A DNA stretch of 64,000 bases from positions 1 to 64,000 of the forward strand of contig JYOB01000009.1 in NCBI GenBank assembly GCA_000955795.1. The letters run 5' to 3'. Every line of letters starts with the position of its first letter. Positions within the stretch are counted from its first letter, which is position 1. The position numbers were made by a program, and so were the translations under genes. The notes under the pieces were generated by a model that saw nothing but the letters and a program-made list of their open reading frames with translations, searched no databases and had not been told where the DNA came from. This stretch comes from Burkholderiaceae bacterium 26 (GTDB lineage Bacteria; Pseudomonadota; Gammaproteobacteria; Burkholderiales; Burkholderiaceae). Below are positions 1 to 64,000 of the stretch, piece after piece.

Positions 1-51
1 AACTCGATCTTCTGGTGCTTCATGGGTGGCGGGGCGGCTTTAAATCACGTA

Positions 52-1707
52 TTAGGAGAACAGAACGGCAGCTTTTTGGAGTGTAATCCAAACCCCCCAG
101 CCCAACGGCAGGCCCACGGCGGCCCAGGCCACCACCACGGCCACGGCAGAGCCCGGATGCGCTTTCCATTCCAGCGACGTCTCCGGCGAGGCAACCGACG
201 GCGTCGGGCTCTTTGTTGCAGCAGCGTGACGCTGCTCGTCGAGTTGCGCTTCGGTCATGAAGTGCTTTGCGTTGACCGGGCGCACCAGCAGGTTGCAGAT
301 GAAGCCGAGGATCAGCAGGCCGGCCAGGATCATCATCGTGATGTCGTACACGGCTGCGCGTTCCACGCCATGGGCGATCTGGTATTCGCGCAGGTAGTTC
401 ACCAGCACGGGGCCCAGAATGCCGGCCGTCGACCATGCCGTGAGCAGGCGGCCGTGGATGGCCCCCACCATTTGCGTGCCGAACATGTCAGCGAGATACG
501 CCGGCACGGTAGCAAAACCACCGCCGTACATCGACAGGATCACGCAGAAGGCCAGTGCGAACAGCGCGATATTGCCCGTGTGCGAAGTCCACGGAATCGA
601 GGCGTACAGCACGAAGCCAAGCACGAAGAAGACGGCGTACGTCATCTTGCGGCCCAGGCGATCCGACAGCGATGCCCAGAAGAAACGGCCACCGATGTTG
701 AACAGGCTCAGCAGACCCGTGAAGCCCGCAGCGATGGCCGCGATCTGTCCCTTTTGCGCGGCGGTCAGGTCCATGAACGACGTCGTCACGCCCAGCAGCT
801 TGCCGCCAAACACTTCCTGCAGCAGCGGCGAAGCCATGCCCAGCACACCAATACCGGCCGACACGTTCAGGCACAGCACGGCCCAGATCAGCCAGAACTG
901 CGGCGTCTTCAGCGCTTCGTTTGCATGCACGTGGCGTTGCGTGACCATCGTGTCTTTCGCCTTGGTGGGCGAGGGTGTCCAGCCGGCCGGTTTCCAGCCC
1001 GTGGGCGGCACGCGGTAACCCAGCGCACCGGCCATCATGAACACGAAGTAGATGCCGGCCAGCACAATAAACGTTTGCGACACGCCCACCGATTCGGGCG
1101 TGGCAAACAACTTCATCAGGCGGTCAGCCAGCGGGGCGCCGATCATCGCGCCGCCGCCAAAGCCCATGATGGCCATGCCGGTCGCCATGCCGCGCTTGTC
1201 CGGAAACCACTTGATCAGCGTCGACACGGGCGAGATGTAGCCCAGCCCCAGGCCGATGCCGCCGATCACGCCCGAGCCCACCCACAGCAGCCACAGCTGG
1301 TGCATCTGGATGCCGAGCGCGGAAATCAGCAAGCCGCCGCACCAGCACACGGCCGACACGACGCCAGCCTTGCGCGGGCCGACGCGCTCGAGCCAGCCGC
1401 CCCACATGGCTGCGGATGCGCCCAGGAAAACGAAGAACAGCGTGAACATCCAGCCCAGGCTGGACACGCGCCAATCACAGGTGGTGGTGAACAGCTCGGC
1501 GATCAGCGAGACATCGGCGCCGCAGGTGAGCGGCTTGGTGATGCCAAGCGCGCGGCCAAGCGGCAGCCAGAAGACGGAGAAACCATAGGCCATGCCAATG
1601 CACAGATGGATGGCCAATGCAGCAGGCGGAACCAGCCAGCGGTTGAAGCCAACCGCTGCGACGGTGCGCTCGCGCGAAAAAAATGGATGCAGGACTGCTT
1701 CGGACAT
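52..1707 (-). CDS. OFA-family MFS transporter (oxalate/formate antiporter-like)
   Basis: This 551-residue inner-membrane protein is a major facilitator with about twelve hydrophobic segments. The N-terminal stretch around residues 30-55 (LCIGMAYGFSVFWLPLG) and the loop-2/3 motif after the second segment resemble the oxalate:formate antiporter (OFA) family, which exchanges small mono- or dicarboxylates. An extended hydrophilic segment near residues 470-510 precedes a last C-terminal helix, which is longer than in classic 12-TM OFA proteins. It is a single gene with a roughly 290-base upstream region. The actual substrate cannot be read from sequence. I am confident of the family and not of oxalate as substrate. 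Confidence 0.85.
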   Translation of the reverse strand: MSEAVLHPFFSRERTVAAVGFNRWLVPPAALAIHLCIGMAYGFSVFWLPLGRALGITKPLTCGADVSLIAELFTTTCDWRVSSLGWMFTLFFVFLGASAAMWGGWLERVGPRKAGVVSAVCWCGGLLISALGIQMHQLWLLWVGSGVIGGIGLGLGYISPVSTLIKWFPDKRGMATGMAIMGFGGGAMIGAPLADRLMKLFATPESVGVSQTFIVLAGIYFVFMMAGALGYRVPPTGWKPAGWTPSPTKAKDTMVTQRHVHANEALKTPQFWLIWAVLCLNVSAGIGVLGMASPLLQEVFGGKLLGVTTSFMDLTAAQKGQIAAIAAGFTGLLSLFNIGGRFFWASLSDRLGRKMTYAVFFVLGFVLYASIPWTSHTGNIALFALAFCVILSMYGGGFATVPAYLADMFGTQMVGAIHGRLLTAWSTAGILGPVLVNYLREYQIAHGVERAAVYDITMMILAGLLILGFICNLLVRPVNAKHFMTEAQLDEQRHAAATKSPTPSVASPETSLEWKAHPGSAVAVVVAWAAVGLPLGWGVWITLQKAAVLFS

Positions 1708-1880
1708 CGAATCCCCCCGGATAAGTTGAGCCCGTGTTGTGACGTACGTGGTGAAACGGTGCGGCCGTGCCGGTCATGGCCGGCGCGTGCCAGGCGGCTG
1801 CAGTTGGAGTGCGCCGACGTTGCCCGCGAAAGATAGTGGGGTAGCGTGTCCTAGATCAATAGTTGTAATCACCCGTTGTA

Positions 1881-1936
1881 TTGCGAATCACGCAATTTGC
1901 AGCCTAATCAATTAGTTTATGTTTGAAAAAACATAA
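1881..1936. promoter_or_regulatory. Two inverted repeats upstream of the OFA transporter
   Basis: In the AT-rich gap between the transporter start and the HPt gene are TTGCG-N5-CGCAA (1881-1895) and a perfect 8-base stem TTATGTTT/AAACATAA with a GAAA loop (1917-1936). The second could be a weak terminator for the HPt gene, since on the minus strand a T-rich loop lies inside it. The first could be an operator for the transporter. Neither assignment is proven. Confidence 0.3.
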
Positions 1937-1997
1937 CTTGATTGGGCCCAGGGTGACGCTTCTCCGCAACCGATGGCTTGTGGAGCGCGGCGCGCCG

Positions 1998-2411
1998 TTA
2001 GTCCGCCACCGCCGCGTTTGGCCAGGGACCGTCATTGGCCTGCTGGCGGAATTCATCGGCCAAGGCGCGCAGGCAGGCGAGGGCGGATTGCATTTCTTGC
2101 GCTCGCTGCTGATAGGGCCCGATGCTTTGCGCAGCGCGCTCGATGCGACGGGCAGCGTCGCCAATCGGCTGATGCCCCAGCATGCGCGCGGAACCGACGA
2201 TGCGATGCGCCGCTTCCACGATCTGCGCATCTTCGCCGCCGCGGATGGCGTTCGCCAGGTTGGCGAGATCCTGTTCTGCCGTCTCGCAGAATAGATCGAC
2301 AATAAAACGCCATTGCGGCAGATCATTGCCAAACAGCTCGATGAGTGTGGCGACGACCTGCGGCGGGAACTGGGCGACGACGCTTGGGGCTACGTTGGGC
2401 GTGGGGAGCAT
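1998..2411 (-). CDS. Orphan HPt-domain phosphotransfer protein
   Basis: A helical protein of about 137 residues carries the histidine phosphotransfer signature AAHRIVGSARMLG, with the likely phospho-accepting histidine at residue 69 of the chosen start. HPt proteins relay phosphate between a hybrid histidine kinase and a response regulator. No kinase or regulator lies beside it, so its partners are elsewhere. The start chosen is the internal ATG at 2411. An in-frame ATG at 2474 would add 21 residues that look non-conserved, and neither start has a convincing ribosome site. It lies downstream of nothing obvious and is followed by the AT-rich intergenic region. Confidence 0.65.
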   Translation of the reverse strand: MLPTPNVAPSVVAQFPPQVVATLIELFGNDLPQWRFIVDLFCETAEQDLANLANAIRGGEDAQIVEAAHRIVGSARMLGHQPIGDAARRIERAAQSIGPYQQRAQEMQSALACLRALADEFRQQANDGPWPNAAVAD

Positions 2412-2503
2412 GGTGGCGATGCGTGCGATGAGAACCAGAGGCGCACTCTGCTCGCCTCGGCTACGCGCAACCATGAGATTGGTCCGATTCTGGTGTCAGC
2501 CCA

Positions 2504-2543
2504 AATAAAAACGGGCACACCGCTGGGAAAGCGATGCGCCCGT
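2504..2543 (-). terminator. Rho-independent terminator of the czc operon
   Basis: On the minus strand an ACGGGC/GCCCGT stem with an internal imperfect hairpin is followed by TTTTTATTT. It lies just beyond the stop codon of the RND pump gene, the last gene of the czcCBA-type operon. Confidence 0.75.
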
Positions 2544-2566
2544 TGTGCATTCAGCACATGCGCGGC

Positions 2567-5500
2567 TTAAGGCAGCATGGCCGCTGTCGGATTGACGTCC
2601 GAATCGCGCGAGGGCGGCCGGCGATGACGGTGCGCCCACGTGAAGACCACCGGCAGCACCAGCAGCGTGAGAATCGTCGTGGTGACCATGCCGCCGACGA
2701 TCACCAGCGCCAGCGGGCGCTGCGCTTCCGAGCCGATGCTGTGCGACAGCGCCGCCGGCAACAAGCCCAGGCCCGCCAGCATGGCCGTCATGATCACAGG
2801 GCGCAGGCGCAGTGCGGCGCCGTCCACGGTGGCTTCGCGCACGTTTTCAGATTGCGCCAGACGATTGACGTACGAGATCAGGATCACCCCGTCCTGGATG
2901 GCGATGCCGAACAACGACAGGAAGCCAATCCCCGCTGAAATTGATAGCGTTTCGTGCGCGATATGCAGCGCCAGCAGCCCCCCGATGGCGGCAAACGGCA
3001 CATTCAGCACCACCATCAGCGCATCCTTGAAGTTGCCGAACGTGCTGTACAGCAGCAGGAAGATCACGAGAATCGTCAACGGCACGATCACCATCAGCTT
3101 GCTCTGGGCGACCTTCATCTCGTTGAACTGGCCATCCCACTTGACGGTGTAGCCCTCGGGCAACTGCACGCCGTCGCCCACCAGGCGCTGTGCTTCGTCC
3201 ACGGCGCTGCCCAAGTCACGGCCGCGCACGCCGAACTTGATGGCGATGTAGCGCTTGCCGAGTTCGCGGTAGATGAAGAACGGGCCGTCGGTCATTTCCA
3301 CCTTGGCGATCATCGACAGCGGGATGTGCTGGCCATCGGGTGTATCGATCAGCAGTTCGCGGATGGCGTCGTACGACGCACGTGCTTGCTGGTTCAATCG
3401 CACCGCCAGGCCGAACGATTTTTCGCCCTCCAGGATTTGCGTGACCGGCGCCCCGCCAATGGCGTACTGCACGAGGTTCTGCACGTCGCTCACGTTGATG
3501 TTGAAGCGCGCAGCGGCCTGGCGGTCGATGGAAACGTTCAGCGTCGGCTGGCCCAGTTCGCGGAAGATGCCAACGTCCACCAGCCCTGGCACCTTCTTGA
3601 GTTGCGCCTGGATTTCATTGGCCTTGGCTTCGAGCACATTCAGGTCGTTGCCGAACAGCTTGACCGAGTTTTCGCCCTTCACGCCCGAGAGTGCTTCATC
3701 CACGTTGTCCTGGATGTATTGCGAGAAGTTGTATTCGATGCCCGGAATCTTCTCCAGCCGCTTGGACAGGCGCTCGACAAGCTTCGCCTTCGTCATACCG
3801 GCAGGCCATTGGTCAGGCGGCGCGAAGTACAGACCGTATTCCTGGTTGAACACGCCGGTGGAATCGGTGCCGTCATCGGGGCGGCCGATCTGCACCGAAA
3901 CCTGGTTGATCTCCGGCTGCTTGACGAAGTACGCGCGCAGGTCGTTGGCCACTGACGACGAGTAGTCCAGGTCGACCGTGTTGGGCAACGTAATGCGCAG
4001 CCACAGGTTGTTTTCTTCCAGCGTCGGGAGGAACTCCGTACCGAGGAACGTGGCGCTGTACAGCGTCAGAACGAGCGCTGTGATGGCGGTAGCAAAGACC
4101 GCCATCGGGCGTGCAATCAGCTTGCGCAGCAGCGGCTTATACCAGCGCAGAATCGCCGTAATAAACGCCGGCGAATGCGGATGCAGCGTCTTGCCGAACA
4201 CGAACGACGTGGTGGCCGGCACGAACGTCAGGCTTAGCACGATCGACGCCATCAGCGCAAAGCCCATCGTGAACGCCATCGGCTTGAAGATGATGCCTTC
4301 CACGCCGCCGATGAAGAACAGCGGCGAATACGCCACGATGATGATGCCCGTGGAGAAAATCATCGCGCGCTGCACTTCGCTGGTGGCCTTGACGATGGCA
4401 TCGTCGAGTTTCTCGGCACCTTCTTCAAGATGCCGCATGATGTTTTCCATCACGATCACGGCCGCGTCGACAATCACCCCAAAGTCGATCGCCCCAAGCG
4501 AGATCAAATTGGCCGGCACATGGAAGTGCTCCATGCTGATGAACGACACGCACAGCGCCAGCGGAATCACCGCCGCCACCACAGCCGCCGCACGGAAATT
4601 GCCCAGGAAGACGAACAACACCGCCAGCACCAGCGAGATGCCCACCACCAGCGTGTGTTCAACCGTGCCCATGGTGATGTCGAGCAGCACCTGGCGGTCG
4701 TAGAACGGCTTGATCTGAACGCTCTTGGGCAGGATGCCGTTGTTCAGCTCCGTTACCTTTTCGCGCACCTTGGCCAGCACCTCGCTGGCGTTGGCGTCGC
4801 GCTTGAGCAGCACGATGCCTTCCACCACGTCGGGCTGATCGTTGTATTGCACTTGGCCCAGACGCTGCACGTTGCCGACTTCCACCTCGGCAATATCGCG
4901 CACGCGCACCGGCACGCCGTTGTTGGCGACTACCACCACGTTGCGGATGTCATCTACCGTTTGCAGCAGGCCCACGCCGCGCACGACGAACTGTTGCTCG
5001 CCGTCGCGCAACAGGTTGCCGCCGGTGTTGTTGTTGGCGTTGCCGATGGCCGTGATGAGCTGCGACAGCGTGATGCCGTACGACTGCAGCTTCGCCGGCG
5101 ACGGCACGATGTGATACTCCTTCACCTTGCCGCCGAAGGAACTGACATCGGCCACGCCCTGCACGTGCTTCAGCTCTTTGGTGATGTCGTAGTCCTGATA
5201 GCTCTTGAGCGTGGTGAGGTCTACGCCGTCGCCCACGAGGCGAAAGCGCATGATCTCGCCCGTTGCATCCGAGTCCGGGCTCAGCGACGGCTGCACACCG
5301 GTCGGCAGATTGGCTGCCGCCACATATTGCGAGAAGTTCTGCCGCGCCTTGAAGCTGTCGGTGCCTTCCTTGAACTTGAGCGTCACCACCGACAGCCCGA
5401 ACAGCGATACCGAGCGGAACGACTGCACATCAGGCACGCCGGCCAGCGCGTTTTCAATCGGGATGGTGATCTGCTGTTCGAGTTCGGTCGTGCTGCGGCC

Positions 5501-5662
5501 CGGCCATTGCGTGATGGCCTGCACCGACAACGGCGCCACGCCCGGATACGCCTGCAGCGGCAGCTCGCGGAACGCCAACACGCCCGCCACCAGCAGCGCG
5601 ATCGCCAGGAAAACAATCAGCAGCCGCCGCTTGAGAATGCCCGCGATGGGGTTGAAGCCCAT
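2567..5662 (-). CDS. czcA: CzcA/CusA-type heavy-metal RND efflux pump
   Basis: The 1031-residue protein is the inner-membrane proton-driven pump of a tripartite heavy-metal exporter (HME-RND). It has a first TM at residues 13-31, two large periplasmic loops and two blocks of five to six TM segments. The TM4 proton-relay signature GAIDFGVIVDAAVIVMEN places Asp393, Asp399 and Glu406 at the spacing of the essential Asp402/Asp408/Glu415 of CzcA. The pattern is of the divalent-cation (Zn/Co/Cd/Ni) class, but metal choice is not certain. It starts 2 bases after the membrane-fusion gene stop and is the last gene of a C-B-A operon. Length is typical of the family. Confidence 0.93.
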   Translation of the reverse strand: MGFNPIAGILKRRLLIVFLAIALLVAGVLAFRELPLQAYPGVAPLSVQAITQWPGRSTTELEQQITIPIENALAGVPDVQSFRSVSLFGLSVVTLKFKEGTDSFKARQNFSQYVAAANLPTGVQPSLSPDSDATGEIMRFRLVGDGVDLTTLKSYQDYDITKELKHVQGVADVSSFGGKVKEYHIVPSPAKLQSYGITLSQLITAIGNANNNTGGNLLRDGEQQFVVRGVGLLQTVDDIRNVVVVANNGVPVRVRDIAEVEVGNVQRLGQVQYNDQPDVVEGIVLLKRDANASEVLAKVREKVTELNNGILPKSVQIKPFYDRQVLLDITMGTVEHTLVVGISLVLAVLFVFLGNFRAAAVVAAVIPLALCVSFISMEHFHVPANLISLGAIDFGVIVDAAVIVMENIMRHLEEGAEKLDDAIVKATSEVQRAMIFSTGIIIVAYSPLFFIGGVEGIIFKPMAFTMGFALMASIVLSLTFVPATTSFVFGKTLHPHSPAFITAILRWYKPLLRKLIARPMAVFATAITALVLTLYSATFLGTEFLPTLEENNLWLRITLPNTVDLDYSSSVANDLRAYFVKQPEINQVSVQIGRPDDGTDSTGVFNQEYGLYFAPPDQWPAGMTKAKLVERLSKRLEKIPGIEYNFSQYIQDNVDEALSGVKGENSVKLFGNDLNVLEAKANEIQAQLKKVPGLVDVGIFRELGQPTLNVSIDRQAAARFNINVSDVQNLVQYAIGGAPVTQILEGEKSFGLAVRLNQQARASYDAIRELLIDTPDGQHIPLSMIAKVEMTDGPFFIYRELGKRYIAIKFGVRGRDLGSAVDEAQRLVGDGVQLPEGYTVKWDGQFNEMKVAQSKLMVIVPLTILVIFLLLYSTFGNFKDALMVVLNVPFAAIGGLLALHIAHETLSISAGIGFLSLFGIAIQDGVILISYVNRLAQSENVREATVDGAALRLRPVIMTAMLAGLGLLPAALSHSIGSEAQRPLALVIVGGMVTTTILTLLVLPVVFTWAHRHRRPPSRDSDVNPTAAMLP

Positions 5663-5664
5663 GC

Positions 5665-6810
5665 CTACGCCCCCGCCTTGACGATCATCTCGTTGAGCAG
5701 CGCGGCGCCGCGCACGACCACCTGCGACGAAGCCTCAAGCCCGGCCGTCACGGCAAAGTTGCCGTCGGTGCCGGTGTCCTTGCCTTGCACTTCCACGCGC
5801 TTGAAGTGCGTGGCATCGCTCTGCACGATCACGTAGTAGCTGCCGTGATCTTTCACCAGGGCGGCCTTCGGCACCACCGTGGCTTGGCCGCTGCCGGTCT
5901 GGATGCGCGCCGTGGCGTACATCTCGGGGCGCAGCAGGCCATCGGTGTTGGGCACGTCGCAGCGCACTGTCAAGGTGTGCGTTGCCGGGTCGATGTTCGG
6001 GGCGATGAAGCTCACACGGCCGGTGAACTCGCGGTCCGGATACGCCGACGTATGCAGCGAGATCGGCTGGCCGATGCGCACGCTGGCAATGTCGTTTTCA
6101 TAGACATTGCCTGTGAACCACAGCACACGCGTATCGACGATGCTCATGAACGAGTCACCCACGTTCAGGAAGGCGCCCGGGTCCATGTTGCGCTTGACGA
6201 TCGTGCCCGAGATGGGCGCGCGCAGCGTCAGGTGTTCAGCCGGCGTGCCGCGCTTGGCAATCTGCGCCACATCGGCATCGGACATGCCCAGCACGTGCAG
6301 GCGGCCCGCGGCGGACTGCACGGTGGCATCCGCGTCGTCCTGCAGATCCTTCATGTTGGAACCCTTGAGCTGGCGGGCGGTATTCAGCGCCAGCAAGTAT
6401 TCCTTCTGCGCGGAAATGAAGTCTGGCGAGTAGAGCTGCGCAATCGGTTGGCCCTCGCGCACCAGCGCACCTTCGAACAGGAGAATCTGGTCCAGTCGGC
6501 CAGCCACGCGCGCCGATGCCAGCTTGGTGCGCTCGGCGTTATAGGCGAGCTTGCCGGGCGTGGAGAGCTCCACCGGCACTGAAAGCTGACTGACCTGCGC
6601 AACCTTCACCTGCTGCGGGTCGAAGCCGCCGGCCGGAATTTCCACGGAATCCGGCTTCGCGCGCGGCGCGGCTGCAGGAGCGGATGCGGGGGCAGCGGGC
6701 TTTGCGGTCTCGGCCGGTGAAGCGGCGGGCCATTTGCGTCCGACCACCACACCAACAGCCAGGGCTGCGGCCAAGGCGATGACTGCAACAACGGGAGAGA
6801 ACTTCTTCAT
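5665..6810 (-). CDS. czcB: CzcB-type periplasmic membrane-fusion protein
   Basis: This 381-residue adaptor links the RND pump to the outer-membrane channel. It has an N-terminal membrane anchor (residues 5-25), an Ala/Pro-rich linker, then the barrel-sandwich/lipoyl halves (the stretch around LRAPISGTIVKRN is typical) and a beta-barrel near the C terminus. It lacks the His-rich metal-binding N-terminal extension found in plasmid-borne CzcB. It sits between the channel gene (4-base gap) and the pump gene (2-base gap), so translation is probably coupled. Confidence 0.9.
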   Translation of the reverse strand: MKKFSPVVAVIALAAALAVGVVVGRKWPAASPAETAKPAAPASAPAAAPRAKPDSVEIPAGGFDPQQVKVAQVSQLSVPVELSTPGKLAYNAERTKLASARVAGRLDQILLFEGALVREGQPIAQLYSPDFISAQKEYLLALNTARQLKGSNMKDLQDDADATVQSAAGRLHVLGMSDADVAQIAKRGTPAEHLTLRAPISGTIVKRNMDPGAFLNVGDSFMSIVDTRVLWFTGNVYENDIASVRIGQPISLHTSAYPDREFTGRVSFIAPNIDPATHTLTVRCDVPNTDGLLRPEMYATARIQTGSGQATVVPKAALVKDHGSYYVIVQSDATHFKRVEVQGKDTGTDGNFAVTAGLEASSQVVVRGAALLNEMIVKAGA

Positions 6811-6814
6811 GATG

Positions 6815-8185
6815 TTATTGAGCTTGAACCGGCGAGCGACCCGTGGCCGCGAGCAGCGCGTGATAGGCCTGCAAGGCTGTGGCCTGAGCCTGGGCGACCG
6901 ACAGTTCGGCGTTCCTGAGCGCGCCCTGGGCGGTGAGCAGGTCGTTGAAATCAGCGTTGTTGCTGGCGTAGTTGGTCATCGTCACGCGATAAGCCGCCAG
7001 CGCCTGCGGCAGTTGCCGCTGCTTGTTGAAGTCGAGCTGGGCAAGCGTCTGGCGCAGCGTGTTGTAGGCGGTATCAACGGCCAATAGCGTCTGCTGGCGC
7101 ACCGACACGTCATTCGCCTCGGTGGCAATCTGGCTTTCCACCGCCTGGTTCACGCCGTACTTTTCTTTGGTCAGGAACCAGAACGGAATGATCACGTCCA
7201 GCTCGATCTGGTAGCTGTTCGGGCGCACGCCATACGGCGGGTTGTCCGTCGTGACGGTGGCGATGACCTGGAAGTCGGGCAGGTAGGCCTTGCGAGCGAG
7301 CGTCACGCTCTTGCGTGCGGCGTCCATCAAGTCTGCCGACGCCTTGATCGACGGGTGCTCGCGCAGCGCCTGGTTTTCCAGCTCGGGTAGCGGTTCCTCC
7401 GGCAGGTGCACGGACTCGTCGTCGGCGCGCAGCACGAGCGGGAAGCTCGGCTCCTTGCCGATGAGCGTATTGAGGGTCTGCAGCGTGCTGTCGTACTGAC
7501 GCTGCGCGGCAAACAGGTCGTTCTGCGCGCTGCTTTGCATGACCTGCGCGTTGAGGAAGTCGGCGTACGCAGCGGCGTTGTTGGCGTAGCGCACACGCGT
7601 GATCTGCTTGACCTGCTCCAGGCGCGTGATGGCCAGCTTTTGGACATCGATCTGCTTCTGCAGCGCGATCGCCTGGTAATACGTGGTGGAAAGCTGCGCG
7701 TAGAGCTGCAGGTACAGCGCGTCGTTTTGCGCGTTCAGCGATTCCGCCTGGCGATCAGCAATCTCGGCCGCCAGCGCCTTCTTGCCCGGAAACGGGATCT
7801 GCTGCGTCAGGTTGTACTGGCTGCCGCCCGCGCGGTTGACAGCCAGCGGAAAACCCTTGGGGATGCTGTTCCAGATGTAGCCGAGCTGCGGGTTGTTGGG
7901 CGCGGCAAGTTGCGGAGGGATCGACTTGGCCGACAGGTAGTTATGGCGCGCCTGGATCAACTGCGGGTTGTTGCCCTTCAGTTCTTGCAGCAGCTCGACC
8001 AAGTTGAACCCGGCGCCCGTCACGCCCGGCACGGAAGGCTTGATCGGCGGCATGGTCGCCACCGGCATGCTGGCCGCAGCCGGCGCCGGTGCTGGCGTGG
8101 CTGCCCAGGCAGCGGCAAATGGCAGGCAGGCCACCGCGCACAGCACGGCCCTTGCCCGTGGATGGAACGCACCCCGATGTTTCAC
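6815..8185 (-). CDS. czcC: CzcC-type outer-membrane efflux channel (TolC family)
   Basis: The 456-residue protein has a signal peptide (residues 1-28, ending near AWAATPAP), a Pro/Ala-rich linker and the two long helical repeats of the outer-membrane factor family (for example the stretch LRQTLAQLDFNKQRQLP in the second repeat). It forms the exit duct for the CzcBA-like pump and is the first gene of the operon. The region from its start to the merR stop (8186-8341) must hold the operon promoter unless it is read from merR. No clear metal-regulator site was recognised there. Confidence 0.88.
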   Translation of the reverse strand: MKHRGAFHPRARAVLCAVACLPFAAAWAATPAPAPAAASMPVATMPPIKPSVPGVTGAGFNLVELLQELKGNNPQLIQARHNYLSAKSIPPQLAAPNNPQLGYIWNSIPKGFPLAVNRAGGSQYNLTQQIPFPGKKALAAEIADRQAESLNAQNDALYLQLYAQLSTTYYQAIALQKQIDVQKLAITRLEQVKQITRVRYANNAAAYADFLNAQVMQSSAQNDLFAAQRQYDSTLQTLNTLIGKEPSFPLVLRADDESVHLPEEPLPELENQALREHPSIKASADLMDAARKSVTLARKAYLPDFQVIATVTTDNPPYGVRPNSYQIELDVIIPFWFLTKEKYGVNQAVESQIATEANDVSVRQQTLLAVDTAYNTLRQTLAQLDFNKQRQLPQALAAYRVTMTNYASNNADFNDLLTAQGALRNAELSVAQAQATALQAYHALLAATGRSPVQAQ

Positions 8186-8341
8186 TGCAGCAGACTCCCC
8201 TTGAGACGGGAGCGTTTTTACCGACGCGAACTTTCAAGCGCCTTTCACGACTCAGCAAGCCGTCAGGGCGTGGGGGAAACGCGCCAAACCCGCCCTGCGG
8301 CGGGAGTCTGCGACAGTCATATGACGAAACGTGGCGGAGTC

Positions 8342-8737
8342 TCAGGTCGGTGCAAGCGGGCATGGCATCCCGACGCGGGCAGCGAGTGCATCACGCGTGG
8401 CCTGCAAGCTGGCGATGCGCACATCGATGGCGGTAAGTTTCTCCCGCAGTAGCGCCGTAATGGCGGCATCGATGTCGGGTTGCTGCCACACCTGCGCCAT
8501 CCCTTCGCCAATTTCTGCCAGCGTGAAGCCCAGTTGCTGAGCCGTGCGCACGTAGTTCACGAGTTCCACGGTTTCGGGCGGGTAGGCGCGGTAGCCGTTA
8601 CTGCGGCGTCGAGCTCGGATCAGGCCTCGTGCTTCGTAAAAGCGCAGGCCGTCCCGCGAGACGCCAGTGGCGGCGGCCAGATCGCCGATGGAAAGGTCGC
8701 CGGTACGTGCATTGGAAGCGAGCAGGGCAACAGACAT
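8342..8737 (-). CDS. MerR-family transcriptional regulator
   Basis: The 131-residue regulator has the winged helix-turn-helix typical of MerR proteins (IGDLAAATGVSRDGLRFYEARGLI at residues 17-40), a second Arg/Tyr-rich wing and a C-terminal dimerisation helix. Only one Cys is present, near the C terminus (GMPCPL), so the paired cysteines of CueR/ZntR-type metal sensors are absent and the effector is unknown. It faces the membrane-protein gene at 8835 across a short region with a MerR-style promoter. It lies upstream of, and codirectional with, the czc operon, which it might also influence. Confidence 0.88.
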   Translation of the reverse strand: MSVALLASNARTGDLSIGDLAAATGVSRDGLRFYEARGLIRARRRSNGYRAYPPETVELVNYVRTAQQLGFTLAEIGEGMAQVWQQPDIDAAITALLREKLTAIDVRIASLQATRDALAARVGMPCPLAPT

Positions 8738-8768
8738 GGTTGCTTGTAAAGGTGGGACGGCCGAGGGC

Positions 8769-8800
8769 TTGACCTTGGAGCGTACACCAGGCTTTACCGT
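8769..8800 (+). promoter_or_regulatory. MerR-type promoter with elongated spacer
   Basis: A -35 hexamer TTGACC (8769-8774) is separated by 20 bases from TACCGT (8795-8800). The overlong spacer contains an imperfect dyad TTGG-N8-CCAG. Promoters activated by MerR proteins characteristically have 19-20 base spacers with a dyad inside. It lies 34 bases before the gene at 8835 and just upstream of the divergent merR gene. Confidence 0.65.
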
Positions 8801-8834
8801 GGCGACTCCTTCACTTCATTCCTGGAGTTTCACC

Positions 8835-9257
8835 ATGGTTTCTGAATCGACCTTCCTGCGTGTGGTGCGGGCCAGCGGCTGGTATGACCTGATCGTGACT
8901 GCACCGTTTGCCACGCCGTGGACGTTTGCCCTCTTGCATCAAGCGCTCACCGCATTGGCGCATGCGCTGGGTATCGGCAGCTTGCCGGCATTTGAGCCAG
9001 AGCACCTGTTGATGGCCAATCTGATGGGGTCGGTGGTGTGCGTGTGGTCGGTGTTGCGTATCCGACAGCCGAGTGTGGCGCTGGGCCGGTACGACGCCGT
9101 GGCGCGCGGCCTCTTTGCGGCGTGGCTGGCCTATGCGCTGGCATCGGGTGCCACGCTGCTGGTGTTGCCGTTCCTGATTGTGGAGATCGGCTTCGGCCTG
9201 CTGCAATCGGTGCCCGTGGGCCGCTTGCCAGGGCGGACGGGCGCGCAGGCAACTTAA
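8835..9257 (+). CDS. Unknown four-helix membrane protein under MerR-type promoter
   Basis: This protein of about 140 residues has four predicted hydrophobic segments, at roughly residues 15-45, 60-75, 88-108 and 110-125, and no motif I recognise. The ATG at 8835 is chosen because it follows the MerR-type promoter closely; an upstream in-frame ATG lies before the promoter. It stands alone between the regulator and a convergent lipoprotein gene. The arrangement suggests it is the main target of the MerR regulator, possibly a small transporter or membrane stress protein. No function is assigned. Confidence 0.75.
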   Translation: MVSESTFLRVVRASGWYDLIVTAPFATPWTFALLHQALTALAHALGIGSLPAFEPEHLLMANLMGSVVCVWSVLRIRQPSVALGRYDAVARGLFAAWLAYALASGATLLVLPFLIVEIGFGLLQSVPVGRLPGRTGAQAT

Positions 9258-9270
9258 GTGCTTGAACGCG

Positions 9271-9687
9271 TTAGCGCGCGGCGGGGGCGCTGGCCGGTGC
9301 CTCGGGCGGCAAGCCGGCCGGGATGAACGGACCGCCGCCCAGCACCTGCATGCGCGAGAGCACGCGCAACTGGTTGTCGAGCTTGGCCGAGTCAACAAAG
9401 CGTTTGACGTCGTCACCAGCCCGACGGGCCATTTCGGCGGTATCGACCCAGCCCGTCAGCGTGACCTTGCCGTCCGGGGTGGAGCGGATGCGAATCTGAC
9501 GCGTGCTGAGCGCCGTGTCCTGATCCAGCGCTGCCTTGACTTGGTACGTCAGCAGCGAATCGTCGAGCATGTGTGCGCCGGTGGTGTTCGGGCTATCGCC
9601 CCACGCGCAGGCAGTCAGGAGAGTTGCGGCGGTGATTGCGGCCAACACACCGGCCGAGGCAACGAAGGACAACTGAGGGAAGCGCAT
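9271..9687 (-). CDS. BON-domain lipoprotein
   Basis: The 138-residue protein begins with a lipoprotein signal peptide ending in the lipobox LLTAC (Cys about residue 27). A BON domain follows (residues 45-105, with DGKVTLTGWVDTAEMARRA), as found in OsmY-like periplasmic or outer-membrane stress proteins that bind phospholipid. The C terminus is Pro/Ala-rich. It is convergent with the membrane-protein gene, separated by 13 bases, and no operon partner is seen. Confidence 0.85.
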   Translation of the reverse strand: MRFPQLSFVASAGVLAAITAATLLTACAWGDSPNTTGAHMLDDSLLTYQVKAALDQDTALSTRQIRIRSTPDGKVTLTGWVDTAEMARRAGDDVKRFVDSAKLDNQLRVLSRMQVLGGGPFIPAGLPPEAPASAPAAR

Positions 9688-9748
9688 CGATGCTCCTGAA
9701 GAGAGGGCGACAAGCCAACATCATAAGCCCGTCGCCCACGCATTCTGC

Positions 9749-10219
9749 TTAACGCGTGCGGCGCTCCCAAAGGGTCTGCGCCGCCAGCCAACCCGGTCCC
9801 ACCGTCGCCACCAGCGCTATCAGCACACCCCACACAAAATGAAACTCGATGGCCGATGCGGACAGATTGGCCCAGTAGGATACCGCCGCCACGACGTTGA
9901 CGAAGAACAGCCCTGCTGCTGCAAGCCGCGGCACGATGCCGGCCAGCATGAGAGACGGGAAGACCAGTTCGCCAAACGTGCCAAGCGCGGCTGCCAGGGC
10001 GGGCGGCAACAGCGGCACCTTGTATTCCTCGGTGAAGAGCAGCACGGTCGTGTCCCAGTCGTGCAGCTTGGTCAGGCCCGAGCGGAAGAACACGTAGAAC
10101 AGATATGCCCGCGCGATCAACAGGATGAGCGAGCAGAGCGCGCTTTGCGGCCCGGCGAGTCGGTCAAGCGAAGCGCGGATGCGTGTGAGTGGGGCAAAGG
10201 TCGTGGCGAGGGTGTTCAT
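9749..10219 (-). CDS. DoxX-family membrane protein of the bufferin/gig-type operon
   Basis: This 156-residue integral membrane protein is of the DoxX/SURF4-like family, with four TM segments and the family motif FFRSGLTKLHDWD near residues 44-56. Start 10219 (MNTLATTF) is chosen because it overlaps the bufC stop as ATGA, implying coupled translation; the longer reading frame upstream is inside bufC. In Cupriavidus gold-induced (gig) and in bufferin gene clusters a DoxX protein is the usual last member. Its role there is not settled; a membrane redox or anchoring role has been proposed for the family. Confidence 0.85.
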   Translation of the reverse strand: MNTLATTFAPLTRIRASLDRLAGPQSALCSLILLIARAYLFYVFFRSGLTKLHDWDTTVLLFTEEYKVPLLPPALAAALGTFGELVFPSLMLAGIVPRLAAAGLFFVNVVAAVSYWANLSASAIEFHFVWGVLIALVATVGPGWLAAQTLWERRTR

Positions 10220-10974
10220 GGCGTGTCTCCAGTTGGCGGAGTTGTTGGGCATGCAGACAGTGCGAGCAGCCCCGAGCGATAGAGGCCAGACAGGCATGCG
10301 GTCAAATCAAGATTTGGCTGTTCGGCCAGCGTGGTTTCGAGTGCGGCTTGAAGCGACGGCGTAGCGTCGCAAGCTGCGAGGAACGTGGCTGTGGGGGCAT
10401 CAAGATCGAGCACGGCAACACGATGCCCGCGCACGGCAATCGCTGCGGCTTCGCCCACACCCAGGTCAATTTCGTTGAGCGCGACCGTTGCGTCGGGCTG
10501 ATGTGCGCGCCAGATTGAAACCACGGGCCACGGCGAAACCACCCACTGCGCCCCCTCGACCAACCCCGCGCGAAGCGTGTCTGCAGGTTGTGCGAACAGG
10601 TCGGCGTTGGCCGCTTCCACGTGGGCATCCGGCGCGTAATGCGCCCAGTGCACGCACCATTCCAGCCGCGCCACGTCAGCGAGATACGGCACGCTGTGCG
10701 CCAACGGAGATTGCGCAATGACATCCGGCAGCGCATTTCCATAGCGATGCAGATTCGGGGACGTAGACGCTTGCACGGCCAGCGTGTCGCGCACCAGCGC
10801 ATCAAAGCAGTCTTCACCGACGAGCGCGCGGCAGACGGGATACGCGCCCGCCAGCGCGTTGCGCAGAATGGCCAGACGCGCATTGCGGTAGATGGCAATA
10901 CCGCGCGCCTCTTCGTGGCTTGCAGGGTTGGTCAGAGCGCCGATAAGGTGCGCTTCCCAGTCAGGCAGTCGCAT
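10216..10974 (-). CDS. bufC: BufC-type partner protein (DUF2063)
   Basis: The roughly 252-residue DUF2063 protein has the typical N-terminal part ([20 protein letters not shown] around residues 26-45), helical and thought to dock on the DUF692 oxidase and bind the precursor peptide leader. The C-terminal half is more variable. Start 10974 overlaps the end of bufB by 14 bases, and the stop overlaps the doxX start. In the known family it acts as recognition partner for the multinuclear iron oxidase. Confidence is high for the family and moderate for the exact role. Confidence 0.88.
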
Positions 10975-11830
10975 GGCGTGGCTCCTGCATGGGTGCATTG
11001 GCGTGGCGGTCGAGCGTTGCTTGGGCGCGTGCAGCTTCGTCCAGCAACACCTGCACGGGCGGCAGCTCAGCATCCCATTCGATCAGCGTCGGGCGTGCGC
11101 CGTGCTTGGCAATCCACACGTCGTACAGCGCCCAGACGGGCGCATGGACCGGCGCACTATGCGTGTCGATCAGCATGCCGTCTTCCACGCTGAAACCAGC
11201 CAGGTGAATCTCGCTAACCAGCGCAGGGTCGATATCGGCAAGGACCGATTCGGCGGTCACGCCATGGTTGACGCTGTTCACGTACAGATTGTTCAGGTCC
11301 AGCAAGATGCCGCAGCCCGCACGCCGGGCGAGGGCGGTCAGGAATGCGCCTTCGGAGAGGGCTTCGTCGGCATCGACCAGCGCGCGGCAGTCGATGTACG
11401 CGGCGATGTTCTCGATCAGCAGCGGTCGCTTGAGGATGTCCTGCGCAAGCATGACGTTGGCGCAGACGACATCCAGCGATTCGCGGGAATAGGGTAGCGG
11501 CAGCAGGTCGTTGACGACCTGCGGACCGCTGCGGTTGAAGCACAGGTGCTCGGAAATGGCGGCGGGCGATACCGCATCGGCCAGCGTGGCGATGGCGCGT
11601 ACGTGGCCGACGTCCAGTCCATCCGCATTGCCTAGCCCCATGCCCACGCCGTGCAGGCTCACGGGCTGGTGCGCTCGCGCGGCCAGCAGCGCTGCGCAGG
11701 CGGGGCCGCCATACAGATAGTTCTCGCTGTGCACTTCCACCCAGGGGAAGCGAGCTTCCCCGCGCAACAGGGCGGGAAAGTGCGGTGCGCGCAGGCCTGC
11801 GCCGGCGCAGGTTGGCAGAGCGGTCTGCAT
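10961..11830 (-). CDS. bufB: BufB-type multinuclear non-heme iron oxidase (MNIO, DUF692)
   Basis: This 289-residue TIM-barrel enzyme of the DUF692/MNIO family modifies cysteines of a ribosomal precursor peptide using two or three iron ions. Metal-ligand motifs are visible in order: [46 protein letters not shown] and LIEWD. Start 11830 ([10 protein letters not shown]) lies 22 bases after the bufA stop. By analogy with bufferin enzymes it would convert Cys residues of BufA to oxidised heterocycles that chelate copper. The link from sequence to that chemistry is inference. Confidence 0.9.
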
Positions 11831-11852
11831 GGCGGTCACCCGGCGTCGCGCG

Positions 11853-12119
11853 TTACTTGGACGGGGCCTGCATCGTGCCGCCCATCTGCGCGCAGGTGCC
11901 GGCCGGCACGTACTTCCACGACATTGGGTCCTTGTCCATCTTCGATTGGCCGGCGCAGGCGTGGGCGCTGCCCGGGCTGGCGCAATCGTTCTGGCCGGCC
12001 TTGGCGACGCCGTAGCACTTTTCCTTGCCGGCGGCATCAGCGGCCTGCACCGGTGTCGACAGAGCGCCCAGCGCGAGCAGGCTACCCAGGGCGGCGGCGA
12101 TCATGGCGTGTTGTTTCAT
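11853..12119 (-). CDS. bufA: BufA-type precursor peptide (DUF2282), secreted Cys peptide
   Basis: The 88-residue DUF2282 peptide has a Sec signal peptide (residues 1-26, STPVQA before the likely cleavage site) and a core with four cysteines at 35, 46, 55 and 76, in the family pattern [13 protein letters not shown] ... SAHAC ... YVPAGTC. In bufferin systems this is the RiPP precursor whose cysteines are modified by BufB/BufC, giving a periplasmic copper chelator. In Cupriavidus the same family is the first gene of the gold-induced gig operon. A good ribosome site (AAGGAG) precedes the ATG. It is the first gene of the operon. Confidence 0.9.
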
Positions 12120-12292
12120 TTGTGTTCTCCTTGAGTGGCGGGTGTCATTGAACGGCGGACAGGGCCAAATCCCTCGCCGTACGGTGCACTGCGGCATCGC
12201 GCAGATGTGTTCCGTGCACCTTCGTCGGCGCACGCGGGCGTTCCTGACACGGAGAACAAAAATTTTTTGATTTTTTTTTGTGAGGCAATCCG
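12120..12292 (-). promoter_or_regulatory. Leader/promoter region of the buf operon
   Basis: The gap upstream of bufA holds two minus-strand GGAAC pentamers (plus-strand gttcc at 12209-12213 and 12240-12244) and two GTGCAC palindromes 30 bases apart (12184-12189, 12214-12219). GGAAC is a common -35 core of ECF-sigma promoters, and bufferin/gig operons elsewhere are ECF-controlled, but no ECF sigma gene is adjacent and no convincing -10 was recognised. A T-rich run (12258-12280) lies further upstream. Confidence 0.3.
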
Positions 12293-12323
12293 CCAATAAA
12301 AAAGGCGACCCCGATGGGTCGCC
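12293..12323 (-). terminator. Terminator of the basic-protein gene
   Basis: A perfect stem GGCGACCC/GGGTCGCC (12304-12311 with 12316-12323, loop CGAT) is followed on the minus strand by TTTTTTATT. It ends transcription of the Lys/Ala-rich protein gene and insulates the buf operon. Confidence 0.85.
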
Positions 12324-12344
12324 TTCCGGCTGAACAGGAAAGAT

Positions 12345-12875
12345 TTACCTGGCGTGCGCCGCGCGCGTGCGTGCCGCCTTCTTGGCGGCGGCGGATCGGC
12401 CGGCTGCGCCCTTGGTGGCAGCGCCCTTCTTGGCCGCCGCCGAGCGCTCACTGCTCGAACGCTTGGATGCCGCGCTGTGCGCCTGCTTGGACAGCGAGGA
12501 TTTGGAAGCCGCCGAATGCCCTTCCTTCTTCAGCGTGCGCGTTGTGGTTTTGCTGCGCTTGGCCGTGGATTCCTTGCTGGCACTGGCGTGGCTGCCAGTC
12601 TTGTTGCCTGCCTTGCTGCCGGCCTTGACGTCATGTTCCGCCTTCTTGCGTGTGGCGGCCGACGCTTTGCCTTCCCCCGGCGGCTTGACGGCAACGCCCG
12701 CGCGGCGTGCTTTCGATAGACCGATCGCAATGGCCTGCTTGGTGTTTTTCGCACCGTGCTTGCCTTCACGGATGTGATCCATCTCTTCCTTCACGAAGTT
12801 ACCCGCCTGGGTCGAGGCGGCCTTGCCGTGGCGCTTGTCGGCGCGCGCACGTTCTACGGTTTTGCGTTCCGGCAT
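12345..12875 (-). CDS. Lys/Ala/Ser-rich basic protein, histone H1-like tail
   Basis: The roughly 176-residue protein has a conserved-looking N-terminal half (KHGAKNTKQAIAIGLSKARRAG, residues 38-59), of the type found in DUF6496-like proteins. A low-complexity C-terminal half is rich in Lys, Ala and Ser (for example AAAKKGAATKGAAG), like bacterial histone H1 homologues. This composition suggests binding to DNA or RNA through charge. Start 12875 (MPERKTVERA) follows a ribosome-site-like AGGACG. The neighbour upstream is another nucleoid-type protein. No specific function is assigned. Confidence 0.7.
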   Translation of the reverse strand: MPERKTVERARADKRHGKAASTQAGNFVKEEMDHIREGKHGAKNTKQAIAIGLSKARRAGVAVKPPGEGKASAATRKKAEHDVKAGSKAGNKTGSHASASKESTAKRSKTTTRTLKKEGHSAASKSSLSKQAHSAASKRSSSERSAAAKKGAATKGAAGRSAAAKKAARTRAAHAR

Positions 12876-12997
12876 GATGACGTCCTCCGTTGGGTTGGAG
12901 CGCCAGCCGGTCATGCCGGGCATCAGCCCACAGATCAACAAACCGGCAGCGCTTGCACACAACCACGCAACCGGCGTACCTGTGCATTGCCTGCGCT

Positions 12998-13267
12998 TCA
13001 GCCCACGCGGAAATGCTCGATGCTCTGTCCTGCGTTGACGGCGCGCTTCAGCCAGTCGGGCATGTCGCCCATGCCGTCCCAGTGCTGGCCGTCGGCGCTC
13101 ATGTAGACCGGGCCGATGGGGGCGGATGGTGCGGGCGGCGGCGGTGGCGCGTCAAAACAGCCATGCGCCTGCAAATCTTCGACAGACAGGTCGTAGGTTT
13201 GCATTTGTTCCAGGATCCAGGCGATCGCGGTTTCGCGACCCGGCTCCGGCGGGTGACCTTCCTTCAT
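12998..13267 (-). CDS. Small protein with H-NS-like C-terminal motif
   Basis: The 89-residue protein has an N-terminal helix (AIAWILEQMQTYDLSVEDL), a proline-rich linker (APPPPPAPSAP) and a C terminus reading HWDGMGDMPDWLKRAVNAGQS. The last resembles the H-NS DNA-binding loop (W-x-G-x-G-x-x-P-x-W) found in many Burkholderiaceae H-NS-family proteins, although an acidic Asp replaces the usual Arg between Gly and Pro. It might bind AT-rich DNA or have lost that ability. It is a single gene. Confidence 0.6.
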   Translation of the reverse strand: MKEGHPPEPGRETAIAWILEQMQTYDLSVEDLQAHGCFDAPPPPPAPSAPIGPVYMSADGQHWDGMGDMPDWLKRAVNAGQSIEHFRVG

Positions 13268-13424
13268 CTTGTACGTATGTTTGGGGTTTTCTGTCCGCTG
13301 GCTGCCAAAGGGAGAGAGAGGCAGGCGCAGGGCGCGCCGGGCGCCAGCGGAAAACGCACAAGAATAACAGCAGTTGGGCCGCAGATTCGTGTTGCGAATG
13401 TGGGGGACTATTGCGCGTATTGCG

Positions 13425-14327
13425 TTATTTGGAAACGGGGGATTCGGCCCGTGCCCGCAACCAGCGATACGGCGACCACCCGAGGTTCATGCCCGCCGCC
13501 GCCAGCAGGATCGCGCCGGCACCCAAAAACTGCGCCAGTTGCAGGCGATGCCCGAACGCAACGATATCTACCACGATGGCAACAATCGGATAGATGAACG
13601 ACAACGATCCGGTCAGATGCGTCGGCAGCCGCTGGATGGCGCCATACAGCAGGATGTACATCAACCCCGTATGCACCACGCCCAGCGTGATCAGCATCCC
13701 CCAGGTGTGCGCATCAGCCGGCAGATGCCGCAGATTGGCCAGCGGCGCCAGCATCAGCACGCCCACGCACACCTGAATGAGGGCAATCAGATGCGGCGGC
13801 GTACCGGCCAGCTTCTTGATCAGGAGCGCGGCCACCGCATAGGCAAACGCCGCGCCCAGCGCCATCACAATGCCAGTCAGGTAATCGGTCCCCATGCTGG
13901 CCGCGGGCCCCACCTGCACGATCAGCGCCACGCCGATAAAGGCGATGGCCAGCCATGTGAGTTTGGCCGCCGTCAGCTTTTCTGACAGAAACAGCGCGCC
14001 CAGCCCGACCAGCATGAACGGCTGCGTGTTGTAGACCGCCGTGGCAATCGAGATAGATGCGCGCGGATACGCCGCGAACAGCAGCAGCCAATTGATGACG
14101 ATTGCCACGCCGCCCAACGCGGCAATGCCCGCACGCCGCCACGTGATGGCGCCGCGCAGCAGCCCCAGGCCGGCGCAAACCCCCAGCAGCGTCAGCGCGC
14201 CGAACACGCAGCGCCAGAACACAACGTCGGCCACCGGCTGGCCTGAGCGGACAACGAACCAGCCGATCGTCCCGGAGATGACCATGGCGGTGGTCATCTC
14301 GACCGTGCCGCGCGTCTTATCGTTCAT
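13425..14327 (-). CDS. EamA/DMT-family exporter
   Basis: This drug/metabolite transporter of about 300 residues has ten TM segments in two EamA halves (roughly residues 10-140 and 155-285). Members export amino acids or other metabolites. Start 14327 (MNDKTRG) is preferred; an in-frame ATG at 14387 would add 20 Arg-rich residues. It is divergent from an Lrp/AsnC regulator (14462), the usual layout for a regulated amino-acid exporter. The substrate is unknown. Confidence 0.85.
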   Translation of the reverse strand: MNDKTRGTVEMTTAMVISGTIGWFVVRSGQPVADVVFWRCVFGALTLLGVCAGLGLLRGAITWRRAGIAALGGVAIVINWLLLFAAYPRASISIATAVYNTQPFMLVGLGALFLSEKLTAAKLTWLAIAFIGVALIVQVGPAASMGTDYLTGIVMALGAAFAYAVAALLIKKLAGTPPHLIALIQVCVGVLMLAPLANLRHLPADAHTWGMLITLGVVHTGLMYILLYGAIQRLPTHLTGSLSFIYPIVAIVVDIVAFGHRLQLAQFLGAGAILLAAAGMNLGWSPYRWLRARAESPVSK

Positions 14328-14461
14328 GCGAACCACCTTGAGCGTTGGATGCAAGAAGGATCGCACGCGGATCGACCTGACTTCCATTGCTTTTCTAAGG
14401 CAAAATTGACGTTCTTTCTAATGAAGTAAGGCGAAATGCCCGAATTGAAGATGGAGGAGCA

Positions 14462-14914
14462 ATGAACATGATTGACGTGCTGGATCAACGCATTCTTGAC
14501 GTCCTGCTGACCGATTCCCGCATTTCGCTCAAGCAACTGGCCGAGCAGGTGGGGCTTTCGTCCCCCAGCGTGTCGGAGCGCCTGCGGCGGCTGGAGGAGC
14601 GCGGCGTGATCCGGCATTACACCGTCGACATTGACCCGGCGGCGCTGGGCTACACGCTGCAGGCCATCGTGCGCGTGCGGCCCATGCCGGGCAAGCTGCA
14701 TATCGTGCAGAAGCTGATCGAAGAGATTCCCGAGATCGGCGAATGCGACAAGGTCACGGGCGAGGACTGCTTCATCGCCCGGCTGTATGTGCGCTCGATC
14801 GATCAGCTCGACCAGATTCTCGATCGCGTGGCGTATCACGCCGAGACCAACACCGCCATCGTCAAGACGCAGCCGGTAAAGCGACGTGCGCCGCCGTTTG
14901 TACCGGCTGACTGA
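14462..14914 (+). CDS. Lrp/AsnC-family regulator
   Basis: The 150-residue regulator has an N-terminal HTH (residues 18-45, ISLKQLAEQVGLSSPSVSERLRRLEE) and a C-terminal RAM/ACT-like ligand domain (residues 60-140). A GGAGGA-like ribosome site sits just before the ATG. It is divergent from the EamA exporter, which it probably controls in response to an amino acid. It also converges on the PLP enzyme gene with an 11-base gap. Confidence 0.9.
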   Translation: MNMIDVLDQRILDVLLTDSRISLKQLAEQVGLSSPSVSERLRRLEERGVIRHYTVDIDPAALGYTLQAIVRVRPMPGKLHIVQKLIEEIPEIGECDKVTGEDCFIARLYVRSIDQLDQILDRVAYHAETNTAIVKTQPVKRRAPPFVPAD

Positions 14915-14925
14915 CGTGCTGGCGG

Positions 14926-16104
14926 TTATGCGGCAACAGCGGGCTCCTGGATGGCTGCATGCGCCATGGCTTGCCGCAGATCGGCAATCAGATCTTCCGG
15001 CGCTTCCAGCCCGACGTTGAGCCGCACCAGGCGGCCGCGATAGTGGCGATTCGGTCGCGCCAGATCAGGATATGGCATCACCAGGCTGCTCGTGCCGCCC
15101 CAACTCATGCCGATCCGGAACATGCGCAGCGCATCAATGAATGCGTTGACTTGTTCGGCCGAGACGCTTTCCTGGAACACCACCGAAAACACGCTGGTTG
15201 CGCCGGTAAAGTCGCGCTTCCAGAGTTCATGGCCGGGGCATGACGGCAGCGCCGGGTGCAGCACGGTCGCAATGCAGTCCTGCAGATGCAGCCAGCGCGC
15301 CACCGTCAGGGTGGACGTTTGCAGGCGCTCAAGCCGCAGCCCCAGCGTTTGCAGGCCGCGCAGCGCCAGGCTGCAGTCGTCGGGCGATGCGCCCATGCCC
15401 AGATCGGCAAACGCGCTGCCTACACGCTCGAACATCGCCTCCGAGTTGACGGAGACCGATCCGAGCAACAGGTCACTGTGGCCGCCCACGTACTTCGTCA
15501 GCGCCTGCATGCTGATGTCTACGCCGTGCGCAAAGGCATCGAAATACACGCCGGCCGTGTACGTGTTATCGAGCGCCACCGACACGCCACGCGCGTGCGC
15601 CGCTGCCACGATTGCCGGCACGTCCTGCACTTCCATCGTGACCGAGCCAGGGCTTTCGGTCCAAACAAGCGCGGTGTTTGGGCGGATGAGCTGGGCGATG
15701 CCCGCGCCGATGAGCGGGTCATAGGTTTCGACGTCGATGCCCATGCGTTTGAGCAGGCCGGCAGCCATGCTGCGGTTGGGCCCGTACGCGCTGAATGGCA
15801 CCAGCGCGTGGCTGCCCGCGCCGCAGCACGCCAGGTAGATGAGCGCGATGGCAGCCTGCCCGCCGGGGACGATAAAGCTGTGGCGAGCGCGTTCCAGTCG
15901 CGCAATCCGCGCGCCCAGTTCAATGGCGGTCGGCGTGCCGTAGAGGCCGTAGGTATAGCCGTGCCGCGCATGGCGCCAGTCGTCCACGACCTGCGCTGCA
16001 TTGTCGAACAACACGGTTGAACCACGGTAGACCGGGGTCACCAATGACCGAAAGCCGCCAGGGGCAAGCGTTTCGGGGTTGACGAGCTGGGATTGCCAAT
16101 GCAT
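14926..16104 (-). CDS. Cystathionine beta-lyase-like PLP enzyme
   Basis: The 392-residue fold-type I PLP enzyme belongs to the Cys/Met metabolism family, similar to cystathionine beta-lyase (MetC). Visible features are the substrate/PLP segment YGLYGTPT near residue 54, the cofactor-binding DNTYTAGVYFD and the Schiff-base lysine in ALTKYVGGHSD near residue 210. The start at 16104 (MHWQSQ) has GAGGG seven bases upstream; an in-frame ATG at 16134 with AGGA is an alternative adding 10 residues. It is divergent from a second AsnC-type regulator. The lyase reaction on cystathionine or cysteine is inferred from family. Confidence 0.85.
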   Translation of the reverse strand: MHWQSQLVNPETLAPGGFRSLVTPVYRGSTVLFDNAAQVVDDWRHARHGYTYGLYGTPTAIELGARIARLERARHSFIVPGGQAAIALIYLACCGAGSHALVPFSAYGPNRSMAAGLLKRMGIDVETYDPLIGAGIAQLIRPNTALVWTESPGSVTMEVQDVPAIVAAAHARGVSVALDNTYTAGVYFDAFAHGVDISMQALTKYVGGHSDLLLGSVSVNSEAMFERVGSAFADLGMGASPDDCSLALRGLQTLGLRLERLQTSTLTVARWLHLQDCIATVLHPALPSCPGHELWKRDFTGATSVFSVVFQESVSAEQVNAFIDALRMFRIGMSWGGTSSLVMPYPDLARPNRHYRGRLVRLNVGLEAPEDLIADLRQAMAHAAIQEPAVAA

Positions 16105-16214
16105 GGGATGGCCCTCTGCGAGCACATAGACCATGAAATCCTATGTCACGTCAGCAGAGTAATTTCAGCTATTCTGCCCAGCCAGACGCAAAAATTTCTC
16201 GCTCCGCATCCGTT

Positions 16215-16691
16215 ATGGCCGCACAGAAATCGCTCGAACTCGACGCATTCGACATCGCCATTCTCAACGCTGTGCAGCGGTGCTACACCACGCCCCTGCG
16301 CGTGATCGGGGAGCAGGTCAATCTATCGACCGCCGCCGTGCAGCGGCGCATCAAACGGATGGAGGAAGCGGGCGTCATCGTGAGCAACGTGGCGGTGGTG
16401 GACCCGGAGCGGGTGGCCAAACCCATCACCGTGATCGTTGAAGTGCATGCCGAGCGCACCAATACCGCGGCAATGGCTGCGCTCAAGAAGGCGCTCTCCG
16501 GCCCCGAGGTGCAGCAGTGCTACTACGTGACGGGCGAGGCCGATTTCGTCCTCATCCTGAACGTGGCCACGATGACGGAGTACGAAGCCCTCGCGCGACG
16601 CTTGTTCGACGACAACGACAACATCCGGTGGTACCGCACGGCCGTGGTGCTCAACCGCGTGAAGGTCGGGCTCGAAGTGCCGCTGGGCTAG
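16215..16691 (+). CDS. Lrp/AsnC-family regulator paired with PLP lyase
   Basis: The roughly 158-residue regulator has the HTH at residues 22-50 (VIGEQVNLSTAAVQRRIKRMEE) and the RAM ligand domain beyond (GEADFVLILNVATM). Start 16215 is chosen because family members begin close to the motif LDAFDIAILNAV; an in-frame ATG at 16143 would add 24 residues and overlap the divergent promoter. It probably regulates the adjacent PLP lyase gene, transcribed the other way. Confidence 0.87.
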   Translation: MAAQKSLELDAFDIAILNAVQRCYTTPLRVIGEQVNLSTAAVQRRIKRMEEAGVIVSNVAVVDPERVAKPITVIVEVHAERTNTAAMAALKKALSGPEVQQCYYVTGEADFVLILNVATMTEYEALARRLFDDNDNIRWYRTAVVLNRVKVGLEVPLG

Positions 16692-16835
16692 CGATGCATG
16701 CCGTTCAACCGCCTGCACAATGCGTCAATACGGGGATGAGGCTATAGTGCCCCAGCGCGCCGCCTGATAAGGTTTGCGCGCCATAACACGTACGCTGGCA
16801 CGACCGGCGTCCTTGAAGGTACCAAAGGAGCTCCT

Positions 16836-18566
16836 ATGCAGAATCCAAGAACAGGCATGCGGTGGATCGCCGCCGCAATCGCCTCGATCAGCATCACGAC
16901 CGTCGCTCACGCGGCATCCGTCGCACCCGTGGCCGCAGAAAACGGCATGGTCGTTGCGGCGCAGCATCTGGCCAGCAAGGTCGGTGTGGAAGTGCTCAAG
17001 CGCGGCGGCAATGCTGTCGACGCAGCAGTGGCCGTGGGTTACGCGCTGGCCGTGGTCTATCCGGCAGCGGGCAACCTTGGTGGCGGTGGTTTCATGACCA
17101 TTCAGCTGGCCGACGGCCGCAAGACCTTCCTCGACTTCCGTGAAGTCGCACCGAAGGGTGCCACCGCCAACATGTACCTCGACAAGGACGGCAACGTCAT
17201 CAAGGGCGCGTCCACCAAGGGCCATTTAGCCGTGGGTGTGCCGGGCACCGTGTCGGGCATGGAGTATGCGCGCCAGAAGTACGGCACGATGCAACGCGCT
17301 GCACTGATCGCGCCGGCCATCGCGTTGGCCGACAAGGGCTTCGTCCTCGATCAGGGCGATGTCGACATGCTGCACACCTCCACCAAGGACTTCCAGGAAG
17401 ACGCTGCATCGGGCGCGATCTTCCTGAACAAGGGGCAGCCGTTCCAAGTGGGCGAGAAGCTCGTCCAGCATGACTTGGCCAAGACGCTGCGCGAGATCAG
17501 CAACAAGGGCACCGACGGTTTCTACAAGGGCTGGGTCGGGCAGGCCATTGCTGCATCGAGCAAGGCCGGTGGTGGCCTGATCACGCAAGAAGATCTGGTC
17601 GGCTACAAAACGCGCGAACTGGCGCCGGTCGAGTGCGACTACCGTGGCTATCACGTGGTGTCGGCACCGCCCCCGAGTTCGGGCGGCGTGGTCATCTGCG
17701 AAATGCTGAACATCCTGGAAGGCTATCCGCTCAAGGACCTGGGCTGGCATTCCGCGCAGGCAACGCACTACCAGATCGAAGCCATGCGCCACGCCTATGT
17801 GGACCGCAACAGCTACCTGGGCGACCCGGACTTCGTGAAGAACCCGCTGGACCGCCTACTGAGCAAGGACTATGCGGCCAAGATCCGTGCGGTGATCGAC
17901 CCGAAGAAGGCTGGTGTGTCGAAGGACATCAAGCCGGGCGTCGAACCGCATGAGGGCAGCAACACGACGCATTACTCGATTGCCGACAAGTACGGTAACG
18001 CGGTGTCGGTGACGTACACGCTCAACGACTGGTTTGGTGCGAAGGTGACGGCCGCCAAGACGGGCGTGGTCCTGAACGACGAGATGGACGACTTCACGGC
18101 CAAGGTCGGTGTGCCGAACCTGTACGGCCTGGTGCAGGGCGAGGCCAACTCGATTGCCCCGGGCAAGCGTCCGCTGTCGTCGATGAGCCCGACCATCGTT
18201 ACCAAGGATGGCAAGCCTGTCATGGTGGTGGGCACGCCGGGCGGCAGCCGCATCATCACGGCCGTCATGCTGACCATGATCAATGCGATCGACTACGGCA
18301 TGAACGTGCAGGAAGCCGTCGATATGCCGCGCTTCCACCAGCAATGGCTGCCGGACGTGACCAACGTGGAGCCGTACGCGCTGTCGGAAGATACGCGCAA
18401 GATCCTGACGTCGATGGGCCACAACCTGGGGGCGCCGCAGCCGGCCAACCACCTGGCAGCGATCATCGTCGGGGCACCGTCGCTGGGCGGCAAGCCCGTC
18501 GGCAACAACCGCTTCTATGGCGCGAACGATCCGCGTCGCAACACGGGGCTGGCAGCCGGTTATTGA
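16836..18566 (+). CDS. ggt: Gamma-glutamyltransferase
   Basis: The 576-residue periplasmic enzyme cleaves glutathione and other gamma-glutamyl compounds and autoprocesses into two subunits. A signal peptide ends near AHA (residue 26). The self-cleavage site is visible as SNTTHYS, with the nucleophile likely Thr377, followed by the small-subunit signature YGNAVSVTYTLN. The glutathione-binding PLSSMSPT and GGSRI motifs lie further on. The ribosome site is AAAGGAGCTCCTATG. It is a single gene ending in a strong terminator. Length matches E. coli Ggt. Confidence 0.95.
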   Translation: MQNPRTGMRWIAAAIASISITTVAHAASVAPVAAENGMVVAAQHLASKVGVEVLKRGGNAVDAAVAVGYALAVVYPAAGNLGGGGFMTIQLADGRKTFLDFREVAPKGATANMYLDKDGNVIKGASTKGHLAVGVPGTVSGMEYARQKYGTMQRAALIAPAIALADKGFVLDQGDVDMLHTSTKDFQEDAASGAIFLNKGQPFQVGEKLVQHDLAKTLREISNKGTDGFYKGWVGQAIAASSKAGGGLITQEDLVGYKTRELAPVECDYRGYHVVSAPPPSSGGVVICEMLNILEGYPLKDLGWHSAQATHYQIEAMRHAYVDRNSYLGDPDFVKNPLDRLLSKDYAAKIRAVIDPKKAGVSKDIKPGVEPHEGSNTTHYSIADKYGNAVSVTYTLNDWFGAKVTAAKTGVVLNDEMDDFTAKVGVPNLYGLVQGEANSIAPGKRPLSSMSPTIVTKDGKPVMVVGTPGGSRIITAVMLTMINAIDYGMNVQEAVDMPRFHQQWLPDVTNVEPYALSEDTRKILTSMGHNLGAPQPANHLAAIIVGAPSLGGKPVGNNRFYGANDPRRNTGLAAGY

Positions 18567-18592
18567 TTGGCATTGCAGCATCCGCAGTACGA

Positions 18593-18626
18593 AAAAAAGC
18601 CCGCCGAAACTTGGCGGGCTTTTTTC
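18593..18626. terminator. Bidirectional terminator between ggt and hppD
   Basis: A GCCCGCC/GGCGGGC stem (18599-18605 with 18613-18619) is flanked by a run of A on the left and T on the right, serving both convergent genes. Confidence 0.9.
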
Positions 18627-18644
18627 TTGGCGACGTCTTCCGAG

Positions 18645-19718
18645 TCAGGCCGCCGCTGTCAACACCGGCAGATTGCCCTCGCCAAAGCCGTGGTGCCCGC
18701 GCCGCTGCACGATCTCGAAGAAGATCTCGCCTGGATGGCGTTTGACGAAGGTTTGCAGGAACAGTTTGGGCACGCCGTCGACGATCTCGCCGTCGACCAG
18801 GATGCCATATCGGCGCAAGGCTTCCAGGTCCAATCCGTGATCGGGTAGGCGCGCGTCGACGGTGTCGTAGTAGTGTGCCGGGGGCTCGACGAAGGTGAGG
18901 CCGTTGGCGGCCAGCGCGCTTGCTGTGCGCAGGATGTCGTCGGTGGCCAGCGCAATGTGTTGCACGCCTTCGCCGGGGTGGTCGGGCAGGTAGGCGTGCA
19001 TGAGGTGCGCGCGGTGCGTGCCTTCTTCATAAAGCGGGATGCGGATCATGCCGCACGACGACACCATCACGCGGGAATCCGCCGCGACGTGCCAGTTGGC
19101 GTGCAGCTCGTGGATTTCACTGAAGCCGAGCTGGTTGCGGTAGAAGTCGATCCAATCCTGCAGGCGGCCGGCGCCGACGGTTTGCGTCAGGTGGTCGACG
19201 CGTGCCAGCCCAACGCCGGCGTGGTGCCAGTCCTCATGTGCGGTCTCCGCATCCAGCGGCCGGAAATCGATGTCGTAGATGGAGATGTCGCCCAGGCCGC
19301 CCCTGGCGCCGTGCTTGCCGCGCCAGCGGTCGACAAAATACAGGTGCGTATCGCCCACGCCCTGGATGGCCGGGATTACCAGTTCGCTCGGGCCGATGGG
19401 CTCGGCTTCGGCCGGCCATGCGCCCAGTTCGACGGCACGACCGTAGGCGTGCTGGGCATCTTCAACGCGGATGCCGATGGCGCAGATGCCCACGCCATAT
19501 TCCTCAGCCCAGCGGTGCGCGAAGGAATCGGCTTCGGCGTTGACGAGGAAGTTCATGTCGCCTTGCCGATACAGCGTGACGTCCTTGCTTACGTGCCGCG
19601 CGATGGCCTTGAAGCCCAGCGATGCGAACACCTGGCCCAGCGCAGCCGGCGCTTGCGTGGCGAACTCGATGAACTCCAAGCCGGCGGTCTTGAAAGGCAG
19701 GTCGGCGTTGCGGCTCAT
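18645..19718 (-). CDS. hppD: 4-hydroxyphenylpyruvate dioxygenase
   Basis: The 357-residue Fe(II) enzyme converts 4-hydroxyphenylpyruvate to homogentisate in tyrosine breakdown. It has two VOC halves. The iron ligands are visible as His176 (VDHLTQ), His254 (GVQHIALATDD) and Glu335 (FFEIVQRRG), at family spacing, and the C-terminal gate motif GFGEGN is present. The ATG at 19718 is chosen over the upstream TTG because AGGAG lies 8 bases before it. It is last in a run of codirectional quinate/shikimate genes, separated by an 81-base gap. A hydroxyphenylpyruvate role is more likely than a qui-pathway role given the complete ligand set. Confidence 0.88.
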   Translation of the reverse strand: MSRNADLPFKTAGLEFIEFATQAPAALGQVFASLGFKAIARHVSKDVTLYRQGDMNFLVNAEADSFAHRWAEEYGVGICAIGIRVEDAQHAYGRAVELGAWPAEAEPIGPSELVIPAIQGVGDTHLYFVDRWRGKHGARGGLGDISIYDIDFRPLDAETAHEDWHHAGVGLARVDHLTQTVGAGRLQDWIDFYRNQLGFSEIHELHANWHVAADSRVMVSSCGMIRIPLYEEGTHRAHLMHAYLPDHPGEGVQHIALATDDILRTASALAANGLTFVEPPAHYYDTVDARLPDHGLDLEALRRYGILVDGEIVDGVPKLFLQTFVKRHPGEIFFEIVQRRGHHGFGEGNLPVLTAAA

Positions 19719-19799
19719 GGTCAAACTCCTGTGGCTGAAGCAAAGAATGCAGACACCGCATTGTGTACCACGGGCGTGGCAATGCGCATCCAGCAGTTG

Positions 19800-20990
19800 C
19801 TATGCGGCAGCGCTTTGTGGATCCGGCTGGCTCTGCAGCTTCGGTAGCCAAAGGAAGGCGATGGACGCCAGCACGGCGCCGGCAAGCATCATCGGCGCCA
19901 CCATGGGCCAGGCACCGAGGCTGTGCGATGTGTCGTCAAACGCTGCCGCTGTCTGCCCCAGGCAGAAGGCCGCCAGCATCATGATGAAGCCTGACCATGA
20001 CACCGCCCGCCCTGCAAGATGTGGCAGTTCGCCCACCGCACCGGCTTGGCCGCAAGGCTGGTGAATGCCGTGGCCCATGCAATAGATGCCGTGCCCGAGC
20101 AGCAGCGGCCACGCCTGCCCGGGAAGCAGCCAGCAGCCCAATCCCTGGATGCTGGCGCCGAGCAGGCTGAGCGTTGCACCTTGCTGCACCGTCCGCACGA
20201 GGCTCTGGCGGCGCAGCAGGCGCCGGCAGCCGGTCGTGCTCAGGATATAGACGAGCGAGCCGCCGGCCGGTATCCAGCCATAAAGCTCGGGAGACAGGCC
20301 GAGGTACGCGATATAGACCATCGGCGAAAGCAGCAGGAAGCAGAAGATGCCGGCGTAGGTCGTGGCTGCCAGCAACCCCCAGACGCGAAAATCTGCGCTG
20401 GCAAAGATCTCGCGCACGCTGCCAGCCTGGGCGTGCGTCTCTTGCCGGGTTTCGGCAAAGCCGTACCAGCACATCGCCCACAGCACGATTGCATAGAAGC
20501 TCATGCCCGCAAGCACCCAGCGCCAACCCGCGTGTTGTGCGACAAAGGCACCGAGAATCGGTGCCATCAACGCCACGAAACCCAGCCCCGTGAGGCCGCG
20601 CGCCATGACGTGCGGACCATCGCGCGCCGGGTGCAGATCGCGCACAGCGGCGCGTGCGCACACCAGGATGGCGGCCATCGAGAAACCCTGCAGGGCGCGT
20701 GCGGCGGTCAACATGGAAGCGGTTGTCGCCAGCGCGCCGGCCAGTGCAGCCATGGCATAGCACGCGAGCCCGATCAACAGCACTTGGCGGCGGCCAAAAC
20801 GATCGGCCAGGCTGCCCATCGGCAGTTGCCCAATGCCAAAGGCCAGCGCGAAGACCGTGAGGCTCGTGCTGGCCGATCCCAGCGTCTTGGCAATGGCGGG
20901 CAGGGCGGGGAGGTAACTGTCGGTTGCAACCGGTTGCGCCGATAGCAGCAACGGCAGCAGCAGGGCAAAGCTCAGAGGGCGACGCGTCAT
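19800..20990 (-). CDS. MFS transporter, Bcr/CflA-like
   Basis: The 396-residue transporter has twelve TM segments and the loop motif GSLADRFGRRQ near residues 60-70; the N-terminal ATDSYLPALPAI is typical of the Bcr/CflA drug:H+ group. Start 20990 is chosen because it follows the aroE stop by 4 bases, indicating one transcript with the dehydrogenase and the MHS permease. In this context it might export or import an aromatic acid. Confidence 0.82.
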   Translation of the reverse strand: MTRRPLSFALLLPLLLSAQPVATDSYLPALPAIAKTLGSASTSLTVFALAFGIGQLPMGSLADRFGRRQVLLIGLACYAMAALAGALATTASMLTAARALQGFSMAAILVCARAAVRDLHPARDGPHVMARGLTGLGFVALMAPILGAFVAQHAGWRWVLAGMSFYAIVLWAMCWYGFAETRQETHAQAGSVREIFASADFRVWGLLAATTYAGIFCFLLLSPMVYIAYLGLSPELYGWIPAGGSLVYILSTTGCRRLLRRQSLVRTVQQGATLSLLGASIQGLGCWLLPGQAWPLLLGHGIYCMGHGIHQPCGQAGAVGELPHLAGRAVSWSGFIMMLAAFCLGQTAAAFDDTSHSLGAWPMVAPMMLAGAVLASIAFLWLPKLQSQPDPQSAAA

Positions 20991-20994
20991 CGGC

Positions 20995-21828
20995 TCAGTA
21001 TGCAATGGCTGCGCTGCGCCGCAGCTCATCTGCGGTGGCGGTGCCGAAGCCGAAGAACTCCAGGTACGCGGGAATCATCTCGAACAGCATGTCGGTGCCG
21101 ACCTGGACATCGCAGCCCTTGTCGAGCGCCGCGCGCAGCAGTGGCGTGTACTCGGATTTCATGACCACCTCGCCGACAAAGCAGCTCGGCGCGATGCGTG
21201 CCACGTCGAAGGGCAGCGGATCGTCTTCCTTCATGCCCACCGGCGTGGCGTTGACCACCACGTCGAAGCCGTCCGGATCATTCGACCCGGTGCGCACCAC
21301 CAACGCTGGGTAGTGCTCGCGCAGACGCCGCCCCAGCGATTCAGCCGATTCTGCGCGCGTGTCATACAAGGCAAGCTCGCCGACCCCCGCTGCCGCCAGC
21401 GACGCGGCAATCGCCGAGCCGACACCGCCGGCCCCCGAGAGCAGCACACGCGCCCCGTCCAACTGGCGTCCCTTGCGCAGCACGCCGCGCACGAAGCCGG
21501 CACCGTCGAACTGGTCGCCCAGCAACGTGCCGTCATCGCGCTTGAGCACGGCATTGCAGGCGCCCGCGATGCGCACGGCCGGCGTGACTTCGTCGACCAG
21601 ATCCACCGTGGTGACCTTGTGCGGCATGGTGATCAGCGCGCCGCGCAGGTTGGTAAAGCGGCAGATCGATTCGAAGCTCTGCGCGTAATCCTCTGCCTTC
21701 ACCCCCATGGGCACCACAACGGCGTCGATGCCTTTTTGCTCGAACCAGGGGTTGTAGATCATCGGCGACTTGAAGGTCTCGGTCGGGTAGCCGATGTGGG
21801 CAATGAGGGTGGTTTTTCCAGAAATCAT
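20995..21828 (-). CDS. aroE: Shikimate/quinate dehydrogenase (AroE family)
   Basis: This 277-residue NAD(P)-dependent dehydrogenase interconverts shikimate (or quinate) and the 3-dehydro acid. The catalytic Lys71 lies in ITMPHK and Asp108 in GDQFDG, with the Rossmann motif SGAGGVGSA at 131-139. The motif PHK with IT before it and the catabolic neighbours suggest a catabolic paralogue (QuiA/YdiB-like) rather than the biosynthetic AroE. It is 18 bases after the MHS permease and 4 before the MFS gene, an operon that supplies substrate to QuiC1. Confidence 0.88.
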   Translation of the reverse strand: MISGKTTLIAHIGYPTETFKSPMIYNPWFEQKGIDAVVVPMGVKAEDYAQSFESICRFTNLRGALITMPHKVTTVDLVDEVTPAVRIAGACNAVLKRDDGTLLGDQFDGAGFVRGVLRKGRQLDGARVLLSGAGGVGSAIAASLAAAGVGELALYDTRAESAESLGRRLREHYPALVVRTGSNDPDGFDVVVNATPVGMKEDDPLPFDVARIAPSCFVGEVVMKSEYTPLLRAALDKGCDVQVGTDMLFEMIPAYLEFFGFGTATADELRRSAAIAY

Positions 21829-21846
21829 GGTTCAGGCGTGCGTGTT

Positions 21847-23232
21847 TCAGGCGGCCAAGGCTCCGGCCCGCTGGCGGGCATATTCGGCCTTGTCGACGGG
21901 TTGGGCGGCTGGCTGGCCCAGCTCGTCCATATGAATGCGGTAGGTCTCGCGTGCGGTCATGGCGGCCACGGCGGCAATCACCGTGACGCCAAAGGCAATA
22001 GCGCCCACGGTCAGCCAGATATTGGTGGCTCCCGGCGGCGCCACGGCGGTGAAGAGGGCCGGCAGCATGGCGGTGATAGCCGTGCCGACGTTTTGCGAAA
22101 TTGCCATGGCCGACACACGAGTGCGCGTCGGGAACAATTCCGGATAGAAGCTCGGGAACACCGCGTTGTAGCCCTGGTAGACCACGCCCCACATCAGAAT
22201 CGAGATGACGAAGGCGAGCGGCACGTTCTTGATGCTGATGGCGTACAGGTAGGCAAAGGCGAGCAGGCCAGCGAGCAGCGAACCGATCACGATCGGCGGC
22301 TTGCGGCCGATGCGGTCGGACAGGTCACCAACATACGGAATGACGAGCACTGCAACGATGTTGCCCACCACCGGAATCCACAGATAGATGTCTTGGGCAA
22401 AGCCGATGCCGTACGCCGGCTGCACCGCATAGGCGGCGCCAAAGATGGTCGCCACCACCGGAATCACGTTCATCAGGGCCATGCAGACCACGCGCAGCAT
22501 GTCGGGCGTGCTGTATTTGAAGGCGTCGATCACGGGGGAGCGCGGGCGGCCTTGTTGCTGTTGCTCAGCGGTAAACGCGGGGGTTTCGTGCACTTCGCGG
22601 CGGATGACGTAGCCGGCGATGATGACGACGAAGCTCAGAACGAACGGAATGCGCCAGCCCCAGGCGTTGAACTGGTCGGGGGGCATGTAGTGCGCCAGCG
22701 GTAGGAATACGGCGGCCGCCAGGATCTGCCCGGCCTGCACGCCTTGCAGCGTGAAACTTGCAAAGAACCCGCGCCGGCCAAACGGCGCGTGCTCCAGGAT
22801 CATCGAGCTGGCGCCCGAGATTTCACCGGCCACGGCAAAGCCCTGGATCAAGCGCATGATGACCAACAGTGTCGGCGCCCACAGGCCGACTTGGTCATAC
22901 GTGGGCAGCAGGCCCACGGCAATCGTCGAAAAACCCATCAGGAACATGCACCAGAGCAGCACGTTCTTGCGCCCGTGCGTGTCGCCCAGATGGCCCAGCA
23001 CGAACGCGCCGATCGGCCGCGCGATATAACCCACGCCGTACGTCGCCAGTGAGGCGATGATGGCCGTCTTCGGGTCGCCTTTGGGGAAGAAGATCTGCGG
23101 AAAGATCAGCGCTGCGGCGGTGGCGTAGATGAAGAAGTCGTAGTACTCGAGCGCCGAGCCGATCCAGCCGCTGGCGGCGGCTTTCTTCGACTGGTGCTTG
23201 CCCAGGGGTTCATGGGCAGGGGCTGCGGTCAT
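21847..23232 (-). CDS. MHS-family MFS permease (ShiA-like)
   Basis: The 461-residue permease is of the metabolite:H+ symporter family, which includes shikimate importer ShiA and proline/betaine ProP. It has twelve TM segments, the N-terminal GSALEYYDFFIYATAAAL (residues 26-43) and the loop-2/3 motif GHLGDTHGRK. It is the first gene of a permease-dehydrogenase-MFS operon, and its upstream region carries the 19-base motif shared with quiC1. Shikimate or quinate is a likely substrate from context. Confidence 0.9.
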   Translation of the reverse strand: MTAAPAHEPLGKHQSKKAAASGWIGSALEYYDFFIYATAAALIFPQIFFPKGDPKTAIIASLATYGVGYIARPIGAFVLGHLGDTHGRKNVLLWCMFLMGFSTIAVGLLPTYDQVGLWAPTLLVIMRLIQGFAVAGEISGASSMILEHAPFGRRGFFASFTLQGVQAGQILAAAVFLPLAHYMPPDQFNAWGWRIPFVLSFVVIIAGYVIRREVHETPAFTAEQQQQGRPRSPVIDAFKYSTPDMLRVVCMALMNVIPVVATIFGAAYAVQPAYGIGFAQDIYLWIPVVGNIVAVLVIPYVGDLSDRIGRKPPIVIGSLLAGLLAFAYLYAISIKNVPLAFVISILMWGVVYQGYNAVFPSFYPELFPTRTRVSAMAISQNVGTAITAMLPALFTAVAPPGATNIWLTVGAIAFGVTVIAAVAAMTARETYRIHMDELGQPAAQPVDKAEYARQRAGALAA

Positions 23233-23353
23233 GGTTGTCTCCGGTTTTATCTGTGCGGCCTATCGTGCGATTCGTTCGATGAAGGGCCGTCTGTACACGC
23301 AACGCAGCGTAGTCCGCCGGCAGGGCGGGGCACAAGCGACTGCCGATTGAATT

Positions 23354-23372
23354 CGTTCGATAATCGCACAAT
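23354..23372. promoter_or_regulatory. Candidate IclR operator, copy 1
   Basis: CGTTCGATAATCGCACAAT here matches, with two differences, the reverse complement of the site at 24268-24286 between the IclR gene and quiC1. A shorter copy of ATTCGTTCGAT also occurs at 23270-23280, 38 bases before the permease start. The positions fit operators for the IclR regulator. Confidence 0.5.
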
Positions 23373-23463
23373 GTGGTGCGAATAACGTACGACTCAAGGG
23401 TTTCTCCGAGTTCATACGACTGTCAAAGCGTGAGGTCTTGGTGCAACGGACGTGCGTGGCGCG

Positions 23464-24231
23464 CTACAGCACGCGCATGATCGAAAGCGCTGTGTCCTGC
23501 AGCACCTGCAGCACACGCTGCAAGGCGTGCTCCGTTGTTTCTTCACCGACTTGCATGTTCACGCTCAATGCGGCGATCACGTTGCCGTGCCGATCCCGCA
23601 GCGGTACCGCGACGCCGCGCACGCCAATCTGCAATTGCTGTTCGACCACGGCGTAATCCTGCCGGCCCGCCTTGCGGATTTCATCGAACAGGCGGTCCCG
23701 CTGCAGGATGGTGTACGGCGTGTAGGGCGTCAGCACGCAGGTCTCAAGCCATGCCTTGACCTTCTGCTCGGGTTGCGCGGCCAGCATCATCACGCCGGCC
23801 GACGCGAGTGGCGCCGGCACGCGCGCGCCCAGCACGAATCCCGTGCTCATGACCCGGCTGGTGCTGGTGCGCGAAATGAAAACGAGCTCCCAATCATCCA
23901 GCACGCTGAGGTACGCCACCTCGCCCACAGCGGCAGTCACCTGCTGCAGGAAGGGCTGCACCGTGCGCGGCAAGCGCGCCGAATCGAAGTAGGACCAGCC
24001 CACCTTCAGCACGCGCGGCGTCAAGCTGAACAGCGTGCCCTCGCTGGTGAGGTAGCCGAGGTGTTCGAGCGTCAGCAGGTAGCGGCGCGCGGCCGTGCGG
24101 GTGAGGCCGGTCAACTCGGCGGCTTGGGTGGGCGTCAGGCGCGGGTGCTCGTGGTCGAACGCCTCCAGGATGGCGAGCCCTTTTTCCAGCCCAGCGATCC
24201 AGTCGCGCCGGTTCAGCGGTTCCTTCGTCAT
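23464..24231 (-). CDS. IclR-family regulator of the quinate/shikimate cluster
   Basis: The 255-residue IclR/PcaR-type regulator has an N-terminal winged HTH (residues 30-60, LTPTQAAELTGLTRTAARRYLLTLEHLGYL) and a C-terminal effector domain (80-250) that binds small aromatic or hydroaromatic acids in PobR/PcaU relatives. It is flanked by the permease operon on one side and divergent quiC1 on the other. Both of those promoter regions carry the shared 19-base motif. Confidence 0.9.
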   Translation of the reverse strand: MTKEPLNRRDWIAGLEKGLAILEAFDHEHPRLTPTQAAELTGLTRTAARRYLLTLEHLGYLTSEGTLFSLTPRVLKVGWSYFDSARLPRTVQPFLQQVTAAVGEVAYLSVLDDWELVFISRTSTSRVMSTGFVLGARVPAPLASAGVMMLAAQPEQKVKAWLETCVLTPYTPYTILQRDRLFDEIRKAGRQDYAVVEQQLQIGVRGVAVPLRDRHGNVIAALSVNMQVGEETTEHALQRVLQVLQDTALSIMRVL

Positions 24232-24267
24232 GGCGATAACCCTAAAAACGAGCGATATGTGCGCACG

Positions 24268-24286
24268 ATTGTACGATCATCGAACG
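24268..24286. promoter_or_regulatory. Candidate IclR operator, copy 2
   Basis: ATTGTACGATCATCGAACG is the inverted counterpart of the site at 23354-23372 (shared core CGTTCGATRATCGYACAAT when read on the minus strand). It lies in the 137-base gap between the divergent IclR gene and quiC1. A GTGCGCAC palindrome at 24259-24266 adjoins it. Confidence 0.5.
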
Positions 24287-24368
24287 CTGTTGCGCGAATG
24301 CCGCTTGTCGGCATGTGGGGGCGCTCCTACGCTGCGGGCATTGCTTGATGCCCGACCACCGTATCGTC

Positions 24369-26255
24369 ATGAACTCGCTTCACCCAGCACGTCGCCCCAA
24401 ATGCATCGCCACGGTGTGCCTGTCCGGCACGCTGCCAGAAAAGCTGGCGGCCGCCGCCGCCGCGGGCTTCGACGGTGTCGAGATCTTCGAAAACGACCTG
24501 TTGAATTTCGATGGATCGCCGGCGCGCGTGCGGCAAATGGCGGCGGAACTTGGGCTGGCGATCATGCTGTATCAGCCGTTCCGCGATTTCGAGGCAATGC
24601 CCGGCGAACTGCTCGCGCGTAACCTGGCGCGTGCCGAGCACAAGTTTGACGTGATGGCCGAGTTGGGCGTCGAGATGGTGCTGGTCTGCAGCAACGTGCA
24701 GGACATCGCCATCGACGATCCGGCGCGCGCGGCAGACGATCTGCGCCAGATGGCAGAAGCAGCGGCACGGCGCGGGCTGCGCGTGGGATATGAGGCACTG
24801 GCCTGGGGGCGGCACACGCGGACCTGGCGTCAGGCGTGGCAGATTGTGCGGCAGGCCGACCACCCGGCGCTCGGGCTGATTCTCGACAGCTTCCATACGC
24901 TGTCGCTGGGCGACACGTTGGATGGCATTCACGACGTGCCGGCGGACAAGCTCTTCTTCGTGCAATTTGCAGACGCCCCGAAGTTGTCGATGGACGTGTT
25001 GTCCTGGAGCCGGCATCACCGCAACTTCCCGGGGCAGGGCGACCTTCCGGTGACGGACTTTGCGCGCGACTTGCTTGCTGCGGGCTATACGGGGCCCTTG
25101 TCGCTTGAAGTCTTCAATGACGAATTCCGCTCTGCACCGGCGCGGCTCACGGCGCTGGACGGCATGCGTTCGCTGCGCTGGCTGGAGTCCGAAGCTGGCG
25201 GTGCGGAACTGCCTGCGGCTGCTCAATTTGAAGGCGTGGATTTTCTGGAGTTTGCGGTGGACGCGGCGGCAGGACGGGAACTTGAAACGCGCCTGCGTGC
25301 GCTGGGTTTCATCCTTGCGGGGCACCATCGCTCCAAGGCCGTCGACCTGTATCGGCAAGGTGGTGTCAACGTGATCCTGAACATGGAGCAGGACAGCGCC
25401 GCGTCGGAGCACTTTCAGCTGCATGGGCCGTCTGTCTGTGCGATTGGCCTGAAGGTGGACGATGCCGAGCGCGCCATGGCACGCGCACGTGAGCTGTGCG
25501 CCCAGGAGTGGCGCGGGCCCGTGGGGCCGACTGAGCGCAGCATTCCCGCGCTGCGCGCGCCCGATGGCACGCTGCTCTATCTGATCGACGATCGCGAGGC
25601 CGATCGCAGCATCTACGAAAGCGATTTTGTCTTGCATCTTGGCGTGCAAGACGATGTAGCCGGGTGGGCATCGATTGACCATGTAGCGCAGGCGCTGCCC
25701 GCGCACCGGCTCGACAGCTTTGTGCTGTTCTACCGTGCCATCTTTGGCATGCACGCCGAAGCCGTACAGGAGATTGCCGATCCGTACGGCCTAGTGAAAA
25801 GCCGGGCGATGGTGAGCCCGGATCGCAACTTGCGGATTCCACTCAACGTATCGGAAAGTGGGCGCACGGCCACGGGCAGGTTCATCGCAGCCTACGCGGG
25901 CTCGGGGGTGCATCACATTGCATTCCGCACTGAGCGGCTGTTCGAGACCATCGAGGCCATTGACCGTGGCGCGGCCTGCCTGCAGCACGTGCCGGGGAAC
26001 TATTACGACGACGTTGCCGCCCGGCTTGGGCTGGATGACGCGCTGCTCAACCGCCTGCACGACGACGGTCTTCTCTACGACCGCGACCCGCACGGCGATT
26101 TTCTGCACGCCTACACCGAACCCTTTCGCGAGCGCTTCTTCTTCGAGCTTGTGCAGCGCAACGGCTACCTGGGCTACGGTGCCGCAAACGCCGCCGTGCG
26201 CATGGCTGTGCAGGCACAACTGAGCCGCGGCACCACAACTTCGGCTGACCACTGA
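24369..26255 (+). CDS. quiC1: 3-dehydroshikimate dehydratase, QuiC1 fusion type
   Basis: The 628-residue two-part protein has an N-terminal AP-endonuclease-2/xylose-isomerase-like TIM barrel (1-270) that dehydrates 3-dehydroshikimate to protocatechuate. Its metal ligands are Glu142 (GYEALAW), Asp173 (LILDSFH), Gln199 (FFVQFAD) and Glu247 (SLEVFND). The C-terminal part (285-628) is an HPPD-like double VOC domain that keeps ligand-type residues (IDHVAQA, GVHHIAFRT, FFFELVQRNG). This matches Pseudomonas QuiC1, including length. The start is uncertain: ATGs at 24315 and 24348 are in frame, and 24369 (MNSLHP) is preferred by similarity. Confidence 0.92.
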   Translation: MNSLHPARRPKCIATVCLSGTLPEKLAAAAAAGFDGVEIFENDLLNFDGSPARVRQMAAELGLAIMLYQPFRDFEAMPGELLARNLARAEHKFDVMAELGVEMVLVCSNVQDIAIDDPARAADDLRQMAEAAARRGLRVGYEALAWGRHTRTWRQAWQIVRQADHPALGLILDSFHTLSLGDTLDGIHDVPADKLFFVQFADAPKLSMDVLSWSRHHRNFPGQGDLPVTDFARDLLAAGYTGPLSLEVFNDEFRSAPARLTALDGMRSLRWLESEAGGAELPAAAQFEGVDFLEFAVDAAAGRELETRLRALGFILAGHHRSKAVDLYRQGGVNVILNMEQDSAASEHFQLHGPSVCAIGLKVDDAERAMARARELCAQEWRGPVGPTERSIPALRAPDGTLLYLIDDREADRSIYESDFVLHLGVQDDVAGWASIDHVAQALPAHRLDSFVLFYRAIFGMHAEAVQEIADPYGLVKSRAMVSPDRNLRIPLNVSESGRTATGRFIAAYAGSGVHHIAFRTERLFETIEAIDRGAACLQHVPGNYYDDVAARLGLDDALLNRLHDDGLLYDRDPHGDFLHAYTEPFRERFFFELVQRNGYLGYGAANAAVRMAVQAQLSRGTTTSADH

Positions 26256-26376
26256 GACACGAGAAATCTTGCGCTCACGGTTGTGCGGCCGTGGGCGCTA
26301 TCCACGCAACACTGCGGCTGCGCGTGCGGCCGTCGCACATCCATACCCATCACACCAAAGAGGAGACAAGGGAGCC

Positions 26377-27441
26377 ATGAACAAGACAATGATTGCCGCA
26401 CTGGTGCTCGGAGCCACGAGCCTGCCAGCGGCGGCGCAAACCGCCGGCGGTGTCACGCTCTACGGGCTGATCGACACCACCATCCGCTACAGCACGCACG
26501 AAAATGCGGCAGGCAACAGCAATCTGCAGATGACAGACGGTGTGCTGACCGGCAGCCGTTGGGGCTTGCGCGGCACGGAAGACCTGGGCGGCGGCACCAA
26601 GGCCATGTTCATCCTGGAATCGGGCTTCTCCCCCGATACCGGTGGCAGCCAGCAGGGCGGCCGTCTGTTCGGGCGTACCGCAGTGGTCGGCCTCGAAGGC
26701 GACTACGGCAAGCTTTACCTCGGCCGGCAATACACGCTGGCGCACGAGGTCCTGTCTTCATACGAGGCGATGGCGTTTGCTAACAATTCCATCGTCGGCT
26801 ATCAAGGCGGCAACTACACCGGCCTGCGCTACGACAACACGGTCAAATACATCAAATCGTTCGGCGGGCTGCAGCTTGCCGGCGCATGGACCTTTGGCGA
26901 GGCCGCGGGCAGCTTCAGCAAGAGTTCGGCCGGCGCCGGCTCGATCGTCTACAGCATGGGTCCGGCTGAAGTGGGCGCGGTGTATCAGGTCACGCGCGAT
27001 GTGTCGTCGGCGTTCTTCGGCGCGGTGCCGGCTGCGCTGGCCAGCAAGCAGACGGTCTGGGGCTTTGGCGGCAAGCTCGATACCTCGATTGCAACGTGGT
27101 ACCTCGGCTATACAAACAGCCGCCTCGACGTGGCCGACTACAAGAACCAAGCCGCCTATGTGGGCGCGAAGGTGCCGATCTCCGGCGCGCTGAGTTTCAT
27201 CGGCACCGTGCAATATGACTGGATGAAGCACCTCGATGCCAGCGGCAAGCGCCTGACCACCGCCGGCATGCTCGACTACGCCCTCAGCAAGCGCACCGAC
27301 GTCTACGCCGAAGTTGACTACACCCGCCTGCAGGGCGCCTGGATTGCGCTGAACAGCGCGGCCGCGTTCAACAACTCGGGTAACACGTATGGCAACAACT
27401 CGCGCCTGGGCGTCATGCTGGGCGTGCGGCACAAGTTCTGA
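26377..27441 (+). CDS. General outer-membrane porin (OmpC family)
   Basis: The 354-residue 16-strand porin of beta-proteobacteria has a signal peptide ending at AAAQ (residue 20) and the mature N terminus GGVTLYGLIDTTIRY. Other family features are GSRWGLRGTEDLGGGTKAMF, LFGRTAVVGLEGDYGKLYLGRQ, and a final Phe (VRHKF) needed for assembly. A ribosome site GGGAG precedes the ATG. It lies just after quiC1, 121 bases downstream, and may provide outer-membrane entry for quinate or shikimate. Confidence 0.93.
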   Translation: MNKTMIAALVLGATSLPAAAQTAGGVTLYGLIDTTIRYSTHENAAGNSNLQMTDGVLTGSRWGLRGTEDLGGGTKAMFILESGFSPDTGGSQQGGRLFGRTAVVGLEGDYGKLYLGRQYTLAHEVLSSYEAMAFANNSIVGYQGGNYTGLRYDNTVKYIKSFGGLQLAGAWTFGEAAGSFSKSSAGAGSIVYSMGPAEVGAVYQVTRDVSSAFFGAVPAALASKQTVWGFGGKLDTSIATWYLGYTNSRLDVADYKNQAAYVGAKVPISGALSFIGTVQYDWMKHLDASGKRLTTAGMLDYALSKRTDVYAEVDYTRLQGAWIALNSAAAFNNSGNTYGNNSRLGVMLGVRHKF

Positions 27442-27464
27442 TCGCTCCGATCGCTCTCGCAATG

Positions 27465-27496
27465 AAAAAGCCCGCCAGAGTCTCGGCGGGCTTTTT
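27465..27496. terminator. Bidirectional terminator between porin and dadA
   Basis: A GCCCGCC/GGCGGGC stem with an AGAGTCTC centre is flanked by an A run and a T run, so it can end both convergent transcripts. Confidence 0.9.
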
Positions 27497-27508
27497 CTTT
27501 TGTTGCGA

Positions 27509-28762
27509 TCAATGCACCGGGCAGTCGCGCGCGATCACGTCGCCCACCATTGCGGCGGTTGCGCCGGATAGCGTCCAACCCAGATGCCCGTGGCCGGTGT
27601 TGTAGAACACGCGCCCATGCCGCCCACGGCCGACGCGCGGCATCATGTCCGGCATCATCGGGCGCAAGCCAGCCCACGGCACCACGCGCGACGTGCCAAT
27701 CGCAAAGTTGCGGCGTGTCCAGGCCACCAGGGGCTCGATGCGGTCCGCGCGGATATCGCGGTTGTAACCGTTGAACTCCGCCGTGCCGGCCACGCGGAAG
27801 CGGCCAGCGCCGAGGCGACTGGTCACGATCTTCGCGCTCTCATCGAGCAGGCTGACCCACGGCGCGCCTTGCACGCTGGCTTCGTCGTCCAGGTGCACCG
27901 TGATCGAATATCCCTTGACCGGATACACGTTGATGCGATCGCCCACCATTTGCGCGATATGCCGGCTGCCCACGCCCGCGCACACGACCATCGCATCGGC
28001 GGCAAGGTCCTGCACGACATTCGCCTCGCTGGTGGAAAGGCGGTCGTCCAGTGTGGTCTGCAGCAGGAGGCGAACGCCGTCTTCACTGGTTTGCACATCG
28101 CGCACATCCACGCCTTGCAAAAAGCGCACACCGCGCTTTTCGCACGCCTGCGCGAGACCGCGCGTGAACTTGTGGATGTCGCCGGTGGCGTCTGACTCTG
28201 TGAAATAACCGCCGTAGTAGTTGCCCCGCAGTGTGGGCTCGATGGCTGCAATGTCTTCGGGGCTCACGGCGTGGCGCTCAAGCCCGCCGGCGACGAGCAG
28301 GGCGTTGGCCTTGCCTGCGGCCGTAAAGCTCGCCTTGTCGTGATAGACGTGCAGAATGCCGCGCTTCTGCAGGTCGAAATCGATCTGCTCCCGTTCGGCC
28401 ATCGCAAACAGATGCTTGCGTGCCTCGATGGCCATGCGCGTTGTTTCGATGGTGTTGCGGCGATAGTGCGCGATGCTGGCGACGAACTCGCCGATCCACG
28501 AATACTTATGCCACGACGGCTTGGGATTGAGCAGGAGCGGGGCGTCGTTGCGCAGCATCCATTTGATGCCCTTGAGGAGCGTGCCGGTGCTGTTCCAGAC
28601 TTCAGCGTTGCTGGCGGAAAGCTGCCCGCCGTTGGCGAACGAGGTTTCCATGGCCGGATACAGGTGGCGGTCGAGCACCGTGACCTGATAGCCGAGTTGC
28701 GAGAGCGTGTAAGCAGTGGTGACGCCGGATATGCCGGCGCCGACGATGACGATGTGCGTCAT
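27509..28762 (-). CDS. dadA: D-amino-acid dehydrogenase, DadA-like FAD enzyme
   Basis: The 417-residue FAD enzyme of the DadA/DAO family oxidises D-amino acids (or glycine/sarcosine-type amines) and passes electrons to quinones. The FAD-binding motif VIVGAGISGVTTAYTL sits at residues 4-19 and the C-terminal GHGHLGWTLSGATA at about 392-405. The glycine riboswitch just upstream implies that glycine, or a glycine-related amino acid, is what the cell links to this gene. The ribosome site is AGGGA. It is a monocistronic-looking gene, convergent with the porin. Confidence 0.9.
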   Translation of the reverse strand: MTHIVIVGAGISGVTTAYTLSQLGYQVTVLDRHLYPAMETSFANGGQLSASNAEVWNSTGTLLKGIKWMLRNDAPLLLNPKPSWHKYSWIGEFVASIAHYRRNTIETTRMAIEARKHLFAMAEREQIDFDLQKRGILHVYHDKASFTAAGKANALLVAGGLERHAVSPEDIAAIEPTLRGNYYGGYFTESDATGDIHKFTRGLAQACEKRGVRFLQGVDVRDVQTSEDGVRLLLQTTLDDRLSTSEANVVQDLAADAMVVCAGVGSRHIAQMVGDRINVYPVKGYSITVHLDDEASVQGAPWVSLLDESAKIVTSRLGAGRFRVAGTAEFNGYNRDIRADRIEPLVAWTRRNFAIGTSRVVPWAGLRPMMPDMMPRVGRGRHGRVFYNTGHGHLGWTLSGATAAMVGDVIARDCPVH

Positions 28763-28787
28763 GGCGGTCCCTATGGAGTGATGTCAT

Positions 28788-28804
28788 GACCGGACGATCC
28801 GGTC
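28788..28804 (-). promoter_or_regulatory. Hairpin between glycine riboswitch and dadA
   Basis: A perfect 7-base stem GACCGGA/TCCGGTC with a 3-base loop sits between the second aptamer and the dadA start. No U-tract follows, so it may act as part of the expression platform rather than as a terminator. Confidence 0.5.
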
Positions 28805-28810
28805 GGCTCA

Positions 28811-29001
28811 CCCCATCTGTCTCGGGACCTGAGAGCTTGGGCGTCAGCAGCGCTGGCGCCATCCCCTTCGGTGGGCGCACGCGTGCACGCCTCTCTCCAG
28901 ATTCGCAGTCGACGCCACAGTCCTTTTGCCTGAGAGTTTCCGGGGTGGTTGCTCCATCGGCGCCGGGCGTTGCACGTGTGCGCGTTAAGCCCGGTCTCTC
29001 C
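28811..29001 (-). ncRNA. Tandem glycine riboswitch
   Basis: Read on the minus strand, two glycine aptamers lie in series. The first opens with GGAGAGACCGGG (29001-28990) and closes around CTCTCAGGCAAAAGGACTG (28936 downwards). The second opens with CTGGAGAGAGGCG (28900 onwards), contains CCGAAGGGGATGGCGCC, and closes with AGCTCTCAGGTCCCGAGAC (28837 downwards). These are the invariant blocks of the glycine riboswitch family. It heads the dadA-like gene instead of the usual gcv operon. Glycine binding would be expected to raise expression. Confidence 0.92.
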
Positions 29002-29077
29002 TGCGGCGTGTTGCAGCTGTCGTTGGTGCGTCAGCCGCGCCTGCGTGCTGCCGGTGTGGGCAGCGGGAGGGAGTGTG

Positions 29078-29869
29078 TCACGGGTCGTGGCGTTCGGCAA
29101 GTCGGGCTGTACCGGGGGCAACGGACGGCGTGTCGTCCTTCAGGTCCACGCCACTGCGGCCGAGCGCCAGCGCGCCTTTGAGCAGGAACACCAGCCGGGT
29201 CGCTGCCTGGTCATAAGTCAGCCCTGCCGGCCGCACATTCGAGATGCAATTACGCTGCGCATCGGAGCAACCGACGCGCGGCGCGTAGGTCAGGTAAATG
29301 CCCAGGCTGTCAGGCGAACTCAACCCCGGCCGCTCACCGATCAACATCACGACCTGTCGTGCGCCAAGCAACGCACCGATCTCATCCCCCAGCGCAACCC
29401 GAGACTGCCCGGCGATGACAACAGGGCCGATGGACCAGTCGCGCGGCAGACGATCGCGCGCGCAGCACAGGACCGGCACGCTGTGGCTTTGCGCCGCCAA
29501 CGCGGAGAGTCCATCTGCAATCACGAAGACAACGTCGAATGGCTGCGCAGGCCGCAGCGCGCCGAGTCCTGCGCGGCTGGCATCGTCAAGCCGGCGGCCA
29601 AGATCGGGACGGCGGAGATACTGGGCGCGGTCAGCTGCCGCGCTGTGCACGGTCAATGCCGTGAGGCCCGCCTGCCCAAGCGCGGCCGACAACGCCGTGC
29701 TATCGAGCGGCAAGTGCACGGCATCGCGCGCCTGGGCGTGCGCCACGCCAAACGCGAGCACGGCTTCGGTCGTCTGGCTGTTACCAGCCCGGCCCAACGC
29801 AATGCGCGCGTCGGTGAAGGCGCGCAGGTGTGTCCACGGATTCGGTTGAACGAGGGGGTGTTTGGGCAT
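29078..29869 (-). CDS. eutC: Ethanolamine ammonia-lyase small subunit
   Basis: The 263-residue beta subunit of the adenosylcobalamin-dependent lyase splits ethanolamine into acetaldehyde and ammonia. The family segments DVVFVIADGLSA (about 120-131), MLIGERPGLSSPDSLG and RNCISNVRPAGLTY are clear. Start 29869 (MPKHPLVQP) lies 20 bases after the eutB stop. The enzyme works with EutB in the cytoplasm; no shell-protein genes are nearby. Confidence 0.93.
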   Translation of the reverse strand: MPKHPLVQPNPWTHLRAFTDARIALGRAGNSQTTEAVLAFGVAHAQARDAVHLPLDSTALSAALGQAGLTALTVHSAAADRAQYLRRPDLGRRLDDASRAGLGALRPAQPFDVVFVIADGLSALAAQSHSVPVLCCARDRLPRDWSIGPVVIAGQSRVALGDEIGALLGARQVVMLIGERPGLSSPDSLGIYLTYAPRVGCSDAQRNCISNVRPAGLTYDQAATRLVFLLKGALALGRSGVDLKDDTPSVAPGTARLAERHDP

Positions 29870-29889
29870 GTTCGGCTTCCCAGCGGGAT

Positions 29890-31272
29890 TCACAGCGCGT
29901 GGGCCAACTGCAGCAGCGGCTGCCGCGCCGTGGCGTCTTGCAGGCGCCCAACGGTGTCGACAATGCCCATGCTTTGCAGCCACGCCTCAAACTCCGGCGC
30001 CGGCCGCAGGCCCAACGTGTCGCGCAGATAAAGTGCGTCATGAAACGATGTGCTCTGGTAATTCAGCATGATGTCGTCGGCGCCCGGCACGCCCATGATG
30101 AAGTGGATGCCCGCCACGCCAAACAGGGTGAGCAGCGTATCCATGTCGTCCTGATCGGCTTCGGCGTGGTTGGTGTAGCAGACGTCGCAGCCCATGGGCA
30201 GGCCCATCAGCTTGCCGCAGAAGTGGTCTTCCAGCCCCGCGCGGATGATCTGCTTGCCGTCGTAGAGATACTCCGGACCGATAAAACCGACCACCGTGTT
30301 GACCAGCAACGGCGAGAACGCCCGCGCCACCGCATAGGCACGCGCCTCCATGGTTTGCTGATCGACGCCGTGATGCGCATTGGCCGACAACGCGCTGCCC
30401 TGGCCGGTCTCGAAATACATCACGTTATTGCCGACCGTACCGCGCGCCAGGCCCTGCGCGGCGTCATGCGCCTCGGCCAGCAAGGCAAGGCTGATGCCGA
30501 ATCCCGCGTTGGCCTGTTCGCTGCCCGCCACCGACTGAAACACCAAGTCAACCGGCGCGCCCTGGTCAATGGCGCGCAGTGTGTTTGTCACGTGCGTCAG
30601 CACGCACGACTGCGTGGGAATGGCGTAGCGATTGCGCAGTTCATCGACCAATTGCAGCAATGAGACGATGGCACCGAGATTGTCGCCGGCGGGGTTGATG
30701 CCGATGGTCGCGTCGCCGCAGCCATAGAGCAGGCCATCGATGATCGACGCCGCAATACCTTTGGGGTCGTCCGTCGGGTGATTGGGCTGCAGCCGGACTG
30801 ACAACCGGCCGGGCAAGCCGATGGTGTTGCGAAAGCGCGTGACCACGCGGCACTTGCGGGCCACGGAAATCAGATCCTGATTGCGCATCAGCTTGCTGAC
30901 CGCGGCGGCCATTTCGGGCGTGATGCCGGGCGCGACGCTTGCCAGCGTCTGGCTGTCCGTCTCATGCAGGAGCAGCCAGTTACGAAATTCGCCCACCGTC
31001 AGCGAGGCAATCGGCTGGAAGGCCTGCGCGTCGTGCCGATCAAGAATCAGGCACGTGACCTCGTCTTCCTCATAGGGCACCAGCGCTTCGTTAAGGAACA
31101 CCGACAGCGGCACGTCTGCCAGCGCCATGCGCGCGGCCATGCGCTCGCCTTCGCTGGCAGCGGCCAGGCCCGCCAGATAGTCGCCGGAGCGCGCCGGGCT
31201 GGCTTTGGCCAGGAGCGTCTTGAGATCGTTGAACACATAGCGCTGCGCGCCAATGGCCTGAGCGAAGTGCAT
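29890..31272 (-). CDS. eutB: Ethanolamine ammonia-lyase large subunit
   Basis: The 460-residue catalytic TIM-barrel subunit binds ethanolamine and, with EutC, adenosylcobalamin. Family stretches include FGGHH-free proteobacterial N terminus FAQAIGAQRYVFNDL, CGDATIGINPAGDN, YFETGQGSALSANAHHGVDQQT and FIGPEYLYDG. Length matches the family. It is the first gene of an eutBC pair without reactivase, transporter or microcompartment genes in view, and divergent from chrA across 124 bases. Confidence 0.94.
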   Translation of the reverse strand: MHFAQAIGAQRYVFNDLKTLLAKASPARSGDYLAGLAAASEGERMAARMALADVPLSVFLNEALVPYEEDEVTCLILDRHDAQAFQPIASLTVGEFRNWLLLHETDSQTLASVAPGITPEMAAAVSKLMRNQDLISVARKCRVVTRFRNTIGLPGRLSVRLQPNHPTDDPKGIAASIIDGLLYGCGDATIGINPAGDNLGAIVSLLQLVDELRNRYAIPTQSCVLTHVTNTLRAIDQGAPVDLVFQSVAGSEQANAGFGISLALLAEAHDAAQGLARGTVGNNVMYFETGQGSALSANAHHGVDQQTMEARAYAVARAFSPLLVNTVVGFIGPEYLYDGKQIIRAGLEDHFCGKLMGLPMGCDVCYTNHAEADQDDMDTLLTLFGVAGIHFIMGVPGADDIMLNYQSTSFHDALYLRDTLGLRPAPEFEAWLQSMGIVDTVGRLQDATARQPLLQLAHAL

Positions 31273-31396
31273 GATGGGATACGCGGAAGAGTCCCGTGAC
31301 GGTGACGGCGATGCTTATCCTGCCACTTTAGTTGCCTTCTATGCCACGGCGGCAATGTTCTAATACGCGTTTCCCAAACGTCGATCTCGCCCGCAA

Positions 31397-32632
31397 ATGA
31401 CCGCATCCGCCACACCGTCCCGCACACATCAAGCGGGCTCTGCCATGGAAGTGCTGGCGGTCTTTCTCAAGCTGGGTCTCACCAGTTTCGGTGGGCCGGT
31501 CGCACATATCGGCTACTTCCGGCGCGAGTTCGTGGAGCGCCGCCGCTGGCTTGACGACGCAACATTCACCGACCTTGTCGGGCTTTGCCAGTTTCTGCCG
31601 GGGCCTGCCAGCAGCCAGGTGGGGTTTTCCGTCGGGCTGCTTCGGGCGGGATGGCGTGGCGGGTTGGCAGCATGGTGCGGCTTTACGCTGCCCTCCGTCT
31701 TGCTGCTGCTGGTCTTTGCGATGCTCGCGCCGAGCTTGGGCGGCCCGATTGGCGCGGGTCTGATCCACGGTTTGAAGCTGGTTGCCGTTGCGGTGGTGGC
31801 GCAGGCCGTGTGGGATATGGCGCGCAAGCTCTGTCCTGACTGGCAGCGCGCAGGTATCGCGCTGATCAGCATCGCCGTGCTCAGCGCGTTGACGACCGTT
31901 TACGCGCAACTTGTCGTGATCGTGCTTGGCGCCGTACTGGGGCTGATGTTATGCCGATCGTCCCGTCCGGCGAGTGGTGGTCCGAGGGCGGAGCAGGGGG
32001 CTGCATTCCGCGTGTCTCACGTGGCGAGCATCGTCAGTCTGGTGCTCTTCTGCGCGCTGCTGTTCGGGCTTCCGGTTATTGCAGGTCTTCATCCATGGAT
32101 GCCCGCCAAGGTGTTCGACGCGTTCTATCGTTCGGGCGCGTTGGTTTTCGGGGGCGGGCACGTCGTGCTTCCGCTGCTGGAGCATCAGACGGTCGCGACG
32201 GGTTGGGTCACGTCGAACGATTTCTTGGCAGGCTACGGCGCCGCGCAGGCCGTGCCCGGGCCGTTGTTCACCTTCGCCGCTTTTCTTGGCTGGACGATCG
32301 GACCGGGGCTGAATCACTGGGCCGGGGCTGCGCTTGCCACGGTGGGCATTTTTCTGCCGGGCCTGCTGCTGGTCATCGCGGCGCTGCCTTACTGGCAGGC
32401 GTTGCGCGCGCGTCCTTCCATGGCGGCGCTGCTGGCGGGTGTGAATGCCGCAGTCGTTGGATTGCTGGCTTTTGCCCTTTACACACCCGTCTGGACGAGC
32501 GCCGTGCGGTCATGGAGCGACTTTGCCGTCGCGGCGATTGCGTTCCTGCTGCTGACGCGATGGAAAACGCCACCGCTGATTGTGGTGGCGTTTTGTGCGG
32601 CGGCGGGCGTTGCCGCTGCCATGCTGGGTTGA
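31397..32632 (+). CDS. chrA: Chromate transporter ChrA
   Basis: The 411-residue membrane protein is a two-domain (long-chain) CHR-family chromate efflux carrier. The family signatures are SFGGPVAHIGYFRREFV near residues 30-46, LCQFLPGPASSQ, and in the second half FGGGHVVLPLLE and AAQAVPGPLFTFAAFLG. It lowers cytoplasmic chromate by antiport. The first ATG is used; an ATG 16 codons later is also possible. It is a single gene, with no chrB regulator seen. Confidence 0.93.
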   Translation: MTASATPSRTHQAGSAMEVLAVFLKLGLTSFGGPVAHIGYFRREFVERRRWLDDATFTDLVGLCQFLPGPASSQVGFSVGLLRAGWRGGLAAWCGFTLPSVLLLLVFAMLAPSLGGPIGAGLIHGLKLVAVAVVAQAVWDMARKLCPDWQRAGIALISIAVLSALTTVYAQLVVIVLGAVLGLMLCRSSRPASGGPRAEQGAAFRVSHVASIVSLVLFCALLFGLPVIAGLHPWMPAKVFDAFYRSGALVFGGGHVVLPLLEHQTVATGWVTSNDFLAGYGAAQAVPGPLFTFAAFLGWTIGPGLNHWAGAALATVGIFLPGLLLVIAALPYWQALRARPSMAALLAGVNAAVVGLLAFALYTPVWTSAVRSWSDFAVAAIAFLLLTRWKTPPLIVVAFCAAAGVAAAMLG

Positions 32633-32682
32633 ATCGCGCTCTTCCTACGAGCGGCAACCGGTAACTGCGCAGGGGCAGGGGG

Positions 32683-34080
32683 TCATTCGTCCATGAGCCG
32701 AACCCTGACCTTCTTGCCCTTCAGCGTGCCGCCGTTGAGCTTGCGCAGCGCCTCGCGTGCGATGCCGCGGTCGACCGCAACGTAGGTCGAGAATTCGGTC
32801 ACGTTGATCTTGCCGATCTGGTCGCCCCGAAAGCCGGCGTCGCCTGTCAACGCGCCGAGCACATCGCCGGGGCGGATCTTCTCCTTGCGTCCGCCGAGAA
32901 TCTGCAGCGTTTCCATTGGAGGCAGCAGCGGTGCGTCATTGCCGGTATCCAGCTCGTCGAGCTTGTGCCATTCGACCTCGCGCCCCAGCGCCTGCTCGAT
33001 GTTGCCGACTCGCCCCATCTCGTCCATGCTCGCGAGGCTCAGCGCCCAGCCGTTCTCATCGGCGCGGCCCGTGCGGCCAATGCGATGCACGTGCACTTCG
33101 GGGTCGGGTGTCACGTCAACGTTGATCACCGCTTCGAGCTGCGCAATGTCGAGCCCTCGCGCGGCAACGTCGGTTGCCACGAGCACCGAGCAACTGCGGT
33201 TCGCGAACTGGATCAATACCTGATCGCGCTCGCGCTGTTCGAGTTCGCCATGCAGCGCCAGCGCGTGGATGCCCTGGGCGCGCAGCACGTCGAGCAGGTC
33301 ACGGCATTGCTGCTTCGTGTTGCAGAACGCGAGCGTGCTCACCGGCCGATAGTGCTTGAGCAGCAGCCCGACCGCATGCAGCCGCTTGTTGTCGGTCACC
33401 TCGTAGAAGCGCTGGCGAATCTTGCTGTCGTCGTGGCGCTCTTCGAGCTTCACCTCTTTTGGATTGCGCAGAATGCGCTGGCTCAGCTTCGCAATACCTT
33501 CCGGGTAGGTCGCCGAGAACAGCAGCGTCTGCCGATCAGGCGGGCATTGGCGCACGACCGTCGCGATGTCATCGAAGAAGCCCATGTCGAGCATGCGATC
33601 TGCTTCGTCAAGCACGAGCGTCTTCAGTGCGCCGAGCGCGAGATTGCCGCGCTCCAGATGGTCCATGATGCGCCCCGGCGTGCCGACGATGACATGTGCG
33701 CCATGCTCAAGGCTCGCCGCCTGCGGGCGCATCGGTGTGCCGCCGCAGAGCGTCAAGACCTTCACGTTTTCTTCAGCGCGTGCCAAGCGACGGATTTCCT
33801 GCGCAACCTGATCGGCAAGCTCGCGCGTCGGGCAGAGCACCATCGCCTGTACGTCGAAGCTGCGCGCGTCGAGCCGTGCGAGCAGTGCCAGCGCAAACGC
33901 TGCCGTTTTGCCGCTGCCCGTCTTTGCCTGCGCGATCAGATCGTGGCCCGCAAGCGCGATGGGCAGGCTTGCAGCCTGGATCGGCGTCATGTCGGTGTAG
34001 CCGAGCTGCGCAAGGTTCGCGAGCACGGCCGGGGCGAGCGCTAGGGTGGTGAAGGGCGTGGCGGTTGGTTCGATGGTCAT
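32683..34080 (-). CDS. dbpA: DEAD-box RNA helicase DbpA
   Basis: The 465-residue ATP-dependent RNA helicase acts in large-subunit ribosome assembly. Helicase motifs are in order: Q motif near TDMTPIQ, AKTGSGKT, VGTPGR, VLDEAD, SAT, then ARGLD and HRIGRTGRA in the second RecA domain. The C-terminal RNA-binding domain (about 390-465) contains KINVTEFSTYVAVDR and targets 23S rRNA hairpin 92 in DbpA. Start 34080 (MTIEPTATPF) is selected over a longer reading frame without similarity. Confidence 0.93.
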   Translation of the reverse strand: MTIEPTATPFTTLALAPAVLANLAQLGYTDMTPIQAASLPIALAGHDLIAQAKTGSGKTAAFALALLARLDARSFDVQAMVLCPTRELADQVAQEIRRLARAEENVKVLTLCGGTPMRPQAASLEHGAHVIVGTPGRIMDHLERGNLALGALKTLVLDEADRMLDMGFFDDIATVVRQCPPDRQTLLFSATYPEGIAKLSQRILRNPKEVKLEERHDDSKIRQRFYEVTDNKRLHAVGLLLKHYRPVSTLAFCNTKQQCRDLLDVLRAQGIHALALHGELEQRERDQVLIQFANRSCSVLVATDVAARGLDIAQLEAVINVDVTPDPEVHVHRIGRTGRADENGWALSLASMDEMGRVGNIEQALGREVEWHKLDELDTGNDAPLLPPMETLQILGGRKEKIRPGDVLGALTGDAGFRGDQIGKINVTEFSTYVAVDRGIAREALRKLNGGTLKGKKVRVRLMDE

Positions 34081-34094
34081 GTCGTTGCGTTGGA

Positions 34095-34280
34095 TCACTT
34101 GAGCGGCTTGCCTTCGATTTGCTTGTAGATGACCCGGCCGTCTTTGGTTTCGACGCGTTTGAGATAGTTGCGCGCGCCGCATAGCGCACAGCGGAACAGC
34201 GGTCCTTGGCCCTCATCCTTGATGACGACGTCGGACAGCTCCCACTGCGTGCCGCAGCTCTGGTTGATGCAAGTGAACAC
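34095..34280 (-). CDS. Small zinc-ribbon protein, unknown role
   Basis: This 61-residue protein begins at a GTG (VFTCINQSCGTQWELSD). The Cys pairs CINQSC and CALC, about 28 residues apart, form a likely zinc ribbon. The C terminus is basic (YLKRVETKDGRVIYKQI). An upstream in-frame ATG at 34358 would add 26 residues without obvious conservation. It sits 14 bases before dbpA on the same strand and may share its transcript. I do not recognise a named family. Confidence 0.6.
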   Translation of the reverse strand: MFTCINQSCGTQWELSDVVIKDEGQGPLFRCALCGARNYLKRVETKDGRVIYKQIEGKPLK

Positions 34281-34358
34281 GGTTTTCTCTAAATGGATTG
34301 TTCGTTGCGCCTCGATGACGAGGCAGGTGGACCGGGGCCGCGAGCGCGCCGATGTCAA

Positions 34359-34698
34359 TCCGGATCAATACCTCAACCACAAATGGCGTTGCCGAGCCGT
34401 TCGTAGGAGATTGCGCTGCCCTTTGGCTATTTTGGCCTGACAGGTGGGAAAGTCATCTCGTCTCGCGACGCCCACGCCATGCGCCCAATGCATCCTGTTG
34501 GTGCAACAGATTTGCGGCTACAACGTTGAGAGCGATGGAAATATGGGGCCGATCTTGCAGATCGTCACGTTTTCCCCGCCGGACTCTAACACACCCATTT
34601 AGGCCCGTAAGTCGCGGGCCAAGCCCCTTTGACGACTCGCAGCCGTTCGCAGATGTCATTTCTTTGACTCTCTCTAGAGTCCGCGCTCTTGTCCCGGT
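34359..34698. other. Intergenic region before the PHA operon
   Basis: No gene is evident in the 34359-34775 gap. Visible structure is a GCCCG/CGGGC hairpin (34603-34619) and a 6-4-6 inverted repeat GACTCT-CTCT-AGAGTC (34666-34681). The FNR-type promoter that follows is listed separately. Confidence 0.4.
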
Positions 34699-34740
34699 TT
34701 GAGGTGCGTCAAGTCTGGTCGGTAGCCGCTGGCATCTAAT
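34699..34740 (+). promoter_or_regulatory. FNR/ANR-type promoter of the PHA operon
   Basis: An FNR-family box TTGAG-GTGC-GTCAA (34699-34712) is followed by the -10 candidate TCTAAT (34735-34740). The box centre at 34705.5 lies 32 bases from the -10 centre, the spacing of class II FNR promoters (site at -41.5). A start near 34747 would give a leader of about 29 bases to the phaC ATG. Confidence 0.65.
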
Positions 34741-34775
34741 GGATCGCATATTGGCAATCGTTTGACGCCCCAACT

Positions 34776-36524
34776 ATGCGCACCGCCCCCGTGCCGTCTT
34801 CATCGACTGCAGAACAGATCGATCTGCCGTTTCACGCTGCTCTTGCCCGCACATCGAATTCGCTGTCCCTCGCATCAATGCAGCTGGCGTTGCTCGACTG
34901 GGCACTGCATCTCGCCGTCTCGCCAGGCAAGCGGCTGGATCTGTGCCGCCTGGCGCTGACGCAGGCCGAACAACTCGAGCGCTACATCCGGGACTGTATG
35001 GCGTCCGGCCCTCAGGACGTGTGCCTTTGCGTTCAGCCGCCGGCCCGCGACCGTCGTTTCTCGGCGGACGAGTGGCGCCTGTGGCCGTTCAACGTGCTGC
35101 ACCAGTCTTTCCTGTTGACCGAACAATGGTGGGAGGCGGCCACGCGCGGCGTGTGGGGGGTCGCCAAGCATCATGAGGACGTGGTTGCCTTTGCTGCGCG
35201 TCAATGGCTCGACATGATGTCACCGGGCAACCAACTGGCAACCAACCCGATTGTCCTGCGCCGGACCTTTGAGCAGCACGGCACCAATCTCGTGCGTGGC
35301 GCGCTCAATGCGCTTGACGATCTGGAGCGCTCCATGAGCGGCGCGCCGGCCGCCGGCACTGAACGCTTTGCGGTGGGCCGCGACGTTGCCATCACGCCCG
35401 GCAAGGTGGTCCTGCGCAACCGCCTGATCGAACTGATCCAGTACACGCCGACCACGAGCAAGGTCCAGGCCGAGCCGATCCTGATCGTGCCGGCATGGAT
35501 CATGAAGTACTACATCCTGGATCTGTCGCCTCAGAACTCGCTGATCCGCTATCTGGTAGAGCAGGGCCATACCGTGTTCTGCGTCTCCTGGAAAAATCCT
35601 GACGAGGCCGATCGCACCCTCGACATGGATGACTACCTCAAGCTCGGTGTCTTTGCCGCGCTCGATGCCGTCAATGCCATCGTGCCGGGCCAGCGCGTCC
35701 ACGCCACCGGTTACTGCCTCGGGGGCACGTTATTGGCCATTGCCGCGGCTGCCATGGCGCGCGATGGCGATGCGCGGCTGGCGTCGATGACGCTCTTTGC
35801 CGCGCAGACAGACTTTTGCGAGCCGGGCGAACTCGGCCTGTTCATCGACGAGGCGCAGGTCAGTTTGCTGGAAGCGCAGATGGAGCAGACCGGCTATCTG
35901 CGCGCGAGCCAGATGGCCGGAGCCTTCCAGATGCTGCGCTCGTACGACTTGCTGTGGTCGAGGGTGGTGGGTGAATACCTGCTGGGCGATCGTGCACCCA
36001 TGAACGATCTGATGGCCTGGAACGCCGATGCCACGCGCATGCCCGCGCGGATGCACAGCCAGTATCTACGGCACCTGTTCCTGAACGACGACCTGAGCGA
36101 GGGCCGCTACCCCGTCAACGGCAAGCCGGTGGCCCTTAACGACATCGACCTGCCCATCTTCGTGGTGGGCACGTTGACCGACCACGTGGCGCCATGGCGC
36201 TCGGTCTACAAGCTGCATCACCTGACCGAGGCGGAGCTGACGTTCGTGTTGACAAGCGGCGGTCATAACGCCGGCATCGTGAGCCCGCCGGCCAACTCGC
36301 ATCGGCGGTTTCAGATGCAGACGCGCCACGTCGGCGAGACATCAGCGGCGCCAGATGACTGGCTGGCATCGGCCCCGACCACCGAGGGTTCATGGTGGCC
36401 AGCATGGGATGCATGGCTGGTTGCGCATGCATCGGGCGCCACAGCGGTCAAACCGCCGAAGATGGGCGCCCCAGGACTGCCGCCACTGGCCGATGCGCCC
36501 GGCACCTACGTGCTGGAGAAATAG
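34776..36524 (+). CDS. phaC: Polyhydroxyalkanoate synthase (PhaC)
   Basis: The 582-residue cytoplasmic enzyme polymerises hydroxyacyl-CoA on storage granules. The N-terminal PhaC domain (about 60-230) is followed by an alpha/beta-hydrolase domain. The catalytic Cys314 lies in the lipase-like box GYCLGG, with Asp in GTLTDHVAP and His in SGGHNAGI completing the triad, and the conserved SWKNPDEADRT. It is a class I synthase but is linked to an exporter operon rather than to phaAB, as for secondary PhaC paralogues. The next gene's ATG follows its stop directly. Confidence 0.92.
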   Translation: MRTAPVPSSSTAEQIDLPFHAALARTSNSLSLASMQLALLDWALHLAVSPGKRLDLCRLALTQAEQLERYIRDCMASGPQDVCLCVQPPARDRRFSADEWRLWPFNVLHQSFLLTEQWWEAATRGVWGVAKHHEDVVAFAARQWLDMMSPGNQLATNPIVLRRTFEQHGTNLVRGALNALDDLERSMSGAPAAGTERFAVGRDVAITPGKVVLRNRLIELIQYTPTTSKVQAEPILIVPAWIMKYYILDLSPQNSLIRYLVEQGHTVFCVSWKNPDEADRTLDMDDYLKLGVFAALDAVNAIVPGQRVHATGYCLGGTLLAIAAAAMARDGDARLASMTLFAAQTDFCEPGELGLFIDEAQVSLLEAQMEQTGYLRASQMAGAFQMLRSYDLLWSRVVGEYLLGDRAPMNDLMAWNADATRMPARMHSQYLRHLFLNDDLSEGRYPVNGKPVALNDIDLPIFVVGTLTDHVAPWRSVYKLHHLTEAELTFVLTSGGHNAGIVSPPANSHRRFQMQTRHVGETSAAPDDWLASAPTTEGSWWPAWDAWLVAHASGATAVKPPKMGAPGLPPLADAPGTYVLEK

Positions 36525-38039
36525 ATGCGTGTGGAGAAACAACGCCGGGCATGCGGCAGGTACGCCGGCACGCGTATGGTCGCCATGGTGGCCTCTGCCA
36601 CTGCGCTGGCCCTGTCGGCTTGCATCTCGATGGCGCCGCCTTACGAGGCACCTGCCTTGCCCGTGGCTCAGCACTACGACGCCGACGATGGCCGCGCTGG
36701 CCTGTCAGCCTCCGCCACCGGCTGGCAGGCGTACTTTACGGACAAGCGCCTGCAGGCGTTGATCGCTCAGGCGCTGGAGAATAACCGCGACCTGCGCACC
36801 GCCGTGCTGCGGGTGGAAGAGGCGCGTGCTGCGTTTGGTATCCAGCGGGCGGAGATATTTCCGCACCTCGACGCGCAGGCCGGCATCAGCCGCCTGAGCA
36901 TTCCGGCGGACTTGAGCCCATTCGGCACGCCCATGCGTGTCACTCAGTACCAGGTGGGCGCCGGGGTCTCCAGTTGGGAGATCGATTTCTGGGGGCGCGT
37001 GCGCAACCTCAACGACGCCGCACTGGAAAGCTATGTGGCGTCCGACGCCGCGCGCCGTGCGGTAGCGCTTGGGCTGATCGCGCAAGTGGCCGACAGCTAC
37101 CTGGTATTACGTGAACTGGACGAGCGCATCGCGCTGGCGCAGCAAACCGTGGACAGCAGAACCGAGACACTGCGCATCTTCTCGCGCCGTGTGGCAGTGG
37201 GGGCGACTTCACGATTGAACCAAACGCAGGTCGAGACCCTGCTGACCCAGGCGCAGGCGCTGTTGACGCAATTGCAGCAGGCGCGGGACGCGCAGGCGCA
37301 CGGCCTGGCCTTGCTTGTCGGCAAGCCGATCGACTTGCCACCGGTTTCTGAGCCACTTGACGAGCACCGCATGCTGGCCGAGCTACGCGCGGGCCTGCCT
37401 TCCGACCTGCTGACGCAGCGCCCGGACATTGTGGCCGCGGAGCACCGCCTGCGTGCCGCGCACGCCAGCATCGGTGCGGCACGGGCGGCGTTTTTCCCCC
37501 GCGTGGCCCTGACCGGCGCTTACGGCACGATCAGCCCGGAACTGGGCAATCTGTTTGCGCCCGGTACGCGCGCCTGGGTTTTTGCACCCAGCATCAGCCT
37601 CCCGCTGTTTGAAGGCGGCAAGCTGCGCAGCAACCTTGACTTGGCAGAAGCCCGCCGAGACCTAGCCGTGGCTGCCTACGAGAAGACAGTGCAGAGCGCT
37701 TTCCGCGACGTGTCCGACGCGCTGTCCGCACGCAAGTGGGTGGCCGAACAGCTCGACATTGCGAAGGCCGCGCTAGCAGCGCAGACCGAACGCGCTCGGC
37801 TGTCACAACTGCGTTTCGACGCCGGCGCATCGACATTCCTCGAGGTGCTTGACGCCCAGCGCGATTTGCTTGCCGCTCAGCAGCAACTGGTGCAGGTGCG
37901 CCGCGCGCTTCTGTCGAGCCGCGTTGGCCTGTATGCGGCGCTGGGCGGCGGCACGCAAGCTGTCGAATCCGCACCCGATCCGCAACCCCATCTGAGCCCG
38001 ACGCCGCCACCGCGCGTATCGGGCGAACCAACACCATGA
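36525..38039 (+). CDS. NodT-family outer-membrane efflux lipoprotein
   Basis: The 504-residue outer-membrane channel is of the RND/ABC tripartite class. A lipoprotein signal has its lipobox at LSAC (Cys near residue 36), and two OEP repeats follow. The segment LRAGLPSDLLTQRPDIVAAEHRLRAAHA around residues 286-313 is diagnostic for NodT/OprM-type channels. The ATG abuts the phaC stop (TAGATG) and the stop overlaps the next gene (ATGA), so it is one operon. Confidence 0.9.
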   Translation: MRVEKQRRACGRYAGTRMVAMVASATALALSACISMAPPYEAPALPVAQHYDADDGRAGLSASATGWQAYFTDKRLQALIAQALENNRDLRTAVLRVEEARAAFGIQRAEIFPHLDAQAGISRLSIPADLSPFGTPMRVTQYQVGAGVSSWEIDFWGRVRNLNDAALESYVASDAARRAVALGLIAQVADSYLVLRELDERIALAQQTVDSRTETLRIFSRRVAVGATSRLNQTQVETLLTQAQALLTQLQQARDAQAHGLALLVGKPIDLPPVSEPLDEHRMLAELRAGLPSDLLTQRPDIVAAEHRLRAAHASIGAARAAFFPRVALTGAYGTISPELGNLFAPGTRAWVFAPSISLPLFEGGKLRSNLDLAEARRDLAVAAYEKTVQSAFRDVSDALSARKWVAEQLDIAKAALAAQTERARLSQLRFDAGASTFLEVLDAQRDLLAAQQQLVQVRRALLSSRVGLYAALGGGTQAVESAPDPQPHLSPTPPPRVSGEPTP

Positions 38040-39109
38040 CCACGACTCCCCGACAACGATGGATTGCGCTGCTCGCTGCCGCCTTGGTGGTCGCCGGTGG
38101 GGCGTTCGCATGGAAGGCCTTGCGGCAAGACGGGCCCGGAAAGGGCTTTGTGAGCGGCAACGGCCGGATCGAGGCCACCGAAATCGACGTAGCCACCAAG
38201 CTTCCCGGGCGCGTGCAAGACATCCTTGTGGATGAGGGCGACTTCGTGCGGGCCGGCCAGCCGCTTGCGCACATGCAGGTGCAGACCTTGGAGGCGCAGC
38301 GCGACGAAGCCCAGGCGCGGCAGCAGCAATCGGTTTCTGCCGTGGCAAGTGCGCAGGCCCAGGTGGCTGTACGAGAGGCTGATCGGCAGGCTGCGCTGGC
38401 ACAGATCGCCCTGCGTGAGAGCGATCTGGATGCCGCGCAACGGCGGTTGACACGGTCCGAGACGCTGTCGAACGAAGGGGCGTCATCAATGCAGGAGTTG
38501 GACGACGACCGCGCCCGCGTGCGCAGCGCCAAGGCCGCGCTGGTGGCGGCCCGCGCGCAAGCCGAGGCAGCGCAGGCCGCCGTATTGGCCGCCCGTACGC
38601 AGGTGGCCGGCGCCGGTGCCACCGTCAAGGCGGCCGACGCAACCGTACTGCGCATCAAGGCCGATATCGATGACAGCGCCTTGACGGCCCCGGGCGACGC
38701 CCGCGTGCAATACCGCATCGCCCAGCCCGGTGAGGTTCTGGCCGGTGGCGGGCGCCTGCTCAATCTCGTGGATCTTTCCGACGTCTACATGACCTTCTTC
38801 GTGCCGGAGACGGACGCAGGCCGCATTGCCATGGGCAGCGAAGTGCGTATCGTGCTCGACGCCGCGCCGCAATTCGTGATTCCGGCGCGCGTGTCCTTTG
38901 TGGCCAGCACCGCGCAATTCACCCCCAAGACCGTGGAGACGGCCAGCGAGCGCCAGAAGCTGATGTTCCGCGTCAAGGCCCAGATCGATCGCGATCTGCT
39001 GCGCAAACACCTGAAGCTGGTGAAGACTGGCCTGCCCGGCATGGCGTGGCTCAAGCTCGACGGGCAAGCCGAATGGCCGGCCAGCCTGGCGATCAAGGTC
39101 CCGCAGTGA
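38036..39109 (+). CDS. HlyD-family membrane-fusion protein (YhiI-like)
   Basis: This 357-residue periplasmic adaptor has an N-terminal anchor (residues 9-28), lipoyl half-motifs ([20 protein letters not shown]) and long Ala/Gln-rich coiled-coil hairpins (75-200). Followed by an RbbA-type ATPase and a YhhJ-type permease, it fits E. coli YhiI in the yhiI-rbbA-yhhJ arrangement. It overlaps the previous gene by 4 bases and the next by 4 (GTGA). Confidence 0.88.
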
Positions 39110-41889
39110 CCACCTCTGCCGACCCATCTGCGTTGCATGACGCGCGCCTGGCGCCGCCGGTGGCGAGCCTGGCCGGCGTGAGCCTGCGCTATCGCAAGAC
39201 GCTGGCGCTGGATGGCGTCACGCTCGACTTGCCCGCCGGGTGCATGGTCGGACTGATCGGCCCGGACGGCGTGGGCAAGTCCAGCCTGTTGTCATTGGTG
39301 GCCGGCGCGCGTGCCCTGCAGGATGGCGCAGTGCATGTGCTGGGCAGCGACATGGCCGATCGCCGTGCGCGCGCCGCAGTCGGTCCACGCATTGCTTACA
39401 TGCCGCAAGGGTTGGGCCGCAATCTGTACCCCACGCTGTCGATCGAGGAGAACCTGCAGTTCTTCGGCCGGCTGTTCGGCCACGATGCGGCGGAGCGCCG
39501 CCGCCGCATTGATGCACTCACGGCCAGCACCGGCCTGCGGGCGTTTCTCTCACGCCCAGCCGGCAAGCTGTCGGGCGGCATGAAACAGAAGCTGGCCTTG
39601 TGCTGCGCGCTGATCCACGACCCGGATCTTCTGATCCTGGACGAGCCGACCACGGGCGTTGACCCGCTCTCGCGCACGCAGTTCTGGGACTTGATTGCCG
39701 ATATTCGCGCTGCGCGCCCCGGCATGAGCGTGATCGTGGCCACCGCTTACATGGAAGAGGCTGAGCGCTTCGACTGGCTGGTCGCCATGGATGCGGGGCA
39801 GGTGCTTGCCACCGGCACGCCGGCCGAGCTGCGCAGCCGTGCCGGTACCGATTCGCTTGAAGCCGCTTTCATTGCGCTCCTGCCGCTCACGCGCCGGCAG
39901 GGTCATCAAGCCGTGGTGGTGCCACCCCTGGTGGCCGGTGCAGAAGACGATGTGGCCGTGCAGGCGAGCGGCCTGACCATGCGCTTTGGCGACTTCGTGG
40001 CGGTCGACCACGTCGACTTCCGAATCCGTCGTGGAGAGATCTTCGGCTTTCTCGGCTCGAACGGCTGCGGCAAGTCGACCACCATGAAGATGCTCACCGG
40101 CCTGCTGCCTGCCAGCGAGGGCCAAGCGTGGTTGTTTGGTCACCCGGTCGATCCGAAGGACATCGACACACGCCGGCGCGTGGGCTACATGTCGCAGGCG
40201 TTCTCTCTGTATGGCGAGCTGACCGTGCGTCAAAACCTTGTGCTGCATGCGCGCCTGTTCCAGGTGCCTGAGCCTGAGGTGCAGTCGCGTGCGGCCGAGA
40301 TGCTGACCCGCTTCGGGCTGCAGGAGGTGTCTGACAGCCTGCCCCAGAGATTGCCGCTGGGGATGCGGCAGCGGCTGTCGCTGGCCGTGGCGATGGTTCA
40401 CAAGCCTGAGCTGTTGATCCTGGATGAGCCAACTTCCGGTGTGGACCCGGTCGCGCGCGATATGTTCTGGCGCCTGATGATCGACCTCGCCCGGCGGGAT
40501 CGCGTGACCATCTTCATCTCCACGCACTTCATGAACGAGGCCGAGCGATGCGACCGCATCTCGCTCATGCATGCCGGCCGCGTGCTGGTGAGCGATGCGC
40601 CCGCGGCGCTGGTGCGTGCTCGCGGCACACAGACGCTGGAGCAGGCGTTTGTTGCCTATCTGCAGGAGGCCGCCGAAGCGTCTGAGGGCACCGCCAAGAT
40701 TGCCGCGCCGCTGCCCGTACGCACGGCTGCCGCCAGCGCGCCTAGCGGCATGCCCGCGCGCCGCCGCTTCAGTCTTGCGCGTGCATTGAGCTATTCGCAG
40801 CGTGAGGCGCTGGAGCTGCGCCGCGACCGCGTGCGCGCCACGCTGGCGCTGCTGGGTACGGCCATTCTGATGTTCATCATCGGATACGGCATCAGCCTGG
40901 ATGTGGAGAACCTGACGTACGCCGTGCTGGATCGCGACCAGACCGTGCTTTCGCACGACTACACGCTCAACCTGGCGGGTTCGCGTTATTTCATCGAAAA
41001 ACCCCCGATTCGTGACTACGCTGAGTTGGACCGCCGCATGCGCAACGGCGAGTTGTCGCTGGCGATTGAAATCCCACCGGGCTTTGCGCGCGACATCGAA
41101 CGCGGCGCGGCCGTACAGATCGGCGCCTGGGTGGATGGTGCAATGCCCACCCGCGCAGAAACTGTTCGAGGTTACGTGCAGGCCATCCACCAGCTCTGGC
41201 TTGCGGATGCGGCTGTACACCGGCTGGGTGTGCGTCTTGCGACACCCAGCAGCGTCGAAACGCGCTATCGCTACAACCCCGACGTGAAAAGCCTGCCTGC
41301 CATGGTGCCCGCCGTGATTCCGATGCTGCTGATGATGATTCCCGCGATGCTGGCGGCGTTGTCGGTGGTGCGTGAAAAGGAGCTGGGCTCCATCATCAAT
41401 TTCTACGTGACACCGGTCACCCGTGCGGAGTTTGTGCTCGGCAAGCAGGCGCCGTATATCGTGCTGGCCATGCTGAACTTCTTCTTGCTGGCGCTGCTGG
41501 CGGTGACGGTGTTCGGTGTGCCGATCAAGGGCAGCTTTGCGACGCTCGCGCTGGGGGCGCTGATCTTCGTGACGTGTTCGACGGGTTTTGGGCTGTTTGC
41601 GTCCACCTTCACGCAAAGCCAGATCGCGGCCATGTTCGTCACCATGATCGGCACAATCATTCCTTGTGTGCAGTTTGCCGGATTGCTCAATCCGGTGTCG
41701 TCGCTGGAAGGGGCGGGGGCCTTGATCGGACGCGTGTATCCGGCCACGCATTTCCTGACCATCAGCCGGGGCGTGTTCAGCAAGGCGCTGGATATGGGTG
41801 CGTTGGGCAGCGCCTTCTGGCCACTCCTGGCGGCGGTGCCGTTCATCCTGGGCGCCACCTTGCTGATGCTGCGCAAGCAGGAAAGCTAG
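39106..41889 (+). CDS. rbbA: RbbA-type double ABC ATPase fused to ABC-2 permease
   Basis: The 927-residue protein has two ABC ATPase domains (about 20-240 and 285-510; Walker [10 protein letters not shown] at 52-60 and GSNGCGKST near 318; signatures LSGGMKQK and LPLGMRQR) followed by an ABC-2 permease domain with about six TM segments (580-925). The second signature LPLGMRQ departs from LSGGQ. The start is the GTG at 39106 overlapping the upstream stop; ATGs further upstream lie inside the adaptor gene. The E. coli homologue has been called a ribosome-associated ATPase, but the operon here suggests a drug- or lipid-type exporter. Confidence 0.88.
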
Positions 41890-41901
41890 GAGAGCCAGAT
41901 C

Positions 41902-43053
41902 ATGCCGAGCCTTCCGATCGATCGCCGCACCGCTCGCCTGAACAACATCTTCCGTCTTGGCATCAAGGAATTACGAAGCCTGGCGCGCGACCCGATGATG
42001 CTGGTGCTCATCGTCTATACCTTCACGGTGTCGATCTACGTGGCGGCCACAGCCATGCCGGCAAGCCTGCACAATGCCTCGATCGCCATCGTCGATGAAG
42101 ACAGCTCACCGCTGTCGGCGCGCATTGTCTCGAGCTTCTATCCACCGCATTTCCGCACGCCGGCGCTGATCCCGCTCACCGAGGTGGACCCAGGCATGGA
42201 CAGCGGCCGCTACACATTCGTGCTCGACATCCCGCCCAACTTCCAGCGCGATGTGCTGGCCGGCCGCGCACCGTCCATCCAGCTCAACATCGACGCCACG
42301 CGCATGAGCCAGGCCTTTACCGGCAACGGCTACATCCAGCAGATCGTCTCGGGCGAGGTGAACACCTTCCTGCAGCGCCACCGCGCCGCGCCTGCCACGC
42401 CAGTCGACCTGGTGCTGCGCACGCGCTTCAATCCGAACCTGGAGCAGACGTGGTTCGGCTCGTTGATGGAAATCATCAACAACGTGACCATGCTCTCGAT
42501 CATCCTGACCGGCGCCGCACTCATCCGCGAACGCGAGCACGGCACGATCGAGCACCTGCTGGTGATGCCAGTCACGCCATTCGAGATCATGGTGTCCAAG
42601 GTCTGGTCGATGGGGCTGGTGGTGGTGGTGGCCGCCCTGGTTGCACTGGTGTGTGTGGTGCAGGGCGCGCTGCATGTACCGATCGAGGGCTCGATCCTGC
42701 TGTTCATGCTGGTGGCTACGCTGCATCTGTTTGCCACGACTTCCATGGGGATTTTTCTTGCGACGGTGGCGCGATCCATGCCGCAGTTCGGCATGCTGTT
42801 GGTTCTGGTGTTGCTGCCGCTGCAGTTGCTCTCGGGCGGGACCACCCCGCGCGAGAGCATGCCCAGCGTCGTGCAGGACATCATGTTCGCTGCACCAACC
42901 ACGCACTTTGTGTCGGCTTCGCAAGCCATTCTCTATCGGGGTGCGGGGCTCGAGGTCGTGTGGCCGCAGTGTCTGGCCATCTGCGTAATCGGCACCGTGC
43001 TGTTTCTCGCATCATTGACGCGCTTTCGCCAAACCATCAGCCAGATGGCTTAA
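41902..43053 (+). CDS. ABC-2 type permease (YhhJ-like)
   Basis: This 383-residue permease has one N-terminal TM (about 32-50), a large periplasmic domain and five C-terminal TM segments (from about 200), in the DrrB/YhhJ mode. It pairs with the RbbA-type ATPase 12 bases upstream. Together with the adaptor and NodT channel it completes a tripartite ABC exporter. The substrate is unknown. Confidence 0.9.
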   Translation: MPSLPIDRRTARLNNIFRLGIKELRSLARDPMMLVLIVYTFTVSIYVAATAMPASLHNASIAIVDEDSSPLSARIVSSFYPPHFRTPALIPLTEVDPGMDSGRYTFVLDIPPNFQRDVLAGRAPSIQLNIDATRMSQAFTGNGYIQQIVSGEVNTFLQRHRAAPATPVDLVLRTRFNPNLEQTWFGSLMEIINNVTMLSIILTGAALIREREHGTIEHLLVMPVTPFEIMVSKVWSMGLVVVVAALVALVCVVQGALHVPIEGSILLFMLVATLHLFATTSMGIFLATVARSMPQFGMLLVLVLLPLQLLSGGTTPRESMPSVVQDIMFAAPTTHFVSASQAILYRGAGLEVVWPQCLAICVIGTVLFLASLTRFRQTISQMA

Positions 43054-43063
43054 AGGAGCCAAC

Positions 43064-43570
43064 ATGGATACACCCGCTAACGTTCCTCTCGCGCTCCACA
43101 AGGCGCAAGTCAAGTTCGCGCTGCAGACGTTGGGCCTGCTCAAGGCAACACGGCAGCGCTGGTATGAACTGGGCGCCGAGCTGCTGGCCCAAGACGTTGC
43201 CCGCACCGAATCTGCGCTGGCCGATCTGCAAGGCGTCGAAGACTGGAACGCCTTTGCAGCGCTGCTGCCCAACGCATTCTGGCAGACCAGCCAGCGCACC
43301 ATGAATGTGCTGCAAGGCGTGCTGCAGACGGCCATCTCTAACCAATCGAGCTTCGTGGCGGATTACCAGCGCGTCATGCTGGAATGGCAGCAGGCTTCCG
43401 TACGGGCATTGAGCACGGCAGGCAATGCCATGCCGGTCAATACGGCCCTGCAGGGCATGCTGTCGGCGTGGGGCGTGCCGGGCGATGCATTGCTCCGCTC
43501 CGCACCCGAACGGTCAACTCCTGTACGTGCGCCCGGCAAGGGCAACGGTCAACTCCACCAAGCTTCCTGA
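43064..43570 (+). CDS. Phasin-family granule protein
   Basis: The 168-residue, mostly helical protein resembles phasins that coat polyhydroxyalkanoate granules (motif LHKAQVKFALQTLGLLKATRQRWYEL near 11-34, and SSFVADYQRVMLEWQQ). The C-terminal 30 residues are Pro/Gly-rich and basic. It lies in the operon headed by the PHA synthase, which supports a granule role. A ribosome site AAAGGAG precedes the ATG by 7 bases. Confidence 0.85.
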   Translation: MDTPANVPLALHKAQVKFALQTLGLLKATRQRWYELGAELLAQDVARTESALADLQGVEDWNAFAALLPNAFWQTSQRTMNVLQGVLQTAISNQSSFVADYQRVMLEWQQASVRALSTAGNAMPVNTALQGMLSAWGVPGDALLRSAPERSTPVRAPGKGNGQLHQAS

Positions 43571-43579
43571 CGAGCACAC

Positions 43580-45025
43580 ATGGGCCCCGATCATCTGTCT
43601 GCACCGCCGGTGCTGCTGCCGGGTGGCGATCTGAGCGTGGTGCGCAATCGCACCTTTGACGAGATTGCCATTGGCGACACGGCTGCCATTCTGCGCACGC
43701 TCACGGCGGAGGACATCCAGCTCTTTGCTGTGTTGTCTGGGGACGTCAACCCGCAGCACCTGGATCCGGAGTTTGCGGCGTCCACGCGTTTTCATGGTGT
43801 GATTGCCCACGGCATGCTGGGCGGCGCGCTTATCTCCGCTTTGCTTGGCACGCGTTTGCCGGGGCCGGGAACGATCTACCTCGGGCAGACACTGCAATTC
43901 CTCGCACCGGTGCGCGTGGGCGACACCTTGACGATTCGCGTGACGGTGGTCAGCAAGGAGGAGGAAAGAAAGCGGATCAAGCTGGCATGCACGTGTACAA
44001 ACGACCGCGGCACGGTGGCCATCACGGGCGAGGCTGAGGTCATCGCGCCCACCGAGCGGATCGAGCGTCCGCGGACCACACTGCCGGACGTGCGCATCAC
44101 CACCGGCAGTGATGGGATCCACCGCTTGCTCGACCATGTACGGCCTCTTGGTGCGATCCGCATGGCGGTCGTCCACCCGTGCGATACGCTGAGCCTGTCC
44201 GCCGTGATGGACGCGCACGCTGAAGGTCTGATCGTGCCTTGCCTTGTTGCACCGTACGCCAAGCTGATGCGCGTAGCCGCCGAAGCCGGCCTTGACCTCA
44301 AGGGCATCGAGATCGAAGACGTGCCGCACAGCAGCGCCGCCGCCACCCGCGCAGTGGAGCTCGTCACGCAGGGCAGGGCAGAGGCGCTGATGAAGGGCAG
44401 CCTGCATACCGACGAGTTGATGGCGGCGGTGGTGCGCGAGGAGGCAGGGCTGCGTACCAAACGTCGGATCAGCCATTGTTTTCTGATGCAGTCGCCTGCG
44501 TATCCGCGCCCGTTTATCGTGACGGATGCCGCCATCAACATCGCGCCGACCCTGGATCAAAAGGCGGACATTGTCCGCAACGCCATCGATCTGGCGCATG
44601 CGATTGGCGTTGAGCGGCCGCGGGTGGCGATCCTGGCGGCGATCGAGACCGTGAACCCGCGCATGCCCGCCACGCTTGATGCGGCCGCACTGTGCAAGAT
44701 GGCCGACCGCGGTCAGATCGAGGGCGGTGTGCTGGACGGACCGCTGGCTTTCGACAACGCGGTATCTGCCGCTGCAGCGCGTATCAAGGGCATTGTTTCG
44801 GAAGTCGCTGGTCAGGCCGATGTGCTGGTGGTGCCCGATCTGGAAAGCGGCAACATGCTCGCCAAACAGCTGGAATACCTGGGCGGCGCTGCCAGCGCAG
44901 GCATTGTGCTCGGCGCCCGCGTGCCCATTGTGTTGACCAGCCGTGCCGACTCGCGCGAGTCGCGCATCGCGTCGTGTGCCGTTGCCACCTTGCTGGCTCA
45001 CCGTTACCGCAACTTACCGCCATGA
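43580..45025 (+). CDS. MaoC-like hydratase fused to phosphate acetyltransferase
   Basis: The 481-residue fusion has a MaoC/hot-dog (R)-enoyl-CoA hydratase-like domain in its N-terminal part (15-160; GDVNPQHLDPEFA and FHGVIAHGMLGGALIS carry the Asp/His dyad). The C-terminal part (175-480) is a phosphotransacetylase/butyryltransferase domain. It would make acetyl-phosphate (or butyryl-phosphate) from the CoA ester for the acetate kinase whose ATG overlaps its stop. The hydratase domain could supply (R)-hydroxyacyl-CoA to the PHA synthase upstream, but this is inference. Confidence 0.9.
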   Translation: MGPDHLSAPPVLLPGGDLSVVRNRTFDEIAIGDTAAILRTLTAEDIQLFAVLSGDVNPQHLDPEFAASTRFHGVIAHGMLGGALISALLGTRLPGPGTIYLGQTLQFLAPVRVGDTLTIRVTVVSKEEERKRIKLACTCTNDRGTVAITGEAEVIAPTERIERPRTTLPDVRITTGSDGIHRLLDHVRPLGAIRMAVVHPCDTLSLSAVMDAHAEGLIVPCLVAPYAKLMRVAAEAGLDLKGIEIEDVPHSSAAATRAVELVTQGRAEALMKGSLHTDELMAAVVREEAGLRTKRRISHCFLMQSPAYPRPFIVTDAAINIAPTLDQKADIVRNAIDLAHAIGVERPRVAILAAIETVNPRMPATLDAAALCKMADRGQIEGGVLDGPLAFDNAVSAAAARIKGIVSEVAGQADVLVVPDLESGNMLAKQLEYLGGAASAGIVLGARVPIVLTSRADSRESRIASCAVATLLAHRYRNLPP

Positions 45026-46200
45026 ACGATTGCATCGTCGTACTGAATTGCGGCTCGTCGAGCATCAAGTTTGCGTTGTTCGATGCCACCCTGAATCCAT
45101 TGCCGCGCGCACCCATGTGGAGCGGCAAAGTGGAGGGCATCGGCACCGAGCACCCCGTGGCGACAGAGGCAGGCGCGCCAACACAATCGCTAGAGCTTGA
45201 CAGTGCGCAGCCATATCACGCCGCGCTCATGCACATTCGCCAGCGTGTCGAGCACAGGCTGGACGGCCGCCGGCTGATGGCCGTGGCGCATCGGGTGGTG
45301 CATGGCGGCTCCAAATACTTCGCCCCGGTACGCGTGAGCGCCGATGTGTTGTCCGATCTACGCAGCTACATTCCTCTGGCGCCCCTGCATCAGCCGTTTG
45401 CCCTGGAGGCCATCGAGGCGCTTCTGTCGGACTTGCCTGATGTGCCGCAGGTCGCGTGCTTCGATACCGCTTTTCACCGCACGCTGCCGCAGGTCGAGAC
45501 GATGCTGCCGCTGCCTTATACGGCATGGGAGCGTGGTCTGCGACGCTATGGCTTTCATGGGTTGTCGTACGAATACATGTCGATCGCTTTGCCGGAACGG
45601 CATGGCGATATCGCACTCGAGCGAACCATCGTCGCGCACCTGGGAAGCGGCGCCAGCCTATGTGCAATGCACGGGCTGAAGAGCGTAGCCACAACCATGG
45701 GGTTTTCCGCCCTCGATGGCCTGATGATGGGGACGCGATGCGGCGCGCTTGATCCGGGTGCGGTGCTCTACATGATGGAGACGGAGCATCTTTCCCCTGC
45801 ACAGGTCGGGCACGTGCTGTATCACGAATCGGGTCTGCTTGGGGTGTCAGGGCTGTCTTCCGACCCGCGCGAGCTGATTGCGCGAGAGGCTGACAACCCG
45901 CGTGCACAGGCAGCGCTCGCGCTCTACGTGCGCCGGATCGTCCGTGAGATCGGTGCCCTGGTGGCCGTGCTGGGTGGCCTGGATTTCTTGGTCTTCACGG
46001 CGGGTATTGGCGAACACAATGCCGTGCTGCGCGAACGCGTTGTGGGCGCACTTGGTTATTTGGGTGCCGACCTGGATGACGCGGCCAACCAGGCGCATGC
46101 GGCGATCATCTCCAGTTCAGCGAGCCGGATTCGCGTAGCAGTGGAGCCTACAAACGAGGAGTGGGTGGCAGCACGGCATGTGGTTCAGTGCAATCGATGA
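45022..46200 (+). CDS. ackA: Acetate kinase
   Basis: The 392-residue ASKHA-fold kinase converts acetyl-phosphate and ADP to acetate and ATP. The N-terminal motif LNCGSSSIKFALFD (8-21), the catalytic region AHRVVHGG, the HLGSGAS loop, MGFSALDGLMMGTRCGALDP and the C-terminal FTAGIGEHNAVLRE are all family signatures. It is translationally coupled to the Pta fusion and ends the PHA operon. It gives ATP by fermentation when oxygen is short. Confidence 0.95.
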   Translation: MNDCIVVLNCGSSSIKFALFDATLNPLPRAPMWSGKVEGIGTEHPVATEAGAPTQSLELDSAQPYHAALMHIRQRVEHRLDGRRLMAVAHRVVHGGSKYFAPVRVSADVLSDLRSYIPLAPLHQPFALEAIEALLSDLPDVPQVACFDTAFHRTLPQVETMLPLPYTAWERGLRRYGFHGLSYEYMSIALPERHGDIALERTIVAHLGSGASLCAMHGLKSVATTMGFSALDGLMMGTRCGALDPGAVLYMMETEHLSPAQVGHVLYHESGLLGVSGLSSDPRELIAREADNPRAQAALALYVRRIVREIGALVAVLGGLDFLVFTAGIGEHNAVLRERVVGALGYLGADLDDAANQAHAAIISSSASRIRVAVEPTNEEWVAARHVVQCNR

Positions 46201-46268
46201 TCATGAGGCTTCTTGGCGAAACCGCTGATCGGCTCGGCAGACGGTTACGCAACCTCGGGCTACATCGC

Positions 46269-46298
46269 CCCATGTCCACTTGGCTTAGTGGACATGGG
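46269..46298. terminator. 12-base-pair hairpin between ackA and the Met-rich gene
   Basis: A perfect stem CCCATGTCCACT/AGTGGACATGGG with a six-base loop lies between two convergent genes. It lacks a U-tract, so termination may depend on other factors. Confidence 0.55.
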
Positions 46299-46314
46299 CT
46301 TGCGGAAATCAGCA

Positions 46315-46839
46315 TTACCGTGGCATCTGCCTCCACATCTGATGGTTCAGCATCATCTGCTCCATCATCTCGTAGTGAAGGTCCATGTACTGGTCCGACA
46401 TGTACTGGCGTTCCTTCATCTGCTCGGGCGTGAGGTGCGAGTAGTAGCCTCCCATCCCTCGCCACCCCATCATCGGGCCGCCGCCCATCATGTGGCCGCC
46501 GCGCATTCCACGGCCACCCATCATTCCAGGACCGCCCATCATTCCCGGGCCCCACAGCTCGCGCATCATGCCCATCGTGCTCTGCATCGTTGCCCAATGT
46601 TCGTCGAGCAGTTTCTGGCGCTCTTTCGGATCCTGGGTCTGACGGGCCTTGTCCATTTCTTCCTGCATCTTCTTCATATTCTCTCGAACAGCCGCCGTCT
46701 TTTTGTCGAACTCAGCCACGTTTGTTTGCGTCTGCGCGGTTTGACTGCCCTTGTTCGCGGGAGTGGTCTGTTGAGCAAGGACGGGCGCGCTGGAAATGGC
46801 CACACATGAAAGCATGGTCAGCAACACTGCTTTTTTCAT
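46315..46839 (-). CDS. Secreted Met-rich Spy/CopX-like periplasmic protein
   Basis: The 174-residue protein has a signal peptide ending near PVLAQ (residue 23), a helical charged middle (FDKKTAAVRENMKKMQEEMDK) and a Gly/Met-rich block (MMGGPGMMGGRGMRGG, residues 100-130) followed by more Met/His-rich sequence. Such Met clusters bind Cu(I) or quench oxidants in periplasmic proteins, and the fold resembles small Spy/CpxP-type stress proteins. Copper binding is an inference. It is codirectional with the rhodanese gene, 66 bases downstream of its stop. Confidence 0.65.
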   Translation of the reverse strand: MKKAVLLTMLSCVAISSAPVLAQQTTPANKGSQTAQTQTNVAEFDKKTAAVRENMKKMQEEMDKARQTQDPKERQKLLDEHWATMQSTMGMMRELWGPGMMGGPGMMGGRGMRGGHMMGGGPMMGWRGMGGYYSHLTPEQMKERQYMSDQYMDLHYEMMEQMMLNHQMWRQMPR

Positions 46840-46905
46840 CACGTATCTCCTGAAGCGAAATATGAAGGCCAATCTGAGTGAGGTGGCGTGCGATGGCGAT
46901 GGCTC

Positions 46906-47766
46906 TCAATAGGGCAATCCTTCTTCGATCGGAAGGGAAGGGTCCCGGGACCACTCGTTCCAGGATCCGAGATATAGCCGCACGTTCTTGATGCCGGCTT
47001 CCTCCAGTGCGACGAACGTTGTGGATGCGCGCGCGCCTTTGAAGCAGAAAACAATGACGGGGGTTTCCTGACGAATCCCGACGGTCGCGCATTCGGCAAG
47101 AATCTCCGCTGGTGACTTGAACATCTGCCCAGTGGGGGTCGGCTTCATCATGCGATACCACTCAAGCCAGACCGAGCCTGGAATACGGCCTTTTCGCGGG
47201 CAGAAGTCCTTGCCGTAGGGCGATGAACTCTCGCCAATCCACTCGTCCACGTCCCGTACATCGAGCTTTACGACATGCGGGTCCGCGACTGCCTCCTTCA
47301 TCTCGTCAAGGTCGACGAGGATGCGGCTTCCTTGCGTTGCCAGAGGAAAGTCGGCGGGCTTCGGGGCCGGCACGTCTGTCGTGCTTGGTAGCGCCGCCGC
47401 GCGCCATGCGCTGAAGCCACCGTGGAGCACCTTGATCTTGTCTCTGGGATAACCGAGGTAGCGGAGCAGAACGTAGCCCCGACAAGACTGCCCAAAGCCG
47501 GTCGTCATCGATTGCTCATAGACAACAGCTGTCTCCTTCCCGGACAAACCAGCCTTGCCAAAGGCTTCGCTAAATGCCTGCCGCAATGCCGCCACGCCTT
47601 GCGGCGTTGACGTCGCCAAATAAGTAAAGATTTCATGGATATTGACCGCGCCAGGCAAATGCGCTTCGGCAAAACCGGCCGCGTCCCGGGTATCGATGAG
47701 TACGAGGGGCTCGGTTTTCATCATCTCCGCCAACTCGACAGGAGACATGAGAACTCTTTCGTGCAT
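46906..47766 (-). CDS. Two-domain rhodanese sulfurtransferase
   Basis: The 286-residue protein has two rhodanese domains (about 5-125 and 145-280). The C-terminal domain carries the active-site loop CFKGAR at Cys241, and the N-terminal domain lacks a catalytic Cys, as in thiosulfate sulfurtransferases (SseA type). It moves sulfane sulfur from thiosulfate to a thiol acceptor. Start 47766 has GAGGT 6 bases upstream; ATG at 47748 is possible. It is preceded by an FNR-type box and sits beside a persulfide-handling gene cluster. Confidence 0.9.
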   Translation of the reverse strand: MHERVLMSPVELAEMMKTEPLVLIDTRDAAGFAEAHLPGAVNIHEIFTYLATSTPQGVAALRQAFSEAFGKAGLSGKETAVVYEQSMTTGFGQSCRGYVLLRYLGYPRDKIKVLHGGFSAWRAAALPSTTDVPAPKPADFPLATQGSRILVDLDEMKEAVADPHVVKLDVRDVDEWIGESSSPYGKDFCPRKGRIPGSVWLEWYRMMKPTPTGQMFKSPAEILAECATVGIRQETPVIVFCFKGARASTTFVALEEAGIKNVRLYLGSWNEWSRDPSLPIEEGLPY

Positions 47767-47862
47767 GGCCGACCTCATCGTGTGATGGACAAAGGCGTTT
47801 CGGCGCAGGCAATCTTCAAACAAGCGCCTGAAGAAAATGTAGGCACTGTGGCGAAGTCGATA

Positions 47863-47876
47863 TTGATGCCCGTCAA
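47863..47876 (-). promoter_or_regulatory. FNR/ANR-type box upstream of the rhodanese gene
   Basis: TTGAT-GCCC-GTCAA is one base from the palindromic FNR consensus. On the minus strand a -10 candidate TACATT (plus-strand 47836-47841) lies 31 bases from its centre, close to class II spacing, about 70 bases before the rhodanese start codon. Confidence 0.6.
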
Positions 47877-47936
47877 CCGGGCGCGCGGGTGCAACGCGCC
47901 ACGTTGCGCATCATGCCAAGGGTCAAGCCGACAAGC

Positions 47937-47962
47937 AGCCACCTGCAGCGCCGCAGGTGGCT
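47937..47962. promoter_or_regulatory. 10-base-pair hairpin in the rhodanese-hydrolase gap
   Basis: A perfect stem AGCCACCTGC/GCAGGTGGCT with a six-base loop lies in the 289-base gap 47767-48055. No U-tract is present on either side. It could end transcription of the hydrolase gene (minus strand, stop at 48056). I see no gene in this gap. Confidence 0.4.
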
Positions 47963-48055
47963 GACCAAAGTTTGCGCGGGAGCGGAATTGCCCCTTCTTT
48001 TAACCCCCCGGACTGCCTGCCAACTGCCGCGCAGATGGGCGCGCGCGATGTGGCC

Positions 48056-48916
48056 TCAGAGGGCGTTAAGCGGGATTTTCAGGTAGCGAACGCCGTTCTC
48101 TTCGGGCGGCGGCAGCTCTCCAGCACGGATGTTGACCTGCACTGAAGGCAGAATCAGCGTCGGCATCGCCAGCGTCGCATCGCGGGCCTGCCGCATGGCG
48201 ACAAACTGCGCCTCGGTCACGCCGTCGTGCACATGGATATTGCGATTGCGTTCGTCACGCACCGTCGTCTCCCAGGCCGGCCCCCGTCCTTCGGGCGGGT
48301 AGTCGTGACACATGAAGAGCCGGGTCTCGCCCGGCAAGTCCAGCAGCTTACGGATGGAGTGAAACAGCTCGTGTGCATTGCCACCCGGGAAGTCACAGCG
48401 CGCGGTGCCAACGTCCGGCATGAACAGCGTGTCGCCGACGAAGACCGCATCCTCGAATTGGTACGCCATGTCGGCAGGCGTGTGACCTGGCACGTGAATC
48501 GCCTTGCCGGTCAACCCGCCGACGGAGAACGTCGCGCCGTCTTCAAAAAGATGGTCGAACTGTGACCCGTCTGGCTGGAACTCCGGCTCCAGATTAAAGA
48601 GTTGTTTGAACACGGCCTGCACGCCGCGGATGTTTTGGCCGATGCCGATGCGGCCACCCAGATGACGCTTGAGATAGGGTGCGGCGGAAAGGTGGTCTGC
48701 GTGCGCATGCGTCTCAAGAATCCATTCGACGCGCAACGCACGCTCGCGCACAAACGCGATGACCCGGTCGGCGCTGGCCGTCGACGTCCGGCCCGACTTT
48801 GGGTCGTAATCCAGGACCGAGTCGATGATCGCGCACTCGGAGCGCGCTTCCTGATGAACCACGTAGGTCACTGTCCAGGTTGCCGGGTCAAAGAACGGCT
48901 GAACAATCGGTTGCAT
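48056..48916 (-). CDS. Persulfide dioxygenase-like MBL-fold hydrolase (Blh type)
   Basis: The 286-residue metallo-beta-lactamase-fold enzyme of the ETHE1/Blh group oxidises glutathione persulfide to sulfite. Metal ligands are in ETHAHADHLSA (His70, His72, Asp74, His75), then HVPGHTPADMAY and CHDYPP. GGAGG lies 5 bases before the ATG at 48916. It is divergent from the BigR-type repressor across an AT-rich operator. That pairing is the known blh-bigR arrangement for sulfide detoxification. Confidence 0.88.
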   Translation of the reverse strand: MQPIVQPFFDPATWTVTYVVHQEARSECAIIDSVLDYDPKSGRTSTASADRVIAFVRERALRVEWILETHAHADHLSAAPYLKRHLGGRIGIGQNIRGVQAVFKQLFNLEPEFQPDGSQFDHLFEDGATFSVGGLTGKAIHVPGHTPADMAYQFEDAVFVGDTLFMPDVGTARCDFPGGNAHELFHSIRKLLDLPGETRLFMCHDYPPEGRGPAWETTVRDERNRNIHVHDGVTEAQFVAMRQARDATLAMPTLILPSVQVNIRAGELPPPEENGVRYLKIPLNAL

Positions 48917-48949
48917 GGGGCCTCCTATGCCGCACATCAATCTACTGGA

Positions 48950-48976
48950 AAATAATATATTTTTTTATATACTATA
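48950..48976. promoter_or_regulatory. AT-rich BigR-type operator
   Basis: A 27-base stretch of almost pure A/T stands out in GC-rich DNA and contains the inverted repeat TATAT-N6-ATATA (48956-48971). It lies in the 82-base gap between the divergent hydrolase and bigR genes, where the BigR repressor is known to bind an AT-rich palindrome in other bacteria. Confidence 0.7.
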
Positions 48977-48998
48977 CGCATGGAAACCGAAAGCTCAT

Positions 48999-49337
48999 AT
49001 GGACAACGATCAAGTTGCTATTGACCTCGTCAGCATGCAAGCCGCCGCAACGAACGCGTGCGCCTTGCTCAAGGTGCTCGCCAATCCTGACCGACTGCTG
49101 CTGATGTGTCAGTTGTCGCAAGAGGAGCTGTCCGTGGGCGCACTGGAGGAGCGGCTGGGCATCCGGCAGCCGACGCTGTCGCAGCAGCTGGGCATCCTGC
49201 GCGAGAACGGCTTGGTGGCGTCACGTCGTGATGGGAAGAACATCTTTTATTCGGTCGAAAGTGGGCCGGCGCTCGCAGTCATGACTGTCCTTTACGAACA
49301 GTTCTGCGCCGACGGCAAAGGGGAAAAGACATGCTGA
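48999..49337 (+). CDS. bigR: BigR/SqrR-type ArsR-family persulfide-sensing repressor
   Basis: The 112-residue ArsR-family winged-helix repressor has the recognition helix around RQPTLSQQLGILRENGLV (56-73). Cys37 (LLMCQLS) and Cys103 (YEQFCAD) occupy the two positions that form the disulfide or polysulfide switch in BigR and SqrR. Metal-site residues of ArsR/SmtB are not seen. The ATG at 48999 is preferred over an upstream one inside the operator. It begins a six-gene operon and probably represses both itself and the hydrolase until sulfide or persulfide appears. Confidence 0.9.
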   Translation: MDNDQVAIDLVSMQAAATNACALLKVLANPDRLLLMCQLSQEELSVGALEERLGIRQPTLSQQLGILRENGLVASRRDGKNIFYSVESGPALAVMTVLYEQFCADGKGEKTC

Positions 49338-49765
49338 TTGACATTACAAACTTCACGCCTGGCCTTTCGCTTGCCGGCGGACTGATCATCGGTGCGGCGG
49401 CGGCCGTGCTGGTGCTGTTCAACGGCCGTATCGCAGGCATCAGCGGCATCCTGGGCGGCTTATTGGGCCTGCCACGCACCGACATGGTGTGGCGCGTGAC
49501 TTTCCTTGTGGGTCTGATCGGTGCCCCGGTCATTGCGACTTTGCTCGGCAGGCCGCCCGTTGCAGAAATCCAGGCCGGCTGGAGTGAAATCCTGGTCGCC
49601 GGCTTTCTGGTGGGCCTGGGCACGCGCTACGCCAGCGGTTGCACAAGCGGCCACGGGGTATGCGGTATCTCGCGCGGCTCCGTTCGCTCCCTGGTTGCGA
49701 CCTCGACCTTCATGGCGGCTGGCTTCCTGACCGTCTTCGTGCAACGGCATCTGATTGGAGGCTGA
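49331..49765 (+). CDS. YeeE/YedE-family transporter, N-terminal-type half
   Basis: The 144-residue membrane protein of the DUF395/YeeE-YedE family has four hydrophobic segments. The Cys motif [17 protein letters not shown] (near 100-116) is typical of the thiosulfate-type sulfur transporter. It overlaps bigR by 7 bases, and the complementary half follows 1 base after its stop, so the two halves probably assemble. In BigR operons these are the PmpA/PmpB-like pair. Confidence 0.85.
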
Positions 49766-49766
49766 C

Positions 49767-50198
49767 ATGGCTGCCATTACCGCACTGCTCGCCGGCTTGC
49801 TGTTCGGCCTGGGCTTAATGATTTCCGGGATGGCCAATCCGGCCAAGGTGCAGGGCTTTCTCGACCTGGCAGGCCGGTGGGACCCTTCTCTTGCTTTCGT
49901 GATGATCGGCGCGATTGCCGTTGGCTCACTCGCGTTCTTCCTTGCCAAACGCCGCAAGCGTTCGTTCCTCGGATTGTCCATGCAGTTGCCAGCAAGCACG
50001 GTCGTGACATTGCGGCTGGTGTTGGGCAGCGCCTCGTTTGGTATCGGCTGGGGCTTGGCAGGCTTCTGCCCGGGCCCCGCGCTCGTGGCCCTGGGTGCGG
50101 GCTATCCGAAAGCGATTGGCTTCGTAGCCGCCATGGTGGCGGGCATGGTTGTCTTCGAGGTCTTTGAGCGAATGAAATCCAGCGCACAACACGCATAA
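49767..50198 (+). CDS. YeeE/YedE-family transporter, C-terminal-type half
   Basis: The 143-residue membrane protein has four hydrophobic segments. The family motifs [18 protein letters not shown] (15-32) and [17 protein letters not shown] (near 95-111) match the second half of YeeE proteins. ATG at 49767 is chosen directly after the partner gene's stop. It works with the preceding half, probably in sulfur compound uptake or export. Confidence 0.85.
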
Positions 50199-50216
50199 AC
50201 AGGCGACGGGGAGTCA

Positions 50217-51035
50217 ATGGAAAACATCGTTGTAAGCAGCGCCGCACTTGGCGCTGTGGTCGGCCTCATCCTGGCGTTGACTGGTGCAGGTGGCGCGATC
50301 CTCGCGGTTCCGCTTCTACTGTTCGTCCTGCGCCTCAATGTTGCAGAGGCCGCGCCGGTCGCCCTGCTTGCAGTGGGCCTGTCTGCGGCCGTTGGAGCTG
50401 CCATCGGCCTGCGGGCGGGCATCGTGCGCTACCGCGCCGCTATGCTGATGGCCTTGGCCGGTACGGTCTTCTCACCCGCCGGCTTGTGGCTTGCGCACCG
50501 TCTTCCGAACGGACCGCTGACGCTGCTCTTCGCTGCCGTGCTGGCCTTTGTTGCGCTGCGCATGTTCAAGCAGGCTAGCGCGAGTGCTCCACACAAAGCG
50601 GAACCCGAGCAGCACCCGCAACCGTGTCAACTGGATAACCAGACCGGCCGCTTTGTCTGGACTGCTTCCTGCACCCGCGCGCTCGCGCTTTCGGGCATTG
50701 GCGCTGGCTTTCTCTCGGGCCTGCTGGGGGTGGGTGGGGGCTTCGTCATCGTTCCCGCGCTCAAGAAAGCCACCAATGCCCCGGTGCACTCCATCGTGGC
50801 GACCTCTCTGGCAGTCATTACCTTGGTGTCCGCCTCAGGCGTCATCACAACTGCCTTGTCCGGGCGAATGAACTGGCAGATTGGCGTGCCTTTTGCCACG
50901 GGCGCCATGCTTGCCATGCTGGGTGGGCGGGTCGTGGCCGGTCGGTTGAGCGGCCACAGGCTGCAGCAGGGCTTCGCGTTCATCGCAGGTCTTATCGCCA
51001 TCGGGATGGTGGCGAAGGTCGCGCTGGCAGCGTAA
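50217..51035 (+). CDS. TauE/SafE-family sulfite/organosulfonate exporter
   Basis: The 272-residue, eight-TM protein of the TauE/SafE family exports sulfite or small sulfonates (paired motifs LTGAGGAILAVPLLLF near 20-35 and LGVGGGFVIVPALKK near 172-186). It would remove sulfite made by the persulfide dioxygenase. It is in the bigR operon, 18 bases after the YeeE half. Confidence 0.9.
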   Translation: MENIVVSSAALGAVVGLILALTGAGGAILAVPLLLFVLRLNVAEAAPVALLAVGLSAAVGAAIGLRAGIVRYRAAMLMALAGTVFSPAGLWLAHRLPNGPLTLLFAAVLAFVALRMFKQASASAPHKAEPEQHPQPCQLDNQTGRFVWTASCTRALALSGIGAGFLSGLLGVGGGFVIVPALKKATNAPVHSIVATSLAVITLVSASGVITTALSGRMNWQIGVPFATGAMLAMLGGRVVAGRLSGHRLQQGFAFIAGLIAIGMVAKVALAA

Positions 51036-51090
51036 AGCCAAACACACAAACGTACCCAGGAAAGGTACGCCTCATACAAAGGAGACACTC

Positions 51091-51909
51091 TTGAACTCAA
51101 TCAAATCGCGCACCCTGGTCGTAGCGCTTCTGGCGGCAACCAGCATGCCGGCGCTATCGCAACCTCAGACCGTCCCGATGCACGTGCCGGAAGAGTCGTC
51201 GATCCCACAGGGGCCCATGGGGGACGCCATCAAGCGCGGCAAGGAGCTGCTGACGGATACCCACAAACAGTTGCCCCGCAACGTGGGCAACGGCCTGAAC
51301 TGCACGAGTTGCCATCTGAATGGCGGGACGACGGCCTACGCATCGCCTTGGATCGGGCTCACCGGAGCCTTTCCGGAGTACCGGTCTCGCAGCGGCAAAA
51401 TCATCTCGCTTCAGGAGCGCATCAACGATTGCTTCCAGCGCTCGATGAACGGCAAACCGCTGCCCTTCGACTCGGCAGAGATGAACGCCATCATGACCTA
51501 TATGAAGTGGCTTTCCACAGGCGTGCCTACTGGCACCAATGTGGTCGGCCGGGGTTTCGAAAAGATTGACACCTCGCTTGTTCCAAACCGGGAGCACGGC
51601 AAATCAGTCTACGAAGCACAGTGCGCGTCCTGCCATGGCGCAGAGGGGCAGGGCACCAAGAATCCGCAAGGTGGCTACATCTTCCCGCCACTGTGGGGCA
51701 ATGACTCGTTCAACGTGGGCGCTGGGATGGCCCGGCTGTATACCGCCGCTGCGTTCGTGAAGCACAACATGCCGCTTGGCCAGGGCGGCACGCTGTCAGC
51801 GCAGGATGCCGTGGATGTCGCTGCGTTCTTTACCCAGCAACCTCGCCCCGACTACGCGCCACGTGTCAACGACTGGCCTAAAGGTGACAGGCCGAAGGAC
51901 GCACGCTAA
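51091..51909 (+). CDS. tsdA: Thiosulfate dehydrogenase-like dihaem cytochrome c (TsdA)
   Basis: The 272-residue periplasmic dihaem cytochrome joins two thiosulfates to tetrathionate. It has a signal peptide ending near ALSQ (24) and haem motifs CTSCH (71-75) and CASCH (178-182). Cys114 in INDCFQRSMNG fits the unusual cysteine haem ligand of TsdA. The start is a TTG with AAAGGAG 7 bases upstream. It is followed by an FNR-like box and a small membrane protein, and is downstream of the BigR-controlled transporters. Confidence 0.87.
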   Translation: MNSIKSRTLVVALLAATSMPALSQPQTVPMHVPEESSIPQGPMGDAIKRGKELLTDTHKQLPRNVGNGLNCTSCHLNGGTTAYASPWIGLTGAFPEYRSRSGKIISLQERINDCFQRSMNGKPLPFDSAEMNAIMTYMKWLSTGVPTGTNVVGRGFEKIDTSLVPNREHGKSVYEAQCASCHGAEGQGTKNPQGGYIFPPLWGNDSFNVGAGMARLYTAAAFVKHNMPLGQGGTLSAQDAVDVAAFFTQQPRPDYAPRVNDWPKGDRPKDAR

Positions 51910-51970
51910 CGCGGGGCGGCCGGACGGCGAATCACTTAGCAAAGTGTTGCGCTACATCATGACCCCGCTT

Positions 51971-51984
51971 TTGACTTGAGTTAA
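51971..51984. promoter_or_regulatory. Degenerate FNR-type box upstream of DUF2892 gene
   Basis: TTGAC-TTGA-GTTAA has one mismatch from the FNR-family pattern. A TATAAG (52003-52008) follows at 28 bases from the centre, shorter than the usual class II spacing, so functional use is doubtful. Confidence 0.3.
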
Positions 51985-52093
51985 AAATTTCTGCAAGGCG
52001 CATATAAGACGCCCAACCTCTGAACGGATTGCGCAGCACGTTCAGCGTTGGTGAAGAAGCCTGTGCAATCGTCGTTGAATGAAGGAGTCCGCC

Positions 52094-52297
52094 ATGCAAG
52101 CAAATGTTGGAACGATCGACCGCGTAATTCGAATCGTTGTCGGGTTGGTCTTGATTGGTCTGGCCGCGACAGGGCGCGTTGGCGCCTGGGGCTGGATTGG
52201 CATCGTGCCACTCCTGACAGGCATCGTGCGCGTCTGCCCCGCCTACAGCATTCTGGGCGTGAAAACGTGCGCCGCGCCGAAGTCGGAAGCAAAGTGA
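52094..52297 (+). CDS. DUF2892 small membrane protein
   Basis: The 67-residue protein of the DUF2892 family (similar to the membrane part of YgaP) has two TM segments and the family motif GIVRVCPAYSILGVKTC (42-58). Such proteins often lie beside sulfide and persulfide genes, as here. The ribosome site is AAGGAG. A stable hairpin follows its stop codon. Confidence 0.85.
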   Translation: MQANVGTIDRVIRIVVGLVLIGLAATGRVGAWGWIGIVPLLTGIVRVCPAYSILGVKTCAAPKSEAK

Positions 52298-52305
52298 CGT
52301 CACTT

Positions 52306-52332
52306 CAGTTGGTCAGTTCTCCTGACCAACTG
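52306..52332 (+). terminator. 11-base-pair hairpin after the sulfur genes
   Basis: A perfect stem CAGTTGGTCAG/CTGACCAACTG with a five-base loop lies 8 bases after the DUF2892 stop. It has no U-tract but a position fitting the end of the transcript. Confidence 0.6.
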
Positions 52333-52446
52333 CTGTGGCCCCACTGAGCGACATTTCCCGAAGAGAGAGGCGTGAGCCAACGCCTTTGACTACCTCGTCG
52401 CCAGCGGGAATAGCGGCGTCTCAAGACTGGCAAGGTCAGGGTTCTG

Positions 52447-52572
52447 ACCAAGGGCTGGGCGTCACCCGCGTCGGCAGGCAAGGGCAATGGTGTCGACGTC
52501 AGCATCGCCGTCAGCGATTTCAAGATCAGCAAGCCTGCTGGCAAGCGCGCTATTGAGAAAATCCGCCACTGA
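52447..52572 (+). pseudogene. Possible gene remnant, unknown family
   Basis: A plus-strand frame without a start reads TKGWASPASAGKGNGVDVS (52456 onwards) and continues FKISKPAGKRAIEKIRH to a stop at 52570-52572. Its composition looks protein-like, but there is no start codon, ribosome site or recognised family. It lies in a 680-base stretch lacking an intact gene. Confidence 0.25.
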
Positions 52573-52635
52573 CGAAGCGCGCTTGCGCTTTGATTGCCGT
52601 TTCAGGTGAGCGCTCTGTGCCCAGGCAAGCGTGCT

Positions 52636-52797
52636 CAGTCTTTGGCCGCTTCCGATTGATTCTCCAGTTCGCGCAAATTCTCCAGCGCGGCCTCCGCCAT
52701 CTTGACTCGAAAGCGCCCGTTCTGGAGCTGGGTTCGAGAAAGAACTCGGCGACTGGGCTGGCGTCCCGCAAGGCGGCACAGGCATCCCCATAGTTGA
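52636..52797 (-). pseudogene. Frameshifted gene remnant on the minus strand
   Basis: One frame reads NYGDACAALRDASPVAEFFL and a shifted frame continues LQNGRFRVKMAEAALENLRE and EN(Q)SEAAKD to a stop at 52636-52638. The two parts join by a frame change near 52735. Both look like ordinary protein, suggesting a small accessory-element gene in decay. No family was recognised. Confidence 0.35.
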
Positions 52798-52821
52798 CCT
52801 GACGCCAGTTTCCGGATCGGC

Positions 52822-52947
52822 TTACCGCATCGCCTTGTTGGGGCGTTCGTGGTACTGCGGTTGGCTGCCTGAGCCCAAATTCAGCTTTCCGTGCCAGTGC
52901 ATCGGCGTGATGCGGATCAACGCCCGCAGATTGGGGTTGGCTAGCAT
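52822..52947 (-). CDS. Short possible protein, 41 residues
   Basis: An ATG at 52947 opens a 41-residue frame beginning MLANPNLRALIRITPMHWHG and ending ERPNKAMR. The composition (Trp, His, Arg, Pro) looks more like protein than chance, but no ribosome site is clear and it lies antisense to the leader of the reductase gene. It could be a real microprotein or part of the same decaying element as the remnant at 52636-52797. Confidence 0.3.
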   Translation of the reverse strand: MLANPNLRALIRITPMHWHGKLNLGSGSQPQYHERPNKAMR

Positions 52948-52975
52948 GACTTTATCCGTGCAATGGAGCATGCCG

Positions 52976-54793
52976 ATGCGGGCAAAGAATTCGATGCCGA
53001 GAATGCCAGCATCGCCTCTTGGCGCCGCTGTGTTGGCGGATCGTTATCTCGCTCCAGGCGAGACAACATGCGAGGACATCTTCAAGCGCGTCGCGCGTGC
53101 CCTTGCCGCCGCGGAAGCTCCCGAGCTTCGCACGCGTTTTACTCGCTTGTTCTACTCCAACTTGCTGCAAGGTGCCATTGGCGCGGGGCGGATCATGGCG
53201 AACGCGGGAGGTGTGAAGTCGGGGACGATGGTGAATTGTTTCGTTCATCCTATCGCCATCAGCGGACAGCCCGTTGCAGACGCATCTGATATTGAACAGG
53301 CTTTGCAGAAGGCGCGCGTCACGCTGCAGATGGGTGGCGGGGTGGGCTACGATTTCTCGGTCATCGCCCCTGTCGATTCCGAGCAGGCAACATCAAACGG
53401 CGGGATGGGGAGCGTCTGTGCGGTCATCGATGCCTTCGATCGAACGTGCATGGCGCTGGCGCAAGGCGACACACGAGGAGGGGCGCAGATGGCCGTGCTG
53501 CGCTGTGACCATCCCGACCTCGCAGCTTTCGTCGCCGCCAAGCGCGGACGAAAGCGCTGGTCAACGTTCAACATATCGGTGGCTGTTACCGATGCTTTCA
53601 TGCAAGCCGTTGCCGATGATGGATTGTGGCGGCTGCAACATCGCGCTGCGCCTAACGCTCGGCGGTTGGAAGAGGGCGCCCACCTGCTGCCCGACGGAAG
53701 CTGGTGCTACGCAGTCATACCCGCACGGCAACTCTGGGGCATGCTTGCGGAAGCGGCGCGCCATAGCGCAGAACCGGGCCTACTGTTCATCGACACCATC
53801 AACGCAGCCAACGACCTTGCCGGGATTGAAACCATCGCTGCGACCAACCCGTGTGGCGAGCAACCGTTGCCGCCATGGGGCGGCTGTGTGCTTGGCCCCG
53901 TCGATCTGTCAAGGTGGGTGCGATGCCCCTTTGGCGCGGGCGGGCAACCCATGTTTGACTTCATCGGATTGGGCCGGGTAGTGCGCATTCAAGTCAGAAT
54001 GCTCGACAACGCGATCGATGTCACCCGCTGGCCGTTGGCCGAGCATAGGCGGGAGGCCCATGCCAAGCGCAGGATCGGTGTAGGCGTGACCGGACTTGCC
54101 GATGCGCTGACAATGATGCGCCTGCCCTACGACGCTCCAGAGGCACGAAATATGGCATCGCAGATCGCGCGTTGTCTGCGCGACAACGCGTACGCAGCCT
54201 CTGCCGAACTTGCGCGCGAGCGCGGGCCGTATCCGCTGTTTCAGGCGGCGCGTAGCCTGGCACCCGGGCACTTCAGCGCTTCGCTACCACGGGCTGTGCG
54301 AGAAGCCATTGCAAAGCATGGTCTGCGCAATAGCCACCTGTTGTCTCTCGCACCCACCGGGAGCGTCAGTCTTGCGTTCGGAGACAACTGCTCCAGTGGC
54401 ATCGAGCCAGCGTTCGACTGGGTGTATCAGCGTCGAGTGCGCATTCAGCATCGCGCACCACTGCTTTACGGTGTAGAGAACCGCGCCTATCGGAGTTTCC
54501 GTGCGCAGTATGGACAGCGTGCCATGTTGCCTAGCTACTTCGTCACGGCGAGGCAAGTCGATGGCTTTGACCATCTGCGCATGGTGGCGACGCTGCAGCC
54601 GTTCGTTGATGCATCGATCTCCAAGACGGTCCTTGTCCCCAGTGACACATCCTGCGGCTATGTTGAATCGCTGCTCTTTCATGCGTGGCAGCTGCGGCTC
54701 AAGGGCATCACGATCTTCAGGCCGGGCGCAGGATCGGACGATGTGCTGTCCGCGTTGCCCATCGTTGATGGCCGACCCGCATGCTTCTGCTGA
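52976..54793 (+). CDS. nrdJ: Adenosylcobalamin-dependent (class II) ribonucleotide reductase
   Basis: The 605-residue enzyme reduces ribonucleotides with B12 and does not need oxygen. The catalytic set is visible as NPCGEQPLPPWGGC (Asn-Cys-Glu), with VLGPVDLSRW after it, RIGVGVTGLADAL, APTGSVSLAFGDNCSSGIEP and the C-terminal PSDTSCGYVESLLFHAW. It lacks an ATP-cone and the long C-terminal zinc domain of larger class II enzymes; a CFC at the very end may serve thiol exchange. GGAG lies 7 bases before ATG 52976; ATG 52994 is an alternative. The reading frame continues open upstream to 52835 without similarity. Confidence 0.9.
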   Translation: MRAKNSMPRMPASPLGAAVLADRYLAPGETTCEDIFKRVARALAAAEAPELRTRFTRLFYSNLLQGAIGAGRIMANAGGVKSGTMVNCFVHPIAISGQPVADASDIEQALQKARVTLQMGGGVGYDFSVIAPVDSEQATSNGGMGSVCAVIDAFDRTCMALAQGDTRGGAQMAVLRCDHPDLAAFVAAKRGRKRWSTFNISVAVTDAFMQAVADDGLWRLQHRAAPNARRLEEGAHLLPDGSWCYAVIPARQLWGMLAEAARHSAEPGLLFIDTINAANDLAGIETIAATNPCGEQPLPPWGGCVLGPVDLSRWVRCPFGAGGQPMFDFIGLGRVVRIQVRMLDNAIDVTRWPLAEHRREAHAKRRIGVGVTGLADALTMMRLPYDAPEARNMASQIARCLRDNAYAASAELARERGPYPLFQAARSLAPGHFSASLPRAVREAIAKHGLRNSHLLSLAPTGSVSLAFGDNCSSGIEPAFDWVYQRRVRIQHRAPLLYGVENRAYRSFRAQYGQRAMLPSYFVTARQVDGFDHLRMVATLQPFVDASISKTVLVPSDTSCGYVESLLFHAWQLRLKGITIFRPGAGSDDVLSALPIVDGRPACFC

Positions 54794-55000
54794 GCATGTC
54801 GATTCCGGGTCAAGCTAGGTTCGAGTCATCCTAACCATGCAGAGCGCGCGTACATCCGCTCCGAACTGCCGCGCGACCCGGCGAACAGCGCAAACGGCTT
54901 GAGTGCGGACGGCTGGTGGCTGCTCAGGCTGGGTGCACGTTCGAGAAGTCAGGCGGAGCAGGCCCGTGGCGACGATGGCTACCGGCAAAAAAAACGGGGG

Positions 55001-55261
55001 CTACCGGGGTTGAGTGGCAGCGCTCGCCTTGACGATATAGGCGACGACATCATCCAGCGTCACCAGGCGTGCATAGTCGGATTCGGGAATCTCGACTTTC
55101 AGCTTGTCATGCAAGCCCAACAGGAAGTTGAGCCAATCCATTGAATCCAGGTCTACCTGTCTGCGCAAGGGCTGGTCGGAACGTAGCGTAGCGGCATCGA
55201 TCTCGGGGGCGATTGCTCGCAGCGCCGAGATCACGATCGCACGGATGTCACCTTCGTTCAT
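55001..55261 (-). CDS. Acyl carrier protein
   Basis: The 86-residue four-helix carrier protein has the phosphopantetheine site at Ser40 in VDLDSMDWLNF. Helix residues around it are more hydrophobic than in fatty-acid AcpP (DSLD-V usually), so a dedicated function is likely. Its start overlaps the E2 stop (ATGA), placing it in the dehydrogenase operon. The 207 bases between it and nrdJ show no gene. Confidence 0.85.
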   Translation of the reverse strand: MNEGDIRAIVISALRAIAPEIDAATLRSDQPLRRQVDLDSMDWLNFLLGLHDKLKVEIPESDYARLVTLDDVVAYIVKASAATQPR

Positions 55262-56385
55262 TGGTCCAGCGCCTCCGGGTGCTGCAGCAGTTCGCGTAGT
55301 TCCATGAGGAAGAGGGCGCCTCGGTGGCCATCAGAGACCCGATGATCCGCCGAGAGGCTTGCAGTAACGGCTGGCATGATCTTCAGCACGCCGTTCTCAG
55401 CCCATGGTTGCTCTGCGATGCGGCCGAAGCCGACCAACGCAACCTGTGGCGGATAGATGATGCCGAACACCTGTGCAACCCCCTGATCGCCGAGATTGGT
55501 CACGGTGATGGTGGGCGAGGATATCTCGGAACTTCTCAATGATCCGGCTCGGCAGCGCTTGACCAGATCCGTGAGTTCCTGCATCAACCGGGTGAGAGGT
55601 TTGGCATGCGCGTCCAATAACGCCGGGGCGATCAGTCCACCTTGCCTCAATGAGATTGCTACACCGATGTGTGCGGCCGTCGACGCTTCAAAGTTGCCGC
55701 CGCGAAAGACTCCGTTGAACTCCGGAAATAGCTTGAGCGAAAGCGCGACGGCCTTGATGAGAGCAACCGCAGGCAACAAACGTTCAGCCAATGGGCGCTT
55801 GGCATTCTCCACTGCAAGCCAATTCAGCATGGTTGCCATTGGGATCGTTTCTGCCACGTAGTAATGCGGTATTTCCTGCTTGGAGCGCGTCATGGCGCTG
55901 GCAATGGTCTTGCGGATGTCGGGTGATTTTCCGCCCGGCACTGCGGCGTTTGCCTGAGCAGCGTGCTCAATGTCGGCCAATGTGACGGCCCCGCCGTGAC
56001 CCGTACCGACGATGGTGCTGCTATCGATACTGCGCTCGCGCGCGGCCCGACGTGCTGCGGGCGAGACCATGTGGCGGTGCTCTGGCCGAGGCGCGGAGGC
56101 CACAGCGTGCGTGATCCCATGCAAATGCGTGACGGTGCCTGGCGCTTCCCCCGGCTCCAGGAGTGTCGCCATCAGCGTTCCAACCGGAATCTTCATGCCT
56201 GGCTCGACCAGGAGCTCCGCGACGGTGCCGTCGTGCCAACTCTCGACGTCTATCGCGGCCTTGCTGGTATCCACCACGGCAATGATCTGACCCTTCTTGA
56301 CGACGTCACCGGGCTTGACCAGCCATTCCAGCAACGTCCCTTCGTCCATGTCAGCGCCCAGGGAGGGCAGCGTGAACTCGATCAT
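55258..56385 (-). CDS. 2-oxoacid dehydrogenase E2 acyltransferase
   Basis: The 375-residue E2 has a lipoyl domain (1-78, lipoyl-lysine Lys42 in VVDTSKAAIDVE), a peripheral-subunit-binding region (about 112-150, SPAARRAARE) and a catalytic domain (170-375) with DHRVSDG near the end, giving the active-site His and Asp. It transfers an acyl group from lipoate to CoA. Start 56385 lies 37 bases after the E1-beta stop. No E3 gene follows; the next gene is an acyl carrier protein. Confidence 0.9.
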   Translation of the reverse strand: MIEFTLPSLGADMDEGTLLEWLVKPGDVVKKGQIIAVVDTSKAAIDVESWHDGTVAELLVEPGMKIPVGTLMATLLEPGEAPGTVTHLHGITHAVASAPRPEHRHMVSPAARRAARERSIDSSTIVGTGHGGAVTLADIEHAAQANAAVPGGKSPDIRKTIASAMTRSKQEIPHYYVAETIPMATMLNWLAVENAKRPLAERLLPAVALIKAVALSLKLFPEFNGVFRGGNFEASTAAHIGVAISLRQGGLIAPALLDAHAKPLTRLMQELTDLVKRCRAGSLRSSEISSPTITVTNLGDQGVAQVFGIIYPPQVALVGFGRIAEQPWAENGVLKIMPAVTASLSADHRVSDGHRGALFLMELRELLQHPEALDQ

Positions 56386-56422
56386 GTAGCCTCCGCACGG
56401 GTTGCTGCGCAAGGGCGTGCGC

Positions 56423-57397
56423 TCATGACACCATCTGCTTGACCGTATCGACGATGCGGCTGGCCTGCGGCAGTGCGGCATCTTCCATATGCTTTGCGTA
56501 AGGAATCGGCACCTCGGCAGTGCAGACCCGGGCAACGGGAGCGTCTAGTTCATAGAACACCTGCTCGACAATGCGCGCCATGATCTCGGCGGCCAAGCCG
56601 ACGCTGCACCAGCCTTCATCAACGATCACTGCCCGGCGGCACTTTGCAACCGACGCCATGATGGCGGCATCGTCGAGCGGTCGAAGCGAACGCAAGTCCA
56701 CGACCTCCGCTGCAATTCCGTCTGCAAGGAGCATTTCTGCTGCCTGCAGTGCTTTGGGCAGCGACCCGCCGTAGGTGATGATCGATACATCCTTGCCTTC
56801 GATCCGGATGCGCGCAGAGTGGATGTCGGCGATGCCGGCGTCGGGCAACTCGCCCTCCATGTTGTAAAGCCCGGCATGTTCGAAGATCAAAACCGGATCG
56901 GGATCGGCCAACGCGGGCGCAAGCATGCCGCGTGCATCTTCAATGGTGGCGGGGGCCACCACCTTGATGCCTGGAATGCCGGCGTACCAGCCCTCGAAAC
57001 TGTGCGAATGCTGCGCGGCAACCTGCCGGCCGGCACCGGTTGCCATACGGATCACCAGTGGCACAGAAAACTGCCCGCCCGACATGTGTCGGTACAGGGC
57101 TGCCGTGTTCACGATCTGATCGAGTGCCAGCAGGCTGAAATTGACGGTCATCACTTCGACGATCGGGCGCATGCCGCCCAACGCCGCACCAATGCCAGCG
57201 CCAGTGAACCCAAGTTCCGAGAGTGGTGTATCGCGTATGCGCTCCGGGCCGAACTCGGCTAACAGCCCTTTTGAAACCGCATAAGACCCTCCATACCGGC
57301 CGACATCCTCGCCCATGAGGAAGACACGCGGATCGCTCAAGAGTGCTTCACGCAGGGCTTCGCGCAACGCGTCACGGTAGGTGAGGCGGCGGCTCAT
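56423..57397 (-). CDS. 2-oxoacid dehydrogenase E1 beta subunit
   Basis: The 324-residue beta chain of the thiamine-diphosphate E1 has the segments [20 protein letters not shown] (26-45), [20 protein letters not shown] and [12 protein letters not shown]. Alpha-keto acid decarboxylation (pyruvate or acetoin) occurs with the alpha chain upstream, with which it overlaps by 4 bases. Acetoin-dehydrogenase or pyruvate-dehydrogenase specificity cannot be told apart here. Confidence 0.92.
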
Positions 57398-58416
57398 GGC
57401 GCGGCTCCGGTGGGCGTGTAGACGTCTTTCAGCAGGTCATCCACGGGTTCCCAGGTGCCGGCGTCTGCGAAAGCCTCTGCCTCGGCTATTTCCGCATTCA
57501 CTGCAGCATCAAGAGCGAGGAACGCATCCTCCGTCAATTTGCCCTCGGCCTTGAGGCGTGCCGTGAACGTATGGATTGGCCCGATTGCCTTCCAGGCCTG
57601 CAACTCTGTGGCTTGCCGGTAGAGATCGGGGTCGTACATCGAATGGGCGCGAAAGCGGTAGGTCTTCAACTCCAGGAACCCCGGGCCATCGCCGCTTCTG
57701 ATGCGGGCAACGGCATCCTTTGCTGCTTCATGCACGGCAACGATATCCATGCCATCGGCCGATTGCGCTGCCATGGCGTAGGAGGCAGCCTTGGCGCACA
57801 GATCGGTCTGGGCTTGATGGCGCTCCAGAGCGGTGCCCATGGCATAGAGGTTGTTTTCGCAGCAGAAGAGCAGTGGCAATTTCCACAGCGCAGCCAGATT
57901 CATCGATTCATGGAAAGCACCTTCCGCCACCGCACCATCGCCAAAGAAGCAGGCGGTGATGCGATTGCTGTGCTGCATCTTCTCTGCCAATGCCAGGCCC
58001 ACAGCTAGCGGAAGGCCGCCACCGACAATGGCATTGCCGCCAAACAGCCGGTGTTTATGGTCGAACAGATGCATCGAACCACCACGGCCTCGCGCGCAAC
58101 CCTCTCGCTTGCCATACATCTCTGCCATCAACACACCCATGTCCATTCCGCGCACCAGCGCATGACCATGTTCGCGATAGGTTGCGACGATGTTGTCTTC
58201 AGCTGATAGCGCATGCAAGGCGCCCACCCCTGCGGCCTCCTCGCCGATGTACAGGTGCAGGAATCCGCGGATCTTGCCCGCACCGTAGAGCTCTGCGCAC
58301 TTCTCTTCAAACCGGCGAATGCGCAGCATGTCACGCAGCAGCGTCTTTGCGAATGTCGCGTCGTAGGGGACGGGGCCGGTCGGCGGTTGCGGAGCGGGGT
58401 GGTCGATGTCGGTCAT
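57394..58416 (-). CDS. 2-oxoacid dehydrogenase E1 alpha subunit
   Basis: The 340-residue alpha chain carries the thiamine-diphosphate motif [17 protein letters not shown] followed by FCCENN (about 160-190). The family segment [19 protein letters not shown] (residues 51-69) and the phosphorylation-loop region [14 protein letters not shown] are clear. It pairs with the beta chain and is coupled to the upstream acyl-CoA ligase gene by an ATGA overlap. Confidence 0.92.
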
Positions 58417-60179
58417 GTTCCGCCCTCCAGCGTCGACGTATCGCCTTCGGGCAGGCCCAACTCGCGCGCCTTGAGCAAGCGTCGCATGATCTTGCCGCTG
58501 CGCGTACGCGGCAGCAGCTCCAGAAAGGCGATTTCCTTGGGGGCGACTGCTGCGCCCAGGCGTGTCCTGGCATGACCGAGGAGTTCCAGGCGCAGCTTGT
58601 CGCTGGGCTCGAACCCGGGGTTGAGCGAGACAAAGGCTTTCACCATTTCGCCAACCACTGGGTCTGGCTTGCCTATCACGCCTGCTTCGGCCACCGCCGG
58701 GTGTTCCATCAACGCACTCTCGACTTCGAACGGGCCGATCAGATGCCCCGCAGACTTGATGACGTCGTCGGCGCGGCCAACGAACCAGTAGTACCCGTCT
58801 GCATCACGCCTGGCCAAGTCGCCCGTCAGGTACCACTCGCCGGAGAAGCTCTTGCGATAGCGCTCTTCGTTATTGAGGTAGCCCCGGAACATGGATGGCC
58901 ACCCTTGCTTGAGCGCGAGTTCCCCTTGCTTGTCGGGTGCATTGATGATGCTCACGCTGCCATCTTCGCCGCGCTGCACGATCGCCGCCTCGACGCCTGG
59001 CAGGGGGCGGCCCATTGAACCGGGCTTGATGTCGAAGGCAGGGGTGTTGGCGATCATGATGCCGCCGGTCTCTGTCTGCCACCAGTTGTCGTGAATCGGC
59101 AAGCCCAGGACTTCTTTGCTCCACCAAACGGCTTCCGGGTTCAATGGTTCTCCCACGCTGGCGATAAACCGAAGCCGTGGCAGCGCGTACCGTCTCGCCA
59201 CCTCGGGCCCGGCTTTCATCAACATGCGGATTGCGGTTGGCGCCGTGTACCAGACGCTGACACCCTCGTCACGCAGGACGCCATACCAGCGTTCGGCGTC
59301 GAATTCTTCCCGATCGACGATGGAGGTCACCCCGTGCAGCAGCGGAGCAATGGTGCCGTATGACGTACCTGTCACCCAGCCAGGATCGGCGGTGCACCAG
59401 TAGATGTCGCTAGCGTGCAGGTCCAGCGCGTACTTGCCGGTTGCCCAATGTGTCGCGACTGCGCCATGCACGTGGACTGCGCCTTTGGGCGTGCCCGTCG
59501 TGCCACTGGTGAAGTGCAGCAGCGCCATGTCTTCCGCGGTGGTTGGCGTGAGATCGCACGCATCTGGCGCATTGCGCAGCAGCGAAACCAAGTCGAGTGT
59601 TCCTGGCTCGGACGTCTGCCCGCCGTCTTCGGCCACCAGCAGTACGTGTTTCAGGCTGGGCATACGGTCGCGCCATTTGGCGACCTTGCGAGCGTAGAGG
59701 GCGTCGGTTGTGAGCAAGACCGTGCCGGCACCCAGGTTGATGCGCGTAGCGATTGGCTCCGGACCGAATGCCGAAAAAAGAGGGGAGACTACGGTGCCGT
59801 TCTTCAGGGCGCCGAGCAGACCGACATAAAGTTCCGGAATGCGTCCGGCCAGGATGAAGAGTCGCTCGCCCTTGCCGATGCCGAGTGCGCGCAGCACATT
59901 GCAAAAGCGATTGGTTTGCGCGCACAGCTCTGTGTAAGTGACATCACGGCAAGGCATGCCGGCAGCAAGGAAGCGGAGGGCGATCCGCTCACCTTCACCA
60001 CGGTTTGCATGCCTGTCCACCGCGTGCCATGCAATGTTGACGATCCCTGGAGGCAGGCCCGTCAACTCATGGCTGACCGCATCCCAGGAAAAGCGGTGGC
60101 ACTCGGCTTCATAGTCCGCAAGGTTCGGTCTGACCCGCAAGTCGCTGGCGGTCTTGTGGATGATCTGCGATGTGTCCAT
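58413..60179 (-). CDS. acsA: Acetyl-CoA synthetase-like acyl-CoA ligase
   Basis: The 588-residue AMP-forming ligase activates acetate or a short acyl acid to the CoA ester. The P-loop [17 protein letters not shown] (about 253-269), the A5 motif [19 protein letters not shown] and the C-terminal acetylatable lysine in [13 protein letters not shown] are present. Its length is near Bacillus AcsA (572). Start 60179 is selected by similarity; the preceding frame extends to 60497 without conserved content. It is first in a five-gene operon with E1, E2 and acyl carrier protein. Confidence 0.88.
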
Positions 60180-60489
60180 TGCGCCCCCCAGCTCAATATA
60201 GGCTTCCGGGTACACAACAGAAAGCAGGATGGGCCTGCCCATGCTTCTGCAATAGTGCGATGAAATGCACTTTGAGAACACGATGGACTCTGCATGGGAA
60301 GGGGCTGTAAGGCGCGATGTCGCCCGCCCTTGAGAAACGGGCTGGCTGCAATTGAAACAGGGGCCCACATTCCCAGATGTGCTCCCAAGAGGCAAGCCAG
60401 TGCGGACAGGTGTTCGCAGATCATCAGGCGGCCTGAAACCGGAGGCAGATGCCCTCCACGCCGCATCGCGGGAAGCGCCCGCACTCCAG
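60180..60489. other. Intergenic region between acsA operon and mini-sigma gene
   Basis: This 310-base divergent gap holds the acsA promoter. A palindrome ATGGGC-CT-GCCCAT (60229-60242) lies 50 bases before the acsA start. No FNR-type box and no gene were found in it. Confidence 0.35.
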
Positions 60490-60636
60490 ATGAACACGCA
60501 AAACCGCGCCTACGACGCGCAGAGCCATACCGAAACGATGAGCCGTCTGATGGCACTCGCCGCAGATCAAGGCTATCTGGTCCATTCGGATATTGCCGAT
60601 GCACTACCGGCTGGCACGCTGTCCATTGAAGGCTAG
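60490..60636 (+). CDS. Sigma-70 region 1.1-like peptide
   Basis: This 48-residue peptide matches region 1.1 of the housekeeping sigma factor ([20 protein letters not shown]). It ends at a TAG (60634-60636). The same reading frame resumes 18 bases later at 60655 with sigma regions 3.2-4, so both may once have been one 175-residue protein. As a separate peptide it could still inhibit or modulate sigma factor binding, but it may be a decayed gene. No strong ribosome site is visible. Confidence 0.5.
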
Positions 60637-60654
60637 CAGGACGACACGCTTCCT

Positions 60655-61017
60655 ATGCTCCTGGCTGTGCCGCGTGAACCACTCTCGCTTGACTCGCCTG
60701 TGGCCGAGGGCGACACGCAACTCGTGGAGTTGATCGAAGACCACGCTTCGCCGGATCCGTTTGGCGTTCTGGTAGATGCGCGCATGCGCGAGTTCGTTGA
60801 ATCTCTGCTCGGCTCGATGACGCCTATCGACGCCATGGTGCTGCGCCTGCGTTTCGGTATCGGGGGTGGCGGGCAGTACAGTCACGAGGAAGTCGCCCGG
60901 CAAACGGGAATGACCACCGCACAAGTGCGGCGTGCCGAGCGACAGGCCCTTCAGGCGCTGCGAAGCTCCGCACAGACCTCGGCGGCTGCCTGGACATTTT
61001 TGGTCGCGGAAGACTGA
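60655..61017 (+). CDS. Truncated sigma-70 (region 3.2-4) protein
   Basis: The 120-residue protein corresponds to the C-terminal part of RpoD: PREPLSLDSPVAEGDTQLVELIEDH (region 3.2), then region 4 with TPIDAMVLRLRFGIG, EEVARQTGMTTAQVRRAERQALQALR (HTH for the -35 element). The usual RERIRQIE of the recognition helix is altered to AQVRRAER. Regions 1.2, 2 and 3.0, needed for -10 recognition and core binding, are missing. It is in frame with the region 1.1 peptide upstream, separated by one amber codon. Confidence 0.65.
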   Translation: MLLAVPREPLSLDSPVAEGDTQLVELIEDHASPDPFGVLVDARMREFVESLLGSMTPIDAMVLRLRFGIGGGGQYSHEEVARQTGMTTAQVRRAERQALQALRSSAQTSAAAWTFLVAED

Positions 61018-61063
61018 ACCAGCGTAGCCGCAGCGCTATCACGGGTGGATATCAAGCGGTGGC

Positions 61064-61104
61064 TTGACCGGTATCAAGCCGTACGCTGACCGCCGGCGAA
61101 CAAT
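61064..61104 (+). promoter_or_regulatory. FNR/ANR-type promoter of the formate dehydrogenase
   Basis: TTGAC-CGGT-ATCAA (61064-61077) is one base from consensus FNR. A -10 candidate AACAAT (61099-61104) is centred 31 bases away, giving class II geometry; the start codon of the beta subunit follows at 61134. Confidence 0.65.
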
Positions 61105-61133
61105 GATTCTGTTCCTTCATTGCGGCCACGAAC

Positions 61134-62735
61134 ATGAAGCCAGTGTTGCGAGACGTGCTTCGCCGGCGGTTGTTGCAACATCGGCGCCAAGCAGACCCGA
61201 CACCCGCTAACGGCGACGGCTCTGTGTCTGCTGTCGTGGATGCTCAGGCGTCAGCCACGGAGCGCGAGTCCAGCGTGCTTCCTGGACTTCACATGAGGGA
61301 GCCTGCGCAACGGCATGCCGCCACGCAGGGCTTCTACCACCTCGAGCACAGCAGGATCAGCGAGTGCGCTTGTGCTGGCTTGGCTTGTTTCGCTGCTCGC
61401 GCTGATCAGCCAGACCGCTGGCAGATCGCGGCCACCCAGACGCCTGCCCTCTACTGCCTCGGCAAATGCTATGACGCACCGAGTGATGGTGCGCATGATG
61501 TTCGTCCACACGTCGGTCAGCATGCGAGCCGTCCTGTGCTGCTGGGCAACGTGCTGCGCGGCGGCGTGCGCGATCTGATGGCGTATCGCAGCGGTGGCGG
61601 CGGTGATGCGCTTGCCATGGCTCGGCAGATGGCGCCGCAAGCGTTGGTCAACCTGGTACAGGCGTCTAGATTGCGGGGGCGGGGTGGTGCCGCATTCCCC
61701 GCAGGCATCAAATGGCAAGCCGTTGCCAATGCTGAAGCCCGGATCAAGTATGTTGTGGTCAATGCTGACGAAGGGGATGCAGGAGCGTTCTCGGATCGCT
61801 TCCTGCTGGAGGACGATCCGTTTCGGCTTATTGAAGGCGCTGCGATTGCCGCGCATGCTGTTGGCGCACAGCGCGGCTACCTCTATATCCGGAAAGAGTA
61901 TCCGGCAGCGGTGCAAGTGGTCTCGCAGGCTTTGGAACAGGCTCGGTCGGCTGGCTGGCTTCTTCCGACATTCCAACTTGAATTGGTCGTAGGGCAAGGC
62001 GCCTACATCTGCGGAGAAGAGACATCGCTATTGAATGCGCTGGAAGGGCGCCGCCCGGAAGTCCGGCCGCGGCCGCCGCAGATCAGCGCACGCGGTCTAT
62101 TCGGTGCCCCCACGCTCGTGCATAACGTCGAGACCCTGTGCGCAATCCCATGGATCGTGACCCGCGGCGCCGCCGCTTATGCTGCACTTGGTTTCTCGCA
62201 GAGCCGGGGCACCAAACTGCTGTCGCTGAACTCCTTGTTTCGCCGGCCCGGGCTTTACGAAGTGGATTTCGGCATCCGTCTGGCGGATGTCGTCGATCAA
62301 CTCGGTCAAGGGTTGCGCCGCGGCAGGCTGAGGGGGTTGATGGTCGGAGGGCCGCTGGCTGGCATCGTGCCACCAGCGCTGCTCGACACACGGCTTGGCT
62401 ACGAAGAAATGCAGGCCATCGATTGCGCCGTCGGGCATGGCGGCATGATTGCGTTTTCGGACGACACCTCCATTGCAAGCATCGTTGTGCAGGTCTTGCG
62501 CTTTGGTAGTCGCGAGTCATGTGGGAAATGCACACCCTGTCATCTGGGCACGCCCATTCTGGCAGCCATGGCGCAGGCAACGGCAAACGGCATGCCGATC
62601 GACGGCAACCGCTTCCGACGCCTGACCGAGGTTTTGGCGGAAACGAGCCTCTGCGGGCACGGACGGGGATTGGCTGAGTTTGTCCAGTCCGTGCGGCGTC
62701 ACTATCCGTCGGAGTTCCAATCATGGTTCGATTGA
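61134..62735 (+). CDS. NAD-linked formate dehydrogenase beta subunit (NuoE-NuoF-like fusion)
   Basis: The 533-residue flavin/iron-sulfur subunit hands electrons from formate to NAD. Residues 70-125 carry a NuoE-like thioredoxin-fold [2Fe-2S] pattern (Cys80-x4-Cys85 and Cys108-x3-Cys112). The rest is NuoF-like: NAD site GRGGAAFPAGIKW (182-194), FMN site NADEGDAGAFSDR (210-222) and a [4Fe-4S] motif SCGKCTPCHLGT with a later Cys. The first 65 residues lack similarity, so the start may be later. It overlaps the alpha subunit gene by 13 bases. Confidence 0.9.
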   Translation: MKPVLRDVLRRRLLQHRRQADPTPANGDGSVSAVVDAQASATERESSVLPGLHMREPAQRHAATQGFYHLEHSRISECACAGLACFAARADQPDRWQIAATQTPALYCLGKCYDAPSDGAHDVRPHVGQHASRPVLLGNVLRGGVRDLMAYRSGGGGDALAMARQMAPQALVNLVQASRLRGRGGAAFPAGIKWQAVANAEARIKYVVVNADEGDAGAFSDRFLLEDDPFRLIEGAAIAAHAVGAQRGYLYIRKEYPAAVQVVSQALEQARSAGWLLPTFQLELVVGQGAYICGEETSLLNALEGRRPEVRPRPPQISARGLFGAPTLVHNVETLCAIPWIVTRGAAAYAALGFSQSRGTKLLSLNSLFRRPGLYEVDFGIRLADVVDQLGQGLRRGRLRGLMVGGPLAGIVPPALLDTRLGYEEMQAIDCAVGHGGMIAFSDDTSIASIVVQVLRFGSRESCGKCTPCHLGTPILAAMAQATANGMPIDGNRFRRLTEVLAETSLCGHGRGLAEFVQSVRRHYPSEFQSWFD

Positions 62736-64000
62736 CCATCGACGGTACGGCGTGTGAGGCGGCCGAGGGCGCATTACTGATTGATGCCCTGTTGGCGGCC
62801 GGCAAGATGGTTCCACACCTGTGCCACGACGACCGGCTGATACCTTCCGGCGCATGCCGTCTCTGCATCGTGCATGTGAAGGGGCAGACCCACCCCGTTG
62901 CAAGCTGCTCCACCGAAGTTGCCGAGGGCATGGTCGTACAGACGCGGAGCGATACGCTCGACGCTCTGTGCCGTACAAACCTGGAGCTGATCGCCGCGCG
63001 CTATCCGAGAACCGCCTATGCGGCGGACCCGCGTCACCCGTTTCACCGCTTGCTGGCCAAATACGATGTGCCGCCCGGCGGCAAGTTTGAGGACGGGCTG
63101 TTCCGGGACGACAGCCACCCTTACCTCGGGGTGGGCATGGATCGTTGCGTCTATTGCGAACGCTGCGTCCGCATTTGCGAAGAGGTGCAAGGCCAGTTCA
63201 TCTGGGAGATGGCTGGGCGCGGCGATGCAACACGCGTTGCGATCAGCAAGGGGCCAACGCTGCTCAGTGCAGGCTGTGTGAGCTGCGGTGCATGTGTCGA
63301 CACTTGCCCCAGCGGTGCCCTGTTTGATAAGCGAATCGTCTCCAAACCGACAGCCTGGACACGAACGACGTGTGCGTATTGCGGGGTCGGCTGCCAAATG
63401 GATGTGGGCACCGCCAACGGCCGCGTGGTCGCCGTGCGCCCTGCGGATCGGCCAGTCAATCGTGGCCACCTGTGCGTGAAGGGGCGCTACGCATTTGAGT
63501 ACAACCACGCCTCGGACCGCGCCACTCAGCCCATGCTTCGCCGTGATGGACGTTGGCAGGCGGTGGGCTGGAGCGAGGCGCTCGATTTCACCGCCGCACA
63601 ACTGCAGGCCATCATTGCGCGGTACGGGAGCGATGCGGTTGGCGTGCTGGCGTCTTCGCGCGCGACCAACGAGGAGAACTATCTGGCGCAGAAGTTTGCC
63701 CGTGTGGTGCTGGGTACACACAACGTTGACTGCTGCGCCCGTGTTTGTCACACACCCAGTGCCAAGGCCCTCAAGACAATGCTTGGCGTTGGAGCAGCCA
63801 CCAACAGCTTCGACGACATCGAGCAGGCGCGTGCTTTCCTGATCTGCGGCGCCAATCCGACCGAGAACCATCCGGTCGTCGGGGCGCGCATCAAGCAGGC
63901 GGTGCTGAAAGGGGCGCGGCTTGTTGTCATCGACCCACGCCGTACAGAGCTGGCGGCGTTGGCCGATGTCCATCTGCCCGTGCGTATGGGCTGCAACGTA
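62723..64000 (+). CDS. Formate dehydrogenase alpha subunit (molybdopterin), partial
   Basis: At least 426 residues of the catalytic subunit are present before the window ends. The N terminus has a [2Fe-2S] NuoG-like domain (CHDDRLIPSGACRLC), then a His/Cys cluster and two [4Fe-4S] ferredoxin motifs (RCVYCERCVRIC; GCVSCGACVDTC). The molybdopterin domain begins at CAYCGVGC. In VDCCARVCHTPS the Mo/W ligand position is Cys, where E. coli FdhF has selenocysteine. The start ATG 62723 overlaps the beta subunit gene. Incomplete at the 3' end. Confidence 0.92.
   Translation, partial: MVRLTIDGTACEAAEGALLIDALLAAGKMVPHLCHDDRLIPSGACRLCIVHVKGQTHPVASCSTEVAEGMVVQTRSDTLDALCRTNLELIAARYPRTAYAADPRHPFHRLLAKYDVPPGGKFEDGLFRDDSHPYLGVGMDRCVYCERCVRICEEVQGQFIWEMAGRGDATRVAISKGPTLLSAGCVSCGACVDTCPSGALFDKRIVSKPTAWTRTTCAYCGVGCQMDVGTANGRVVAVRPADRPVNRGHLCVKGRYAFEYNHASDRATQPMLRRDGRWQAVGWSEALDFTAAQLQAIIARYGSDAVGVLASSRATNEENYLAQKFARVVLGTHNVDCCARVCHTPSAKALKTMLGVGAATNSFDDIEQARAFLICGANPTENHPVVGARIKQAVLKGARLVVIDPRRTELAALADVHLPVRMGCNV

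Follow-up and report, generated by a model that had tools for sequence, protein, structure and literature searches.

We found that bufABC-doxX, a four-gene operon in the window (the whole 64,000-nucleotide stretch analyzed here, from Burkholderiaceae bacterium 26), is an ordinary, intact member of the Buf1 (DUF2282) bufferin family, and we consider it likely that this operon is wired into a thiol/methionine-oxidation stress regulon. The operon has conserved catalytic motifs, is conserved in the genus and shares a promoter element with msrA and msrB, and the host genome contains an ECF sigma factor paired with a zinc anti-sigma factor (ZAS). From the sequences, buf in Ralstonia appears to be switched on alongside the methionine-repair genes by a distant stress regulator, and not by the one proposed for the gig operon of Cupriavidus. 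This regulatory assignment seems well supported and, as far as the literature searched shows, is new: the search, in which most subscription papers were outside the scope, gave no report tying DUF2282 operons to methionine-sulphoxide repair.

The window contains an intact bufferin operon

The operon consists of four genes:

11853-12119, minus strand: bufA, 88 aa, DUF2282 precursor with a Sec signal and Cys 35, 46, 55 and 76
10961-11830, minus strand: bufB, 289 aa, MNIO (DUF692) enzyme
10216-10974, minus strand: bufC, 252 aa, DUF2063 partner protein
9749-10219, minus strand: doxX, 156 aa, membrane protein, last gene of the operon

A sequence-only reading of this DNA had described tightly linked genes with 14- and 4-base overlaps, and a four-Cys DUF2282 peptide. 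Coordinates and Pfam matches agree with both points: bufB and bufC overlap by 14 nt, bufC and doxX by 4 nt, and 22 nt separate bufA from bufB. The range it gave, 10216-12119, covers bufA, bufB and bufC but misses most of doxX, which reaches down to 9749. The bufA product matched DUF2282 (PF10048) at 86.9 bits (cut-off 22.4), and BufB (MbnB_TglH_ChrH, PF05114, 295.2 bits), BufC (DUF2063, 61.7 bits) and DoxX (53.6 bits) were also over their cut-offs. Scores were below the NCBIfam equivalog cut-offs, narrowly for BufB (309.2 vs 310) and also for BufA2 (31.6 vs 60), HvfC (45 vs 142) and HvfX (46.8 vs 80). The host genome has one MNIO match and one DUF2282 match. A search of PDB sequences with BufC gave no match.

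All four genes are intact and in the order A-B-C-X, as judged from the open reading frames and Pfam. This is the gene content of a Buf1 cluster, the core of which is described as bufferin, MNIO, DUF2063 and DoxX genes (PMC12452194; this and the other papers cited by number were available in part, and what we draw from them is limited to the available text). The order is also that of Caulobacter bufferin 1, with a signal-bearing four-Cys precursor followed by MNIO, DUF2063 partner and DoxX. However, the window operon has no linked sigma factor or NrsF, and its promoter element is of a different class.

The peptide and its predicted modification

Buf1 bufferins are DUF2282 peptides with four conserved Cys, of which the middle two are modified and the outer two disulphide-linked (PMC12452194). 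The four Cys of the window BufA are spaced 11, 9 and 21, downstream of a signal with a cleavage site predicted by eye after Ala26. This scaffold (spacing 11, 9 or 7, and 21) occurred in 96 DUF2282 peptides from 78 sequences, namely the window and 77 of 80 comparison loci; the search pattern already demanded four Cys and tolerated spacings of 10-14, 6-26 and 13-33.

BufB could be aligned with the MNIO of PDB 3BWW across the motif blocks, which bears out the earlier description of an enzyme with metal-ligand motifs. Exchange of three residues abolished activity of HvfB (PMC13419390). These residues would be N180, D222 and H224 in BufB, from the 3BWW alignment and a one-residue offset, with HvfB itself outside the alignment and the register taken from 3BWW. 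With the register likewise deduced, the counterpart of the proposed FonB catalytic base would be D253, and BufB would have Ala254 in place of the FonB specificity residue Phe250, which the available part of the FonB study gives as not conserved among DUF2282-linked enzymes (PMC12668002). Given the shared scaffold, the MNIO motif blocks and the active-site residue matches, thiooxazoles at Cys46 and Cys55 would be the expected product. The peptide is probably copper-binding. Characterized bufferins improve growth in copper via chelation (PMC12452194), and gonophorin binds copper (PMC12668002).

Distribution of the operon and phylogeny of BufB

The recurrence of the operon exceeds chance. In addition to the recurrent four-Cys scaffold, bufB was found in 15 of 16 same-genus genomes, and the sole miss was a genome 88% complete. 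Among 249 genomes of the family, bufB was present in 83 (including the 15 of the genus), with identity of at most 49% outside the genus. In a BufB tree of 100 rows, the Ralstonia enzymes fell inside a 61-row clade (support 99/94) that also holds enzymes from Chromobacteriaceae, Chitinimonas, and Gallionella- and Ferrovum-like bacteria. GigA of C. metallidurans was outside this clade; its partners in the tree were locus L079 and a second copy from one Ralstonia genome (L098). For this placement the tree program warned of a possible false joining of the long branches of GigA and L079; the Ralstonia stem is likewise long.

A predicted promoter element upstream of bufA

Two conserved features precede bufA:

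12220-12248, minus strand: predicted ECF promoter GTCAGGAAC-N12-CGACGAAG of bufABC-doxX, from the alignment and pattern counts
12258-12279, minus strand: A/T tract upstream of the -35-like box, an A-rich stretch kept in the window and nine loci

In the alignment, the window and these nine loci have in common an A/T-rich tract followed by CCGTRTCAGGAA-N13-CGACNAAG upstream of bufA. A related block in Chromobacteriaceae reads GTGTAAGAA-N14-CGAC. The placement of the tract is comparable to that of the UP element of neisserial promoters, and the window element resembles the sigma-E consensus of Neisseria (GTMAGBWTT, 12-13 nt, CGTCTAAH; PMC2893595) without being identical to it.

The full consensus, GTMAGBWTT-N12/13-CGTCTAAH, was present in none of 78 bufA upstream regions (from 78 of 81 sequences, window included; L020, L071 and L079 were unparsed). 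A shortened form (GTMAGNW, unchanged spacing, CGWC), picked after the data were seen, matched exactly in 43 of the 78 regions, 40 of them with a 12-nt spacer. In contrast, it matched in only 8 of 1560 letter-shuffled sets and 198 of 19997 random windows, and on these counts we reject a chance origin of the element. A looser pattern with up to three mismatches did not discriminate (334 matches vs 265 for the reversed control). With a stricter Chromobacteriaceae pattern, 13 of 25 genomes yielded 18 sites in total, mostly at buf.

A sigma-70 scan of 12100-12500 gave no site. Two further features were seen by eye and rejected. We do not claim a terminator between the upstream gene and bufA because the scan for one gave 0 sites, and an apparent RNA hairpin in the bufA leader was absent from the alignment rows of L006, L009 and L010. 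Two Aquitalea regions (G275:C139:94062-94225 and G282:C20:104560-104724) have paired elements 137-138 nt apart upstream of bufA copies, and the former has tandem bufA genes.

The element also precedes msrA and msrB

We found that the element is shared with methionine-repair genes. When 11 Ralstonia-clade genomes were scanned with the pattern, 56 matches were obtained, compared with 5 for the reversed pattern, and the matches were sorted manually. The exact element was upstream of bufA in 9 of the 11 genomes (one box is off by one base in L006 and L010), upstream of msrA in all 11 (with another gene intervening in 2) and upstream of msrB in all 11. Of the other matches, 11 fall within the ECF gene, 9 are at a coding-like site whose spacer is 15 nt, and five are elsewhere; two of these five represent a single site upstream of a DUF1223 gene. 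At the msrA and msrB sites the spacers differ among genomes while both boxes are fixed. MsrA and MsrB were named from characteristic motifs, and one example of each was confirmed by Pfam (PMSR and SelR).

Outside Ralstonia, the element was found at 5 of 24 MsrA loci, all from Aquitalea; the MsrA search covered 26 of the 80 loci, and the count used the 24 of 28 matches with a GCFWC motif. In two Ralstonia genomes (L251 and L252; L236 and L240) a putative class A beta-lactamase gene lies between the element and msrA.

At the level of the promoter element, there would thus be one regulon holding the msr genes and an MNIO operon. This resembles the systems of Neisseria sigma-E (Ecf) and Haemophilus RpoE2, which, in the available text, bring together a small ZAS, msr genes and an MNIO operon and have promoters of related form and spacing (PMC3240639, PMC7907618, PMC2893595, PMC2954202). 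There are also differences. Those MNIO operons encode EGKCG-type precursors, whereas that of the window is DUF2282; their -10 is CGTC, compared with CGAC in Ralstonia; and Ralstonia has msrA and msrB as two distinct genes, with an ECF that is not linked to buf. As far as the available part of the report goes (PMC2893595), neither rpoE nor msrAB transcripts of N. meningitidis rose upon exposure to peroxide, diamide or singlet oxygen, which speaks against an oxidant signal.

A candidate regulator in the host genome

The host genome encodes an ECF that matches PRK12520 (344.5 bits) and TIGR02943 (246 bits), on another contig and unlinked to buf. It is followed by a gene for a 70-aa ZAS (NF052368, 64.6 bits; zf-HC2, 31.8 bits), the motif of which, C-X25-H-X3-C-X2-C, fits the published C-X23-26-H-X3-C-X2-C. 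The likeness to the Neisseria sigma-E and RpoE2 type (ECF group 13) is drawn from the PRK12520, TIGR02943 and ZAS matches.

A search of 45 genomes, covering 45 of the 80 loci, detected the ECF in 37. The element was upstream of bufA in 32 of the 37 genomes with the ECF, in contrast to 1 of 7 scored genomes without it (Fisher 0.0004, uncorrected for relatedness). At L038 the element was present and no ECF was found. Within 320 nt upstream of the host ECF, no exact element was seen. The site inside the ECF coding sequence is conserved, and we draw no inference from it because it falls in codons of a conserved protein stretch.

Two classes of ECF near buf operons

Where an ECF is encoded within 10 kb of buf, its class goes with the element upstream. 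Of ten loci with a TIGR02943-type ECF, eight had GTMAG..CGAC and none had GTAACN-N16-CGAA. In contrast, of seven loci with a sigma-F-type ECF, six had GTAACN-N16-CGAA and none had GTMAG..CGAC. For GTMAG..CGAC the difference between classes gives a Fisher value of 0.002, uncorrected for relatedness. Two of the ten TIGR02943-linked loci are without an exact element. L080, which has neither element and an ECF just under the score limit, would change the count to 8 of 11, and the ECF of L021 is approximately 8.5 kb from bufA. Neither class includes the ECFs of L065 and L075, either ECF of L080 or one of two at L032. The ten linked ECFs are 41-47% identical to one ECF of the host genome, and the TIGR02943 cut-off was exceeded by the host ECF and the two linked ECFs scanned.

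GTAACC-N16-CGAA is the motif of Caulobacter sigma-F (PMC3511200). In Sinorhizobium, RpoE7 raised the expression of a DUF692 operon that has such a site; in the available account (PMC6180224), this operon showed no response to peroxide, cadmium or chromate, which again speaks against an oxidant signal. At L027, L032, L043 and L063 a short Cys-rich ORF with a single probable transmembrane segment precedes bufA near the linked ECF.

We tentatively suggest, at somewhat less than even confidence, that bufferin-type operons are served by two ECF/anti-sigma systems with their own promoter codes, both of which tie the peptide to methionine-sulphoxide repair. With similar reserve, the codes may be GTMAG..CGAC for a TIGR02943-type ECF with ZAS and GTAACC-N16-CGAA for a sigma-F type with NrsF. 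The repair genes could, just as tentatively, be MsrA and MsrB here and, in Caulobacter, YedY, which we take to be the methionine-sulphoxide reductase MsrP. Under Caulobacter sigma-F, two DUF2282 operons are grouped with YedY, which the available part of the sigF work terms a sulphite oxidase; against the repair reading, msrA homologs were unchanged in that work (PMC3511200). If two such systems exist, the thiooxazole peptide would be part of a general thiol/methionine oxidation response in which copper is one trigger. The two codes connect DUF2282 thiooxazole peptides with methionine-sulphoxide repair and indicate, for each genome, which sigma factor to test.

A model for the operon and alternative explanations

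We infer the following for the inducing signal, the sigma factor that reads the promoter, and the modification, export and metal binding of the peptide. Copper, gold or oxidant stress would disable the small cytoplasmic ZAS. Transcription of bufABCX, msrA and msrB by the freed, unlinked TIGR02943-type ECF would follow, from promoters reading GTCAGGA-N14-CGACNAA. The Sec signal of BufA would serve as its leader, and BufC would present the peptide to BufB, which would convert the central Cys46 and Cys55 to 5-thiooxazoles (-4 Da each). After export, the outer Cys35 and Cys76 would be disulphide-bonded, and the peptide would bind copper in the periplasm. For the predicted mature peptide, residues 27-88, the calculated monoisotopic mass is 6247.8 Da when reduced; it would fall to 6239.7 Da with two thiooxazoles and to 6237.7 Da once the disulphide is added, and the modified peptide would be expected to absorb near 305 nm. 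DoxX possibly has a redox role.

The shared regulation might also indicate that the peptide mainly protects envelope thiols and methionines together with msrA and msrB, and that copper induction is secondary. The promoter element common to bufA, msrA and msrB is consistent with this, as is H. influenzae RpoE2, which, in the available text, responds to HOCl and affects an MNIO/DoxX cluster. However, the copper chelation by characterized bufferins and the copper binding by gonophorin, cited above, argue against it, and we consider it unlikely.

A second alternative, implied by the sequence-only reading, is that the operon responds to copper and gold as gig does, through a periplasm-sensing ECF resembling sigma-F or RpoQ. 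The gene order and families match those of gigPABT of C. metallidurans CH34, with tblastn identities to the window of 48% for A (over 65 aa), 42% for B, 28% for C and 35% for DoxX. The gig operon is induced by copper and gold, and its deletion in the parent C. metallidurans strain left copper resistance unaffected, a result that weighs against our preferred model. The earlier description of the operon as gig-type thus stands at the level of families. We reject direct orthology, given the 42% identity between BufB and GigA and the position of GigA in another clade than the Ralstonia enzymes (with the long-branch warning noted above).

The regulation differs as well. gig adjoins rpoQ, whereas the window buf has no linked ECF, and no sigma-70 region 2 match was found in the window. 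The gap between gigP and rpoQ (L210 5144-5229, C. metallidurans chromid) contains an exact GTAACC-N16-CGAA on both strands, a candidate divergent promoter for gig and rpoQ. These sites are independent of the promoter rule, as gig was not among the loci used to derive it. The window element is of the other class. A search for the NrsF anti-sigma family, which covered 47 of the 80 loci, gave no match in the host genome and a match in only 1 of the 10 other Ralstonia-clade genomes, that of L005. There, the NrsF gene and an ECF are beside a second buf operon (L159 3643-7574) with the sigma-F element GTAACC-N16-CGAA at 5007. Control in the style of gig or sigma-F does not fit this NrsF result and promoter class, and we regard this explanation as very unlikely.

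Last, the operon could be part of the adjoining metal-efflux set, under its MerR protein:

8342-8737: MerR gene, 1.0 kb from doxX and 1.5 kb from bufC
2567-8185: RND genes

The sequence-only reading had pointed to a MerR regulator and a metal RND pump nearby; both are present, MerR at distances other than the 1.6 kb it gave. We compared ten Ralstonia-clade loci, of which nine carry the name Ralstonia and one is from a Burkholderiaceae MAG. RND genes come after buf in 10 of 10, with BON in 10 of 10 and MerR in 9 of 10 (one match partial). EamA, an unrelated neighbor, is kept in 9 of these 10, and in the nine next loci, L012-L020, RND, BON and MerR were near buf in 0 of 9. Because EamA is also conserved and the linkage is absent from L012-L020, we interpret it as genus-level synteny, which on its own does not speak for a metal island, and draw no functional evidence from it. 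Despite the conserved proximity, therefore, MerR and RND as functional partners are rejected, and control by this MerR protein is highly improbable, the bufA upstream element being ECF-promoter-like and common to relatives without this MerR.

At 8832-9257 (plus strand) the window encodes a 141-aa probable membrane protein with no Pfam match, which is present in 8 of the 10 Ralstonia-clade loci. One same-genus genome has a second MNIO cluster (L160 2897-10497, G010:C23), in which a 692-aa Ferritin-like (PF12902) protein is followed by MNIO and DUF2063. The word 'ferritin' is absent from the available part of PMC12452194. The Ferritin-like protein has a Cys-rich C-terminal part and is a candidate large MNIO substrate, and the cluster adjoins a CusF-domain ORF and an RND pump.
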